Below are positions 1 through 64,000 of a DNA stretch of 64,000 bases, one piece after another. The position numbers were made by a program, and so were the translations under genes. The stretch is from Allacma fusca. Lineage: Eukaryota > Arthropoda > Collembola > Symphypleona > Sminthuridae. A model generated the notes under the pieces. The model saw only the letters and a program-made list of their open reading frames with translations. It was not told where the DNA came from and ran no database searches. Numbering within the stretch: position 1 is the stretch's first letter; every line of letters begins with the position of its first letter. The stretch covers positions 56,182,386 to 56,246,385 of the forward strand of contig OX359248.1 in NCBI GenBank assembly GCA_947179485.1. The letters are read 5' to 3'.

Positions 1-3000
1 CACAATATCACGATATCACAATATCACGATATCTCAATATCACGATATCACAATATCACGATATCACAATATCACGATATCTCAATATCACGATATCACA
101 ATATCACGATATCACAATATCACGATATCTCAATATCACGATATCACAATATCACAATATCACAATATCACGATATCACAATATCACAATATCACGATAT
201 CTCAATATCACGATATCACAATATCACGATATCACAATATCACGATATCACAATATCACGATATCTCAATATCACGATATCTCAATATCACGATATCACA
301 ATATCACGATATCTCAATATCACGATATCACAATATCACAATATCACGATATCTCAATATCACGATATCACGATATCACAATATCACAATATCACGATAT
401 CTCAATATCACGATATCACAATATCACGATATCACAATATCACGATATCACAATATCACGATATCTCAATATCACGATATCACAATATCACGATATCTCA
501 ATATCGCGATATCTCAATATCACGATATCTCAATATCACGATATCTCAATATCACGATATCTCAATATCACGATATCTCAATATCACGATATCTCAATAT
601 CACGATATCTCAATATCACGATATCTCAATATCACGATATCTCAATATCACGATATCTCAATATCACGATATCTCAATATCACGATATCTCAATATCACG
701 ATATCTCAATATCACGATATCTCAATATCACGATATCTCAATATCACGATATCTCAATATCACGATATCTCAATATCACGATATCTCAATATCACGATAT
801 CTCAATATCACGATATCTCAATATCACGATATCTCAATATCACGATATCTCAATATCACGATATCTCAATATCACGATATCTCAATATCACGATATCTCA
901 ATATCACGATATCTCAATATCACGATATCTCAATATCACGATATCTCAATATCACGATATCTCAATATCACGATATCTCAATATCACGATATCTCAATAT
1001 CACGATATCTCAATATCACGATATCTCAATATCACGATATCTCAATATCACGATATCTCAATATCACGATATCTCAATATCACGATATCTCAATATCACG
1101 ATATCTCAATATCACGATATCTCAATATCACGATATCTCAATATCACGATATCTCAATATCACGATATCTCAATATCACGATATCTCAATATCACGATAT
1201 CTCAATATCACGATATCTCAATATCACGATATCTCAATATCACGATATCTCAATATCACGATATCTCAATATCACGATATCTCAATATCACGATATCTCA
1301 ATATCACGATATCTCAATATCACGGTATCTCAATATCACGATATCTCAATATCACGATATCTCAATATCACGATATCTCAATATCACGGTATCTCAATAT
1401 CACGATATCTCAATATCACGATATACCTCAATATCACGGTATCTCAATATCACGATATCTCAATATCACGATATCTCAATATCAGGATATCTCAATATCA
1501 CGATATCTCAATATCACGATATCTCAATATCACGATATCTCAATATCACGATATCTCAATATCACGATATCTCAATATCACGATATCTCAATATCACGAT
1601 GTCTCAATATCACGATATCTCAATATCACGATATCTCAATATCACGATATCTCAATATCACGATGTCTCAATATCACGATATCTCAATATCACGATATCT
1701 CAATATCACGATGTCTCAATATCACGATATCTCAATATCACGATATCTCAATATCACGATATCTCAATATCACGATATCTCAATATCACGATGTCTCAAT
1801 ATCACGATATCTCAATATCACGATGTCTCAATATCACGATATCTCAATATCACGATATCTCAATATCACGATATCTCAATATCACGATATCTCAATATCA
1901 CGATGTCTCAATATCACGATATCTCAATATCACGATGTCTCAATATCACGATATCTCAATATCACGATATCTCAATATCACGATATCTCAATATCACGAT
2001 ATCTCAATATCACGATGTCTCAATATCACGATATCTCAATATCACGATATCTCAATATCACGATATCTCAATATCACGATATCTCAATATCACGATATCT
2101 CAATATCACGATATCTCAATATCACGATATCTCAATATCACGATATCTCAATATCACGATGTCTCAATATCACGATATCTCAATATCACGATATCTCAAT
2201 ATCACGATATCTCAATATCACGATGTCTCAATATCACGATATCTCAATATCACGATATCTCAATATCACGATATCTCAATATCACGATGTCTCAATATCA
2301 CGATATCTCAATATCACGATATCTCAATATCACGATATCTCAATATCACGATGTCTCAATATCACGATATCTCAATATCACGATATCTCAATATCACGAT
2401 GTCTCAATATCACGATATCTCAATATCACGATATCTCAATATCACGATATCTCAATATCACGATATCACAATATCACGATATCTCAATATCACGATATCA
2501 CAATATCACGATATCACAATATCACAATATCACGATATCACAATATCACGATATCACAATATCACGATATCACAATATCACGATATCACAATATCACGAT
2601 ATCTCAATATCACGATATCACAATATCACGATATCACAATATCACGATATCACAATATCACGATATCTCAATATCACGATATCACAATATCACGATATCA
2701 CAATATCACGATATCTCAATATCACGATATCACAATATCACAATATCACAATATCACGATATCACAATATCACGATATCTCAATATCACGATATCACAAT
2801 ATCACAATATCACGATATCTCAATATCACGATATCACAATATCACGATATCACAATATCACGATATCACAATATCACGATATCTCAATATCACGATATCA
2901 CAATATCACGATATCACAATATCACGATATCTCAATATCACGATATCACAATATCACAATATCACAATATCACGATATCACAATATCACGATATCTCAAT

Positions 3001-3208
3001 ATCACGATATCACAATATCACAATATCACAATATCACGATATCACAATATCACGATATCACAATATCACGATATCACAATATCACGATATCACAATATCA
3101 CGATATCACAATATCACGATATCACAATATCACGATATCACAATATCACGATATCACAATATCACGATATCACAATATCACGATATCACAATATCACGAT
3201 ATCAATAA
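1..3208. repeat. 8/16-bp satellite array, EcoRV-site rich
   Basis: The basic unit is 8 bp (ATCACGAT, ATCTCAAT or ATCACAAT), mostly paired into a 16-bp higher-order unit (CACGATATCTCAATAT). The array starts before the window and ends at about 3208. Variants are segregated. About 1-487 mixes CACAAT and CTCAAT units. About 488-1590 is nearly pure CACGAT/CTCAAT. About 1598-2460 is dotted with GATGTC changes. About 2465-3208 is dominated by CACAAT/CACGAT. GATATC (EcoRV) recurs in almost every unit. The plus strand has no stop triplet in any frame, so long artificial ORFs (1599-3269 and others) appear; these are not genes. Confidence 0.97.
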
Positions 3209-3514
3209 AATTATTAAAACTCAATTTCATGGCTGCCAGAAATCCCATCCGCTTCGGCAGATGGCTTGATTGCTAGTATGTAATATACTAATTATATATG
3301 ATTATATGCAGGCGCGTAGCCAAGGGGGATCAAAGGGGGCAATTGCCCCCCCCCATTCGAAATAAAATACTCTCAAATTATACAGTCCATACCGAGACAT
3401 GCAAACCTTTTCAGTGATTTGACAGTACTAATTTTTTTATTTGTAAAACAAAATCACTGGGAAAGTCAACATATGCACTAATTCATGTAAATATCTGTGT
3501 ATAAACAGCATAAC

Positions 3515-3800
3515 TTCAGAATCACCCATGAGGTTTGAATGTTTCGTGTGAATGATTTATTACCCACGGCTCCTCGTGTCATTAATTGACGAATCCATAC
3601 GCGCGACAATCGTATCGCAATGTTTGTCCATTGCGAGAGCAAAGGATTTCTAGATCAATAAATTTCTATCGAAATGGAAAAGTATTTCGATACGATTTTC
3701 GCGCGTATGGATGGGTCAACGTTTGACGGGAAGAAGCCGTGGGTAATAAACCATTCACTAAAGAGACGTTTTGGGTGATTCTAGAGTATATTTTTTTGTG
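3515..3800. repeat. Large imperfect palindrome (fold-back) inside the hAT element
   Basis: The left arm reads AGAATCACCCA, then GTGAATG, TTTATTACCCACGGCT, ATCCATACGCGCG and AATCGTATCG. The right arm carries the reverse complement of the same blocks in reverse order. The arms are roughly 100-130 bp with small mismatches and meet near 3650. Transcripts would fold into a long hairpin. It may be an older fold-back element inserted into the hAT element, or part of its subterminal structure. Confidence 0.8.
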
Positions 3801-4033
3801 TCCATCCTTGCTTAGCGGTTGATTTGAATGCATTGCGAAATCGCGATTTCACTTTGCCCTTTGCCTCGTCGATTCTACTTCAACCTTCAACCGCAACAAA
3901 AGTATGGTAACAGCGGGTTTAAATATTTTCATATTAAAAGCTTTTAGCTTCTGTAACTTACACGCATCGCTTCGAGGGAATTTTTAAGCTGCATAGAATT
4001 ATTAAATTAGTGAATTGTATTTAATTCTTCATC

Positions 4034-4105
4034 ATGAAAAGGTCAAGCACGCCTGATATCCGCACTTTCTTTTCGAAGCAAAGGCGTGTGTCACAGGAAC
4101 AGTAG
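4034..4105 (+). pseudogene. hAT transposase N-terminal remnant (23 codons)
   Basis: ATG at 4034 opens a 23-residue frame that begins MKRSSTPDIRTFFSKQRR and ends at TAG 4103-4105. A short basic start followed by a 'IxxFFSK' motif is how many animal hAT transposases (the TTF-type/ZMYM-like group) begin, just ahead of their zinc finger. No zinc finger, catalytic core or dimerisation domain follows before the right terminal repeat at 4359, so it is a leftover of the autonomous parent. Family assignment rests on this short motif and on the hAT-type ends around it. Confidence 0.6.
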
Positions 4106-4367
4106 GTTAAGCACCCAGGTCAACCCAGGTCTCAAAATTCTCCGAAATCGGATCAAGCCCAATTGAAAATCTGGTCCAAAATCATTCAAATTTGAGGGAA
4201 TCGTAAAACGTGAAGAATAAAAAAAGCTGACATTCGGTTTGTAAAATTTGATGCGTTTTACATTCGTGAATTGGATTTCCCATAGAATGCGTCATTTTAT
4301 GTGTACGTTCAAATTAATGTTGCCCCCCCCCCCTTGGCCAATTCCTGGCTACGCGCCTGATTATATG

Positions 4368-5490
4368 TATATGAATATGTATATGAATATACTAATTATA
4401 TGAAAAGTTAAAACTTTTTTCAGACGGCTTAGAAAGATCTGGTGTTTGAAATTCTTGGAACATATGATGTTGCCACACGCAAATGAGGTCAGAGTGCTTG
4501 GATATTTGTGGAGGTTTTCCATTAACATGTATTCAATTTGTTTTCATTTAGTATATGGTGTTGAGAATAGTGAGCACTACTAAAACTAAAAATTATCAAA
4601 CTAGAAACTGCTCACTGAGCAGTTTTGGTCTCCCTTCGCAGTATATGGTATGTAGTAACTTAGAGATTTTGGTTAATTGGATAATAAGTTCAGACTTTGC
4701 TGGAGTTATCTTATGTTTCACATTTCAATCGTAAATTTACTCGTTATTAACCAGGTTTATGAAATACTGATATATATGGAAAGTTTTTATGGGGACAATT
4801 TCAATTGTATCCATAGGCACAGGCTAATGAATTGTATATACGAAACTCGTAAAGTTATTAAACAAGTTGGGGTTTTCTATACAGTTTCAGTTTTACTTAA
4901 ACATTATGCATATATATGTAGGAAGGGTGAGATTAGTTTTATAAAATATTATAAATGTGGTCAAATTAACAGGAAAGTTTTAAGGTTGTATTTCCTATTA
5001 CGGTTGGATGGAAATATCATCGGCGAAACTGCGGTGAGGAATGTGTGGGTATCTAGTTTAGGGGTTTTTAAGAATAATATTGTGTATGTTAAACATCATC
5101 AACAACTTTGTTTTCATTCCTTGTTGATAATTTTATGATGAGAACTTAAACCAGTGAATAATCCTTGCGGTCCTTATCACATGGAATGTTGTCTTTTATC
5201 ATAGGTTTATATTGGGATTTGGAATGTGTAGTGTAGTAAATCAGTGATGTTAACACTGGTCTATCCCCACGTCGAAGCGATGAATGAGGAATGAAGAGGT
5301 GAAAACTTGTGGCTCAACTTTGGAATTAATTATCCTTCAACTTTGTCTGCAGTTCTTTCAGAGCTCGAGTTTCTAGTGCGGGCGTCTCAAATAATCTTTC
5401 TTTGATATAACATTCAGAAATTACTCCTACGCTGTCCAACTCGCACGCAACATCAAAGGAGCAACCAATTCTCGCAAAACGTACTGCTTA
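4368..5490. other. No identifiable gene
   Basis: AT-rich sequence. The longest open frame (4677-5138, plus) starts with TTG, not ATG, and has hydrophobic low-complexity content with no domain I recognise. I see no transposon end or RNA gene. Confidence 0.5.
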
Positions 5491-5498
5491 AGCTCGCT

Positions 5499-5576
5499 AT
5501 GGCAACAAAATTTATCAACCCTCAAATAATTAAGTACGGTAGGAATTACCCGAATACCATGTTAAAAAGACGCTGA
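5499..5576 (+). CDS. Short coding repeat, MATKF copy 1
   Basis: ATG 5499 to TGA 5574-5576 encodes 25 residues starting MATKFINPQIIKYGRN. A second copy lies inverted at 6505-6419 and starts MATKFNNPQIIKYSRN, so the two differ mostly by single-residue substitutions while staying in frame. The downstream ends diverge. This may be a duplicated first exon or part of an unknown repeat. The protein family is not recognised. Two further open frames follow on the plus strand (5586-5834 from ATG, 5960-6142 from TTG) and may belong to the same broken gene, but I cannot show it. Confidence 0.35.
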   Translation: MATKFINPQIIKYGRNYPNTMLKRR

Positions 5577-5585
5577 GAGTGATAA

Positions 5586-5834
5586 ATGACTTTTTTTTGC
5601 TGTTTCGGAGTTATTTATGCTAATCATTTTATTAGTTCTAATTACCCAAAAGTAAACCTTGCTGTTTTTACGGGTCATGCCCTCAATTTTCATGCTAGGA
5701 ACCTGTTGGATAGCTCGTTGAATCCAACCCCCCAATTTCATTCAAAAGACCTTCGAAGGATATTTGAGAATAAATTGGGCCGGGAACAATTATTGTTTTC
5801 AAAGACTAAAATTTTCAAACGATCTCGACTTTGA
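5586..5834 (+). CDS. Unrecognised ORF downstream of MATKF copy 1
   Basis: ATG-initiated 82-residue frame. The first 30 residues are hydrophobic and signal-like; the rest is mixed and ends in a basic KIFKRSRL tail. It starts 10 bp after the stop of the 5499-5576 frame, in the same orientation. No family is recognised. It could be a continuation exon or chance. Confidence 0.2.
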   Translation: MTFFCCFGVIYANHFISSNYPKVNLAVFTGHALNFHARNLLDSSLNPTPQFHSKDLRRIFENKLGREQLLFSKTKIFKRSRL

Positions 5835-6228
5835 CTTAATTTACGATTGGGACTATATTCTTGATTGAAAATAAAAATTATTAACATTAAAATATTGAAA
5901 AAACAATTTACAAATTCTGGAACAGAATTTACCTCAAAATAGAAGAATCACATAATATTTTGTTTCGGTCCTTATATGAGCAAGGTGGGGCGAAATTTCA
6001 GTTTGAAATTCGGGATACAAAAACCCTGAATTTACATAATTGTGTATATAATAATGTCCCACCTACTTTGGTGAACGCTATTTTGTCCATGCTAATGACA
6101 TCCGATGACCTGAGTTTCTCGGAGATCATATATTTGAGCTAATTGTAAGTAAATAATGCTGTGATTATTTAATATATTAAGGTCGAAATTCCCTTTGATT
6201 ACAAATAACACTATTTATTCTAAGCAAC

Positions 6229-6252
6229 GTTTCGAGCGTGGTTCTTCATCAG
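6229..6252 (-). ncRNA. Hammerhead-like core from a Penelope-type terminus
   Basis: The minus strand reads CTGATGA (6252-6246), an 11-nt segment able to form a short 4-bp stem with one mismatch and a 3-nt loop, then CGAAAC (6234-6229). CTGATGA...GAAAC is the hammerhead ribozyme core, and Penelope-like elements are known to carry minimal hammerheads in their terminal repeats. Stem II is weak here, so activity is uncertain. It is probably the remnant of a Penelope-like end covering roughly 6180-6300. Confidence 0.45.
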
Positions 6253-6418
6253 GCGTTAGGATTAGGAATACTAAAAGTAATAATTAGTACTGCTGTGCTT
6301 ATGGTCCATTTCTGAGTGTAATTGACGACTAAATGTTAATCGGGGTTAAAATTATCTCATAACTTATATCTTATTAGAAGTTTCAAATACGAAGAAATTA
6401 AATAACATGTACACAGTT

Positions 6419-6505
6419 TCACTTGCTGTAGCTTCTTTTTAGAAAGGAATTCGGACAATTCCTACTGTACTTAATTATTTGAGGATTGTTAAATTTTGTT
6501 GCCAT
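6419..6505 (-). CDS. Short coding repeat, MATKF copy 2 (inverted)
   Basis: ATG (complement of 6503-6505) to TGA (complement of 6419-6421) encodes 28 residues beginning MATKFNNPQIIKYSRN, the counterpart of the plus-strand frame at 5499. Nucleotide similarity extends over about 85-90 bp. The same minus frame is open upstream to 6613, but that part has no counterpart at copy 1. Confidence 0.35.
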   Translation of the reverse strand: MATKFNNPQIIKYSRNCPNSFLKRSYSK

Positions 6506-6529
6506 AGTGAGTGTAAGTTTATTGGTGAC

Positions 6530-6605
6530 AAACAGTTCGAGGGAATATCTCCTCTCAAGGAGGGAATATGTTCGGAGGGATTGTGTCGGAGGGAATATAT
6601 CCGAA
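6530..6605. repeat. Dispersed GGGAATATATCCGA block, copy 1
   Basis: Short units around GGAGGGAATAT and GGGAATATATCCGAACACG are repeated. A closely similar block is at 34318-34412 and a weaker relative at 25838-25893. GGATATATTCC-type palindromes recur within each. No mobile-element end is visible. Confidence 0.5.
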
Positions 6606-6808
6606 CACGACAAATAGAATGAAATGACATGCCACTGTATAATTTAGCAAAAAATACATCAAATTTATACAGACAAAAAGCACTTTACGATTTCATTATC
6701 AGATAAATACAAGAAGACCTTAACTAAAATTGAGGAGGACAAATACAATGGGTGTCAAAGTAGGGGGACAATCTCCAACCCAAAAGGCCTGTTGTTTTGC
6801 CCCTGCCT

Positions 6809-8920
6809 CAGTGCATCGCATGGGTACGGGTAGTACCTGAGTATTTGGGTACAGGTACAGGTCTGAAATGGGTACTCTGTAAAGTACCCAAAATGAATGG
6901 GTACTTTTTGGGTGTTGTTGCTTTATTTATGGTGGCAGTTCACATGGTTACAAATTATTATTGTAGATTTGCAATTGCAGTTCGTATTGTTTTAGAATGT
7001 AGGTTTGATTTCATTGGCTCATATGTAATTCATGCATTATTGATAATTATGTAGCGAAAGAAATTATTAAAGTCAGTCAGCTTTTAACTTGTCAAAAAGA
7101 AAAACATGATCGAAGTGCGCTCATAAGTTTGTCTTTTCTTTTAAGCATAGACATTTCGAGGTCAGGCCGTAAGCTGGCGTATATTAGGGCGAGACCTTGA
7201 GAAAGTTATTTTCACTCATTTAGCAAACAAAGTTATTGCGCTTTGCGCTGGTCCTTCGTAATAAAATAAAGTAGAATTTAACCAAGCGGTTAAAAAACAG
7301 AGCCTGTCATGGCAAGTAATAACAATGGGTATTAGCTACATGTACCCAAATTTTGGGTACAAAACCAGGTGTTGGGTACAGGTATAAACTTGGAATTTTT
7401 TTGGGCCATACCTGACAGGAACAGGTACAAGCTTTCAATATACCTGGACCTGACAAACTAATACCTGCAAATGTGGGTACTTTTACAAACTAGAGCTTCC
7501 TTCGGGTTTCCGAAATCCCGAAGTTCCGTGTTCGGAAACGGAACGGAACAATTTCGGAACATTCTTTTTGATTCCGTCATTGAATCGGGACAAAACCGGA
7601 ACATGAGCACTTGTACCGATAATATCGGGACCGGGACGGTTCAGAGCATCGGTACGAAAAATGTCCCATATAATTTATTTCACCGGAAAGCGGAATGGTT
7701 CCGTTCCGTTCCGAACCGATCCCGGTACAATCTCTGAAGTGTCGCGCCATCGTTCAACTAGAATTGAAACACATTTCTTATCGCTCTGGCTTGTAAGCAG
7801 TTTTTTGCCAAAATAACGAAATTGGATGAACACAGTTAGATTTAATTTACGCAAATGCTTATATGTAATGCGAGTATCGTTTTCCATGAAAATCAACAGA
7901 ATAACTAATTTTGTTTAATAAACATGGGCATGGGCGATTTTTCTTGAAATGAAAATTCTGAAATCGAAATTATTAGCAGCAATGAAGCAAGCTTGCAGGA
8001 AATTAACACTTAGGCCATTGAAGTCCACACGCTACAAATATTTATTGCTAAAAAATAATTAATAATAATTTTATAATACTGCACAGTAGTTCTTTTTATG
8101 TGGCCTAATTATTATTAAATATTATTTTATATAATTAAATAATAGCATTCTCTAGCATCCAATCTATTAAAAGTATATCATGTATATTAAGTTTTCAGTA
8201 ATTTGTACACGCGTTTCATGTATATGTTGTTCCGGGATATTTCGGAACGGAACGGGTTCGGAACGGAAAAACTAGCATAATACGGAACGGAACACAACCT
8301 GTAACGGAAAAAATACTTTACTCCTTTGTTCCGAACGGTGTCAGTTCAAATGTTCCGATGTCCCGACAGCCGGAACGGAACCGGGAACAATATTATTTGT
8401 AGGTTTCGGAACGGAACGGAATTTCGTACGGAACAAAAATGTTGAACACGTTGGAAGCTCTATTACAAACAGAAATCCATCTTACGAGGCATCTAGTGTA
8501 GTATCTGGCTCTCTCTCCGACCTACAGGTTTGTTTTGATATTCAGCGTGTTTTCAGGATTCCATCGCAATTTTTGAAAAAGCATGCGTTTATGCAATAGA
8601 GATGGTTGACTTAGCACAACGTGCCAACAATAAGTTCGTGTAATACAATTTACAGTAATTCTTTTTAAAGTACCTGATTGGGTATAGGTACGTAAGAAAA
8701 TATTTCAGGTACAGGTCCATATATTGGGTATATTTTGGGTACGGGTAAAATTCAGGTACAGGTACGTACTACTTGTAAAATAATCACGTCCAGGTACCAA
8801 CATTTATTTAATGGGTACTTTAATTCAGGTACGGGTTTGGGTACGATTTTTGCCGGTACCCACTATTTGGGTCCAGGTTCAGGTCCAGGTACAGCATTTT
8901 TGTACCCATGCGATGCACTG
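6809..8920. mobile_element. GGGTAC-rich hAT-like element, interrupted
   Basis: A perfect 19-bp terminal inverted repeat, CAGTGCATCGCATGGGTAC, lies at 6809-6827 and 8902-8920. Both subterminal regions are packed with GGGTAC/GTACCC and GGTACAGG motifs. A second element (7491-8462) sits inside; without it and its duplicated 8 bp the outer element is about 1.13 kb. I found no matching flanking duplication, so the hAT label rests on the shape of the ends and the subterminal motif arrays. No coding capacity is seen. Confidence 0.8.
7491..8462. mobile_element. TTCCGGAAC-rich hAT element nested in the GGGTAC element
   Basis: Ends are TAGAGCTTCC and GGAAGCTCTA. The exact 8-bp duplication TTACAAAC lies at 7483-7490 and 8463-8470. 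Both ends carry dense CGGAAC/TTCCG motifs, probable transposase-binding arrays. The middle is AT-rich and non-coding. It sits wholly within the 6809-8920 element, so it inserted later. Confidence 0.93.
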
Positions 8921-11626
8921 CTCTGGACATTAGCAATACAAAACATGAAAGGATGCAAATGAAAACCAGTAGGAAATAATTCAGCGTGCATACGAATATT
9001 AGCAGTGCATGGTTTGCGTTACAGTAGTAGCATATTGGTTATATTAAGCATACGAAGTTGCCTAAGGAGCCGGAAAATACGGATAGAAAAGGATGAACGA
9101 ATTGTGGTACATTGTACTCAGCAGGCACAAAAAGAAGCGAAATGTAACTAAGGGCATGCCATTAAAAAGATGAAAAATTAACAGTTTAATGTTTTAAACG
9201 AAAATGTGTACAAATTTTGCACTTATAGAATAACTGGATTTCTGTAACACAGCGCCTCGTTTTTAGCTAGTGTAATATTGTCGACGCTACACATGAATGT
9301 CCCTGATTTTAACTTACAATTAGTTAAATACCTAAGTTTAAATTAAACCCTTTTTGTTATTCTAGTCAACATACAGGTTTGTGTTTGACCTCGTGTTTTA
9401 CAAATTTTGCCAACATTGATACAGTAAATGGGGTCAATGGAACTGGAAAATTTCCGGTTATCTAATATGTAATTTAAAAAGAACTGTAACTTCTGTGCAC
9501 AAGCTGTCCGTAAGTACGATGAATATACACAATTACATACATAATACATTCTACACATGAAGCAAAACCTTTTATTGTTGATAAATAGTGGAAATCGGAA
9601 TTGGTCTTAACCCGAACACATTGTAGATACAAGCACAAGCACATACACGCACGAGTTTGGGCACTTTGGCACATGTGAAAATGCTTTGCCTATTTTTTTA
9701 CTTTCAAGAGTTTCAAGACTAACAAGCTAAGCGTATGCATATTTATCAGTAATTATTAGATATTCATATTAGAGCAACTTATATGGTTGAATATTGCTAT
9801 TAGATTCCTTTTTTGCATTTCCTGTATACGGTATTTATGCTGTATACATATATGGTGTCGTATATAGTGTATAAGTACTTCAAAGAGAAGTCCTTAGTCG
9901 GTTTCCAATTCCCACTCAAGAGTTACTTTTCCCTTCACATGAGCGTGCCACTAAAAGTCAAATTTTGCTGAGTTTATAGGTGCTCTGTTATAAAGGGTAA
10001 GTACAACATACATATGTATACATAATTACATAAGGATCTCATCGCACAAGCTTAGGCGAATTGACTCCTTATCCCCGGTTATTTATGTGGGAAGATTTAA
10101 TATTTTTAAAGCAAGGTATTAATCAAGTAAAGTAAATGCAAATCCGCAATCGCTGACGGAGGTTTTTATTTACATTGCACCCAGACAACGCAAGAGATTT
10201 AAATTACAAAATTGCTAAGGCTTCCGCGGAGCTTGTATAGTGATCTCTCTTGAGTGCACTGTCAAATCCATGCTGAAGCCATAGGAGTTTTATTGTATCT
10301 CTTGTAAGAGGACCCATGAAATAAGTAAATTTTCAATCTCATAAAACGTATAGGTTCTTACTTCCAGCTACTGTATACTTGTATATATGCTGCTGAAATA
10401 GGTACTTTTAGGACAAGTGTGTATATGTGGTTAGGGTGAAATATGAGATACCCCGGAATAGACGTATCTCGAAGGACAAATGTTGACAAGGGTCTTTTTT
10501 ATGCCCGAGGAAGGATAATTTGATTGAAGCGGCACAACAGGATGAATGAAATATGAGGCAAATTGATCCGTCAGTTCATTTGACTTTATTGGTTCCTAAT
10601 ACTTGAATCTAATACATATAAGACTATGGACAAGTAAATTCTAGGATTTCTTTATGAATGCCAGAGATTAGACGGGTTGCTATTGAATTACACAAGTATC
10701 ATCATAACAGTGTGCACAGCGTTCGCCTCTATGTATCCCTGTACGCACTTCTTTAAGTATCTAAAAGTATCTAAAACAACCAAATCTTTCATCCAATTGA
10801 ATTTACAAGTGCGGAAAAGGTCGAAAAGAAAACCAGAATATCATTTAAACTTCTAGATCCACTTCGTTGCCTAGGCATAGAAGTAGAACTACCGGAAAAG
10901 ACAAGACGCTTTCCTTGTAATGTGTCTGCGCACCAATATACAGATACTTATTATTGTTAGATACCTATACATACATATATATGTAGTTAAGTGAATTTGA
11001 ATTCCTGTATTATTGCGTCCTGAAAGTGCTCAATGTTTGTGAAAGCGCTTTTGCTGTAAACTATTTTTTCCCAATTCAAAATGTTACATTAGAAAATTAG
11101 GAAATTCAAATTTTTATAAAACTCAGCCCGATGCTGCGCCCGAAGTTTGTACCTAATTATTGTAATTTATAATGCAGTGGACAGGTATTTTACTTAACTC
11201 GTGCTTCTTGCCCGATTTATTAACAACTATGTAAAAGCAGGCGGGGCTACAGAGAAAATATTATCCGATCACATCAAAGCATATACTGTGGTTTCTTAGC
11301 AACTGGCTTTATTGTTGAAGGAACAAATTTATCTTGCTCGCAGTCTACAGTATTGGAAAACATTCTCTAGAAGTATAACGTAAGCACGAAGATGAAAATC
11401 ATCTTACAAAAGAATTAGTTTGCATGTCCAAACGAAACGAAAATGAAACAGCAAATGTTGAAGTACTCCCCCAATAAGTTTCATGCTCCGTTAGTCCACC
11501 AGACATTTACATGTTAAATCACAAAAGAAATTTTAAATTTCAAAAGTTGACCAAAAATTTAACTGTGACACCGAATTTGTTTAAATACTGGTACGTGAAA
11601 TCACAAAAAATTTGTAAGCTGCAAAG
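8921..11626. other. No identifiable gene
   Basis: AT-rich DNA with short, unconvincing frames (for example 9343-9674, minus). I see no transposon ends, tandem arrays or RNA genes. Confidence 0.5.
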
Positions 11627-12780
11627 CACTTGAAAAGTTTCAATTCCAAGTGACACTTGAAAAGTTTCAATTCCAAGTGACACTTGAAAAGTTTCAATTC
11701 CAAGTGACACTTGAAAAGTTTCAATTCCAAGTGACACTTGAAAAGTTTCAATTCCAAGTGACACTTGAAAAGTTTCAATTCCAAGTGACACTTGAAAAGT
11801 TTCAATTCCAAGTGACACTTGAAAAGTTTCAATTCCAAGTGACACTTGAAAAGTTTCAATTCCAAGTGACACTTGAAAAGTTTCAATTCCAAGTGACACT
11901 TGAAAAGTTTCAATTCCAAGTGACACTTGAAAAGTTTCAATTCCAAGTGACACTTGAAAAGTTTCAATTCCAAGTGACACTTGAAAAGTTTCAATTCCAA
12001 GGGGCACTTGAAAAGTTTCAATTCCAAGTGACACTTGAAAAGTTTCAATTCCAAGTGACACTTGAAAAGTTTCAATTCCAAGTGACACTTGAAAAGTTTC
12101 AATTCCAAGTGGCACTTGAAAAGTTTCAATTCCAAGTGACACTTGAAAAGTTTCAATTCCAAGTGGCACTTGAAAAGTTTCAATTCCAAGTGGCACTTGA
12201 AAAGTTTCAATTCCAAGTGACACTTGAAAAGTTTCAATTCCAAGTGACACTTGAAAAGTTTCAATTCCAAGTGACACTTGAAAAGTTTCAATTCCAAGTG
12301 ACACTTGAAAAGTTTCAATTCCAAGTGACACTTGAAAAGTTTCAATTCCAAGTGACACTAAGTTTCAATTCCAAGTGACACTTGAAAAGTTTCAATTCCA
12401 AGCGACACTAAGTTTCAATTCCAAGTGACACTTGAAAAGTTTCAATTCCAAGTGACACTTGAAAAGTTTCAATTCCAAGTGACACTTGAAAAGTTTCAAT
12501 TCCAAGTGACACTTGAAAAGTTTCAATTCCAAGTGACACTTGAAAAGTTTCAATTCCAAGTGACACTTGAAAAGTTTCAATTCCAAGTGACACTTGAAAA
12601 GTTTCAATTCCAAGTGACACTTGAAAAGTTTCAATTCCAAGTGGCACTTGAAAAGTTTCAATTCCAAGTGGCACTTGAAAAGTTTCAATTCCAAGTGGCA
12701 CTTGAAAAGTTTCAATTCCAAGTGGCACTTGAAAAGTTTCAATTCCAACCAAGTGACACTTGAAAAGTTTCAATTCAAGT
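11627..12780. repeat. 27-bp minisatellite, about 42 units
   Basis: The unit is CACTTGAAAAGTTTCAATTC plus CAAGTGA. Most units differ only at the junction (GACACTTG, GGCACTTG or one GGGCACTTG). Two shortened units with the CTTGAAA part lost occur near 12355 and 12408. Because 27 is divisible by 3, long frames appear on both strands; none is a gene. Each unit holds two inverted repeats, TTGAAA-AG-TTTCAA and, across the unit junction, CAAGTG-A-CACTTG, so single strands could form serial hairpins. Confidence 0.97.
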
Positions 12781-12909
12781 CACGGGTATTTATGCAAGAG
12801 TATGTAGATCAAGTATACAATAAGATCACACACAAGAAACAACATATTCCAAATATGAAACAAAAGTTGCAAGTAAAGCATGATAATAACTTTTGTAACT
12901 TTTTTTAAC

Positions 12910-13265
12910 AATGTCTGCCCAGGGATCGGATTTTTGTAAATCTCCCTGGAAGATTATTTTTGAATTTCCCTGCTGAATTATATGTTCCTGCAGGGAGGTG
13001 CACAACGATTTCAAAAGTCCCTGCTGGAAAAAGGTAAACGATTTTCAAAATCCCTGTTGGTAAAAATAATTTACCGTCAATACGCCATATCTCTTCCAAA
13101 TAGTATCAACCAGTCTAAAATTCCCCGTTTGAATAACATTTTTCCGTGAAACACACCAACGATATTAAAAATCCCTTCCATTTGAAATTTTTGCTTCCAG
13201 AAATACTTTTTTCCTGGGAAGAATCAATCCGTCTCCCACAAAAACCCCGAAAATCAACACAAGCA
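12910..13265. repeat. Degenerate 'AATCCCTGCTG' repeat, block 1
   Basis: Roughly 45-50-bp degenerate tandem units of the form ACGATTTCAAAATCCCTGCTGGAA followed by AATAATTTnCCGTAAAACACC. The same theme recurs at 17790-18110 and, more decayed, at 26050-26330, including the shared ending TTCCCCTGAGAAGAATC. Not a known element to me. Confidence 0.5.
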
Positions 13266-16200
13266 AATAGAATGAAAATTTACAATAAATATTTTTTTTT
13301 GCTGTGCTTCCTAACAGTTTCCTTGATGCTGCTTTTAGAAAACATAATTTGTAGATATTTTCGTAGAATAGTTACAATTTGCTAGTTATGCATACAACAG
13401 AAACGTTTATGTGATGGTATTGTACGTACACAATACTTGACATACTCGTTTGATATAATAATAATATCGGTAAAGTACCGTGATGTCGTTCATTAACTCC
13501 CTTCTGGTGGTGGTTTAAGGAAGTAAGGACAGGATTGAGCATAATTTGCTGCCGGGTGACTACAACTAAATGTATTCGATTAATGCGTCCTTGTACATAT
13601 TTGTAAAGTTATAATGGATGAATATAGAATTTCTATACGATTGGTTGTAATATAAGACAGCAGAAGAAGAACTTGGTGGCTTACGTAGATCAGATGGGCA
13701 ATCAAGTTGAAAATGTACGAAAGAAGAGATATTAAGGCACAGAGACGGTGTGGACGTGCTGAGAATTATTTTGTGATGAGTATTCCCCATAAGAAAATAG
13801 TCATGCTATGTGCCTTCCAGGATAGTATGCAACAGAGTTTGAATATTAACCATGATGACTTTTTTAGAGTTTTTTGCCGATCCCTTCCTGATGGATTTGG
13901 CACCAGAGGCTCCTCTCCTCCAATCCTGGTTGCGCATAAAAAACCATTGGGAATTTACACTTCCAATCTGTCCCCACCGGCTCTGTCAGCCAGCCAGGAA
14001 GCCACTTGAGATTTTTCCAACTTTTATTTCCCTTATACCAGAAATCATTACGGGTAAATCCAGGTCCGTGTCAATTCGCTTTGCATAGTATCCCACGGAA
14101 ATTTTTGGCTTATTCTTATTTCTCTCATTTTGAATTTGCAATATCGCCGAAGATAAAAATTTCCTTCAACTTTTCAACTTTTCCATTACAATTTATACTG
14201 TAACTAACAATGGTAACAAGGTCTTTTTCCTTCTGGATTTTTAACTAGTTTTCTTAATCTTTAAACAACATTCAATCAGAACGGCGTGTTCGAACTGTGT
14301 AAGAATGTTTAACGAGACAATTCCAGAGATCTGCCCACCATGCATCTTCATGGAATAAACGTTCACCGATTATTACAAGCAGTAGTCTTCTAATTTCACA
14401 AGCAAAGGTCCTAGATTCAATGACTGTATTTTTATTAATATTTGGGGCACGTCTTTAATATAAGCAGTTAACATATACGTATATATGTTTACAGTGGTGT
14501 GGAATAATAAAATGTATGATTAAAATACATTTCCAGAAAGCCTGGAAACAAATATGCATCAAATGCAATTATCAGGAGTTACGTATAAGTTATGTCACAA
14601 TATAAAATAAAATACAAGCATGCAGAGTAATTTTTGCAAGACATGAAATCAAACATTTTCTTAAAGCAAAATGCAAAAGAGGAAATTTAAAAGACAAATC
14701 AAAGATTCTCTAACGGGAACTCTCGGTAGCTATTTATGAAACATCCTCACACGATTAAGTAAAGCAGAGCAAGATCGTGTGTGCAACTTTGATAGAATAA
14801 TTCGATATCGAAAACCCTCAAATTATTCTGACATTACAAGGTAGCAGACATGTGTATAGTTTTCCGTGAGCTTATACACAACATTTACTCTCAGAACAAA
14901 AATATTACTCCGATGGTTCAGGAATTAATTTTTAAGAAATATTACTACCAGTAAGAAATGCATGAGGAAATGCATTGAAAACATTTTTCGTGTATACTAG
15001 TTAATTGTAAGTACAAAAGCTGGGTGTTAAGACTTGTAGAACTTAATAAATTTGGAGATTCGTGTGTCTTTTAATGGGTTGTATGCTTTATATGATTAGA
15101 AATCTTATCGATGTTTTCAGATCAAAAGCCAATTTAATAGTGTCAAAAAATACATGACAAATTTTACATCGCGAGAAGATAGCTGGAATTCTACATATTA
15201 AAATGATAACAGTACATTGAACCTTATTAAGGGGAAATAGAAACAATAATTGAATGGGAATATAACGGATTAAAGTTCCTTGACCAGGAAAGGGACAATA
15301 GATTTAAAAAATGGGAAAGTAAAAATATGCAAAGAGAACGGATGTGCGTGGTTACACTCATCCGCTTCAGATAGGAAAAACCTCATTATGAGAGCAACGA
15401 GAGGAAACCACATTCTATTCTTTGGAACTCTCAGAATGTGGGTTACGCTTATAATTTCCTAACTTTCAATACTGGGGAAACAATTTGCATATCCAAAATC
15501 CTAGAAAACGTATACAACATTTTATAGTTAAAAAAGAATATTTTGCAAACCAAAATTTTTCAATAAATTTAATCATACATATATGCAGAATATTAATAAA
15601 TGTATGCATTAATATATGCATAGGTGCCTATAAACGCGTATGTTGAACGTTCTGAACATTTATAAAATGTTCGCTCATTATTATTGATAACTAAACATCA
15701 GTTTTTGGTGCCTTGAAATGAATTTATAGCCGCTTTCAGTTCCAATTATTCAACAAATTATTCAATCGATTTTAAAAATAATGTAAGCACAAAATCAGAA
15801 ATCATTTATTCATGTTTGTCATCTCAACAGAAAAGAATGGCAAGAATTAATTAATAAACTAACGAAATGATTTACAAAATATTACATTAATTACCAATCT
15901 CATCTTTCATTCTCTGTAGACGACAAACTTACCCATGATTTTCGTTCCCAAACTTGCTCTTCTCGGACGATTCAGAGATCCCGCAATTGAGAAAGCACGC
16001 TCCATGGATTATAAAGTGCTAGGTATCCCAAGATATATTCTCGTCAGTCGGCACAAAATCGGAAACCTCCCTGGTAAGAACCGTATTTTAACCAATAACG
16101 GCCAGGCCATTTCTTGCCACTTGCCAACCCTGCTACTCATACTTCCACAACAGTAGGGACACTGGGCTCAGGAGTCGTTGTTCAACGATGGTAGTTGAGT

Positions 16201-16770
16201 ACATTCAGTGCTGGACTATTCCAGCCGACCGGCATATCTATAGAGTGAGTGAAATGGAAAGCTACAGGTAGAGAGAGAAGATATGCAGACACGGTAGGAG
16301 CCAAGGGCTACGAAATGGACACAAACACACCCAAATATCAGTAGTCGCAGTATATACAAAAACACCGATTCATCTTACGAATCATTATCAGTGTCCGGCA
16401 CACACTACTTCTACTGTCACTCTTCCAAGAATGTGGAACATGTCTCCAACCCTCACTTTCATACCGATAGTGCAGTGGTGGTAGAACATGTAGTCATACT
16501 GAAATAAGCACAATGTATAATCAGTAGGGCGGATAACTTTGAAAGAAAGAACGAATGTAGAAAGATTAAGTGCCAAAACTAGAACGACCCTTTTTATTTA
16601 AGTCCTCATCCTCCGCTCATTCAATAAGCATCCGCAATGAAATTATTTTGAAATTATTGGTAAATCTAAAATAATAAACTAAAAGTATTCTTTGATTTTA
16701 GTTTAATTCTGAAAGTCTGGACTCCGTGTCTGACGCAAATTTTCTCCATCTAATAGGTGGGGAATCAATA
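13266..16770. other. No identifiable gene
   Basis: Only short frames (for example 13707-14203 and 15935-16156, plus) without recognisable domains. Microsatellite scraps and AT-rich spacer. Confidence 0.5.
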
Positions 16771-16777
16771 CTCCGAG

Positions 16778-17700
16778 TTAGAAATCATTGCATCTTGTAT
16801 ATTGTTTTAGATTCTGATGTGGTAATGACAACAAATAATTAGCTGCGAACGTGGGTTCGATTTCGTAGTGTTTAAGGTATATGGTATTTGTGCTGTACTC
16901 TTTGGAAAGTTTTTTAAAAGAATAACCTTTGGATGTGGGAGCCATTTGTTTCCTTACATGATTCCTTGCAAGTTGCCCATGTTGGTATGTACGGTGGGTT
17001 TGATTTTGGTAATGGTACGTTTCCTCCAAGAAAGAATTCTAAAGGTGTGGTTGGTTTTCTTGAAGAGGTTGTGATTTTGGAGAAAGTGTAATGATATTGA
17101 TGTCGTCATTCGGTGGTGTAGGTGAATTAGTTAAGTTTATATTTTCACGTTTGTTCTTGTGTAGGTATTTACCAGGAGTGAGTGACAGGTTTTCAAATAT
17201 TAGTCGAAATTCACTTACCAGAGCAGCATTCCGGTCTTCGATGAAGAATGGAAATGTCTTTGTTGGTGACGGTTCAATGTAGATCACTCGGGGTTCACCC
17301 GACTTGCAAATGGGGTCACGAGGTTCGAGGGATTTCGTGGGAGTAACAAAGGTAAATTGCGGAAAGTCCTCCTATGGGGTGACTTCTACCATGAGTAGAT
17401 CTTCCACTGAAGGCTCAATTTCCATAAAATCTTTTTTAATCTCTAATTTGTAACGAGAATTGCATGCTGAAAATTTGGTATGGTTTAATATAATCATGGG
17501 TCAGTGGGGTGGTATTATTTTAATTGTTGTTTGTTCATGGAAATAGTATATTGGTTTATCCAATTCTTTCATCGATCAATTGAAAACCGTGGGGGTTCAA
17601 ATGTTCAAAACTTTGATATGGACTTGGTAAACAGGCTTCTGATCAAATCTGTAACATTACTTTCAGTTACACCAGGCCTTAAATGATTTGAGCCACATAG
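16778..17700 (-). pseudogene. Decayed protein-coding fragment, family unknown
   Basis: On the minus strand, from about 17700 leftwards, readable segments include PGVTESNVTDLIRSLF, then FEPPRFS, then a stretch with stops, then an open frame at 17287-17039 (begins MIYIEPSPTKTFPFF, with FSLTPG- and SPTPPND-like parts), and another at 17029-16778. The first part resembles the RNA-binding-like C-terminal domain seen in some transposon ORF1 or Gag-like proteins ('TTExdV..L..LF' then 'EPPRFSSYKV'). That is inference by eye. Several stops and shifts show it is dead. Confidence 0.3.
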
Positions 17701-17789
17701 TACAGTAGCACGGGGCCGGAGTTTTGTGATGTTTGCTTTTCCCTGCTAGTTACGATGTTCATGTTCAAAGCATGTGTAAATTTCCGTTG

Positions 17790-18110
17790 AAAAAACGATA
17801 TCCGTAATATACCTTAACAACTTAAACAATCCCTGCTGAAAAAAGCTTAACAAATTTGAAATTCCCTGCTAAGAAAAAATGATCATCGTAAGTCCGTTCA
17901 ACAATTTTGAAAATCTCTTGTAACAAATAATTTTTTTCAGTAAGTCACCTTAACAATTTCAAATCCCTGCTTACAATAATTGTTTCCCATAAAACACCTC
18001 AACAATTTCAAAACTTTCTGCCCAAAATAAGGTCAACAGATTTGACTTCCCGTTTGTAATCCTGTTTCAAAATTTCCCCATTAAAACAATTTTCCCCTAG
18101 TAAGAATCTT
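17790..18110. repeat. Degenerate 'AATCCCTGCTG' repeat, block 2
   Basis: Successive units of the kind CAACAATTTCAAATCCCTGCT followed by an AT-rich spacer and TTTCCCATAAAACACC. Same family as 12910-13265. It separates two minus-strand coding-like fragments (16778-17700 and 18112-18480). Confidence 0.5.
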
Positions 18111-18111
18111 C

Positions 18112-18480
18112 CTATCTTTGCACATAAATCCGACACGTGTCCATAAAATGTGGGATGTTTGAAAATAGTTCGTTAGGTATGTAGGTTGTTATCTTGTTGG
18201 TATTGATGCTTCCACTATTGTCCGGCCGGGTCGGTGATACCGATATTAGGTAACGTAGAATTGACAAATTCGTGTGGTTCGTGGTTTGTAATTTCAGTAT
18301 TGATATTTGATAATTGTTCAAAGCCGTAACAGGAGGTGATTTGGAGTTTGTGCAGATATTGTTGTGGAATTCAGAAAAGAAGATAGGATTTCTAATTGGT
18401 TTGTGTATATTGTATTCGGGAGTAGCGTCAGTTGGAAGCGCGTATTGTATGAGTAGAGTGTAGTGTTGTAGTTATTTTTA
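18112..18480 (-). pseudogene. Second decayed minus-strand coding fragment
   Basis: An open minus frame at 18321-18112 (from ATG, 69 residues, S/T/N-rich with YLISVSPTRPDNSGSINTN) with readable sequence upstream to about 18480. It may be the upstream part of the fragment at 16778-17700, split by the repeat block. No domain recognised. Confidence 0.22.
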
Positions 18481-19336
18481 TCCCGACAGAAAATTGGCAG
18501 TCGTCAGGATAAATTTAAGCTAATATATTAATTAATACCAGGAATGTAAGTGAGAGGTAACCAAGTCGCGGCGACTTAAACCTAGTACTAAGAATTTTGT
18601 TGATCCGTTTTGGAATTATTATTAAAGGATTTATTGTATAAAATTATTCAGGTAGGGATTTCTATTAATGGTAGACACTTGAAAGTATAGTTTGTGAATG
18701 ATCTCGGTAACGTTAAAAACCATTAGTCGCACCATTAGTAAATCCCTTTGTCAGCAGATTTTGTCAATTTAGTAAGTAAAAAGATTTTTATTTTCATTTT
18801 TCAACATTTTCGACAGGGGTTTCTCTGATAGTTGTACTTTGGGTAAAAATACTTAAATATTCTGACAGTAGGGAGGAATATGTAGGATATATTCACTATT
18901 TTTTAAATCGAGATCAACTGTAGGTAGGACATATCGGTTAAAACTGGTCAGAACTGCGGATAATTTGATGATACCCAGGTCAGATGGTAAGGTTAACGCA
19001 GGACAGATCTAAATAATGTGGGACCACAAAAATCAACAACAGGTCGGACTGTAAAGTTAACTCTGGTCAGAAATGTGAGTCAGAGTGAAGGATTTGGGGA
19101 ATTCAAAGCAAGAAACGAATCAAGAAGCTTGCTAAGCTCCCGCAATTCAACTTCACTATCCGGTATTACCATGTCTGGGAGATAGCTCACCGACCTGCCT
19201 CATGATCTTCTTGAATTACAGTATTTGTATTGCGTATAATTCCGGACTGCAACGCATTTTTATAGCTTGTTAATTAAATGTGTGACAGAAGTGATTAATG
19301 TATATTGAATTAAAGCGTATCTAAAATTTAAGGGGT

Positions 19337-19546
19337 ATGTTTGACTTTAACGAACCCCCCTCACGAATTTCTCCAACCGATTTTATATTTCCACAGGGAG
19401 CGGATTCTTTGCTAAATACTCTTTCACAACAAGCTGAATTGCGTGATCCATACATCATAGCCTTACGATATCCTTCGATGCCCATAGACGTTTTCCAATA
19501 TGCTTTCATTGATTTTGATAATTCTGTAATCAAATTTGAATGGTAA
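19337..19546 (+). CDS. Possible host exon or ORF, unrecognised
   Basis: ATG-initiated 69-residue frame with balanced composition (MFDFNEPPSRISPTDFIF at the start). It ends next to a good splice-donor match, AATG/GTAAAC, at 19540-19548. The sequence reads more like real protein than most frames nearby, but there is no family match I can name and no convincing acceptor upstream. It could be a single exon or chance. Confidence 0.25.
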   Translation: MFDFNEPPSRISPTDFIFPQGADSLLNTLSQQAELRDPYIIALRYPSMPIDVFQYAFIDFDNSVIKFEW

Positions 19547-20079
19547 ACAGATTGACATCGAAATCTATACCTCATTACTCAATTCATTCCTGTCCAGACT
19601 GCCGTGCTGGACAGTTGTTAAGTCAGCTGCTCTGCAGCAGGTTTCCGTGAACCTTAATCACGAATGTACTAATAGGAAGCACATTCCATCTGTAACGCTA
19701 CTGGGTTGTGACTCCCTGTGAAAAGTCATCGTTTGTCTTCCTTGGTTGGATTCTTGCTGTAGTGTTGTATGTGTGCTTAGCTTACCCGTGATTCCTTGTA
19801 TATAAATTTTATTATGGCATCTTTTTTTTGCTCATAACTAACTAGTAAAAATAAAATAGCAAAAAATGATCGTTTCCTAGTTTGTATAAAGTGTCAGTGA
19901 GCATTTCATCGTAAATGTCTGGATATGAGCCTTGCGGTCTATATATCTATTGATAGTGATTTATGAGTATACTTGTATTCTTTGACAAAGGTGAACCCTC
20001 CGCTTATCAATAATGTATATTTTACTACTGATAATGTGTCTGCTATTGAAATTGCCACTATTGATAATTCTTGTGACCT

Positions 20080-20595
20080 CTCTGCACACAACGTGAACAG
20101 TAAGCTAGTTAAATTATCTAAACATAAACAATTTCACTGTACATAAATTTGAAGAAGTTAAGTTTAGACTGTGTGACGGTCAAATTGATGTTGCAGGTTT
20201 TGTTGAGACCTTTTTTGATACGAATGCAAATATTAGCTTATAATATAAATGGTTTTGTTACTGTAAGGAAACGGGTAATGGGGAAAAGATGGTGGTTTGA
20301 TAATGTTTGTGCATAGGCGTTTGTCTTTTAAGGTACTCAATTCCAATATTGACACTTTTAACTCAAGCGTTGAATTTTTGGTTATAAAAATGGGGCTATC
20401 TGAATAACAGTCCAATATTATCATCTTGATATACAGACCACCGTCTTGTTCTGTAGATACATTTTTATTGTTTCTTGATTCCTTACTAAAATGTGTTACC
20501 CAATATAATTCCAAATGTTTTCTCATGGGTGATATAAATACTGACTTATCATCGGGTAAACTTGAAAGTGTAAAGCCTACAGCCTGATGAAGCAT
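20080..20595 (+). pseudogene. ORF2 endonuclease domain remnant (copy A)
   Basis: Read across frames: a segment with KFEEVKFRLCDGQIDVAGF, then IYRPP, then KCFLMGDINTDLSS. IYRPP and GD(F/I)NTDL are the conserved blocks of the apurinic-type endonuclease of CR1/jockey-group ORF2, which nicks target DNA for target-primed reverse transcription. Several stops interrupt it. Confidence 0.75.
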
Positions 20596-21138
20596 GTTTG
20601 GCTATAAGCAAGTAATATCAATTCAGACAAGGAAAATGTAAGTCAAAGCATGAAGTTAAGTTTATTTCATACAGAAATTTCAGACAGGTTGTCTGGGGAA
20701 TGCTAAATATTGACAGATGTAAAATTGCCTGGACTTTCCTAGAGTATGGTGATTATGATATTGACTTCGTTTTTAATGTTATAAATACATCAATAAGGAT
20801 GAGTATGTGCCTATTTGTAAAAAACGTGTTAAACACTCTCTTAAATGTTGGGTAAGCAATGACATACTCAAGCAAACTAAGCAACGTGATAATCTTAAAC
20901 AAATGGCTTCTGTACAACACTCCCGAACTGCTTAATCAATTTAGGAGAGCTATATCTAGTGTTATGTGTGCTATTTATGCTGCAAAGCGTGCATAGTTTA
21001 TATCCAAATTAAGAGAAAGTACTATGATATCGGGGGGAAATTATTCGATAATTTAACACGCAAAGAAATGAAGTCACAAGTTAGTTGAACAAAATTAGTT
21101 GATAATGACATTACCTAAAGTGGTAATCCATCTGTAAT

Positions 21139-21778
21139 GTGCTGCCTAAATCCTTTACTGTTCCTTGTGACTATGTAGATTCAGATATACGAGCTTTTAA
21201 GCCTGAACTTCCACAGAATTATAGCTTTGTACCTGTGTCGAGTAGTAAGGAGGTTAACGTTACAATACTCCTTATAAAAAGTACCAACAACAGTCGTGAA
21301 GTAACTACTTATCGCATATATACTAATGCTGCAGTTTTGACTCCTATTTTTTTACTATTTAACCTTATATTAGCCGATGGATTTCTACCTAGATATTTTT
21401 AAAAGATATTTTTCCTAGCTACTGTTACACTAATGTATTAGGGTAAAGGTAGTTTAACGTCAGCTGATAATTATCGACCTATCCATAGTCTACCTTTCGT
21501 CAACAAGGTTTATGAAAACCTAATGTTCCATCGTATTCTGACCCAATGTAAAATTTATATGGATGATTGTCAGCACGGCTTTTGTAAAGGCATATCCTGT
21601 TTTACTGCTATATTCTTTCATTCATGAAATATGTAACTACCTATGTATACCCAACGTTAAAGTTCTTGCTAATTATATTGATTTACAGCAGGCCTTAAAT
21701 ACTGTATCCCATTTACTTCTCTTTAAAAAAAACTTAGATCTAGATTTAAGTGTGACACTTGTACCCTGCATGTGCTAG
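21139..21778 (+). pseudogene. ORF2 reverse transcriptase remnant (copy A)
   Basis: Contains FNLILADGFLP, then (frame-shifted) SADNYRPIHSLPFVNKVYE, QHGFCKG, and IDLQQALNTVSH. These match RT blocks 1-3 of CR1/jockey-type elements ('NYRPIS.LP...K.fE', 'QfGFR', 'DLskAFDtV.H'). The first catalytic aspartate (as in DlskAFD) is retained in IDLQQALNTV, but stops and frameshifts make the copy inactive. No YADD block is seen before the nested insertion. Confidence 0.75.
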
Positions 21779-22026
21779 CTGATTATATTTCTAACCGTGA
21801 TTTCCAGATTTACATGAATATTCGAATTTCACAGTGTTGTATATGTAAAACCAGAGTTTATTTACTACAAAGTTTCAAGACAGGTTTCGTCTACTTTTTT
21901 GTAATAACACGAATTCAATGATATCTGTTTATTTCCCATGTATACGAGACTACTAATTTTTTGACTGTTCCAGGGCGGATACGTTACTATAGTTGTAAAA
22001 ACATTTATAAATTAGCTGTATTTGGT

Positions 22027-22042
22027 AATACTGTTCTCTACA
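22027..22042. repeat. Target-site duplication, left copy (16 bp)
   Basis: AATACTGTTCTCTACA is repeated exactly at 23721-23736. It marks the insertion point of the nested non-LTR element in copy A; the outer reading resumes across it. Confidence 0.95.
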
Positions 22043-22717
22043 GACTTGAGCATTACCCCGCCTGGTAAAACCAATTCCGCAGACTACCCCCTTGCTCATA
22101 ATCCTCCAAAAAAGCCGAAGAATATGGCGGTTACGCTAGAAGAGCTGAGGGATCTAATCATGGTTTTGACCCTAAAGCTAGACTCTGTTGTGGATGTGAA
22201 GCTGAAAGAACAAGAAGTAAAAATTGAATCTCTAGAAACAAAATTGGAGTTCCTCCAGCAAAAAATGAACAAAACATCCGTCGTGGTTTTTGGAATGACA
22301 GAAGACCCACAGGAAACGTACCCCAAATTAGAACAGGTTACAAATCTACTCACCAAGATAGGGCTGACAGGAACTTTGTATGACAGCGTAAGAAGAATTG
22401 GGAAAAAAACACCCGGAAAGATTAGACCAATAGTAGTTTCGTTATACAACACTCGAGACAAATTTGCCATACTCTCAGCAAAAACAAATAACAAGCAATT
22501 AACTGGCCTCGCGGGTATTTTTATCAGCCCAGAGAAGACACCTCGAGAAATACGAATACAAAAAAAGCTTGCTGATAAGGCAAGAGAACTAAAGTGCTCT
22601 AACACAGTGAAAACTAAAATCCGATATGAAAAAATGTATCCAATATACACCAATGGGACAACAATAACCTACACTTTGGATTTCAAAGATAAAGATTGGG
22701 CACCGATTATCATATGA
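22043..22717 (+). CDS. Non-LTR ORF1 protein (RNA-binding, coiled coil), N-truncated
   Basis: Open from the insertion boundary to TGA near 22717. The first in-frame ATG is at 22124 (MAVTLEELRDLIM). Residues after it include a heptad-rich stretch (LKEQEVKIESLETKLEFLQQ), then VVVFGMTEDPQETYP, then SVRRIGKK and RPIVVSLY, then ISPEKTPREIRIQKKL. This order (coiled coil, RRM-like domain with an RRIGK/RPIVV block, C-terminal domain) is that of L1-like ORF1 RNA chaperones, which trimerise and coat element RNA. The frame is intact apart from the missing N-terminus, suggesting a fairly recent copy. Confidence 0.8.
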   Translation, partial: DLSITPPGKTNSADYPLAHNPPKKPKNMAVTLEELRDLIMVLTLKLDSVVDVKLKEQEVKIESLETKLEFLQQKMNKTSVVVFGMTEDPQETYPKLEQVTNLLTKIGLTGTLYDSVRRIGKKTPGKIRPIVVSLYNTRDKFAILSAKTNNKQLTGLAGIFISPEKTPREIRIQKKLADKARELKCSNTVKTKIRYEKMYPIYTNGTTITYTLDFKDKDWAPIII

Positions 22718-22744
22718 GAATCACTATCTCTGACACCAGAAAAT

Positions 22745-23480
22745 ACAACTATTCAAAATAATTGTAAAATTGAATTCTGGAACTGCCGGGGAGCAAAAAG
22801 TATCTTGAATCTTCCAAATTTCCACTTCATCCATCTTACTGAAACGAGTATCCTGTGCCTCAACGAAACTTGGCATTTAAACAAAAGTGATCTCGAAAAG
22901 TTATGTTTAATCTTCTCCAAGTTCCACATTTTGGAAACTCTTCCTTAGAACCACCGTTCTCTATTGTGCTCAAGTTTGGGGATTGCGTTATCTAACTGAA
23001 ATTGAAAGCATCCAACAATACTATTTTAAAAGAATTCTGGTAATGTGCAAATTTTAATATCCTGACGGGGGTTACAAGTTCGAAAATTATAACTGGGTGA
23101 CCCAAATTAAACAATTCTAGCGGAATAAAATTCGGAAGAATTATGGAACGAATACAATTCTGCATAGCTACAGAACTCTTCCAGAAATATTCGCAAATTC
23201 CAGTATTATAATTCTCAACACATACCTAAATAAACTGAAAGACTCGCAAAGGCACCATGCTTATCAAGTGTTCAACTACATACCTAGGATAACTCCAACA
23301 TACCTTAACATTGACATCGTGATTAGATATAAGCCTCTGAGCCCAAGCTAGATTTTCGGGAACGCACTTTAGAATGGGAAAGGATGTGTACAAAATGCCA
23401 AATAGCTTCGCACCACAGTTATGCAAATACTGCAACCCAAGAAGCCGTGAAGAAATGATAAAGAATCTTCAGATACTAAC
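22745..23480 (+). pseudogene. ORF2 remnant of the nested element (ends joined, middle deleted)
   Basis: A segment with IEFWNCRGAKS and LCLNETWH is the beginning of an endonuclease domain. It breaks off at about 22945, where sequence typical of the extreme ORF2 C-terminus (VLYCAQVWGLRYLTEIESIQ, then YYFKRIL) begins. The catalytic endonuclease residues beyond the first block and the whole reverse transcriptase are absent. The deletion was probably made during reverse transcription or earlier in the source copy. Confidence 0.7.
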
Positions 23481-23720
23481 TTACTAAGAAGAACAGAATT
23501 CTTAAGTGATTTCAGCCAATTAATTTGTAACACATACTGTATAAATGTACTTGGTAATTACCCTACCAATATAAATTTGGGCCTAGTATTAATTTCTATT
23601 CTCGATAAAGTATCTAGAGAATCATAAACAAGTATGTATTCAATTCAATACACCAAATATTTCCTCGGGTCATGGGCGAAAGCCTACAAGACCTTAAATT
23701 GAATAAATAAATAATAAATA

Positions 23721-23736
23721 AATACTGTTCTCTACA
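23721..23736. repeat. Target-site duplication, right copy (16 bp)
   Basis: Exact match to 22027-22042, directly after the (AATAA)n tail. Confidence 0.95.
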
Positions 23737-24106
23737 TAAATGCGTCAATACTTTTTAAGTGCGGGTCGAGTAGACTACGCTCGGCTAAATCTATTTACTT
23801 ATACCATCCTCTGGTGAAGGGCAAAGTTGGGGAATGTAACATCTTATACAACTGTATGAAACATTGGAATGCCCTGCCTGATATGTTGATCCTCCCCGAT
23901 TTGAATTTTGCTAATTTTGTTAAATCCCTAACTAATTTGATACTATTGTCCAGGAATGACGGTGTCACTTAAAATATATTTTTGTATCCTTTATTGAACT
24001 CTTCATCATGACTCGGCTGTCTTTTGATTGGATTATGAATTTATCTTGACTATGTGTGTCCAGGATGAAAACCGATACTTGTATTGACTCCTTTTGTCAC
24101 TAATAA

Positions 24107-24186
24107 AGATTACTACTACTAATACTACTACTACTACTAGTACTACTACTATTACTACTACTACTACTACTATTAATACTAATACT
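24107..24186. repeat. (ACT)n microsatellite, 3' tail of copy A
   Basis: Trinucleotide run following CACTAATAAAG. Elements of this group end in short tandem repeats made at the 3' end. The valine-rich minus-strand frame here is an artefact of the repeat. Confidence 0.9.
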
Positions 24187-25837
24187 CCTACGATGAATTT
24201 CATGAGGGCGCTTTGTTCACCCAAATTAAGGATTACTCGAGGCACACAAAATACATTGTTTTGAGTTATTCTTGTTGTAAACTATCACATTGGTAAACTT
24301 CTGCTGATTACCACATCGAACAACATTTTAATGACAGCGGAGGTATGTATGTTGTATATTCAGCTTGTTTATCTACTCGAATGTCATGCTGAGTACACCG
24401 AAAATCAGATGCAAAATTTGATGCTATCAGAGCCGTTCAATTTTACAACATATGCGGAAGACACGTCAAAATTTTGTATATTTTTACATCTAACATTTGA
24501 CCTCCCGGCAAACTCTAGGAATAACGTTGCATGTCACTTTAACCTGGTAAATATTTGAAACCAAATATAGTCACTAATGCCCAGTTGAATAAGCGAAACA
24601 AAATTGGTTTTACTATTATACTGTAAAATTTAATAAAGTGATATTTTAACAGAACTTGTCAAATGTGCACCATATGTCCTCCAGCCTTGTCGTTTACCAA
24701 ACATTTTCTATCCTTGCCTTTGAAAGCTTCGTGCAAGCATATTATTTGAACCCCCGCGAGTATATTCGAGCGCTGAATAATACAGTTTTAAATATTGACT
24801 TATTTAACAAATTTGATTAGGAAGTTTTGCCAAATTAAAAGTAATTTACTCGTAGACACAGGTCTTAGCACTTTTATATAGTTAAGTTTTAAAATTATTA
24901 ATTTGTAGTTTACATTGCAGCACGTTATTGGTAAGTTCTGAAGAGAAACAAACGATTTATTTTGTTACATTATTGTCATAAACTTGGAGCTTCCGATGAG
25001 GAGGAAATTTGACCGCAGCAATGCACTGTATTGACCCCCATTATAGTTGGGACTGTCTGTCATCCTAAAAGGTTTTACAAATAAGACCATGTTGATGGTT
25101 TTGAAATTCCACCAAATCTATTCTACTTACATCATGAGTACTCCTTTAAGTGATATCTGCCACCTTAAAAATTCTTGGCGGATTTTAAAAAATTCACGCG
25201 AAGTAAATTTGGACCGAAATTTAAAACTTTAGAGCCGAAATTGTAAAAAAATGGAACATGGAGATTTACAGGAATCAAATACATTCTACTAACAAACGGT
25301 TTTTGATCTGCTGCGAAAGTTGTAGTTTTCTTTCCTCCTGATCTCTATTTAAATTTGTGTGCTATTAGGAACTGCGGTGGTCCGGTATCAGTTTTACACA
25401 TACCAATTAAAAGATTACGATTTAAATTTTTGTTGTGCTATCCAATTAAAAAATGTTATTAAATTTCAACAAATCCTAACAAGAGCACTGTTAGTTCATT
25501 TTGTTAAGTGCATCATGTACATCGCGGATTAGAAATTCTATGAATTTAGCATATATATCCCAACAAGTCACAATGCAAATTCATTCGTATCCGTCGGTAT
25601 TTTAATTATCTGATTTTGCGGAAATATGAGCATGAAATATGATGTCCCTGAAATAATTGGAGATTCCTAGTTGCATGCAAGTGTTCAGGGAATCCAGTAG
25701 GCATGGCAAATTGTCTCACTTCAATTAGAATGCCGATATTGCCGGCGCTCCAATTTTCTCTACGTCACTACAATGATTCTTGAATGTTGGTTACTTCGAA
25801 TATCTTGCAAGAACCTGAATGACTAGAAAGAGGACAG
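24187..25837. other. No identifiable gene
   Basis: Short frames only (24331-24558, 25047-25232, plus). Nothing recognised. Confidence 0.5.
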
Positions 25838-25893
25838 GTGATGTATCCTCGGAATATATATCCTCCTGTATTATCTCCTCGGAATATATATTC
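25838..25893. repeat. Dispersed GGAATATATCC block, copy 3 (weak)
   Basis: ATCCTCGGAATATATATCCTCC followed by TCTCCTCGGAATATATATTCTC resembles the blocks at 6530-6605 and 34318-34412. Confidence 0.35.
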
Positions 25894-26049
25894 TCAATAT
25901 CCATGCTGAATCAAGTCTCTGAAGGGAGTTCCGGAACGACTTCAAGTCTATGCTGTTGGGAAGGTCAACGATTTTCACATTCTATGTTGGCCAAAGTAAC
26001 TTCTCTACAAAAGGTTAATTCACTTTCAAATAAGGTTAACCAGTCTATA

Positions 26050-26330
26050 AATTCGGCTTAAGTAGTTTCCAACAAACACACCAACCTTTTTGAATATACC
26101 GGCCAAGAAAATATAAACGAAGTTTAGAATCCCTGTTCAGAATATATAATCTCTTCCCTTAATTTTGCCTTCCAAAATGGTTTTCCCCTGAGAAGAATCT
26201 TCTCATCTTCCCAAAACATTCCAACCACTGGAGAACGGTATTGATTGTGTCGACGCCATGCTTTTATTTTGTTGTTTGGTTTCCCAGAAAATATTGGCTT
26301 TTTCCTAAATATGGCGGAATTTTCCACAGT
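26050..26330. repeat. Degenerate 'AATCCCTG' repeat, block 3
   Basis: Carries AACACACCAACCTTTTTGAA, AGAATCCCTGTTCAGAA and TTCCCCTGAGAAGAATCTTC, which match the layout of the units at 12910-13265 and 17790-18110. Strongly diverged. Confidence 0.35.
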
Positions 26331-26586
26331 AGATTCCGCTGGTTAAGTTTTCGGGATATTTGCATTTGAATACATTATAAACGGTGGTGAAGATTTTCCG
26401 TGTTTTGGTGCTGTAGAGTACCTTTTAGTGTTGTTTCAGGGTTGTCTAGAGCAGTCTCGCTTCGATTTTCCGCATTCCCTTGTACTTTGTATATTCTTGT
26501 ACTCTCTAATAAACTATTTTTATTATATTTATTCAATTTTATGTACTCGGAGTTATGGTTACTCTAGCGAGACCGGTTGACTACTG

Positions 26587-28140
26587 ATGATAGTGATGGT
26601 GTATAAAATTTGCATTGCAGGAACAAATATAAAACGGCTCGGATCGTCATGGAATCTGGTTAACGTTATGATTAACCAGACTTTTGATACATTGAGGATC
26701 AGTCAACGAAACCGAGAAATTCATTTCAGAGAAGCGACTTTTATAAGGGTTCAACACGCCGCACAATCATCCACAGATTTATTGAACAATTCAAGATTCG
26801 GCACGTATCGTGCCGCTGGAAAGTAACTTGGAAGAGACGATCTGCGAATACAAAGTAGGAGTATCATGCTATATGCTGAATATGACTCCGAACTCCCACA
26901 ATACAGAAATCACACCACAGGAAATGAAGTTTAAGAAAAAGCCATTCCTGAGAGATATGAGAACCGCGTACGCCAATTTCATGCACGGGAATACAAAATT
27001 TAGTGATGCATCCCAAAATGCTATCCTAGGCGAGTATAGCAAAGGAAAGGTAAATACTCCAGAGAAAGCATTTTTGAGCCTCACACTGGTTTTTTGCACC
27101 CTAACCGATTCCGATGATGAAGGTTCAACACCTGGGGCACGGATTGTGTTACGGCCAGTTAGCACCATAGGTCTTTGAAAGATCAGACGATAAAATGGAG
27201 CAGGATACAGTTTCCAAGTACCAAGCTGGATAATTAGCTGGGTAAATCAGTGAACATACGACCTATAGAAAATCAATTAATTTCAAACTCAAGAATGAAT
27301 GACTAGAAGCTATGAACGAAGAACTTTATAGTCTTTCTGAACAACAGACGTTGGTCCTCAAAAAGAATTCAGCATATGAGACTCATAAAGAATGTGCGTA
27401 TCAATAAACTCAAGAACTGTCCAGACGATCAAGATTGAAAACAAGGTTTGTTGCTGAAGGTTACAGCAAAAGCAAGCTCCTCGGAACTGAAACAAAACTT
27501 CTAAAGCCCCAACAAACTAAAGCCAGCCGGCATGTAGTTTGTTACAATGGAGAGTAACCCATGTTCTTCTCCCAAAAATAACAAAGGAATTTGTATCCAC
27601 CAAGGGTCATATGTTGTGGAACTCCTCAGAAAATTCGATATTGAACAGTGTAAAACTGTGGAGATTCCAATGGACTAAAGAATGCAGTTATCCCCAATAA
27701 AATCATCCGATGCAGATTACACTAGTGATCTACTATACCAAGCAAGATACACGCGGCCGGATATTACCTAAACGGTTCTTTAATTTCATTACTGGTTATC
27801 GGTAAAAACACTATGATGCAACGAAGAAGATTCTTAGACACCTTAACCCTAATTTTATTAGCCGACTATGGATCGAATAAACATCGAAAGTCTACATCAG
27901 AAAACTTATTTACCTTCCCGTAGCATTATTATGTAGATGAGCATATTATTATTATTAATATTCAGTCGGCCATATTACGTGCATCAACAGAGATTGAATG
28001 TTTGTCATTAGTTCAAGGAGGGACTCCATACAATAGAGAGAGGCGTCTGATATTTATTCAAGGGTTCATAATAGTTGATATATTAGCGAGTGCATGTCTC
28101 GGGATTGGGAGTTTTATCTGGCTAAAACTTGTCTACAGGA
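26587..28140 (+). pseudogene. Decayed copia pol (integrase C-terminus, RT and RNase H fragments)
   Basis: An open frame at 26810-27178 includes CYMLNMTPNSHNTEITPQEM and KFKKKPFLRDMRTAYANF, as in the end of copia integrase. Later pieces read KTRFVAEGYSKSK (RT), then about 27640-27770 IEQCKTVEIPMD and RYTRPDI (the RT to RNase H linker), then about 27870 LADYGSNKHRKSTSENLFTF and about 27985 STEIECLSLVQG (RNase H). Many stops and shifts. No LTRs could be paired. It belongs to a different copia lineage from 37381-44997 and is far older. Confidence 0.75.
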
Positions 28141-29104
28141 AACTCGACAATCAGAACTTTTGATAGCTCCCGATGAGTTAGAACGAAATTTTGTAGCTAA
28201 TACAAGGTTACATATATTTCAAATAGAGATACGCAAAGTTACCTTCAGATTGTATACATTAGAAGTGTATCTGATGCTATTCAAGCAAAAGTTGATCGAG
28301 TAACAGCATGCAATCTCATAACTCACAGAAAAATTGTTAGAGGGTAAAGAATCATACAACTCACACTAAAATCCTGGAGGAAGGAGAATTAACCTAAGAT
28401 TTATTCGACTGTCTTAATTTACATGTGGAACATTTCAGAGTTATCAAATGGGAGAGAACACAATTGATGTCATTGGATTTGGTCATACCAATAGTCAATA
28501 GAAGTCTTTCTCGAGTAGAAGCTGGTGACTTTGACATTCTGACAATAAGGAATAATGTCACATGTTATATATATACATATAGTATAGCAACCATTTCAGC
28601 AGATGAAGATTGTGTATACAATGCGTAATTCAAGGAGCAACCAAACCAATTGTTTTTCTACGTGTCTATCAATTCCACAAAGAGTTTGAAGAAAGGAACT
28701 ATTTCAGAACTGAGAGATGAAAAGTCTCTGGAGAAAATGATGAGCAGCACATGTCAATTGAGCAGTCGATGAGCAGTACATGTCAAACTGTTTTACAACA
28801 TATTGTATATAGTGTCCAGGAAGCAGTTACATCATCGGAAAGAGGAAAATGCTGTCAACAACACGTGTTCACATTGCCCCTATCAGCTACGTTCACTTTG
28901 AAAGTCGTAGAATAAAGAAGATGAATATTGATGGTCGAATTCCTTGAGAAGGAAGATCCTATGATAACTGAGCAAATCATGAAAATAAAGAATAATGAAA
29001 ATAGAGATTGAACAAGAAGATCAAAACCCATCTGTATTTCAATACTCCAATAGCTCATGGTCAATGACTGGAGTTGGACTAATTGTAAAATGTGTAAAGA
29101 GATC
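28141..29104. other. No clear feature
   Basis: Could include the 3' part of the decayed copia element. Frames at 28425-28628 and 28094-28303 are not recognised. Confidence 0.4.
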
Positions 29105-29205
29105 TCATATTTTTCACATTTTTATTGATATTAGTGGAATCCATTTTATTAGAAATAGCAAGCTTTCGAACAGCAACTGTGTTTATCTTCGGGCTATATA
29201 CAACT
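29105..29205 (-). repeat. Penelope-like terminal segment with start-codon context
   Basis: On the minus strand: GCCCGAAG, a short spacer, TTCGAAAGCTTGCTATTTCT, then AATAAAATGGATTCCACTAA with ATG at 29144. The same arrangement occurs at 46823-46740 in front of the other Penelope-like copy. It lies downstream of the GIY-YIG ORF of the element at 29450-31060, as expected if a second terminal copy (pLTR) follows the ORF. Confidence 0.6.
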
Positions 29206-29449
29206 AACTGTTAAATTACGAAAATTGAATATATTTTACAATGTTCGAATTTTTTTACAAAAAACTTAAACATTATTTATATCAATGTTTTATAATTTAT
29301 TTTTAACTTATTGTTAAAGAATTGCTTTGAGTTTAGGAATAATTGGTTTCCAAGCATCACGTATTATGCAACCCTTATTGACGTTCATCAATGGATGTTT
29401 GCTTTGATGAATTAGTAACCCTTCTTTTACTTCTCTTAAAAATAATTTC

Positions 29450-29893
29450 TTAAAGTATAAACTTAGAATATGTCCATTCAATCCAATGGTTTAATTTTGT
29501 CTTGTATATGATTTGTATGATATGTATATGAGCAACAGCCGATTTCTTGCAGTTGTTCTTTTCTACATGCTTCTTATGAACAATAATTCTGGCTTCTAAA
29601 GGTTGTCCTGTTTCTCCAATGTATACTAAATGGCATGAACCACAATTTATACAGTATATTCCTCCCATTTTCAATTCTTCGTGATCCTTAACACTATTTA
29701 AAAAATTCTTAATTTTGATACCAGGAGTAAATATAGGTTTCCATTTAAATGTCCTGTGGAAGAGATTTGCAATATTGCTGGAAGCCGAACCAAAGTAAGG
29801 AATATAAACCCATCTTTGTTTTTTAGTTTGACTTTCTTCCATAATAATATTATCGATAACGTCATCGATTCGACTTTCTTCTCCTTCACACAT
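29450..29893 (-). CDS. GIY-YIG endonuclease domain of a Penelope-like element
   Basis: A 147-residue minus frame. Near residue 77 it has GGIYCINCGSCHLVYIGETG, an exact GIY...YIG pair with the glycine context and a CxxC, followed by LEARIIVHKKHVEKN. This is the C-terminal nicking domain of Penelope-like retroelements. The frame starts in a linker (ESQTKKQRWVYIPYFGSASS, then FHRTFKWKPIFTPG). Upstream, reverse-transcriptase sequence stops after the fingers region and the palm with its catalytic aspartates is missing, so the element is internally deleted. Confidence 0.85.
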   Translation of the reverse strand: MCEGEESRIDDVIDNIIMEESQTKKQRWVYIPYFGSASSNIANLFHRTFKWKPIFTPGIKIKNFLNSVKDHEELKMGGIYCINCGSCHLVYIGETGQPLEARIIVHKKHVEKNNCKKSAVAHIHIIQIIYKTKLNHWIEWTYSKFIL

Positions 29894-31060
29894 TTGAATA
29901 TTTGGATTAATGTTAATTAATACAATACTAATTATTAATTACAAATTCGCGGGAATTCTGTACCGAAGTTGGAACATCTCGATTGCAGTATGAAATGAAT
30001 TCGTTCAAATTTCTGGCTAGTTTGTGATATAATGATCATATGTAGATATTAATGGTTCTCAAAGGTAAATCGTTTATGTGAATTTTCGGTAAACCGAAAA
30101 CCTTGGGTATTCGAGGATAGTAATTATATATATCATGAAACCGTTCAGATGACATCCTATTTTTACTCTTTAGTTTCTTGCATGTATGGTGAAAGTCGAT
30201 TTGAGGTTGGTCAATAGGATCATTGTGATGTAATGTATACGGTCCGGATTCAAGCATTGAATTTATTTGTTGTTCGTAATCAATTTTATCCAATAGAACA
30301 GTGGCATTTCCTTTATCTCCAGAAAGGATAACTAGTTTCTTGTTTTCTCGTCACTTCTTCATTGTTCTAAGAATATTAACTTCATTTTTGTTACTTTGAT
30401 TATTCTTAATAATACGGAATAGTTTTCTTCTTATAATTTCTCTGTCAACTTAATCAGCATTATCATCAGAAAATTCGGATTCAATTGTTGCGATAAATCT
30501 TAATTGTAGTTCTTCCCTTTGCTTGTTTGAAGGAGGTACAGCAAAATTGAGTCCGAGTCCCAAAACATAAAGCTCATCTTTTGATGGGTGACATTTACTT
30601 AGATGGATTACTGTATCACATCTGGTGTCAATATTTGGATTATTTATCTGTTCGTTTAGTGTAACTATTGTCTTCGTTATTAAACTGTTTAATTTATGGA
30701 TATGTTTGTCACGAACTTTTTGAAAACAAAAATTGTAATCGTAGTCGGCGTATTATAAAATTCTAGCATAAATATTATGGAAGTTCGGATAGTTCCAATT
30801 TGTTTGATTCGACAGAATTGATTTGTCTTTTAAGTTGTCATTCAACAGTTTTGGTCACATTTGTTAGTAATTTCTTCGGATTTTTGTGTAATAACTACAA
30901 TCTGCATCTTTAAGAAACTGGGAATAACATTAAATAACTTACACTTAATATAATAAATAATATAAAATATAATATCATTCCTTATGTGTAGTAATTTTTT
31001 ATTATTCTTTTCTAAACTTAATATATTATGTACATAATTCATAATAATAAATAATTATGT
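29894..31060 (-). pseudogene. Penelope-like reverse transcriptase N-terminal part, decayed
   Basis: Minus frame 30293-30036 contains YYPRIPKVFGLPKIH followed by NDLPLR, the signature 'GLPKIHK...PLRPIV' block of Penelope reverse transcriptase. Further upstream pieces to about 31042 align in order with the second copy at 45430-46830, sharing the motif SFLKxQIV/SFLKIKI near the N-terminus. Multiple stops. The RT palm is absent. Confidence 0.8.
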
Positions 31061-31248
31061 CTCATAGGCAGCGAGCAGGAAATATCAATTCCCCTTCAGG
31101 ATGTAGTAGAAAGTAAGTTTAACCACGAAAACAATTACCTTTAACCCAATTAATTTTACCATAAACACAACCACTAAACAAACAACGATAATTTACCATA
31201 TTGTACATATGTAGAGTAGAAAAAATACACTGTAATTATTGATTTAGC

Positions 31249-31703
31249 TGTTAAGAAATAATTGTACGAATGTACATGTGTCTTGTATAAAATATTCATG
31301 AGTGTATGTCAGAAGGAAAGAGGAACTAAATATTCTGACTCAACGGTAACACATTACACGGAGTTTCATGAAGAGGAAAGATTCAACGCATTGGACTTCG
31401 CTGGCACAACAGATTAAGTTTTATGACGGCAATAACCTCGGGACTCAAGATCAACTCAGGACTCTATAAAATAAGGTTTATAAGAATTTGTGAAACAATG
31501 ATTTGAAACGTTTACTTGTTATTTGGACATTATTTTGGATTTAAAATTGTTTCTGTTTAAGCTTTTAATTGTAAACTTTGTTATGTTTGTTATAAATAAC
31601 CCATTTAAAATTACTCCCGTGACTTTAAGTTAATAAATAACAAATCAGTCCATTTTATTCAAGCTAAAAAGAGAATAACGCTGCTTATTACCTTATTTCA
31701 ACA
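31249..31703. mobile_element. Candidate solo LTR
   Basis: Begins TGTTAAGAAATA and ends TATTTCAACA, the TGTT...AACA ends usual for LTRs, over 455 bp. It has TATAAAATAAGG at about 31459 and AATAAATAAC near 31630. No 5-bp target duplication is visible and no second copy is in the window, so this is tentative. Confidence 0.3.
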
Positions 31704-31879
31704 GTAAGTGTTCTCATGTTAGGTATTAACAGGGATGTCAAATTCCAATTTTGTGATTACAAATTACAATTAACGATTACTTCGAAAACAAAATGAATTT
31801 ATAATTAAAATTAATGATTAATGGGATTATAACTACTAATTGATAATTACAATTAATGATTAATGGGGTTATAACTACT

Positions 31880-32520
31880 GATTAATAATTAAGATTAACG
31901 ATTACTTTCAAAATAATTTTTATCGATGATTACAATTAACGATTACTTTAGAAATATTATTCACTGATGTTTACAATTAACGATTACTTTAGAAATATTA
32001 TTCACTGATGTTTACAATTAACGATTACTTTAGAAATATTATTCACTGATGTTTACAATTAACGATTACTTTAAAAATAATTTTCATTGTTAATTAAAAC
32101 AAACGATTACTTTAGAAATTATTTTCATTGATGATTACAATTAACGATTACTTTAGAAATTATTTTCATTGATGATTACAATTAACGATTACTTTAGAAA
32201 TAATTTTCATTGTTGATTACAATTAACGATTACTTTAGAAATAATTTTCATTGTTGATTACAATTAACGATTACTTTAGAAATAATTTTCATTGTTGATT
32301 ACAATTAACGATTACTTTAGAAATAATTTTTACTGTTGATTAAAATTAACGATTACTTTAGAAACAATTTTCATTGATGATTACAATTAACGATTACTTC
32401 GAATATAATTTTCACTGATGATTACAATTAACTATTACTTCGAATATAATTTTCAGTGATGATTACAATTAACGGTTACTTTAAAAATAATTTTCACTGA
32501 TGATTACAATTAACTATTAA
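31880..32520. repeat. 41-bp minisatellite inside the hAT element, about 15 units
   Basis: The unit is TACAATTAACGATTACTTTAG-like followed by AAATAATTTTCATTGTTGAT. At least three variants (ATTATTCACTGATGTT, ATTTTCATTGATGAT, ATTTTCATTGTTGAT) occur in runs, showing local amplification. The ATTAACGATTA core is also present at both ends of the element. Confidence 0.92.
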
Positions 32521-32904
32521 CGATTATTTTCGAAAATTAATTAATTGAGGATTGCAATTAACGATTATCTTTTAACAAAATATTTATTTGTCGATTACAT
32601 TTATTAATGCTTATGTTTTTAAACATTTATTTGCCGATTACATTATTAATAAGTAAAATGATCTTTCAGAACGGACAGACGGCACCTGCGTTTTACATAT
32701 GATATAGATTATATTTTGGTAGTCTTAAAATAAAACTGAGCTTCGATTTGTGAGACTTAGTGTGGTCAAACATAATAAGAAATATCAGATCATGCTACGA
32801 ACTTGTAGTAAGTAGTAACTGCATATGATAGCAACAAAAATAATTATTTTATATGGTTACCAGTATCTTTTTAAAGTAAATTATTTTTTTACAATTTTAT
32901 AATG

Positions 32905-32950
32905 CCCAAGTTTTGGGGCTTGACGTGTCTGACATCATCAGGCGAGACAA
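32905..32950 (-). ncRNA. Hammerhead-like core, Penelope-type
   Basis: The minus strand reads CGCCTGATGATGTCAGACACG, then CCCCAAAACTTGGGCATTA. CTGATGA followed by an AAAC and a short closing arm matches the hammerhead arrangement in Penelope termini, with the usual GAAAC changed to CAAAAC. Likely a decayed remnant inside the hAT element. Confidence 0.35.
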
Positions 32951-33432
32951 ATCATTGAAAAACTGTCCCATTGCGAATTCCGTATTATATATTAAGATTA
33001 ATGACTACTTTATGAAAAAAGTGAATGATGATTGCGATTACAAAATACTTTCTGCTAAAAATCAGTTACGATTACAATTATGAATTAATTTTAACTAAAG
33101 TTAGGTTAGGTTACAATTACAAAATAGTTTTTACTAAAATTTCAGTTACGATTACAATTTTTACACACTACTTCTTATTAAATGTACACTTCCGATTACA
33201 AATTACAAATTACTTCTTGCTAAATTTTGAATTTCATTTACAATTAACGATTAATGGTTTTTAATTTAATAATTGATGAATAAAATTGATGATTGATTTT
33301 TGAAAACGGTTAATTGATTATTACAATTAATGATTATTTCAAAAAATCCAAGCTTACCAAATTAACGATTGATTATTAATAATTAGTAATCATTAATCGT
33401 GATTATTAATCGTTGACATCCCTGGGTATTAA

Positions 33433-36400
33433 TTCCATCTTGTCATTTTTTAAATACTCTATTCCTTCGATATAACATTCTATTCGGTTTTCTATTTCAT
33501 GATTTTCGGAATCGGATATTTCTCTTAGTTCTAAGGGCCCACGTCCACAATAATTTTAAAAATTTTGAATTTGTTCAAGTTCGTGAGCTGTTTGAACGCA
33601 AAAGCATGACCATGGTCGATGAAACTTAATGTTCAATGCAGCTTGTGCTTTTCCTATTTATAATGTGTGTAAGGTTGGCGCTTCCTAGAATTATGCTTAT
33701 TGAGTATGGTAGAATGTGCCCAGTTTCTGTCCGTACCTTTTTAATGTGTTTGTTTACAATTGATCTTTTTCAATGTAAATTATGTCTGCTGCGTACTATC
33801 TTTGTCGATTATTTGCCTTGCTTGCATCATGCATTATTATGCAGCGGTAAGATTTCATTGTTGTTTCCTTGGAAGGTCTCTTTTGTGTAAAGTAAAATGA
33901 GACTCGGCTAGTAGATTTTGTCCAGAGAACATCTTCTTGAACTCTCGCATTTGGTGCATTGTCTCACTCGTCAGTAATATTCTCTTAAATTCCCCACTCT
34001 CATTCTCAACTGAATTTTCATTGAATAAGGCATTTCACTAACCAGTACCTTAAGCGTACACTTAACTTACAATTAGCTTGATATAGCCAAAGTATTAGAC
34101 TTATGTGATTCTAGTAGATATTCGCACGTACATACGAAAGGTATAAAAGTGTTTCTAAATGCAGCAGCAGCGGATCCAATTCTACCCGGTGTTAATTAAG
34201 TGAATTTTGTACCATAGCTATACAATGCTGGAAGAATCAAATTTATACAAGAGTAACGTGACGTTTTCTTATAAATAGGCAAAACACAAAATATTTGTGC
34301 CGTTAAAACATTGGGAGGAATTATCTCCGTTTTGCGTGGGATAATCGTCAGAGGGATTATATCGGGGGAATATCTCCGAGGAAATAATATCCCTGGGGAA
34401 TATATCCGATCACGTTTTTCTCAGTATTGATCTAATTTGATGTATTGTATGCTAATTTTCTACAGGCAACAGTTGAACACGAATGAATTTATTGATTGGC
34501 TCCAAACCTGCAGAAATGATTCGCCCTTTGATATTCTTTTTAAGTTTGAGGATTTATTTAAGAGAGCCATAATTATATATGTGAGCTTAAGTTTCAGCTA
34601 AACTTTATAATGCAAACTTACGGTGGTTGACTTTATAAATGTGAATAGAATTAATGGAATGACCTGAGGCTCAACACAGATACAGCATGCATGGAGTAAA
34701 TAAAGGGAGGGTAATCTAAGTTATGACAAAACAAACTGCAGATTTAGTCGGGATTTTGAAGAAAAAAATAAAACTGGTCGGAGAGGGAAGACTTGGTTGG
34801 AGGAAAGAAGAAGGAATATTTTTGCTGGTCCTTAAAAATACATACACTCTCGGGCTTGTGAGGGGGATGTTGCGAGCCACGGGGTTGCATGTAAACATAA
34901 TCCAAGTAATTTATTTGCATTAGCTGAGGAAGAAGGGTAAAAATATGTGAATTATTAAGTGATTCTAATAAAACTTCGGCAGTATCAAAAGCAGAGTCCT
35001 AAAGCTTTCATGTTTTTTCAAACTTTCTCGAGCTGACTTGTTCTTAACTAGCAGAATTAAGCTGGAATAGTCTCCGGACTTCCTCTTCTTCCATTCCCCC
35101 TCGTCGCGACTCTTTATGCAGGATAACAAACACCTCTCCACCTCCTGCAAGGAAGTAAACCAATTTACAAGTATTTCTCTTAATAAAAAATGTATTACCT
35201 TTAAACCTTGAGCAAACAACAAATGTGCACACAATGGCTTCATGTCCTTTATACTGTACGTTCATGACAGCAAATATTAATCTCTTCTTTCAAATATGGA
35301 AGTCAATATGACAGAAACTCGGGAATTTAGTACATTGAAATCTTGTTAAAAGGGACAAATTGATACGAAATTGATTGTTATAATTTACACATTTACTCAT
35401 TTCCACCGTCCATTTACTTTCTTTAAGAGGTTGCTTATAATGGACATGTACATATACCTTACGAATATCATGTAACGAGATTTGGCAGCACAAAACAATG
35501 GTTCACTTTCATAAGTTACACCGTTAAAAGGGCTGGAGTGGGGGAAATCATATGGTCCACCTTGTATAGAAGAAGACGTGTGGATGCATAAGAATTGAGG
35601 ATAATAGAAGGGTAGGTCTTTCTTTGCATTTTTCTTATGAGGAAAACGTTTTCATGGATTTTCCTTCCCTCCCTTTCCATTTGCTTATCTTCTTGTGTTG
35701 TTTATAGGAGAGATCTGAAAGAAAATCTTCGGTGAATTTTCATTAAGTTTCAAAATGAATCATTTCAGTCGTTGAAACATTTTCAAATTTATTTATATTT
35801 TACCCCTTTTCAATGATGTCCTTCAAAGTCTCCAGTCTGTGTGGTCACGCATTTGCATTAGCTTGAAAAATTAGCGTTAACAACTACTGCTAATTATTAC
35901 ATTTATCATTGAACACCATTACCTCCTTTACCGGCTAGATTCCATGGCTACTGCAATTTTAAGGTTTTTACCAATTGTAAGTTGTTGTCATATAAAATAA
36001 CCTTCTTTCTTCTAGCTCATATAAGAGACAGCGATGCAAAATGTATTATTCCCGCTTTCAGAAAATTCATTCCCAGATTTCCTGAAAATATATTCCATTA
36101 CTCTAGGTCAAGAAATGCAGGCACAATAATTGAGAAAACGATGCAGTAAAGTCGAGTTATTTTTATTATTTTATAAATTTTGAATTTTTGTTTCCCGTTA
36201 AATTTTTTGGTACATTTGTTTTGACACTTTTTTGTTAGAAATTTCATTAGCTTTTAAAAGAGCTAACCAATAGATCTCAAAGTTTAGAATTGTTTGTATT
36301 ACCTGCAAGAACATAGAGTGAGGATGGGGAAATTTATCAGCATAAACAAAAATGTGGAATTCACCATTTAAAGCTGCATTTGTAGTAAATATTAACTGGA

Positions 36401-36641
36401 TTCTGTTGAGCCTAACGTCATCTTTCCAAGCCAAAAATTGCAATAAAAAACATTAGAGTCAAAGTTATTGACTTAACCTAACTCTCTGTACTTACGGGTC
36501 GTGCCTCGGTTTTTATTTTTCTCAAAGTAAACATGCTAGAAAGCCAACGAAAGTTGCCTAGAAAATAGAGTTAAGCATTATTTAGAAATACATTTGAAAT
36601 TTGAATAAACAAGTTGAAACCATTTCAAACTCCTAAGAATC
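33433..36641. other. No identifiable gene; one dispersed repeat
   Basis: Mostly anonymous AT-rich sequence. A minus-strand stretch around 33440-33560 reads GPLELREISDSENHEIENR and looks coding-like but is short. 34318-34412 holds the GGGAATATATCCGA block. Frames at 34716-35493 and 36198-36443 are unremarkable. Confidence 0.45.
34318..34412. repeat. Dispersed GGGAATATATCCGA block, copy 2
   Basis: GAGGGATTATATCGGGGGAA, then TATCTCCGAGGAAATAATAT, then GGGGAATATATCCGATCACG. Close to 6530-6605 over its last 60 bp. Confidence 0.5.
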
Positions 36642-37289
36642 TAGACTTTTTAAAAAACGTTGTCCCCGGTCTCGTCCCGAAATTCGGGACATGGGAACAA
36701 AAAACTTGTCCCCGTCCCGTCCCCAAAATTAAAAAAAAACATTGTCCCTGGTACCGAAAATCGGGGCATGTGAACAAAATTCCTGTACCGTCCGGTTAAT
36801 TACTAATGACAGTTGTCGACATTCTCATACCGAAAATCGGAACATGAAAATTTCGTACAAAAAATATTTGTACCAAAAACATAAAAAACACATTTATAGA
36901 ATCGTAGCTCCAAGATTCTTCTTTAACGTTTTGAGCAACAAGCTCCATTTTCTACAACCTAAAATCTTAATGTCTTACATTCGGTGAAATAGTGCTCACA
37001 AAATAGTTTACTCATGAGCATTAAAGCTGAAACGTTATCCTCGTTCTGCTATGCTTGCTAGTCTCGTCCCGTTATACACACGACCAAAAAGCATGTCCCG
37101 TCCCGTCAAGAATATAATAGGGAGAACTTTTTTTGTCCCCGTCCCGTCCCGAATATAGTGGGGAAAATTTATTGTGTCCCCGTCCCGTCCCGAATACGAC
37201 ATGGGGACAATTATTTTGTCCCCGGGGACGTCACGTTCCGGTACGTCCAGTGTCCAGACGGGACGTCCCTGTCCCCGGCAGAAGCTCTA
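36642..37289. mobile_element. GTCCC-rich hAT-like element, copy 1
   Basis: The right end CAGAAGCTCTA (to 37289), GTCCCGTCCCG arrays at both sides and a middle matching 56738-57199 (for example TTTACTCATGAGC, GTTCTGCTATGCTT, ATACACACGACCA) show it is the same family. The left end is decayed (about TAGACTTTTT at 36642) and the 8-bp duplication is not clear; CTAAG is shared by the flanks. Non-coding. Confidence 0.75.
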
Positions 37290-37375
37290 CACTAAGCCGA
37301 AGTTTTACACATTCGCCTGGTCTGTCAATTCACACATACTGGCGAGCTACGTATAAAATTTAAGAGTTTCTGAGG

Positions 37376-37380
37376 AAATC
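37376..37380. repeat. Target-site duplication AAATC, left
   Basis: Identical to 44998-45002 on the other side of the copia element. Confidence 0.95.
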
Positions 37381-37477
37381 TGTGAGATGTATGTACCTAA
37401 AGCATAGCATTCCATTGTATGTATATATATTTAATTGTGTATGAAGCTCAAAGTCCATTGATTAAAGGACCAAAAAA

Positions 37478-37511
37478 GGATCAAAGTCCACCTATAATTG
37501 GACTTTGATCC
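37478..37511. promoter_or_regulatory. Perfect hairpin in the LTR U3
   Basis: GGATCAAAGTCCA, 8-nt loop, TGGACTTTGATCC. A further half-copy (AAGTCCATTGATTAAAGGAC) lies just upstream, so AAAGTCC boxes are repeated. Possible regulatory protein site; also present in the 3' LTR at 44772-44805. Confidence 0.7.
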
Positions 37512-37563
37512 CATTAAAAACCTATCAATACTATACTAATTAGATCTTAATTCACTCCTCAAG

Positions 37564-37573
37564 TATAAAAAGG
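37564..37573 (+). promoter_or_regulatory. LTR TATA box
   Basis: TATAAAAAGG in U3, at a usual distance from a start site near 37594. Confidence 0.7.
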
Positions 37574-37703
37574 GGCCTAAAAAGCCTGAATAAATACAGT
37601 CTTCTGTCACTATTGAAAAACTCAAAATCCTCTGTAGTTGTCTAAATTTACTTCTCATCAGCATAAAATCACTTTTGCCTTCATACAAACACTTTTACTC
37701 TCA

Positions 37704-37718
37704 TGGTAGCATAGAGCG
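37704..37718 (+). promoter_or_regulatory. Primer-binding site
   Basis: TGGTAGCATAGAGCG begins directly after the LTR. TGG pairs with a tRNA CCA end and TGGTAGCA matches the 3' end of initiator-Met-type tRNAs for the first eight bases. The exact tRNA cannot be fixed from the window. Confidence 0.65.
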
Positions 37719-37890
37719 TTGGTTCGATTGAAAACATTGGACTTAACTCTGAGATTGCCTGAGACTTATCCCGTATCAACTCATTACTAATTACACTATT
37801 ACAGGTTCCAGCGAGTAATTATACTCACAGTCAGCCCAACACAGAAGAACCAGCCTACCAGCCCAAAAGTATTCGACAAGGCATAAAACC

Positions 37891-38040
37891 CATATATGGG
37901 CAAAGATTTAACCGGGAGAAATATCCAAGCCATATAGGGGCGAAGATTCAACCGGGTGAAATATCCAAGCCATATAGGGGCGAAGATTCAACCGGGTGAA
38001 ATATCCTAACCATATAGGGGCGAAGATTCGACTTGGAGGG
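37891..38040 (+). repeat. 40-bp tandem repeats in the copia leader
   Basis: Units start at 37891, 37931, 37971 and 38011 (partial), each CATATAGGGGCGAAGATTCA followed by ACCGGGTGAAATATCCAAGC. GGGGCGAAG recurs once more at about 38077. They are in the untranslated leader between the primer-binding site and gag, where packaging or translation signals usually lie. Confidence 0.9.
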
Positions 38041-38112
38041 GCAAGACTATACTTTCAAGGCACTACCAAATTGTAAAGGGGCGAAGCGGAACTACTCAGG
38101 ATACCAACCAAC

Positions 38113-38913
38113 ATGCAGAAACGCACAAAACTTACGCAAATTGAAAAATTAAACGGATCAAACTATTTAACTTGGAAGTTAATGGTTTCAACCATCCTAC
38201 GAGCTAGTGGCCACTGGAACGTTACAGCCGGAACCGAGGGGCGACCTGACGAAATCGATGAACCAGATGAAGCTGCCGCTTGGGATAAGAGGGATGTAGA
38301 GGTGGAGAGTCCATGATCCTTCCCACACTGGAGAAACGGCAGCTGATTCACGTGGCCCAATGCCAAACATCATGTGAGGTCTGGGATAGGTTGGAAAACT
38401 TAAATTCGGATTACTCCATCTTGAATAAACAACAAACACTGGCAAAATTCCTAAATTATGAGATCGGACAAGATCAGCTCTTGGTCGACGCCTACATGGA
38501 GCTTGAGGAAATTTGGAGATCTTTACTGGATATAGGAGTCTCCATGGATGAATCCACAGTTGTAACCAAGATTACCAACTGTATGCCAACTTAATGCTTT
38601 CAAAAAGGCATGGGACTCGGTGGCTCCAAGCTCCCAAACTATGGCACAACTACTAGTCAGACTAAAGAAGGAACATTTGGAGCACATCGACACAAGGAAG
38701 GGTGAGAAAGCTACTAGTGCTAAAGCTTTTCACACAGATCAGGTTAAGACGCCACATCAGGCAGGAACCTGGAATGACCAACAGCAACAGAAAAGGCAGA
38801 TCAAATGCTTTAATTGCGGTAAAATTGGTCATATAAAACGAGATTGCCGGTCAGCACAAAAGGTAAATACAGACCATGGAAACAGATCGGGACAACCAAA
38901 GGCCTTCATGGGG
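38113..38913 (+). pseudogene. gag: copia Gag, two compensating frameshifts
   Basis: ATG 38113 starts a Gag of the UBN2/copia type: LTQIEKLNGSNYLTWKLMVS near the start, then (other frame, 38313-38594) a segment with LIHVAQCQTSCEVWDRLENL. The first frame resumes with AFKKAWDS. A CCHC zinc knuckle, CFNCGKIGHIKRDC, is at 38806-38847 and would bind element RNA in the particle. One base appears lost near 38300-38316 and one gained near 38585-38600, so the middle third is out of frame. Gag is fused in frame to pol, as in copia. Confidence 0.9.
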
Positions 38914-40300
38914 AAAGGATCAATTCAACCTCCCCTGGATATTGAATGGATATTAGACTCTGTGTCAACGGGACACATTTGTGGAGATATCCGGATGTTC
39001 TCATCATTTGAGAAATTTCAAGAACCGCACCCAGTCTACCTTACAACTCGCAATTCAGTAAATGCAGAAGGTAAAGGTACTGTGACGGTTAAAGCAGCTA
39101 TTGGTACTCATTGGGAGACCATGGAAATAAGTGATGTACTATTCATCCCGGGCGCTGCTAATCTCTTTTCCGAATTTAGAATGGCAAAAGAGGGATACAA
39201 AATTGTACGTGACGAGATTGGGGTGAAGTACTACCGAGATCGGAGTTTGGGACCCTCGGCAGAACAAAAGGAAGGCCTGTATATAATGAAATTTCGCCCC
39301 ATAAGTCAAGAAACCCACGCCATGATGGCGGACCCAAGGATGTCAAACCTATGGCATCGACGGTTGAATCACATCAATACGATGTATATTCAAGAAACCG
39401 TACTAAAGGGTGCAGTCAAGGGTATTGCCCTGGACGATTTCCAGGATAGGATTCATTGTGAATCCTGTGAAATCGGGAAACAAACCCGAAAACCGTTTCC
39501 CCGGAAACAGACACCGAGATCAACTAAAATAGGTGAAGTGATTCACACAGACCTTGCAGAAAAAATTCCAGTTCCCACAATAGGAGGAGCTAACTATTTT
39601 CTCCTAATCAAAGATGAGGCTACAGGTTTTCGAATGGCCTATTTTCAAAAAAGGAAGGATGAAACTGCCGAAAATCTGATGGAATTTATAAGATTCATCG
39701 AAACCCAGACGGGTACCAAGGTAAGAAAATTTATCTCTGACAACGGGACTGAATTCGTAAATCTAAAACTCGAATTATTCTTCTCCGAACGAGGCATTAT
39801 TCATCAAACAAGTGCACCATATTGCCCCGAATCTAATGGGCGAATTGAACGAGAAATCCGGACAATCAAAGATTGCGCCAGGACTATAATCTTAGAAGCA
39901 GGCGTTCCCGAATACCTATGGGGAGAAGCAGTAGCAACCACCGTCTACATACCTAATAGAGTACTTGATAAACAAAGCGAAGATAAGACTGCCTTCGAGA
40001 AATAATTTGGGAGAAAACCATCGCTAGATCATCTGCGTGTTTTTGGAAGCACAGCATATGTTCATATCCCGGATCCAAAAAGAACCACCTTTGATCCAAA
40101 AGGTGCCAAATACATTATGGTGGGATACCCTGCTTTTGGTAGAAAATATCGACTTTATAACGAAAAAAATCACCAGATCATAGAAGCTAGAGATGTCAAC
40201 TTCCACGAAGACCTATCTAATCAAGGAAGCATCCCTGTTACTAACAATGACGAAAGTACAAGTTCAGACAATGCAGCGGCTGGGACTAGTACTAGTAATA
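38914..40300 (+). pseudogene. pol: copia protease and integrase, with a stop codon
   Basis: Protease: WILDSVSTGHICGD with the catalytic Asp codon at 38956-38958; the usual Asp-Ser-Gly reads Asp-Ser-Val here. Integrase: zinc domain with LWHRRLNHIN and CESC (39457-39468), catalytic triad Asp 39550, Asp 39739 (FISDNGTEF) and Glu 39829 (CPESNGRIERE), then GAKYIMVGYP and the linker DVNFHEDLS. TAA at 40003-40005 interrupts the frame in the C-terminal part; sequence on both sides (TAFEK, then RKPSLDHLRVFGSTAYVH) is normal copia integrase, so it is a simple nonsense change. Integrase inserts the cDNA and would make the 5-bp duplication. Confidence 0.92.
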
Positions 40301-42093
40301 ACAAAAATACAGTAGCACCAGCCTCAGGCTATAATAGCGACAATGATTCCGGATCCGACAGCGTCTGCCCAGAAGACTACCTTACAGAAGACGAATTCTT
40401 GATGACAAATGACGAATCAGAAACTGGAAAACCAATTTCAAGTAAAATCCCACCTAAACCAGGACTCCTGAACAAACTGAACCCTAAAAACCTGTTCGAC
40501 AAAACAAGGTTAAGGGATAGGTCCACATTGCAACCACCCAACAGATACCAAGCACTTTTTAGTAACAGCAATCAAGAACCAAATAATTACGAAGAATCAC
40601 AACAAGCTCCTGATAAGAACAAATGGCTCGAAGCCATGAATCAAGAAATGATCAGCCATGAACAAAATAACACCTGGAACTTGGTACCTAAACCGAAAAA
40701 TACCAAAATTCTTGACAGTCGCTGGGTATATAAAATAAAGCAGAATACCAACGGAACAGACCAATTTTACAAAGCAAGACTAGTAATAAAAGGATATCGG
40801 CAAAAATATGGTATTGATTACCTAGAAACATTTGCCTCTGTATGCCGGTATGAGTCAATCAGACTACGTTTATGTCTCGCTACCATGTTTAATATGGTAA
40901 TGCAGCAATTTGACGTTAAAACAGCCTTCCTATACGGAGACCTGGAAGAAGATATTTATATGAGACAACCCGAGGGATTCTTAAATGGAGATGAGAACCT
41001 TGTTTGTAAACTTAACAAAAGTTTGTATGGACTCAAACAATCGCCAAGATGTTGGAATCAAAAATTCACCAAATTCCTGAGCGATTTTAATTTACAAAGA
41101 ACCTCATGTGACCACAGTGTTTACGTTGGAACAATCAAGAACAGAATCGTATACTTGGCATTATACGTGGATGACGGACTTATTATCTCAGAAAATAACG
41201 AGGCTATCTCTCAAGTTATCAATGAAATACAAAAACTGTTTGAAATCAAAACTGGAGATGTAAGTACATACGTTGGACTAGAAATACGACAAGAAGCAAG
41301 AACTGGAACAATCAATATTGCCCAAACTGCATATATCAAATCCTTGTTGGAAAATTACAACATGGCAGATTGTAAAATAGCCAACGTACCAATGCAACCC
41401 AATTTGGATCTGGTTCCGAGTCTGCAACCAGATGAATCATTGCCATACAGGCAACTCATTGGCTCACTCCTATTTTTGGCTAAATGTACTCGCCCTGACA
41501 TCTCTTATGCAGTCTCTAAGTTATCTCAATTTCTACACGCCTTCGACAACAGCCACTGGATAGAAGCCAAATACATCTTGAGGTACTTGAAAGGAACCAT
41601 GCACCTCAGTATAAAGTATAAACAGAACCCCAATTCTGAACTTATTGGATACTCTGACTCGGATTACGCTGGAGATAAACTTCAAAGGAAATCAACCAGC
41701 GGATATGTATTCTTATTGGGAAATGGAGCTATAAGTTGTTCCAGCCAAAAACAGCCTGTCGTGGCTGTATCATCAACAGAAGCGGAATACATAGCCCTAG
41801 CTTTAGCAGCTAGGGAATCCACATGGCTCCGAAGATTTTTGGGTGAACTAGGTCATCCCATGACATCAACGATACCAATTTGGGTTGATAACCAAAGCAC
41901 GATTAGACTTGCCAAGAATCCAGAAATGCACAATCGTACAAAGCATATAGATGTACGTTATCATTTTGCAAGAGACTTGGTGACAACTAATGAAATTCGA
42001 GTAGAATACGTACCTACACATGATCAACTAGCTGATGGATTAACAAAACCACTATCCCGAGCAAAACTTCTGGAATCAAGGGAAGGATTAGGA
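40301..42093 (+). CDS. pol: copia reverse transcriptase and RNase H
   Basis: Intact frame. An acidic, Ser-rich linker (about 40250-40500) leads to RT: KWLEAMNQEM, SRWVYKIKQ, QFDVKTAFLYGDLEEDIYM (first catalytic Asp), KLNKSLYGLKQSPRCWNQKF, and the catalytic box LYVDDGLII (YVDD from 41164). The RT/RH connection has CTRPDISYAVSKLSQF. RNase H: GYSDSDYAGDKLQRKSTSGY, SSTEAEYIALALAARE, WVDNQSTIRLAKNP and LADGLTKPL. All catalytic residues I can place are present. No stop separates it from the envelope-like region. Confidence 0.96.
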
Positions 42094-43911
42094 ATGACAT
42101 CAGCTGAAGAAATAAACCCAAAGAAAACATGGACATCCACAATTTACTTATCTATTTGGACAGCTATCATTACCATTATATCCCTCCCAACCTTGGCATT
42201 TTCAAAAATCACAAATAAGACAACTCTAAAACCTCCAGCAAACAATCAACAACTAAGCTCAATATGGTTTTCAATAACTCCAACAAACAACCAACAACTA
42301 AGCTCGATATGGTTTTTATTTTTGCTAATCATATTGATTCCCATAAATATAAGAGCCGTTCAACAAGAAGAAATCCAGATACTTTGGCTTAAAAGTGAAA
42401 ATCAAATCACAACTGGACATACTCAGGTAGCTCTGGCAATAAAATTTATAAGTCCATGCGAAATACTAACGCAGGACAAAATTGACTCAGGACTACTCCC
42501 ATTTGCAAAAGAACAATGTACCCAAATGTATAACGATATATTTATCCGACAACTGGAACTAATAAGTCCTACCAAATATAAACACAAAAATTTGATAAGA
42601 GAGAAACGTGTTGTTGAACGAGCAATAAATCGTGCCATAGTTGGAATTTCTGCAATCATTGTAGCATGTATGGGTCTAGGAGTTTTTGGACATACAGCGT
42701 ACACATCAAATCAATATCCAAGCCCAGGTGCGTATGATCAAATGATCGCGGATCACCGCAACGAAATACGGACACTAGAACAAAGGTACCTCCAAAACAC
42801 GGAAGCAATTAAACGACTTCAGCAAGATTTTAAAACTGCCATGGATAGCTTGTCAATACATCAAAAGGACTTCGACGAAATTAAAAATAAACTGATAAGC
42901 ACTAACTACGCTATCTCATTTATAACCAATCGATTAATGATTGGAAGAGACATAATTAAAGAAACACATCGGGACTGGGAAAATGGAAACATCAATCCAA
43001 ATTTCTTTGACTTCCTAAATTACTCCAAAATTTGCCAACCACCTAACTACTGTCCTGGAGGAAAACCCCAACAATGCTCACTATCTGAAAATAAAGATAT
43101 CATATACATGGATTTCTCAATACCATATATATCAAAAGATAATATATTGATGGAAGCAGACCCGTTTAACTTCATGATGAAGACAGAAAATGATACATGT
43201 AAGCTTGTGTACACCGGACCAGTAAATGCCATCATTCAACTAGGAACCAACTGTGTGCTCGACACCAATTTAGAATATTCAAAAAATTCAAAACTAGTTC
43301 TTCCAAAATCCGATCAATGTCTTCCCAAAGAAGCAATACAAGGAAAGGTATATTACACAGTGAAAGAATGCAGACCCAGTTACCCATTTGACTTTCGTCA
43401 ATTCGTACAACTAAAACCATTCCATGGCAAGTACTACATATATTGTCCAGGTTAAAACTTAACCACAGGACATAAAACAGACACATGCCCTGACGAAGTC
43501 TTTACCCTTCCAATAACCGCAACCTTCAAAATTAACAACATTGAGTATACAGGCCATTTAACTGAAATCTTCCACATAGTAAAACCTGAGCCAATTTTTT
43601 CTGCTCAGATTAACTGGGTATTACAACCCACAATCAATTGGACCAGCTTGATTACATCTGTATCTCAAGCTAATGAATCAACATATATTCTACAATCACT
43701 ATACCCGAGAGTTGAATATGCCCATCCATTCTTTTGGACTACTACAACGGGAATAACTAAAATAATAATACTGGCCATTATTATTGTAATATGTATCTGG
43801 AAAATTTGCCAATCAAAACGAGTAATCACAATCCGACCAAGAATACGTCGACAACGTCCAATAGAATTAGCATCAATCTTTGAAGGAGAAGAGGCAATTA
43901 ACTACTACTAA
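42094..43911 (+). pseudogene. env: Envelope-like glycoprotein in frame after RNase H, one stop codon
   Basis: From the Met codon at 42094 the pol frame continues for about 604 residues, interrupted by TAA at 43453-43455 and ending at TAA 43909-43911. Order of parts: two N-terminal hydrophobic stretches (about 42130-42200 and 42310-42350, signal-like); a presumed surface domain; a furin-type site REKR at 42598-42609; a hydrophobic glycine-containing segment (about 42632-42690, fusion-peptide-like); a charged heptad coiled-coil region (about 42750-42920); a cysteine-rich region (PNYCPGGKPQQC and others); a C-terminal membrane anchor (about 43750-43805); and a basic tail. N-glycosylation sites include NYS, NDT, NLT, NWT. 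This is the layout of class I fusion envelopes such as those of errantiviruses, not of any copia protein. How it is expressed (fusion, splicing) is unknown. Confidence 0.8.
42241..42330 (+). repeat. 45-bp tandem duplication in the env signal region
   Basis: AACAATCAACAACTAAGCTC at 42241 is repeated with one change at 42286, giving NNQQLSSIWF twice, 15 residues apart. The second copy runs straight into the longer hydrophobic stretch. Confidence 0.85.
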
Positions 43912-43923
43912 AACTCTCCAAAC

Positions 43924-43998
43924 TTTCGTTTTGTTTCTGTTTTTGTTTTGTGTTTTTGTTTTGTTTTTGTTTGTTGTTTTTTTAAACGAAATTATTAG
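43924..43998 (+). promoter_or_regulatory. T-rich tract with possible splice acceptor
   Basis: A 60-bp run of GTTTT-like repeats followed by TTATTAG/GG (AG at 43997-43998). On RNA this is a strong polypyrimidine tract and 3' splice site pattern, placed between the end of env and the accessory ORF. A function in making a spliced mRNA for the ORF at 44337 is inferred only from position. Confidence 0.4.
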
Positions 43999-44336
43999 GG
44001 ATTTAACGACTAGAAATCTCTCCGCCACTAATTCTCTATGGACTAGACATCTCTAATTAAAATTTATTTTTCACAAATATTTCACCCTAGTGCTTACCAG
44101 TAACTTGACCAATATAAAATGCTTCACATAACTACTAGCCGGCAACTTGACCAAACCAAGGGTACTGCCAGTCCTTAAGATAGTATTCTTCCTCACATAA
44201 TCAAACGTAATTTCGATATCCTAAATTGTATTTTTCTTCTTGAAAGTTTTTCCATATCTCAAACAAAAATACGCTTTTAATGAGTATGGAAACGTATAAA
44301 AATGTCTGAATTTACTCTCCTAAACATCATACAACA

Positions 44337-44642
44337 ATGGGAGTTCCACATCGAAATTTCTCGGAGGAGCAACCACCTCTGGACGAACTTGTGGAAGAAT
44401 TCCCACACAGGCAGGAGTACATCATCATCGATCTTGTAAGCAGCGGAGAAGAAGACGATACAAGTGACGAGGAGAACCAGTCCGAGCCGGATGTCATCGA
44501 CCAGTACGAGCCGGATTTCATTAACGACGAAGACGAAGTTACCTTGCCGTGGCCCCCGCCATCACCACCTGCGCCGGTCTCCGATGAAGAGGAACCAATA
44601 GAAGATGGGGGACCAGAAGAAAAAAGACCAAGGATGGAATAA
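44337..44642 (+). CDS. Acidic accessory protein with SUMO-interaction-like motif
   Basis: Intact 101-residue ORF between env and the 3' polypurine tract; start context AACAATGG is optimal (A at -3, G at +4). Residues 27-34 EYIIIDLV followed by SSGEEDDTSDEE form a textbook SUMO-interacting motif (hydrophobic core plus Ser and acidic tail). Residues 71-80 (PWPPPSPPAP) are proline-rich with PxxP. KRPR at 96-99 is a possible nuclear signal. About a quarter of residues are Asp or Glu. The gene is clearly GC-richer than the rest of the element, which hints at separate origin. Copia elements normally have no such gene; no homologue is known to me. A GTAAGC inside it (44436) could also be a splice donor. 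Confidence 0.7.
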   Translation: MGVPHRNFSEEQPPLDELVEEFPHRQEYIIIDLVSSGEEDDTSDEENQSEPDVIDQYEPDFINDEDEVTLPWPPPSPPAPVSDEEEPIEDGGPEEKRPRME

Positions 44643-44661
44643 TATAAGAATCCTCAAACAC

Positions 44662-44674
44662 AATTAAGGGAAGG
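44662..44674 (+). promoter_or_regulatory. Polypurine tract
   Basis: AATTAAGGGAAGG abuts the 3' LTR, the normal primer for plus-strand DNA synthesis. Confidence 0.85.
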
Positions 44675-44997
44675 TGTGAGATGTATGTACCTAAAGCATA
44701 GCATTCCATTGTATGTATATATATTTAATTGTGTATGAAGCTCAAAGTCCATTGATTAAAGGACCAAAAAAGGATCAAAGTCCACCTATAATTGGACTTT
44801 GATCCCATTAAAAACCTATCAATACTATACTAATTAGATCTTAATTCACTCCTCAAGTATAAAAAGGGGCCTAAAAAGCCTGAATAAATACAGTCTTCTG
44901 TCACTATTGAAAAACTCAAAATCCTCTGTAGTTGTCTAAATTTACTTCTCATCAGCATAAAATCACTTTTGCCTTCATACAAACACTTTTACTCTCA
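44675..44997 (+). repeat. 3' LTR of the copia element
   Basis: 323 bp, same sequence as 37381-37703 by eye, including TATA box (44858) and AATAAA (44883). Confidence 0.97.
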
Positions 44998-45002
44998 AAA
45001 TC
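44998..45002. repeat. Target-site duplication AAATC, right
   Basis: Matches 37376-37380. Removing the element restores a continuous flank. Confidence 0.95.
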
Positions 45003-45132
45003 CTAACAGCGTAAAATGCAATTGTCAACGGTTTGAAGACTGGCACAAGTCCTCCAGTGTGCAACTTTCTGCTCGTATTTAATAATTTATTCAGCCGTGT
45101 TTCTGGCCATTGAGTATCTATACAAACTAGTT

Positions 45133-45310
45133 GCTTATGAATTGAATGAAACTAAATGATTTGATTCAATTCAGCTTATGAATTGAATGAAACTAAATGA
45201 TTTGATTCACTTCAGCATATGAACTGAATGAAACTAAATGATTTGATTCAATTCAGCTTATGAAATGAATGAAACTAAATGATTTGATTCAATTCACGAT
45301 TCACAGGCGT
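45133..45310. repeat. 41-bp tandem repeat, fragment of the GATTCAATTC hAT family
   Basis: About four units of AGCTTATGAATTGAATGAAA followed by CTAAATGATTTGATTCAATTC. Sequence running on (TTCAATTCACGATTCACAGG) matches the reverse complement of the subterminal region of the hAT element at 62997-63859, so this is a fragment of that family with an expanded repeat. Confidence 0.7.
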
Positions 45311-45429
45311 CACTTGTTTGATTGTAATTTGTACACTTTTCAGGTGTGGTGCAAATGCCAGCGCAGATGTGTTTTGGTTCTAGGGAGCAAGTCTAGCCCG
45401 TTCCATTCCTTTAGTTATTTAAATCTTGT

Positions 45430-46768
45430 TCGCATTCTTTCAATTGTATGGTACTGTTTTCTTGAAGTAACCTCTTTTCAATATCTTGAAGATAAATATC
45501 GGCAATTGTACCTGATATTGGACTTGGACTAACGAAACATCATTTATCTGTGATTTTATTTCTGAATTGAAATTATGTATTTTTGTGCGTATTTCCAGCA
45601 GAATTTCGAAACCTTCAATAGATAATCCGGTATTTGTTTCTCTTTTCCACTCAGTATTTGACAGTAATCGTTCTATGACTACTCTTCTAGCTTCTTCTAT
45701 TGGTACATTAGTAAATAGTGATTCGACATCAAAAGAGACCATAATTGCTTCGTGTGGAATTATAAGAATAATTAATTTAATTACAAATTCGTGGGAGTTC
45801 TTGACGGACGTTGGAATATCATGATTACAGTATGAAATGAACTTGTTTAATTCACGTGCTAATTTTGTACGTTCCTGTTTGAATCATTTAATCAATTTTA
45901 TTTTCGTAGTCAGTTTTATCCATTAGAACAGTAGAATTTCCTTTGTCAGCAGGAATAATGACTAGTTACTTATGTTCTCTTAATTTCCTCATTGTCCTAA
46001 GAATTATTGTTTCATGTTTATCACTTTGATTATTTCTTATCGTGCGAACTACTTTTCTTCTTATAATTTCTCTGTCAAGTTGATCAATATTATCGTAAGA
46101 AAATTCAGATACAATTGTTGCAATAGATTTTAATGAAGTTCTTTTCCTAGTTTCCTCGATTGATATACAGAAAAATTAACTTCAAGGCCCAAGATACGTA
46201 ATTCATCATTTGTTGGGAGGTAGCTGATTAGATTAACCACTGTTTCATTTCCGTTGTCAGTAACAGGTTTGTAAAGTTTTCGATTGGCTTCAGAATTGTC
46301 CTGTTTCTTAAATTGTTTAATTTGTGAATATGTTTGCCACGAACGTTTTGAAACCGAGTTGCAAGCGTATTATGTGTATTCTAAGATTTTACTGTAACTG
46401 TTTTCAGGTAGTACAGACAGTTCTATTTTGCTTGAATCGACATCACGTTCAATTTGCTTAAGTTGAATATATTTAATTTTGAGGTTCTCTTTTAATAATG
46501 TTCTCTTAGATTTGTTAATAATTTCTTTAGCCTTTTGTATACTAACTATTATCTTAATCTTTAAGAAACTGGGAATAATATCAAATAATTTAAACTTCCG
46601 TAAAAAGATATCATTTTTCAGGTGTAGTAATTTCTAATTATTATTTTTGCAACGTCATACTTTATGTATATAATTCAAACCAAATTGAATGTTTATAGAT
46701 TTTTTAAGTCCTTTCCATCCACAAGTGTAATTATTTTTCGTATTTAAGTTGGTTTCACTGGAAACCAT
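45430..46768 (-). pseudogene. Penelope-like reverse transcriptase, 3'-truncated
   Basis: Minus strand, ATG at 46768 (MVSSETNLNTKNNY) through decayed N-terminal sequence. An open frame at 45742-45440 starts MVSFDVESLFTNVPIEEARR: this is RT motif A of Penelope elements ('SFDVxSLFTNVP') with its catalytic Asp. The following block, which should hold motif B, is mutated, and the sequence ends before the YADD box. Shares N-terminal and terminal motifs with 29105-31060. Confidence 0.85.
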
Positions 46769-46830
46769 TTTTATTAAAAATAGCAAGCTTTTGAACAACT
46801 GTGTGCATCTTCGTGCTATTTACAACTAAA
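46769..46830 (-). repeat. Penelope-like terminal segment ahead of the ORF
   Basis: The minus strand carries AGCACGAAGATGCACACAGT, then TTCAAAAGCTTGCTATTTTT and the ATG. Compare 29105-29205. The CGAAGA...(C)GAAAG layout looks hammerhead-derived but lacks the canonical CTGATGA. Confidence 0.55.
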
Positions 46831-47189
46831 TTCTAAACTTCTAAACTAACTTATTTTTTAGATCGTAAAGTTACACAAAAAACTGAGACAATAAATTATA
46901 ATAATGTTATCACAGATTATTTTAATATGAACGGTAATCTCTCAAGCGTTTTTATCTTTGGAATAATTTGTTTCCAACCATTGCTTTGTATGTATTAATG
47001 TATTCATATATAATATATTAAATTATTTATGAACGTTACATTCGCTAACGTAATTTCCTGCTAAGCTTAGTCAAACGTCAATATATTGTATATTGTTTAA
47101 TTAGTTGAAGAGGCGAAGTAAATAACTACCTAATGTATTAGATAAGGGTAAACATTCACTTGTTAACACAAGGATTATATTGTAATAGC

Positions 47190-47793
47190 AGCAACGTTTT
47201 AAGCTTTTACTCCTCAACAGGAAAATGATATACTAGTAGTAACATTCAACATACTGTTTATTACAATAAAAAAATTCAAAAATTGCAATAATTGAATTTT
47301 TGTTAATCAAAAATAATCATTACTATTGGTTTAAAAATATGAAATAGTTGAGCCATAAAAATTATTTTGGCTAAGATATCCCCGGGATTCCCACACCTGT
47401 CGAACTTTCGTCATGAGGTTCCGATGTTTTTTAATATGTAAATTTGAAGATAAGTCCTGGGAATGTGTTAGATCTGAAGAAATGATTCATTCGGTTTTCG
47501 GTTTCAATTATTACTTTACCATCTCTTGATGCGTTCTTAAATCCAGTAACCAGCATATCATCCACACTATGTCCATTCAGATTGAAATGCTGTGAAATAT
47601 TTTTATATTGTTTATTCAGCACATCTCTCCTGTGTTTGGCAAATTTATCCCCAAGATGTCTTTCCGGGCATTTGTGGCATTTAACAGCATATATCAAGTA
47701 CTTCGATTCACATAAAATTTTTGTTTGGGGTTTACTATCCTCTTTACGTTTGTCACCGTAGATAGTTTCAAAGTATAATGTCAGGTGACACAT
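47190..47793 (-). pseudogene. GIY-YIG-type C-terminal fragment of another Penelope-like element
   Basis: Minus frame 47793-47431 (120 residues) has YLIYAVKCHKCPERHLGDK, then KHRRDVLNK, ISQHFNLNGHSVDDM and FRSNTFPGL. This follows the pattern C-x2-C, HRRDI, HF..H, and a terminal 'FPxGLN' of GIY-YIG domains in Penelope-type proteins, though the YIG tyrosine/glycine block is altered (HLGD). Downstream at 47225-47190 a CTGTTGAGGAG...AAAACGTTGC segment looks like a degraded hammerhead-type terminus. Confidence 0.6.
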
Positions 47794-48191
47794 CGTTTAC
47801 CACTTTTGCATGGAAATGTGCCTGTTGTTGGTATATGCGTTTTGGTAACTGATGTGCAAACAATAAATTATTTTAGTTTGGGGCTCGGCGGAAAGATTTC
47901 AAAGGTGGAAGTGGAATAATTTGAGAACCGATAGAATTAGAGATTGTAGATTTATATAGCGTAATAGTATCGTATGCTAACATACGTTTAAGGAGAATAT
48001 GTAGCCAAAATAACGGGTTTAATAACCAAGCTAAAATAATGTCAATACACTTTCACAAGAGCACAAAGATTTACCACAATTTAAAACACAACTCTATGAA
48101 CTGAAGAAAGCACTATCAATCAAATACGTCTTTGAAAAAAGTATTCAAATTATAATCGATCAATTAGCTGTAGCACTACAACTAACATCAA

Positions 48192-49235
48192 ATGACGTCT
48201 CTTAAAATAATTTTGTTAACTACTCAAGGGCTTCGCGGTGCTAATAGGATACAAGTTTTGAAAAGCATTATATGTTTATTGAAACCTGAAGTACTGTGTC
48301 TACGAGAAATTAATATTAATTATAAAATAAATAATGCTTATACTGACTATACCTATTTAAATTCGCGGTACTTGCATCCCAACTATGTTATTCTTGACAG
48401 CATAGTCTGCGGGATGAATTTAAATGCTTTAAGTATAAATTGTAGTAAGACTTAGTAAATGATTTTCCATTAATTCCGTATTTTTATGTGGATGAGACAC
48501 TTCGGGTAAATAATGAAGAAATTGACAGGATTTGGACTTTCAGGTATCGTGGTGTAATTTTGGATGAAAAGCTACATTTTAATGAACATGCAACGACTGT
48601 GTTAAACAAGGTAGCAAAGGCAATGGGAGCGTTGTTAAGAAGTAGGAGGTACTTAACTTTAACAGTTAAATGTCTTAATGTAAATTGCATTTGGTCTGGT
48701 AAATGTAGATTACTGTATATTAGTTTCAGACTTGTCTGTAAAACATAAAGAGTTGATTTACTACATAAGATAGTCCGATTCCATATACCATGTATAGACG
48801 AGACTTTCTAACGCGACTAATCTTTTGACAGTTCCAGAGCGGATACATTACTGTAGTTGTAAATTTGTATACATTAGCAGTATCTGGCAATAATGTTCCC
48901 TATGTAGATGTGTCACTGTTTTTAAGTGTGGGTTGAGTAGACTACGATCACCAAAATTTACGTAAGTATACCATCCTCTAGTAAAGCGCAAAGTCGGGGG
49001 ACCTAACATTTTATACAACTGTATAAAATATTGAAATTGTTTATTCCCTAACTAAATTGATACTATTGTCCAAAAATGAAATACAACTAAAAATATTTCT
49101 TGTATCCTTTATTGAACTCTTGATCATGATTCGACTGTCATTTGATTGTACATGAATTAACCTTGACCATGTGTGTCCAGGATGAAAGCCGACACTTGTA
49201 TTGACTCATTTTGGCACTTAATAAAAAATACTTCT
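48192..49235 (+). mobile_element. CR1/jockey-type non-LTR element, copy B, internally deleted
   Basis: Starts with an endonuclease N-terminus (LTTQGLRGANRIQVLKSIIC, then LKPEVLCLREINI). It jumps at about 48400 to the end of RT (NLNALSINCSKT, then YRGVILDEKLHFNEH and KVAKAMGALLRSRRYLT) and finishes with the same 3' UTR as copy A (GTCCAGGATGAAAGCCGACA, ending GGCACTTAATAAAAAA). Decayed. Confidence 0.8.
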
Positions 49236-49253
49236 GCAGCCCTAGGAAAGATT

Positions 49254-49592
49254 TCAGAAAATTTGTGATTTTGTGAGTGATTGAAACCATAGATACTTTT
49301 GAGTAACCAGAGTACCTGGTTTTCTCTTTGCATGATGTTTCGGATAAAGCTCTTCTTCTAAGTTGGCGTAGGTAGGCGCCATCTTAAAGACTTCCTTGTC
49401 TTTACTTTTATTGTTTAATTCTCGTTTATCAACAATGATAGTTTCCTTAACGATACCCTGTGGCATCTTTGTATTTAAACTTGTTGTAGTATGTACACTT
49501 TCAGGAATTTTCGGGGACCTTCTACTAGGCGTATGTAGTTTGGATTTAGAAACCTTATAACTGCACCGACTAGCCCAAAGTCGACAAAACAT
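49254..49592 (-). CDS. Unrecognised ORF
   Basis: ATG-initiated minus frame of 112 residues, basic and Lys/Ser/Pro-rich (SKSKLHTPSRRSPKIPESVH, then KRELNNKSKDKEVFKMAPTY). It begins directly downstream of copy B. Might be a Gag-like or nucleoprotein remnant of a retroelement, or a host exon; no motif decides. Confidence 0.25.
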   Translation of the reverse strand: MFCRLWASRCSYKVSKSKLHTPSRRSPKIPESVHTTTSLNTKMPQGIVKETIIVDKRELNNKSKDKEVFKMAPTYANLEEELYPKHHAKRKPGTLVTQKYLWFQSLTKSQIF

Positions 49593-50076
49593 CTGTATAT
49601 GCAGCTAGTAAAAGTATATGCTCTTAATGTCTCACGTTTGTCTCAGTTTCATTAAAACATTTTATCACGTAATTACTTCTATATTATTAAAAAATTTAGA
49701 AAAATTATTCTGCAGGGTAGGTTTGTTTACATTTAATTGAGAAGTTTTTATTTTCGGTATCTTTAAGGAATTTGATGTTCTTTAAAAATACGATTGTCTG
49801 TTTCACAGTGGAATTAATAAAAGGATATAATGAGGCTATTACACTCGAAAGGTGTTTTACATTTTTAGCACTGTTATGGTCTTGCTAGTTAGATCTGGGA
49901 TGTACATGTTCAGTGTGGTTCACTGTATTTAGAGTTTAACGCTTGAATTTCGTTAGTTCATTTAACTTTGAACAGTTGTATTTCCTGTGGTGAATTCGTA
50001 ATTAGTGTGCTCCGTTTTGAATTCTGCAACGCAGTGCTGACAATTATGTTTATTTATAAGGGCAAGTTCGGTTTGT

Positions 50077-50216
50077 AATGTAATGTAATGTAAAGTAAAG
50101 GCTTTATTGTCAAGTTTACACAGTGCAGGCACTGATTTCCAGAAACAGACAATTATAATAGTATATCTAAACAAAAGAGAAACAAAATAAAATAATAATA
50201 AGGTTGTTTGGAACAT
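50077..50216 (-). mobile_element. Possible non-LTR 3' end with (TTACA)n tail
   Basis: The minus strand reads GACAATAAAGCCTTTACTTT and then ACATTACATTACATTACA. ATAAAG followed by a short tandem tail is the ending style of the CR1/jockey-type copies in this window. Upstream extent not determined. Confidence 0.45.
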
Positions 50217-51629
50217 CTATGGTGGATCATTAACAATTGCATCAATTCTACTGCGTTTATACCTTGCGGTGGAATATTAGTACAGACATTCTACTTTCGA
50301 TATTTTCGAATTATCGCCAAAATGAATATTAACGGATTTTCATTATTTTATTGATTAATTTCTGCACCTTGGCTTGGAATGGCCATAGCGTTCTTTTCAT
50401 CCTTCCGTAATTCAGTAATATGTGTGTAATTTATAGGTTCCTTAGATAGATCTAACACGAAGATTGTTATGATTTAGAAATTCTTCATACTGTCGTCGGA
50501 TTGACGAAATGTCAAATCCTTCCTTCGCTGAACGTTTGCAATCATTTTCTGCTGATGCTAAATCGTGGATTTGAGGATTACAGGTGAAACGTTGTTCCCT
50601 CAAACCATCGTAATCCGCTGGATGTGATTAATGTTCTGATGACAGTAAGCTATTCCTCTGAATGTATTGTGGATTTGAGTTATGACTGTCTCTGCGATAA
50701 TTATGCTGGTTTTTAATGAATCTGAAACCCAAGAAATGAGTCTTAACTACATTACTTTCAATAGACACGATATACTGGCAACAAGCAGAACCGACGGAAT
50801 CAGAACGATTCGAGATTTTGGACGCTCCGCCTGATCAAAAATTGTTATAAAATCTCCACTAGCATTTATTCATCATTCAAATACTTTCAAAGAATCGATT
50901 TTTACCACACAACCAACCTCGCTTTATGAAAGAAGGTTCCGTTTTTCTATGTCAAGTCGTCATGAGTTCAGCAAACTATTTGTTACCAGCATTGCGTTGT
51001 AAAAGCTTTCAATCACCAAAAACTAAGTTTGCCGATATTGCGTGGACTGAGTTGATCAAAGTGTATCTTCTTACACTACAATACTATACAAGTATGTTGC
51101 CCTGTTTTGGCCTACTGATATGCCCTTACAAATTTGCAGATGCAACAGGGAACAACATAAGTTGTTTCGATTGCTGTCACTGTACTGAATAAAATCTTCC
51201 GACAAGTACCTGCCAGGATTGCACAACTTCCGATAAGAAGTGCTTAAGGGACAACGTACAAACGCGCGACACCCCAGCATTTTATTCCTCCACTGCCCCT
51301 GTAATATCAGTGAACCCGCAGACTCAGTTTTAACAATTCGGGGATTTAACCAACATTTTGGGGAAGCAAGACGGACGTTCGAAGAACCAGAGAAAACCGA
51401 GTAAGACATTTCAACCACAGTCAGTTCAAGCTCAAATGTCCGGGCGATTACACTTATACACGTGACCCTGTACTCAACGACAGACTCCAAACATAAACCT
51501 AGCTACACCGATTTCTTTGACTAATCAGCCTCCCCGTGTTACACCAACGGTAATATCATACCTGAATCGTCCTCCTCCTCATCTGACTCCGAGAAAACGG
51601 GAACATTGATGTTTAGCACCAGCAAAACT
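50217..51629. other. No identifiable gene
   Basis: Open frames on both strands around 50926-51490 overlap each other and match no family I know. Confidence 0.4.
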
Positions 51630-52385
51630 CCCCTCGGCATCTAGGTATAATTATTGATGATAAACTTAGCTTTAAAGGGCACTGCGACTATGTGCTGAAG
51701 AATATGTCCAAATCAAGGGGTTTTAAGGGTGCGTCGTTATTTAAATGAAAGTACATTGTGTATGATTATCAATGCATTTGTACTTTCCCATATTGACTAT
51801 TGCATTCTTATTCGGACAAACGTATGTAAATCTAGTTTGGACCTGCTGCTACGGAAACTTGTTAGGTTTTTATTGACCCTGTACACTAATAGGTACAAAC
51901 AAAAGGGATTGAGATCCCTTTCGTATATATATATAAATGTTTTAGTGTGCTTAACTTCATGAACGTATAGTGTACTACTGTAGTAAATTTGCTTGTACTG
52001 TGTTGCATTACGGTCACTGTGTAAACTATATTAATGGATTGATGCTTGTCAAACTATGCTCATCACGTCTGCCTTCATCCAAGTATATTGTACTATCTCA
52101 ACAGCTGTTAAAATTAGCCATTGCTCACAAACATTTTGTACGTGTTTGTGTAAATGTATGGAATAATCTATCTAGTAGATTGCTTTTACATAGTATTTCA
52201 TAGAATGTTGATTAAGCATATTTTAACTATTCGTAATGCTGAATATGTGACCTGATGTATCGATTGATTTTGTTTTTAAATTTCACTTGGTATATACTAA
52301 TTGATTGTTGACCTGCAGTGTCTGGGGTGAAAACCAATATTTGTATTGGCTCCTTTGACACGTTGACTAATAATAAAGACTAGTA
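51630..52385 (+). mobile_element. CR1/jockey-type non-LTR element, copy C, 5'-truncated
   Basis: Begins within ORF2 C-terminal sequence (LGIIIDDKLSFKGHCDYVLK), followed by RRYLNESTLCMIINAFVLSH, then LKLAIAHKHFVRVCVNVWNN, and the shared 3' UTR (GGGGTGAAAACCAATATTTG, ending TAATAATAAAGACTAG). A family relative of copies A and B; most frames are broken. Confidence 0.8.
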
Positions 52386-52599
52386 ATAATAACCTTGCCA
52401 ACGCGCCTTCAATACCTTGTCCAATCAACTGTCTTCCTACTCCAACCATGATTGTTATACTAATGCATATATCGGTCTAATTATAATAATAATTATTCCA
52501 CATTTTAGTTTGACCTTATAAGTTACTCATACTAATTGTTTTGAAATAATTAGACTACGTTATCTACATTTTGTATCACCTTCGTTTATCACCTTAAAG

Positions 52600-53184
52600 T
52601 AAGGCTTCCATCCGACCGGATAAATCGAATATCCGAATTCGATCCGAGCCGAAATTTTTGGATAAATTTTCTGAATTTCCGATCCGACAATTACGGGTCG
52701 GATCAAAATTTTATTCAATCGTATCGGATAAGGGCATTATCTGATCCGACCCGCCGATATCCGAAATTATCCGAATTGATACCATTGGATGATGAACAAA
52801 GTATTAGGAGTTTTCACTGCAAAAATGCATCAGCTTTTTACTACATCGCAGTATTATTCATTTTTGCAAATTTGAAGTACAGAATTAATAAGAAAACACG
52901 TAAAAAGCGGCACAGTTACTCATTGGACATATTGTTGTTACACACTTCGTTCTTATTGGTCGCTCGAACGCGCTAAAAATTTGTTTTTCGGATATCGGGC
53001 GGATTATCCGATATTTATTATTTGTGAACCGAACCGATCGGATAAAGTCGTTTCCAAATCCGATCCGATGACCGGATAAGGAGTACGTACCCGATCCGAT
53101 CGGATTGTGTTCGAATCGGATAAGTAGTGTATCCGATCCGAAATTTAGGATATCCGCGGATCATCCGATCGGATGGAAGCCTTA
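52600..53184. mobile_element. ATCCGA-rich hAT-like element
   Basis: Termini TAAGGCTTCCATCCG and CGGATGGAAGCCTTA. The interior ends are packed with ATCCGA/TCGGAT and GGATATCC motifs. The flanking 8-mers CCTTAAAG (52592-52599) and CCTTAATA (53185-53192) match at 6 of 8; the right one abuts the insertion at 53193. Non-coding. Confidence 0.85.
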
Positions 53185-53192
53185 CCTTAATA

Positions 53193-53378
53193 CAGTCAAA
53201 CCTCTTTATACTCACTACCGCTATAAGCAACTTCTCTCTATAGTCACAAAATAATTTGACCCCTGCTATTCTCCAGTGTACTACAATGTTAACTAATTGA
53301 ATACTCAGTAGTCAACGTTCTCTATAGTCAACTTTTTTATACGGTCCCCTGCGATGTGACTATAAAGAGGTTTGACTG
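53193..53378. mobile_element. pogo/Tigger-like MITE
   Basis: 186 bp with termini CAGTCAAACCTCTTTATA and TATAAAGAGGTTTGACTG, flanked by TA on both sides. CAGT...-type termini with a TA duplication fit the pogo branch of Tc1/mariner. Confidence 0.9.
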
Positions 53379-54219
53379 TAGCATCTTACAAGCCACATTT
53401 ATTTACGTAGTACGCAAAGAAACCGAAGATAAAATATGTTTTGGAACTATATCGTTTTTGAGCCTACTATCATTGTGATTTTCAGCCGTATTTGTTTTAC
53501 TAACCATTAGATATTAGTTATAATTATTTTGAATTTTGGGGTTAATCTTTTCTTGTAAACCACGGGATGTTGGTTATTAAATATATAAAATAGCTCTTAA
53601 AATAAATTTTAATTGGATGAGTTGTGATTGTACACATCCATAGATTAATTCAATTCCATAAATGAAGTTGTTAGTTCACTGTTCCGACAAGGAATCCCAT
53701 GTTTATGTAAATTTTACTGCCGATGTACTTTCCCACGGCTACGACAAAGGAAATGCAACGACTGGTTACTTTTCTTGTTACACTGTAAACACTTATGGAT
53801 AACTTGGATAAATTCGGATTGGTTCTAGAAGGAATTTGTTAATGCTAGGATTCCTTTTGGACTCTTCAGTGAATGAAAGTCTTTCCTTCAACATATATTA
53901 TTGGTTGTTTGAAGTTTTGTATATGTTTTATTTTAATAAAATGAGATTGGTCTTTGGATTAATTTAATAATAGTACCTCACAGTTTTATTCAGGTTAATT
54001 ATTATTGTACGATCATTCATTACTTACAATGATTCAGTTTTCTTTCTTAATGTTTTTAGAGTCACATGTAATTCAGGAGTTTAGTCTTGAATGGAATAAC
54101 CACCGGTTAAGCTTGTAACATTGGTCATGAATGCAGGTTTTATAAACAAATGATTCTGTGACACCGTATATAAATCTATTATAAATATATGTACATATAC
54201 TATATATATATTTATATTA

Positions 54220-55122
54220 CAGTAAAACCTGTATATAATGGCCGTTCATATAATAGATTCCTGTTAATAGTGGACACATTTTACTTCCCGGTCCCAACTC
54301 CTATCCTTTAACATAGGACATTCCCTCGAAATAATGGTTTTCTATATAGTGGTAACCTGCTCATAGTGGACTAAAGATCATACCCCTTCAGGTAAAAATT
54401 CAGCTTGAAGGACCTGTATATAGTGTTCAGCCAGTCAGAACAAAGGGATACAACTGGCGCGAACCCGAACCAATAACACAGCTGCTTGAGTTTAGCTCAA
54501 CTGAAAGCATTTGGAATTTGGACTACGTTTTTATTTGCAGCGGTTTCATATTGTATGTATGTGTACTGAATCAAATGCTTTTTTATTATGTCCATTTTAT
54601 TTATTAGTGCTCCTTTGTTTCTTATTAGTGCTTTGAATTATTTTAAATTAATTACTAGTTGCTTTTAATCATCTTAATATAATTAATTATTAGTTTTGCA
54701 ATAGCTCAAATAATTTAGTAATGCTTCGACCAAAGTTACGCAAAGTCCTCACTCCCTCAAAGGAACTTACAATTATTGAAAGTATTCAAAAAATATTTGA
54801 ACCAAATTTCCCTGTGGATGTCTCAGGACATGGAGTTCCCTGAAAGTTACTGCAGTGTTCATCAATTACAAGATTTTCTTGCAAAAATGAAAATTCGAAG
54901 TCTGAAGCAGAAAAATAATGATTATTTTTAAAAATTGTAAAATAACTGATTTTCAATAACGTATATAAGTAAAACTTTGTCGAATTCGTGCTGGTTGGCC
55001 GGGATGTGTATGTATTTGTATAGTGACCCCTGACCACTATATAATTACATATATAGTGGTCCCTGTCTATAGTGGTCAAATTTTGGGGTCCCTAGGAAAA
55101 CCATTATATACAGGTTTTAATG
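54220..55122 (+). mobile_element. Tigger/pogo-like element, internally deleted
   Basis: Termini CAGTAAAACCTGTATATAATGG-like (left) and its near-complement ending TATACAGGTTTTAATG (right), flanked by TA. Subterminal ATAGTGGT motifs at both ends. Encodes only the first 40 residues of a transposase (54721-54843) and, after a deletion, a short C-terminal-like piece (DFLAKMKIRSLKQKN) around 54872. Confidence 0.85.
54721..54843 (+). pseudogene. pogo/Tigger transposase N-terminus (CENP-B-type HTH start)
   Basis: ATG 54721 to TGA 54841. Begins MLRPKLRKVLTPSKELTII, matching the 'RKxLTxxEKLxII' start of the psq/CENP-B N-terminal helix-turn-helix of pogo-family transposases, which binds the terminal repeats. 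The remaining DNA-binding and DDE catalytic domains are deleted. Confidence 0.65.
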
Positions 55123-56737
55123 TATATATAATTTTTTTTGCTGAGACGTAACGCTAGACGTGTACGTTTTGTAATAAAATGCAGGGAAAGTTCTACTTTC
55201 TTACAGCTCAACTTTCTACTTTCCATCCTACTACACTGGAGTAAATTATCCCAATTATCTTTCATTTCCTGCTAACTCCACAATTTACACTTGTTAATTG
55301 CTTTGATAACCGGGAGGTTACCCTCGCGACATTAGTCATCCTCTTTTGACAAACTTTGTTCTCAGTATGTTTTTTCTCCTTCGGCTCATTCTCATTTAAC
55401 TCACCCAAAAACACATTGTAGCTCCTTACTCGAAAACAAATTCATAAATTTTTCGCTTTCCCCAACTTTTCCAAACTGAGTGGACGATTTCCAGGCAGAA
55501 AAACTTTCCTCATACTTTCATAGGAACAATAGATATATCTAATAGTAACAGTACTATTCTGTGTAATCTAACTCAATAGCTTCAGTTATAGGAACTTTCT
55601 AGTAAAAGCACTGTCTCTGTAAGAGCAAAAGTATTTGGGTCCCTTATGCCATAATATTAATGTTTCTTCTTTAAACAGTATGTATGTAATTGTATATACA
55701 TGTCTACAATTTTTGCTGTGACTTTTCGGTATTACGAACCCTTAATGTTTTCCATGAGGAAAGAATATTTGGAGGGAGTCCATGTAACCGCAATAAAATT
55801 GACGTGTGGGTGATTGGGTGAAGATGTGAAGATTATATTATGAGAAAAATTGATTGTACGATGGATTTCAAATTAACTTCACAAACTTGTTTTGTCGTGT
55901 AGGAATAGTTATCTATAGTATAGGAGTTATCTGTAGCTATCTAAGTAAGGCAAAGGGAAAGGTGAGATCGACGATACTGGCACAAATACAGGTCTGCAAA
56001 GCGATAATAAATGAACCTCTTTGTTCAGATTTATCAAATACAACTTTTGGTTATCCAAAAATTTTACATATTTATAATATTCCGATCCGGTATATCAGGT
56101 GTATGGCAAACATTCGGCTAAATTCAACCGCAAAGTTAAATTTCTCCACACCAGACTTATCCATTGAGTGTGATATCACTTATCTAACGAAATATCGTAT
56201 GTGCGATATCCCAGAAACGCTCCTTCCGGAGAAGTATAATATCCACGCGTTTGACCCGCAGATATCACCTCTATTTTTATTTAAAAATCAAGTCAAGGAT
56301 AGCATTTGTGATATTAAAATTTAGGTTCATTCATAATTGTTGTATCAGGAACATTTTACTGACATTTCTCTTATATGTAGGACCTTCGTAATGTATGGAT
56401 GATATGGGCGCCAAGAATGGCTTATCAAGAATTGAACTTAAATGAAATGAATAATCAGCCAAAACATTATTTCGTTTCAAGATAGTGTTTGTTAGTGAGT
56501 TCAATTTAACATTAAATTCCTACTAACAACATTTTTGAGATAAGAGTCGGCCATGGAAAATTTGAAATGCGTACAAAAACTCCATGGAAAAAAACTCATT
56601 TCCCTTACTAGAATCAGTGTATGTACGTACATCGTACTTCAACATTTTCGCGCACAAAAATAAATAATATGCACATGCGTAAATGCATCTCGCAATACAA
56701 TATATAAATAATGCAATGGTTATACGCTACTATACAC
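55123..56737. other. No identifiable element; one unexplained ORF
   Basis: Apart from the open frame at 55854-56324, nothing recognised. Confidence 0.4.
55854..56324 (+). CDS. Unrecognised 156-residue open frame
   Basis: Open plus frame starting at a TTG, so the true start or an upstream splice junction is unknown; the first in-frame ATG is far inside. N-terminal hydrophobic stretch (IVIYSIGVICSYLS), six or so cysteines, mixed composition, TAG stop. It reads more protein-like than the surrounding shadows, and one of the longer non-repeat frames in the window. Could be a host exon or a retroelement fragment. Confidence 0.25.
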   Translation: MYDGFQINFTNLFCRVGIVIYSIGVICSYLSKAKGKVRSTILAQIQVCKAIINEPLCSDLSNTTFGYPKILHIYNIPIRYIRCMANIRLNSTAKLNFSTPDLSIECDITYLTKYRMCDIPETLLPEKYNIHAFDPQISPLFLFKNQVKDSICDIKI

Positions 56738-57199
56738 TAGAGCTTCTATTGGGGAAAAAATTTCTGTGTCGTCCCGGTCCCGTCCCGTCCCGATATTTTT
56801 TCAAAATCTTTGTCCCCAGTCCCGTCCCGACAATGCCTTTATTCGCTCTAATGCCAAAATCTAGTAATTCTAATCATAAAACCATGATGAAGTCCCAGTC
56901 ATTTTTTGAGCAATAAGCTTCATTTTCCGACCTAAAATCGAATGTCTTACATTAGGTCAAATCACAGAATAGTTTACTCATGAGCTGAAACGTTATACTT
57001 GTTCTGCTATGCTTCCTCGTCCCGTCCCGTGATACACACGACCAAGATGCATGTCCCGTCCCGAATACAATGGGTACAATTTTTTTTGTCCCGTCCCGTC
57101 CGGAATATAATGGAGAAAATTTTTTTTGTCCCCGGGGACTTCCCGTCCCGGTCCGTTCAGTGTCCCGACGGGACGTCCCTGTCCCCGGTAGAAGCTCTA
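56738..57199. mobile_element. GTCCC-rich hAT element, copy 2
   Basis: Ends TAGAGCTTCTA and TAGAAGCTCTA (perfect 11-bp inverted repeat). Flanking 8-mers CTATACAC (56730-56737) and CTGTACAC (57200-57207) differ at one base. GTCCCGTCCCG arrays on both sides. Same family as 36642-37289. Confidence 0.92.
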
Positions 57200-57207
57200 C
57201 TGTACAC

Positions 57208-58388
57208 CATTGTTATTGTTTTATCATAGGAGATTCTTATTCAAAGAGTCAAAGTGGTAGAAATGTTGGCAAAACGAGAGTGCGCTGAATATTTAACCTG
57301 AGGAAGTAAAAATAGGAGGAACCTGGATTTTGCATGGCTCCGGGGAATTGGTTGTTGCATTGGGCCATGTTATATTTTTATTTTTTCTCGAAAACTGCCC
57401 CTGTGAACCATTTAGAGGAAATAGAATTGACAAAAATAGGGCAAACTAAATAAAAGTAAGTAATTAAGAAATATCTTTTGTGAAGGTGCGTCCTGCGAAT
57501 AATAAATTTTAAGGGCGTGGAATGATATAAAATGGATGTGTATGGAAGTAAGTTGGAGAAATGTAGAGAAAGTGGCGGTGAAATCTGTGCATAATCTTTG
57601 ACATGACAATTAAAGCGAAAATAGCTCTTGGGCAGGAGTGCCTTGAATAGAAATGATTCAATAATGAATATATCTTGAGTGGCTTCGTAATTATCATGTT
57701 AAAGCACGGGCACGTGTTCCACTTCCATATGGAGCTCTCATGTATGCATTTGTACAGATAGGTATACGCACACATGTAACTTACCCCGTACTTTCTCTAT
57801 ATAGCATTTGAGTCCATTTGAATTTTAATGAGGAGCTCACGTGCCAATGCAGAAATTACGGATTTTCATTCCGAACTTGCAAACTTCAGTCCATATGCCC
57901 AAAACTACCATGTCTTTGCCTTTTACATTTGGCAGTCGCTATAAAGTAGCGGACGTACATATTTGTAAACTCCCTTTATTATAGCTTTATTAGTTTTTCC
58001 TAGGTGAATATATTTACACCTACATATATCTCATTTTAAATTCTCATAGCGAATTAATTTTTTTCAGAGGACCATTTTAAATAGGTTTTACTATAATACT
58101 AGAACTACCTTTAAAGAACACGACGCTTTGTCCATCTGTTCGGAACGCACAAACCCAGAGATTTACTATTCTCGGGTACATCCACCCGGCTCCAAACTTT
58201 CGTATGTATATCTATATTTCAAGTCAAGGGAAGTACAGTGGCAGCTATATAACAAACCTATTCAAGAAACTGCATCTTCACTCTTACAGAACAATTTGCA
58301 CTTTTATATGGGATGCATTTCAAAATTCGGTCACTTTTGCATTAATTATCCTTTCAATGAAGTTTTCTTGTATAGGCGCAGCTGATTT

Positions 58389-58430
<42 letters not shown>

Positions 58431-59480
58431 ACATTGTAGAGAATGTAGAGTGTAGTAAAGTTGTATCTACCTATACATTTGGTAATAGATTTTCACCTTC
58501 ATTACCAGCATTGAAAAAGGATAATCTTTTTCTTTCTAAGTTTCCAATCCCTATTCTTCCATTCAAATTCCAACGGGAAAAGCTTTTAAACTTGTTGAAT
58601 GGTTTGCATCCTTGTAACTTTTCTCTGGTGATCTCAAATTTCTTGGTATTACAGTTACAATTTGTATGCTATACATTCTTAGTCAGCATAAATATTTCTG
58701 TTATGCAAAACAACAATCACTCATAATTGCTTTAAAAGGGATAGGACTGCTTTACTTTGAAATTTAAATTGATTCAATAATTGAATATGCCAAATCCAGA
58801 AAGCGCTTGTACTAATTTCCAGTGATGGGCAATAATATTGCCATTAAATTTATTAAAGTTTACACTCGTTAGATGAAAACCTGAATTAGAAAGCTTTTTT
58901 AGACAATATTTGAATACGTTCTTGTTTTTTGAAGTCGTGATTTTTTATCATTCGTCTACACGTAATTATAAAATAAATAGATATAAGGTGTAATAATTAC
59001 TATGCTGTATAAGATGGGACGTCACAATAGCCCCTGATTTAGTACATGAATGTTAAAAATAATAAGGTAGCTTCGACAAACTTTGCACGACAATCAATAA
59101 GCAAAGGAAGGGACGAAAGGCTTGAATAAATAGAAAATACAACCATCATCACCTTTAATGGCTTGGAGAAGGGAAGACCGTATTTGAATTACAAGAAATT
59201 TGCGGTAAGATTTGAAAGTGAAAGCAAAGCAGAGAAAGCAGGAGAGAGGAGAAATGAGACCGCAAGAGAAGCTCCTTATGGAAATGGCAAGGCTTAAAAA
59301 GCATAGGTTTGAGAGCTTTGCACATTCAAGTGGAACGCAATGGTCGCAGGGTGTTTAAAGTCCAAAGCACTGACTTAAAGTGCTTCTTCTATAATGTTTG
59401 CATTTGGACCAAAATTTCCATTTTCCGAACAACTTGTTCATAGAATCTTATCATGCAAGCCACAACATTAGCTTTCTACT
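57208..59480. other. No identifiable gene; (TA)n microsatellite
   Basis: A (TA)n run lies at about 58391-58426. Frames at 57412-57775 and 58128-58726 show no known domain. Confidence 0.5.
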
Positions 59481-59569
59481 TTACAGCATCTCTACTCCCT
59501 CTTTCCTTTGTTTTCTCTTTTACTCATCTTTCTCCTCTTCTGTAGGTTACCGTCTCTAAGTTCTTCTCA

Positions 59570-59985
59570 TCTTTAGGGTTGCTTCCTCCTTTTACCCAGG
59601 CTCCCTTCTCCTGGTATTTATATTTTTGTTTGATTTTCCCCTCTCCTCCACTATTTCCTTCTTTGCCTCATCCTTTTCATATTTTTTGTTCTCCTCTTTC
59701 ACTTCAATTTTTGAGTCATCATTATTAGGATTATCCTCTTTTCGTTCAGGGTTTTTCTATTTTTCCTCCAGTTTGGGTTCTCCTGTTCTTCGTTTTCTCT
59801 CCTCCTCCCCTTTTTTATATGTTATTTTCTTCTTTTTCTTATTTTCTGCCATTTGCTCATCTCTTGGTTCTAGTTTCCTTATTCTCGTCTCATTGCTGGT
59901 TTGATATTCTCCTGAAGGTTGTTTTTCCACTCGGATCTTCTCTCCTGTGCTTTTGTATTCCTTAAGGTCGGCTTCTGGTGTCGTC
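59570..59985 (-). pseudogene. Pyrimidine-skewed tract; Lys/Glu-rich minus-strand frame
   Basis: The plus strand is strongly C/T-rich over several hundred bases. The minus strand has one frame with only one internal stop, including EYKSTGEKIRVEKQPSGEYQ, ENKKKKKITYKKGEEERKRR and, after the stop, NPNNDDSKIEVKEENKKYEK. Such charged low-complexity sequence occurs in linkers of host nuclear proteins and of some retroelement proteins. The plus-strand frame 59626-59904 (Ser/Phe-rich) is its shadow. Confidence 0.3.
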
Positions 59986-60332
59986 TATTCTCTAAACATT
60001 CCTACCATCAAATGCTTCTACATATCGTCAGCTAAATTTAAAAAGTACCAGATTTACTTACATTCATAACATATGCTTTGTAAATGTAGTGTCAAATGAA
60101 AATGGTACTTTTTAGAATTCAGACAACGATATTCTGTTGTGGATTCTTTTCTGGATGCCTTGGCTTCACTAATCACTACCTCTTCTGTATTACCAAACGG
60201 TTTTCTATTCACTTACAATTAGACATACTAAACTTAAATAGGAATACCTAATTAGGTTTTTTATTTTTCTTTGTTTCTTCGTGGCTTTTGACCTTTATCA
60301 GTTCTGCTCCCTACTCTTGTGTTTATACCTCC

Positions 60333-61115
60333 TAGTGTTTCTGAACGGTACCAAAACATGGACTAGACCCGACAAGCTGTCCCGAACCGTAACAAATTCC
60401 ATTTCTGTTCCCAAAACCGGAACCGATATGCTCGAGTCCAGGGCATTTTTGCCTTCCCGGAACTGACCCCAAAAGTAAAACCGTTTCCCAAGCCGGTTTC
60501 GACGACAGTGCTTAAAATAGGGTTCAGTTAAACTCGTAATTAAACTTATAAATGACAATAATATATTAAAATAAGAAATCACATTTTATTTAGTATAGCT
60601 TACACAACACCTGACGTCTTCTCATCTATGAAAATCATTTTTTTGCTTTTCAAACTTGCTAGACACCAGGATTTCAACAGTAGTTTTTCTATTGTTTCAT
60701 CTTGTGTAGCCACGCACTTAAGTACAAGAAGGTCGGACCCGAACGAAAATGTACGGGAATCCCGGTACCCGGAATGCACAAGAAGTTACGATCCATCTTG
60801 ACTACGTTAGGATATTCTTCGAAAATGCTTAGAAATTTTTAAAGGAGGAACGGACAGTGACTGAAACCGGTGAAGGTGGCAGAAAATATATTTATTCAGG
60901 TTTATGGAAGTTAAAATTGTATCGCTTTTTTAAATTATAGTTGAGAAATACTTGACAAATGCATGTTTTGAGTTTTCATTCAACCCGATAGCTTTAACAA
61001 ACCCTTCTTTCTGTCCTTGTACCCAAAACCGGACCAAAATTTAGCGGTTCTTTAAACCGTTGACCCGAAACCGTACCGGAAACTCGGAAATTCCCGGTAA
61101 CGAACAGAAGCACTA
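60333..61115. mobile_element. ACCGGAACC-rich hAT element
   Basis: Ends TAGTGTTTCTG and CAGAAGCACTA (one mismatch). Exact 8-bp duplication ATACCTCC at 60325-60332 and 61116-61123. CCGGAAC/AACCG and CCCGAACC motifs cluster at both ends. Non-coding. Confidence 0.93.
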
Positions 61116-61123
61116 ATACCTCC

Positions 61124-62988
61124 AGTCAGTCGTTTATTCTTCATCTATCCTTTCTTCTTTACTGCACCCTCTTCTTCGTCACGTACATTCATGCTTTAAA
61201 ATGTCACTTTCGTCTGGTTTCAACTATGTATCTGTTATCCTTTATTTTCGCAATCACTTCACAATCTCCTTTCCGTGCCTATAAATTCCAGCTTTTCCCT
61301 TTCTTACTAACGTGACCTTCAATGTCGTGCATTTGTGTAACCACTTCAACTTCATCCTTTACACCACAAACTTAACTGTAGCAACAAAACTTATGTATCT
61401 ATGGAGATTCTTGAGTTTAATTTACTCTCCAAAGTAATTTTGTATAATGGATTTAAAATATGCGGATTACCTCAATTTTCCATTAAATTCAAGTAGCGCT
61501 GAATCTGGTATTTCCACTACCCAGTGACAGCATCTAGCTTGTGGTGAAAGTAATTTCTGGAATGAATCAACTACCACTTTATCCAACTAATGTCTTGTCA
61601 TCAAAATAATGCAATAATACAGTTCTTGAACGACATCTCGAAACTTTCTCTCTAAAGGAGATTGTTTAAAGGAATCCCCTAACTGAATTCTGTCTCACCT
61701 AATGTAATATGGATTGCTCTCATTTAAACAGACTTCCTTTTGTCCTGACATAAGCATGACAATGTGAAATAGCATTCTCTTATGTTGATAGTGAAGCATT
61801 TAGACTACATTGGAATTCTTCCCTTAAAGCCGTTAATTCAATTTTTTTCAATTGAAAAAAGTTGGCTTTCCTCTCTCTCTCTAATAATTTGAATTCAAAT
61901 GAAAAAATGACTTTAGCTGAAAGAGCTGATGAGATTCGACGATAAGGAAATTAAAGGAGGATGAAAACGTATTAATGGATGTAGTATTACATGATAATAT
62001 GCAAATTGCTGGGGTGAAGGCATTGAAGAAAGTTGGGAAAATAATTAAAAGACAAAGTATTTGAGAAACAGTCAACGTTCGCTATCACGACTATCCATTC
62101 GATGATTCGATATTAGTTTTGTACAACCAAAAAGAAGGTATATGATTAATTCTAATTTAGCATGTGACCACCACGACTTGAGAAGTCTCAATATCATTTT
62201 AGGAAAATTCCATATGAATAAGTTTAAATATCTCAGAGAATATAATTGGGATTTGCAATGGACTGTCGTAAACAAAATTCCCCATATCAATGCGTTATTA
62301 ATTTTTCCAAATCATTCCCTCTAGTGTCTCTTTGATTGGAATATGTCACATACATTCACGTATTTATTGTAAAAGATGTAGTGATTGTGCAGTCGAAGTG
62401 GACACATCTTCGTCCATACCGACATTGTACAGAAATGTTACAGACGAAAACGTTCTCGAGTGTCGTCTTCATCATCTGATTTATAAAGCGGCGTAATTCC
62501 TAGAAATATTTGGAATTAAATTTCCTGGAAAGATGAAAATGACTTCTTCGTTGATGTTAAGTTTATTAAACCTCCGTACGGGACTTGATTGGGTACGGAT
62601 ACAGGGTGGCACAAAATGATTGTCTCTTCTCTATTTACCCATCTCTTAAAGAAGTACGTCGTAAAATATTTTATTCCCCGAATTTGAAGCAATTGTTTTC
62701 CGTCAATTTCTCGATCACCTCTTCGAAAGTCGGAATTTTGTATGCATTTCATTAACAAAATTTTTGTATTTCTGCACAAAGTTTTTCCATAATATGCCTT
62801 TACACTCCTTTGTAAGAAATGTTTGGGCTTCCTGAGGAGCTATCTCATAGGTTTCTGCGTTGAGAATTATTATTGCCTCGAGTCTTAAACAAAGACAAAA
62901 CAGAGTTGGGAAAAGTTAAGGGACGGGAGCGAAGCCGAGGTGAACTCGAGAAAGGGAAAAGTTCTCTTGACATTTTTGCACGCCAAAC
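61124..62988. other. No identifiable gene
   Basis: Short frames at 62142-62324 (plus) and 62516-62779 (minus). A plus-strand stretch near 62340-62530 reads CSDCAVEVDTSSSIPTLYRN and looks coding-like but is broken and unrecognised. Confidence 0.4.
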
Positions 62989-62996
62989 GTGACCAT

Positions 62997-63859
62997 TAGT
63001 GGTCCCGATCTTTCAATTCTGAATCAAAAAAACTCGATTCGATTCAATTCAATTCTGATCCATCATTTTTCGATTCAATTCAAAGCATGAATTGAATCAT
63101 TTCATTCAATTCACTTCATGAATGAAATCACGCGAAATGCCTTGAATCACGATTCAAATGATTCACTTGCAACGAATTGGTTTGCATATCCCGCTAAAAA
63201 TGCAGCAAATAACGCATCACATTAAAAATTTCGTACGTGTTTCTGAGAGACATTTTTGATTTTTGTTGGGAAACCGACTTATCAATTACTTTGTAAATAA
63301 TAATTTTTATACATGAAATACATCAATTATTATAGTTTATTATTACAGCATTTACTAACCGTCCAATTTAGATCATAATGTGACAATTAATTAGCAGGAT
63401 ATGCAACGAATTTGCTAAAGTTACAGTCAACTCTCGCTATAATCGATGCTCAATTTGCAAAATTTGTCCCTTCTGACCATAGTGTTATATGTTGTGTAAA
63501 TGGGAATCGGGAATGGAAATCCCAATCCCTTATATCAAATAATCCCTTATAAGGGTATCCCTTATAGCGAGAGTATACTGTATTGACAATTTTAGTGATA
63601 GTGAAATTTTTTGAATTATAATCTTTCGCGGTTTTATGTATCTAGTCATTATAAAGTCCTGAAATAAAATGTTTATGTTACCACCTTTTACTGTCTGAAT
63701 GATTTGAATCATCATTCGATTCAATTCAGCACGCAGAAATGAATCAAAGTGAATCCTGTGAATCGTGAATTGAATCGAATCATTGAATTTCATTCAATTC
63801 ATAATTTGAATTGAATCAAAACGAATTTTTTGAATTGAATTGAAAGATTGGGACCACTA
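62997..63859. mobile_element. GATTCAATTC-rich hAT element
   Basis: Ends TAGTGGTCCC and GGGACCACTA, extending to a 23-bp inverted repeat with one mismatch. Exact 8-bp duplication GTGACCAT at 62989-62996 and 63860-63867. GATTCAATTC/GAATTGAATC arrays at both sides. Contains a nested pogo-like MITE (63424-63580). A related fragment is at 45133-45310. Confidence 0.94.
63424..63580. mobile_element. pogo-like MITE nested in the hAT element
   Basis: 157 bp, termini CAGTCAACTCTCGCTATA and TATAGCGAGAGTATACTG (imperfect inverted repeat), flanked by TA. CTTATA(A)/CCCTTATA motifs inside. Inserted after the host hAT element. Confidence 0.85.
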
Positions 63860-64000
63860 GTGACCATTGTAAAATATTTCCAAAACATATGATTGCAGCA
63901 AATTTATTGGTGCGTCGAGTCTAATATGATCTGATCAAATAAAAAATTGAGAACTCAGGGTAAATGTTTCCGGCGAAAACAGTGCGATATTATTAAGGTC

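What the first reader, a model, noticed from the sequence alone, without database searches (positions are those of the whole stretch)
37381..44997. A very young copia retrotransposon carrying an envelope-like gene
Seen: copia-order pol whose frame runs without a stop from RNase H into a protein with signal-like segments, an REKR site, fusion-peptide-like stretch, coiled coil, cysteine-rich region and C-terminal membrane anchor, all inside identical LTRs with a 5-bp duplication. Known: envelope genes are typical of errantivirus (gypsy) and some BEL elements, and envelope-like genes in the copia group are described mainly from plants (Sirevirus-type). An animal copia lineage with a class I-type envelope would be an independent gain and a candidate enveloped retroelement.
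Basis: partly seen in the sequence, partly recalled or inferred. Interest (0 to 1): 0.92.

Follow-up and report, generated by a model that had tools for sequence, protein, structure and literature searches.

The report
Copia retrotransposon carrying viral envelope gene
A jumping gene of the copia group in a likely springtail genome carries, joined to its polymerase gene, a gene predicted to make a virus-type membrane-fusion envelope protein; related versions of that gene, changing under purifying selection in the two families measured, lie at more than a hundred other places in the same genome, so this copia lineage would likely spread between cells as retroviruses do.

Summary
The element is real: identical 323-bp LTRs, 5-bp duplication AAATC, copia-order pol, then an envelope-type gene in the pol frame. 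This copy is damaged: gag changes frame twice, integrase and env each hold one TAA, and the protease motif reads DSVSTG. So '42094-43911' is two pieces, and young does not mean intact.

The envelope is no private fusion. In the window's own genome 114 of 150 scored copia RTs have an env match within 5 kb downstream; three of the other 36, read as controls, also had one. Homologues follow copia pol in Folsomia candida, Allacma fusca and metagenome contigs. Env is under purifying selection (dN/dS 0.13-0.16 in this family, 0.08 in another), as is pol. RT and env trees share their deep split, fitting one acquisition. Sequence libraries do not recognise the protein, but predicted models match viral class I fusion glycoproteins.

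Many copies keep a stop-free frame of about 1,900-2,200 aa, and 4 of 14 loci lack any Met ahead of mature env, so Env is likely made from a polyprotein or a spliced mRNA. Infectivity is inferred, not shown. Eight answered literature searches found no animal copia with such a gene.

The parts
37376..37380 (.). target-site duplication AAATC, left
37381..37703 (+). 5' LTR, 323 bp
   Evidence: 0 of 323 differences to the 3' LTR
37704..37718 (+). primer-binding site TGGTAGCATAGAGCG, initiator-tRNA-Met-like (label recalled)
   Evidence: directly after the 5' LTR
38113..38594 (+). gag, start and core, in two frames (broken)
   Evidence: ATG 38113; Retrotran_gag_2 1.5e-10 on 38289-38591
38566..40005 (+). 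gag end (CCHC), protease region with DSVSTG, gag-pre-integrase, integrase; ends in TAA 40003
   Evidence: zf-CCHC 1.7e-7, Pol_BBD 6.4e-16, gag_pre-integrs 2e-12, rve 7.2e-11
40006..42090 (+). integrase end (SH3 domain), reverse transcriptase, RNase H (RNase H by motif, recalled)
   Evidence: SH3_retrovirus 1.4e-26, RVT_2 5e-71
42091..43452 (+). env piece 1: linker, signal-like segment, F2-like part, REKR 42598-42609, fusion-peptide-like stretch, long helix, beta-rich domain
43453..43455 (+). TAA inside env
43456..43911 (+). env piece 2: rest of ectodomain and C-terminal membrane anchor (hydrophobic peak about 43753-43809), with its stop
44337..44642 (+). fourth ORF, 101 aa, acidic, with its stop
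   Evidence: whole in 4 of 8 family copies
44666..44674 (+). polypurine tract AAGGGAAGG
   Evidence: directly before the 3' LTR
44675..44997 (+). 3' LTR, 323 bp
44998..45002 (.). target-site duplication AAATC, right

Best explanation
This is a recently inserted but damaged copy of a Ty1/copia retrotransposon whose pol frame continues into an envelope-type gene that is predicted to fold as a paramyxovirus-F-like class I fusion glycoprotein and would likely let intact members of the lineage leave and enter cells as retroviruses do. Shown: the anatomy; pol-env order in a clade of copia elements of this genome, in Folsomia, in Allacma and in metagenome contigs; purifying selection on env in two families; a shared deep split of RT and env trees. 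Predicted: the fold, cleavage at the conserved R-x-K-R, fusion peptide, coiled coil and membrane anchor. Inferred: the clade's ancestor captured a fusion glycoprotein gene once, probably from a virus of arthropods. Inferred: Env is translated with Gag-Pol in one polyprotein whose internal signal sequence sends the C-terminal part into the ER (about 55:45 against a spliced mRNA that borrows an upstream AUG), is cut by host furin and is displayed on budding particles.
For: Pol-env proteins of Folsomia candida, Allacma fusca and three metagenome records match across the pol-env boundary, and 16 more env homologues were found. In the own genome 127 merged env loci; 114 of 150 scored RVT_2 places have one within 5 kb downstream on the same strand. 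dN/dS of env 0.13-0.16 (pol 0.11-0.12) between the window copy and six family copies, 0.08 (pol 0.06) between L045 and L046. 12 cysteine columns and the last Arg of the cleavage site conserved in 33 env rows. Models match viral fusion glycoproteins: 21 of 26 BFVD matches at E<=0.001 are so named, 50 of 50 listed PDB rows are paramyxo- or pneumovirus F. RT clade of 26 env-bearing rows, 100/97; the env tree has the same deep split, 100/100. Recent spread: LTR pairs 98.8-100% alike in this family, three 448-bp pairs identical in another. 4 of 14 junctions lack any Met.
Confidence: 0.78

Rival explanations
1. The env product is a conserved membrane protein used for something other than entry of particles, for example blocking reinfection, fusing neighbouring cells or loading vesicles, and the elements spread only by retrotransposition inside cells.
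For: No particle or infection data exist here; the fold does not show function (note).
Against: Furin-type site, hydrophobic stretch after it, long helix, 12 conserved cysteine columns and anchor are kept together across lineages; env is constrained nearly as strongly as pol.
Confidence: 0.15
2. The env is a passenger: captured once, carried along, and no longer used.
For: Several copies, this one included, have broken env frames.
Against: dN/dS 0.08-0.16 between families and subfamilies; 25 matches in stop-free frames of 2144-2147 aa and 11 in frames of 1958 aa.
Confidence: 0.04
3. Chance fusion or assembly error private to this copy.
For: This copy is damaged and its env is split.
Against: 127 merged env loci in the genome, homologues in other springtails and metagenomes, similar RT and env trees.
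Confidence: 0.01

Closest known systems
TelKA LTR elements of bdelloid rotifers (PMC5408684; passages and section 3.2 read)
   Same: LTR element with a roughly 600-aa env most similar to paramyxovirus F: furin site, fusion peptide, coiled coil, cysteines, C-terminal anchor.
   Different: TelKA is one of the retrovirus-like lineages of that paper, with env as a separate ORF3 and a clear Pfam/HHpred match; here pol is copia-type, env shares the pol frame, and Pfam sees no F protein.
Errantiviruses, insect endogenous retroviruses with env-F (PMC12992720, passages)
   Same: Env with signal peptide, furin site, fusion peptide, conserved cysteines and anchor; baculovirus F is among the nearest folds here.
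   Different: Gypsy-type pol and env-F from a spliced ORF; here copia-type pol and one frame.
Sireviruses such as SIRE-1, plant copia elements with an envelope-like ORF (search listings and cited titles only)
   Same: Copia pol with an extra ORF after it.
   Different: Plants; the viral origin of that ORF is stated as unclear in PMC5408684 (passage). Homology to the present env was not tested.
Lispivirus glycoproteins, baculovirus F, paramyxovirus F
   Same: Nearest predicted or solved folds; Sanxia water strider virus 4 is Lispiviridae.
   Different: Only about 5-14% identity in the listed alignments; no donor lineage can be named.

Membership tests
Pseudoviridae / Ty1-copia | integrase upstream of a copia-type RT | tested here: met
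   rve on 38566-40002, SH3 and RVT_2 on 40006-42090
Pseudoviridae / Ty1-copia | copia-type gag and CCHC knuckle | tested here: met
   Retrotran_gag_2 1.5e-10, zf-CCHC 1.7e-7
Pseudoviridae / Ty1-copia | LTRs and 5-bp target duplication | tested here: met
   three copies of another family
Pseudoviridae / Ty1-copia | RT inside the copia clade against gypsy, BEL and retrovirus outgroups | not tested
   trees held copia-type rows only
Viral class I fusion glycoproteins (F type) | signal, furin-type site, hydrophobic stretch after it, long helix, C-terminal anchor | tested here: met
   sequence features (R-x-K/R-R in 27 of 33 rows in the scanned range; last Arg in 33 of 33); helix
Viral class I fusion glycoproteins (F type) | F-like fold | tested here: met
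   predicted models; moderate confidence
Viral class I fusion glycoproteins (F type) | Pfam Fusion_gly (PF00523) above its cut-off | tested here: not met
   best 0.03 in 1 of 7 members; none at E<=1 in 9 further proteins
Viral class I fusion glycoproteins (F type) | trimer and membrane-fusion activity | not testable with these tools
   needs the bench
Errantivirus | gypsy-type pol (RT before integrase) | tested here: not met
   order is integrase then RT
Sirevirus | RT inside the plant Sirevirus clade | not tested
   no labelled Sirevirus row was in the trees

The most novel reading that the evidence does not exclude
Springtails harbour a retrovirus lineage born from Ty1/copia: one old capture of a negative-strand RNA-virus fusion glycoprotein gave enveloped, still spreading copia elements that make up most of a genome's copia content and make Gag, Pol and Env as one polyprotein with an internal signal sequence, an organisation not known from retroviruses (recalled).
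Probability: 0.4. Interest if true: 0.94.

Novelty: new variant of a known kind. Interest (0 to 1): 0.86.

Why it matters
Retroviruses are thought to arise when an LTR retrotransposon gains an envelope gene. In the papers seen, such gains are told of gypsy-type and retrovirus-like elements in animals, while envelope-like genes of copia elements are told of plants. Here copia appears to have done it in an animal, with many recent copies in one genome, so capture, expression and selection of an envelope can be compared across independent origins. The single pol-env frame raises a testable question of how Env is made.

Tried and rejected
Env piece 1 alone against 5.8 billion proteins: nothing at E<=1; the fused frame as length guide was needed. 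IMG/VR scan: nothing. PDB by sequence: chance or coiled-coil matches. Pfam: no match over a cut-off in env; the strongest were ABC2_membrane_3 2.7e-5 on the anchor region of P0083, DUF7365 (coiled coil) 1.5e-4 in P0082, Pre-PUA 0.00066, TLV_coat 0.0061, BDV_G 0.011, Fusion_gly 0.03, each in one protein. The first RT tree counted P0005 as env-less by mistake, hence 2 changes. The second tree labelled L081-L083 env-less, as controls; reading them showed env in all three, so its count of 4 changes and its one-clade test that rejects (p-AU 8.6e-70) rest on a wrong label and were not rerun. No env-less copia of this genome was found, but 33 of the 36 RT places without a listed env were not read. 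Splice-acceptor scan inconclusive: 13 sites against 9.2 in codon shuffles, 52 of 500 as high. The chance of a stop-free junction computed is not used, because the script picked rows by their open frame. Host species: P0005 against the own genome did not complete.

Literature: answered searches (copia, envelope, Collembola: 0 papers) listed no paper on an animal copia with a viral envelope; one search asked for the Allacma genome. The library is open-access only and calls itself without bioRxiv. Seen as passages: PMC5408684 (section 3.2 whole), PMC12440569, PMC11599104, PMC8672886 (says env is occasionally found in Gypsy; nothing on copia env), PMC8220671, PMC12693562, PMC2774666, PMC12992720; PMC3587641 has no 'env' or 'envelope' as whole words. 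All other papers only as listings.

Full report
What is there. The window holds one LTR element at 37381-44997. Its LTRs are 323 bp and identical, begin TG, end CA, and are flanked by AAATC on both sides. TGGTAGCATAGAGCG follows the 5' LTR and AAGGGAAGG precedes the 3' LTR. Pfam finds copia gag, a CCHC knuckle, Pol_BBD, gag-pre-integrase, rve, the SH3 retroviral domain and RVT_2, in copia order. The frame 40006-43452 runs through RT and RNase H into a further protein with a signal-like segment, REKR and a hydrophobic stretch; after a TAA at 43453 the frame goes on for 151 residues with a C-terminal anchor.

What is broken. The copy is recent but not intact. Gag changes frame twice, the integrase has a TAA at 40003, env has a TAA at 43453, and the protease motif reads DSVSTG. 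Of seven other family copies, six have no stop in env piece 1 and one has two (a ninth, split copy, L009/L010, was not compared). Three lie in open frames of 1937-1941 aa. Their LTR pairs are 98.8-100% identical over 275 to 376 bp, the 275 being cut by the end of the stretch. The family is recent as a whole, and this copy is one of its damaged members.

The env is conserved. Alone it found nothing. As part of the pol frame it found 76 proteins at E<=10; five match beyond RNase H into env: one of Folsomia candida (33% over the whole scored part), one of Allacma fusca and three metagenome proteins; the rest cover only 8-21% of the query. A profile then found 16 env homologues. In the window's own genome (392.7 Mb, 91 contigs, unnamed) the env piece scored 93 matches and the env of a second family 74. 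Merged these are 127 loci, and 114 of 150 scored RVT_2 places have one within 5 kb downstream on the same strand. Of the 36 without, I read three as controls and all three carried env; 33 were not read. Counts are lower bounds, since the tool scores only its best candidates (150 of 221 for RVT_2).

High-copy lineages. Twenty-five matches lie in stop-free frames of 2144-2147 aa and eleven in frames of 1958 aa. Three copies of the 2146-aa family have identical 448-bp LTRs and different 5-bp duplications (ATAAT, CATGC, GTAAC; read off). In the copy at C1:3282554 the open frame begins about 530 nt after the 5' LTR and holds about 1,090 residues before the RT, room for gag, protease and integrase (arithmetic). 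Metagenome proteins P0002 and P0003 have gag, rve, RVT_2 and env in one chain.

Selection. Between the window copy and six family copies, env piece 1 has dS 0.245-0.260 and dN 0.035-0.040 (ratio 0.13-0.16); the 1,500 nt of pol before it give 0.11-0.12. Among the near-identical copies themselves env ratios, where defined, range from 0.26 to 1.64 on very few changes, which says little. Between L045 and L046 env is 0.08 and pol 0.06; five other pairs were saturated at silent sites.

History. In the RT tree the 23 rows of this genome plus P0002, P0003 and P0005 form one clade (26 rows, 100/97), and each of those rows carries env sequence; the 30 other copia rows, all hits, showed no env match there (three rows were mislabelled in it, see Tried and rejected). 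The env tree has the matching deep split (100/100) and the same groups L037-L039, L043-L082, L031-L041 and L033 with L042 and L081. L036, L038 and L040 sit differently in the two trees, with weak support on at least one side. One capture followed by joint inheritance is the simplest reading. Allacma is Symphypleona; Folsomia belongs to another order (recalled), so the lineage is old in Collembola or has moved between them. The host is likely a springtail; its species was not established.

How Env would be made. In the 14 loci read, which the script chose by their open frame, the stretch from the TKPL motif to mature env has no Met at all in 4. Env of those copies cannot start on an AUG of its own there, so it would come from a polyprotein or a spliced mRNA. 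Long single frames recur, and acceptor-like sites are not clearly enriched, so I lean to the polyprotein with an internal signal, about 55:45.

Fourth ORF. A 101-aa acidic reading frame ends just before the 3' LTR; it is whole in four of eight family copies, a remnant in one, and not found in three. Between subfamilies dN is 0.24 at dS 1.8, which suggests it is coding, though silent sites are near saturation.

Known or not. The closest precedent is TelKA of bdelloid rotifers, a retrovirus-like element with a paramyxovirus-F-type env (PMC5408684, section 3.2). Kojima 2025 names envelope gains by Errantivirus and Anakin and, in the passages seen, none by copia (PMC12440569). The searches named in Tried and rejected listed no animal copia with a viral envelope.

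Noticed in passing
44337-44642: Fourth ORF, acidic, ending in EEKRPRME, just before the polypurine tract; whole in 4 of 8 family copies, seemingly dispensable in others.
   Followed up: partly
37887-38032: Three 40-bp direct repeats in the leader between 5' LTR and gag; possible packaging or regulatory signal.
   Followed up: no
42228-42316: A 44-45-bp direct repeat duplicates NNQQLSSIWF in the env linker; the repeated peptide is also in the family copies L002-L007.
   Followed up: no
3-3203; 11627-12780; 31894-32519; 45133-45296: Tandem arrays with 16-, 27-, 41- and 41-bp units.
   Followed up: no
29450-29938 (-) and 45440-45883 (-): A GIY-YIG-like fragment (0.0011, below cut-off) and an RT-like fragment that look like Penelope-type remnants (label recalled).
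   Followed up: no
L083, L045-L047; P0004, P0079: A deeply separate env branch shared by this genome and metagenome contigs of unknown host.
   Followed up: partly
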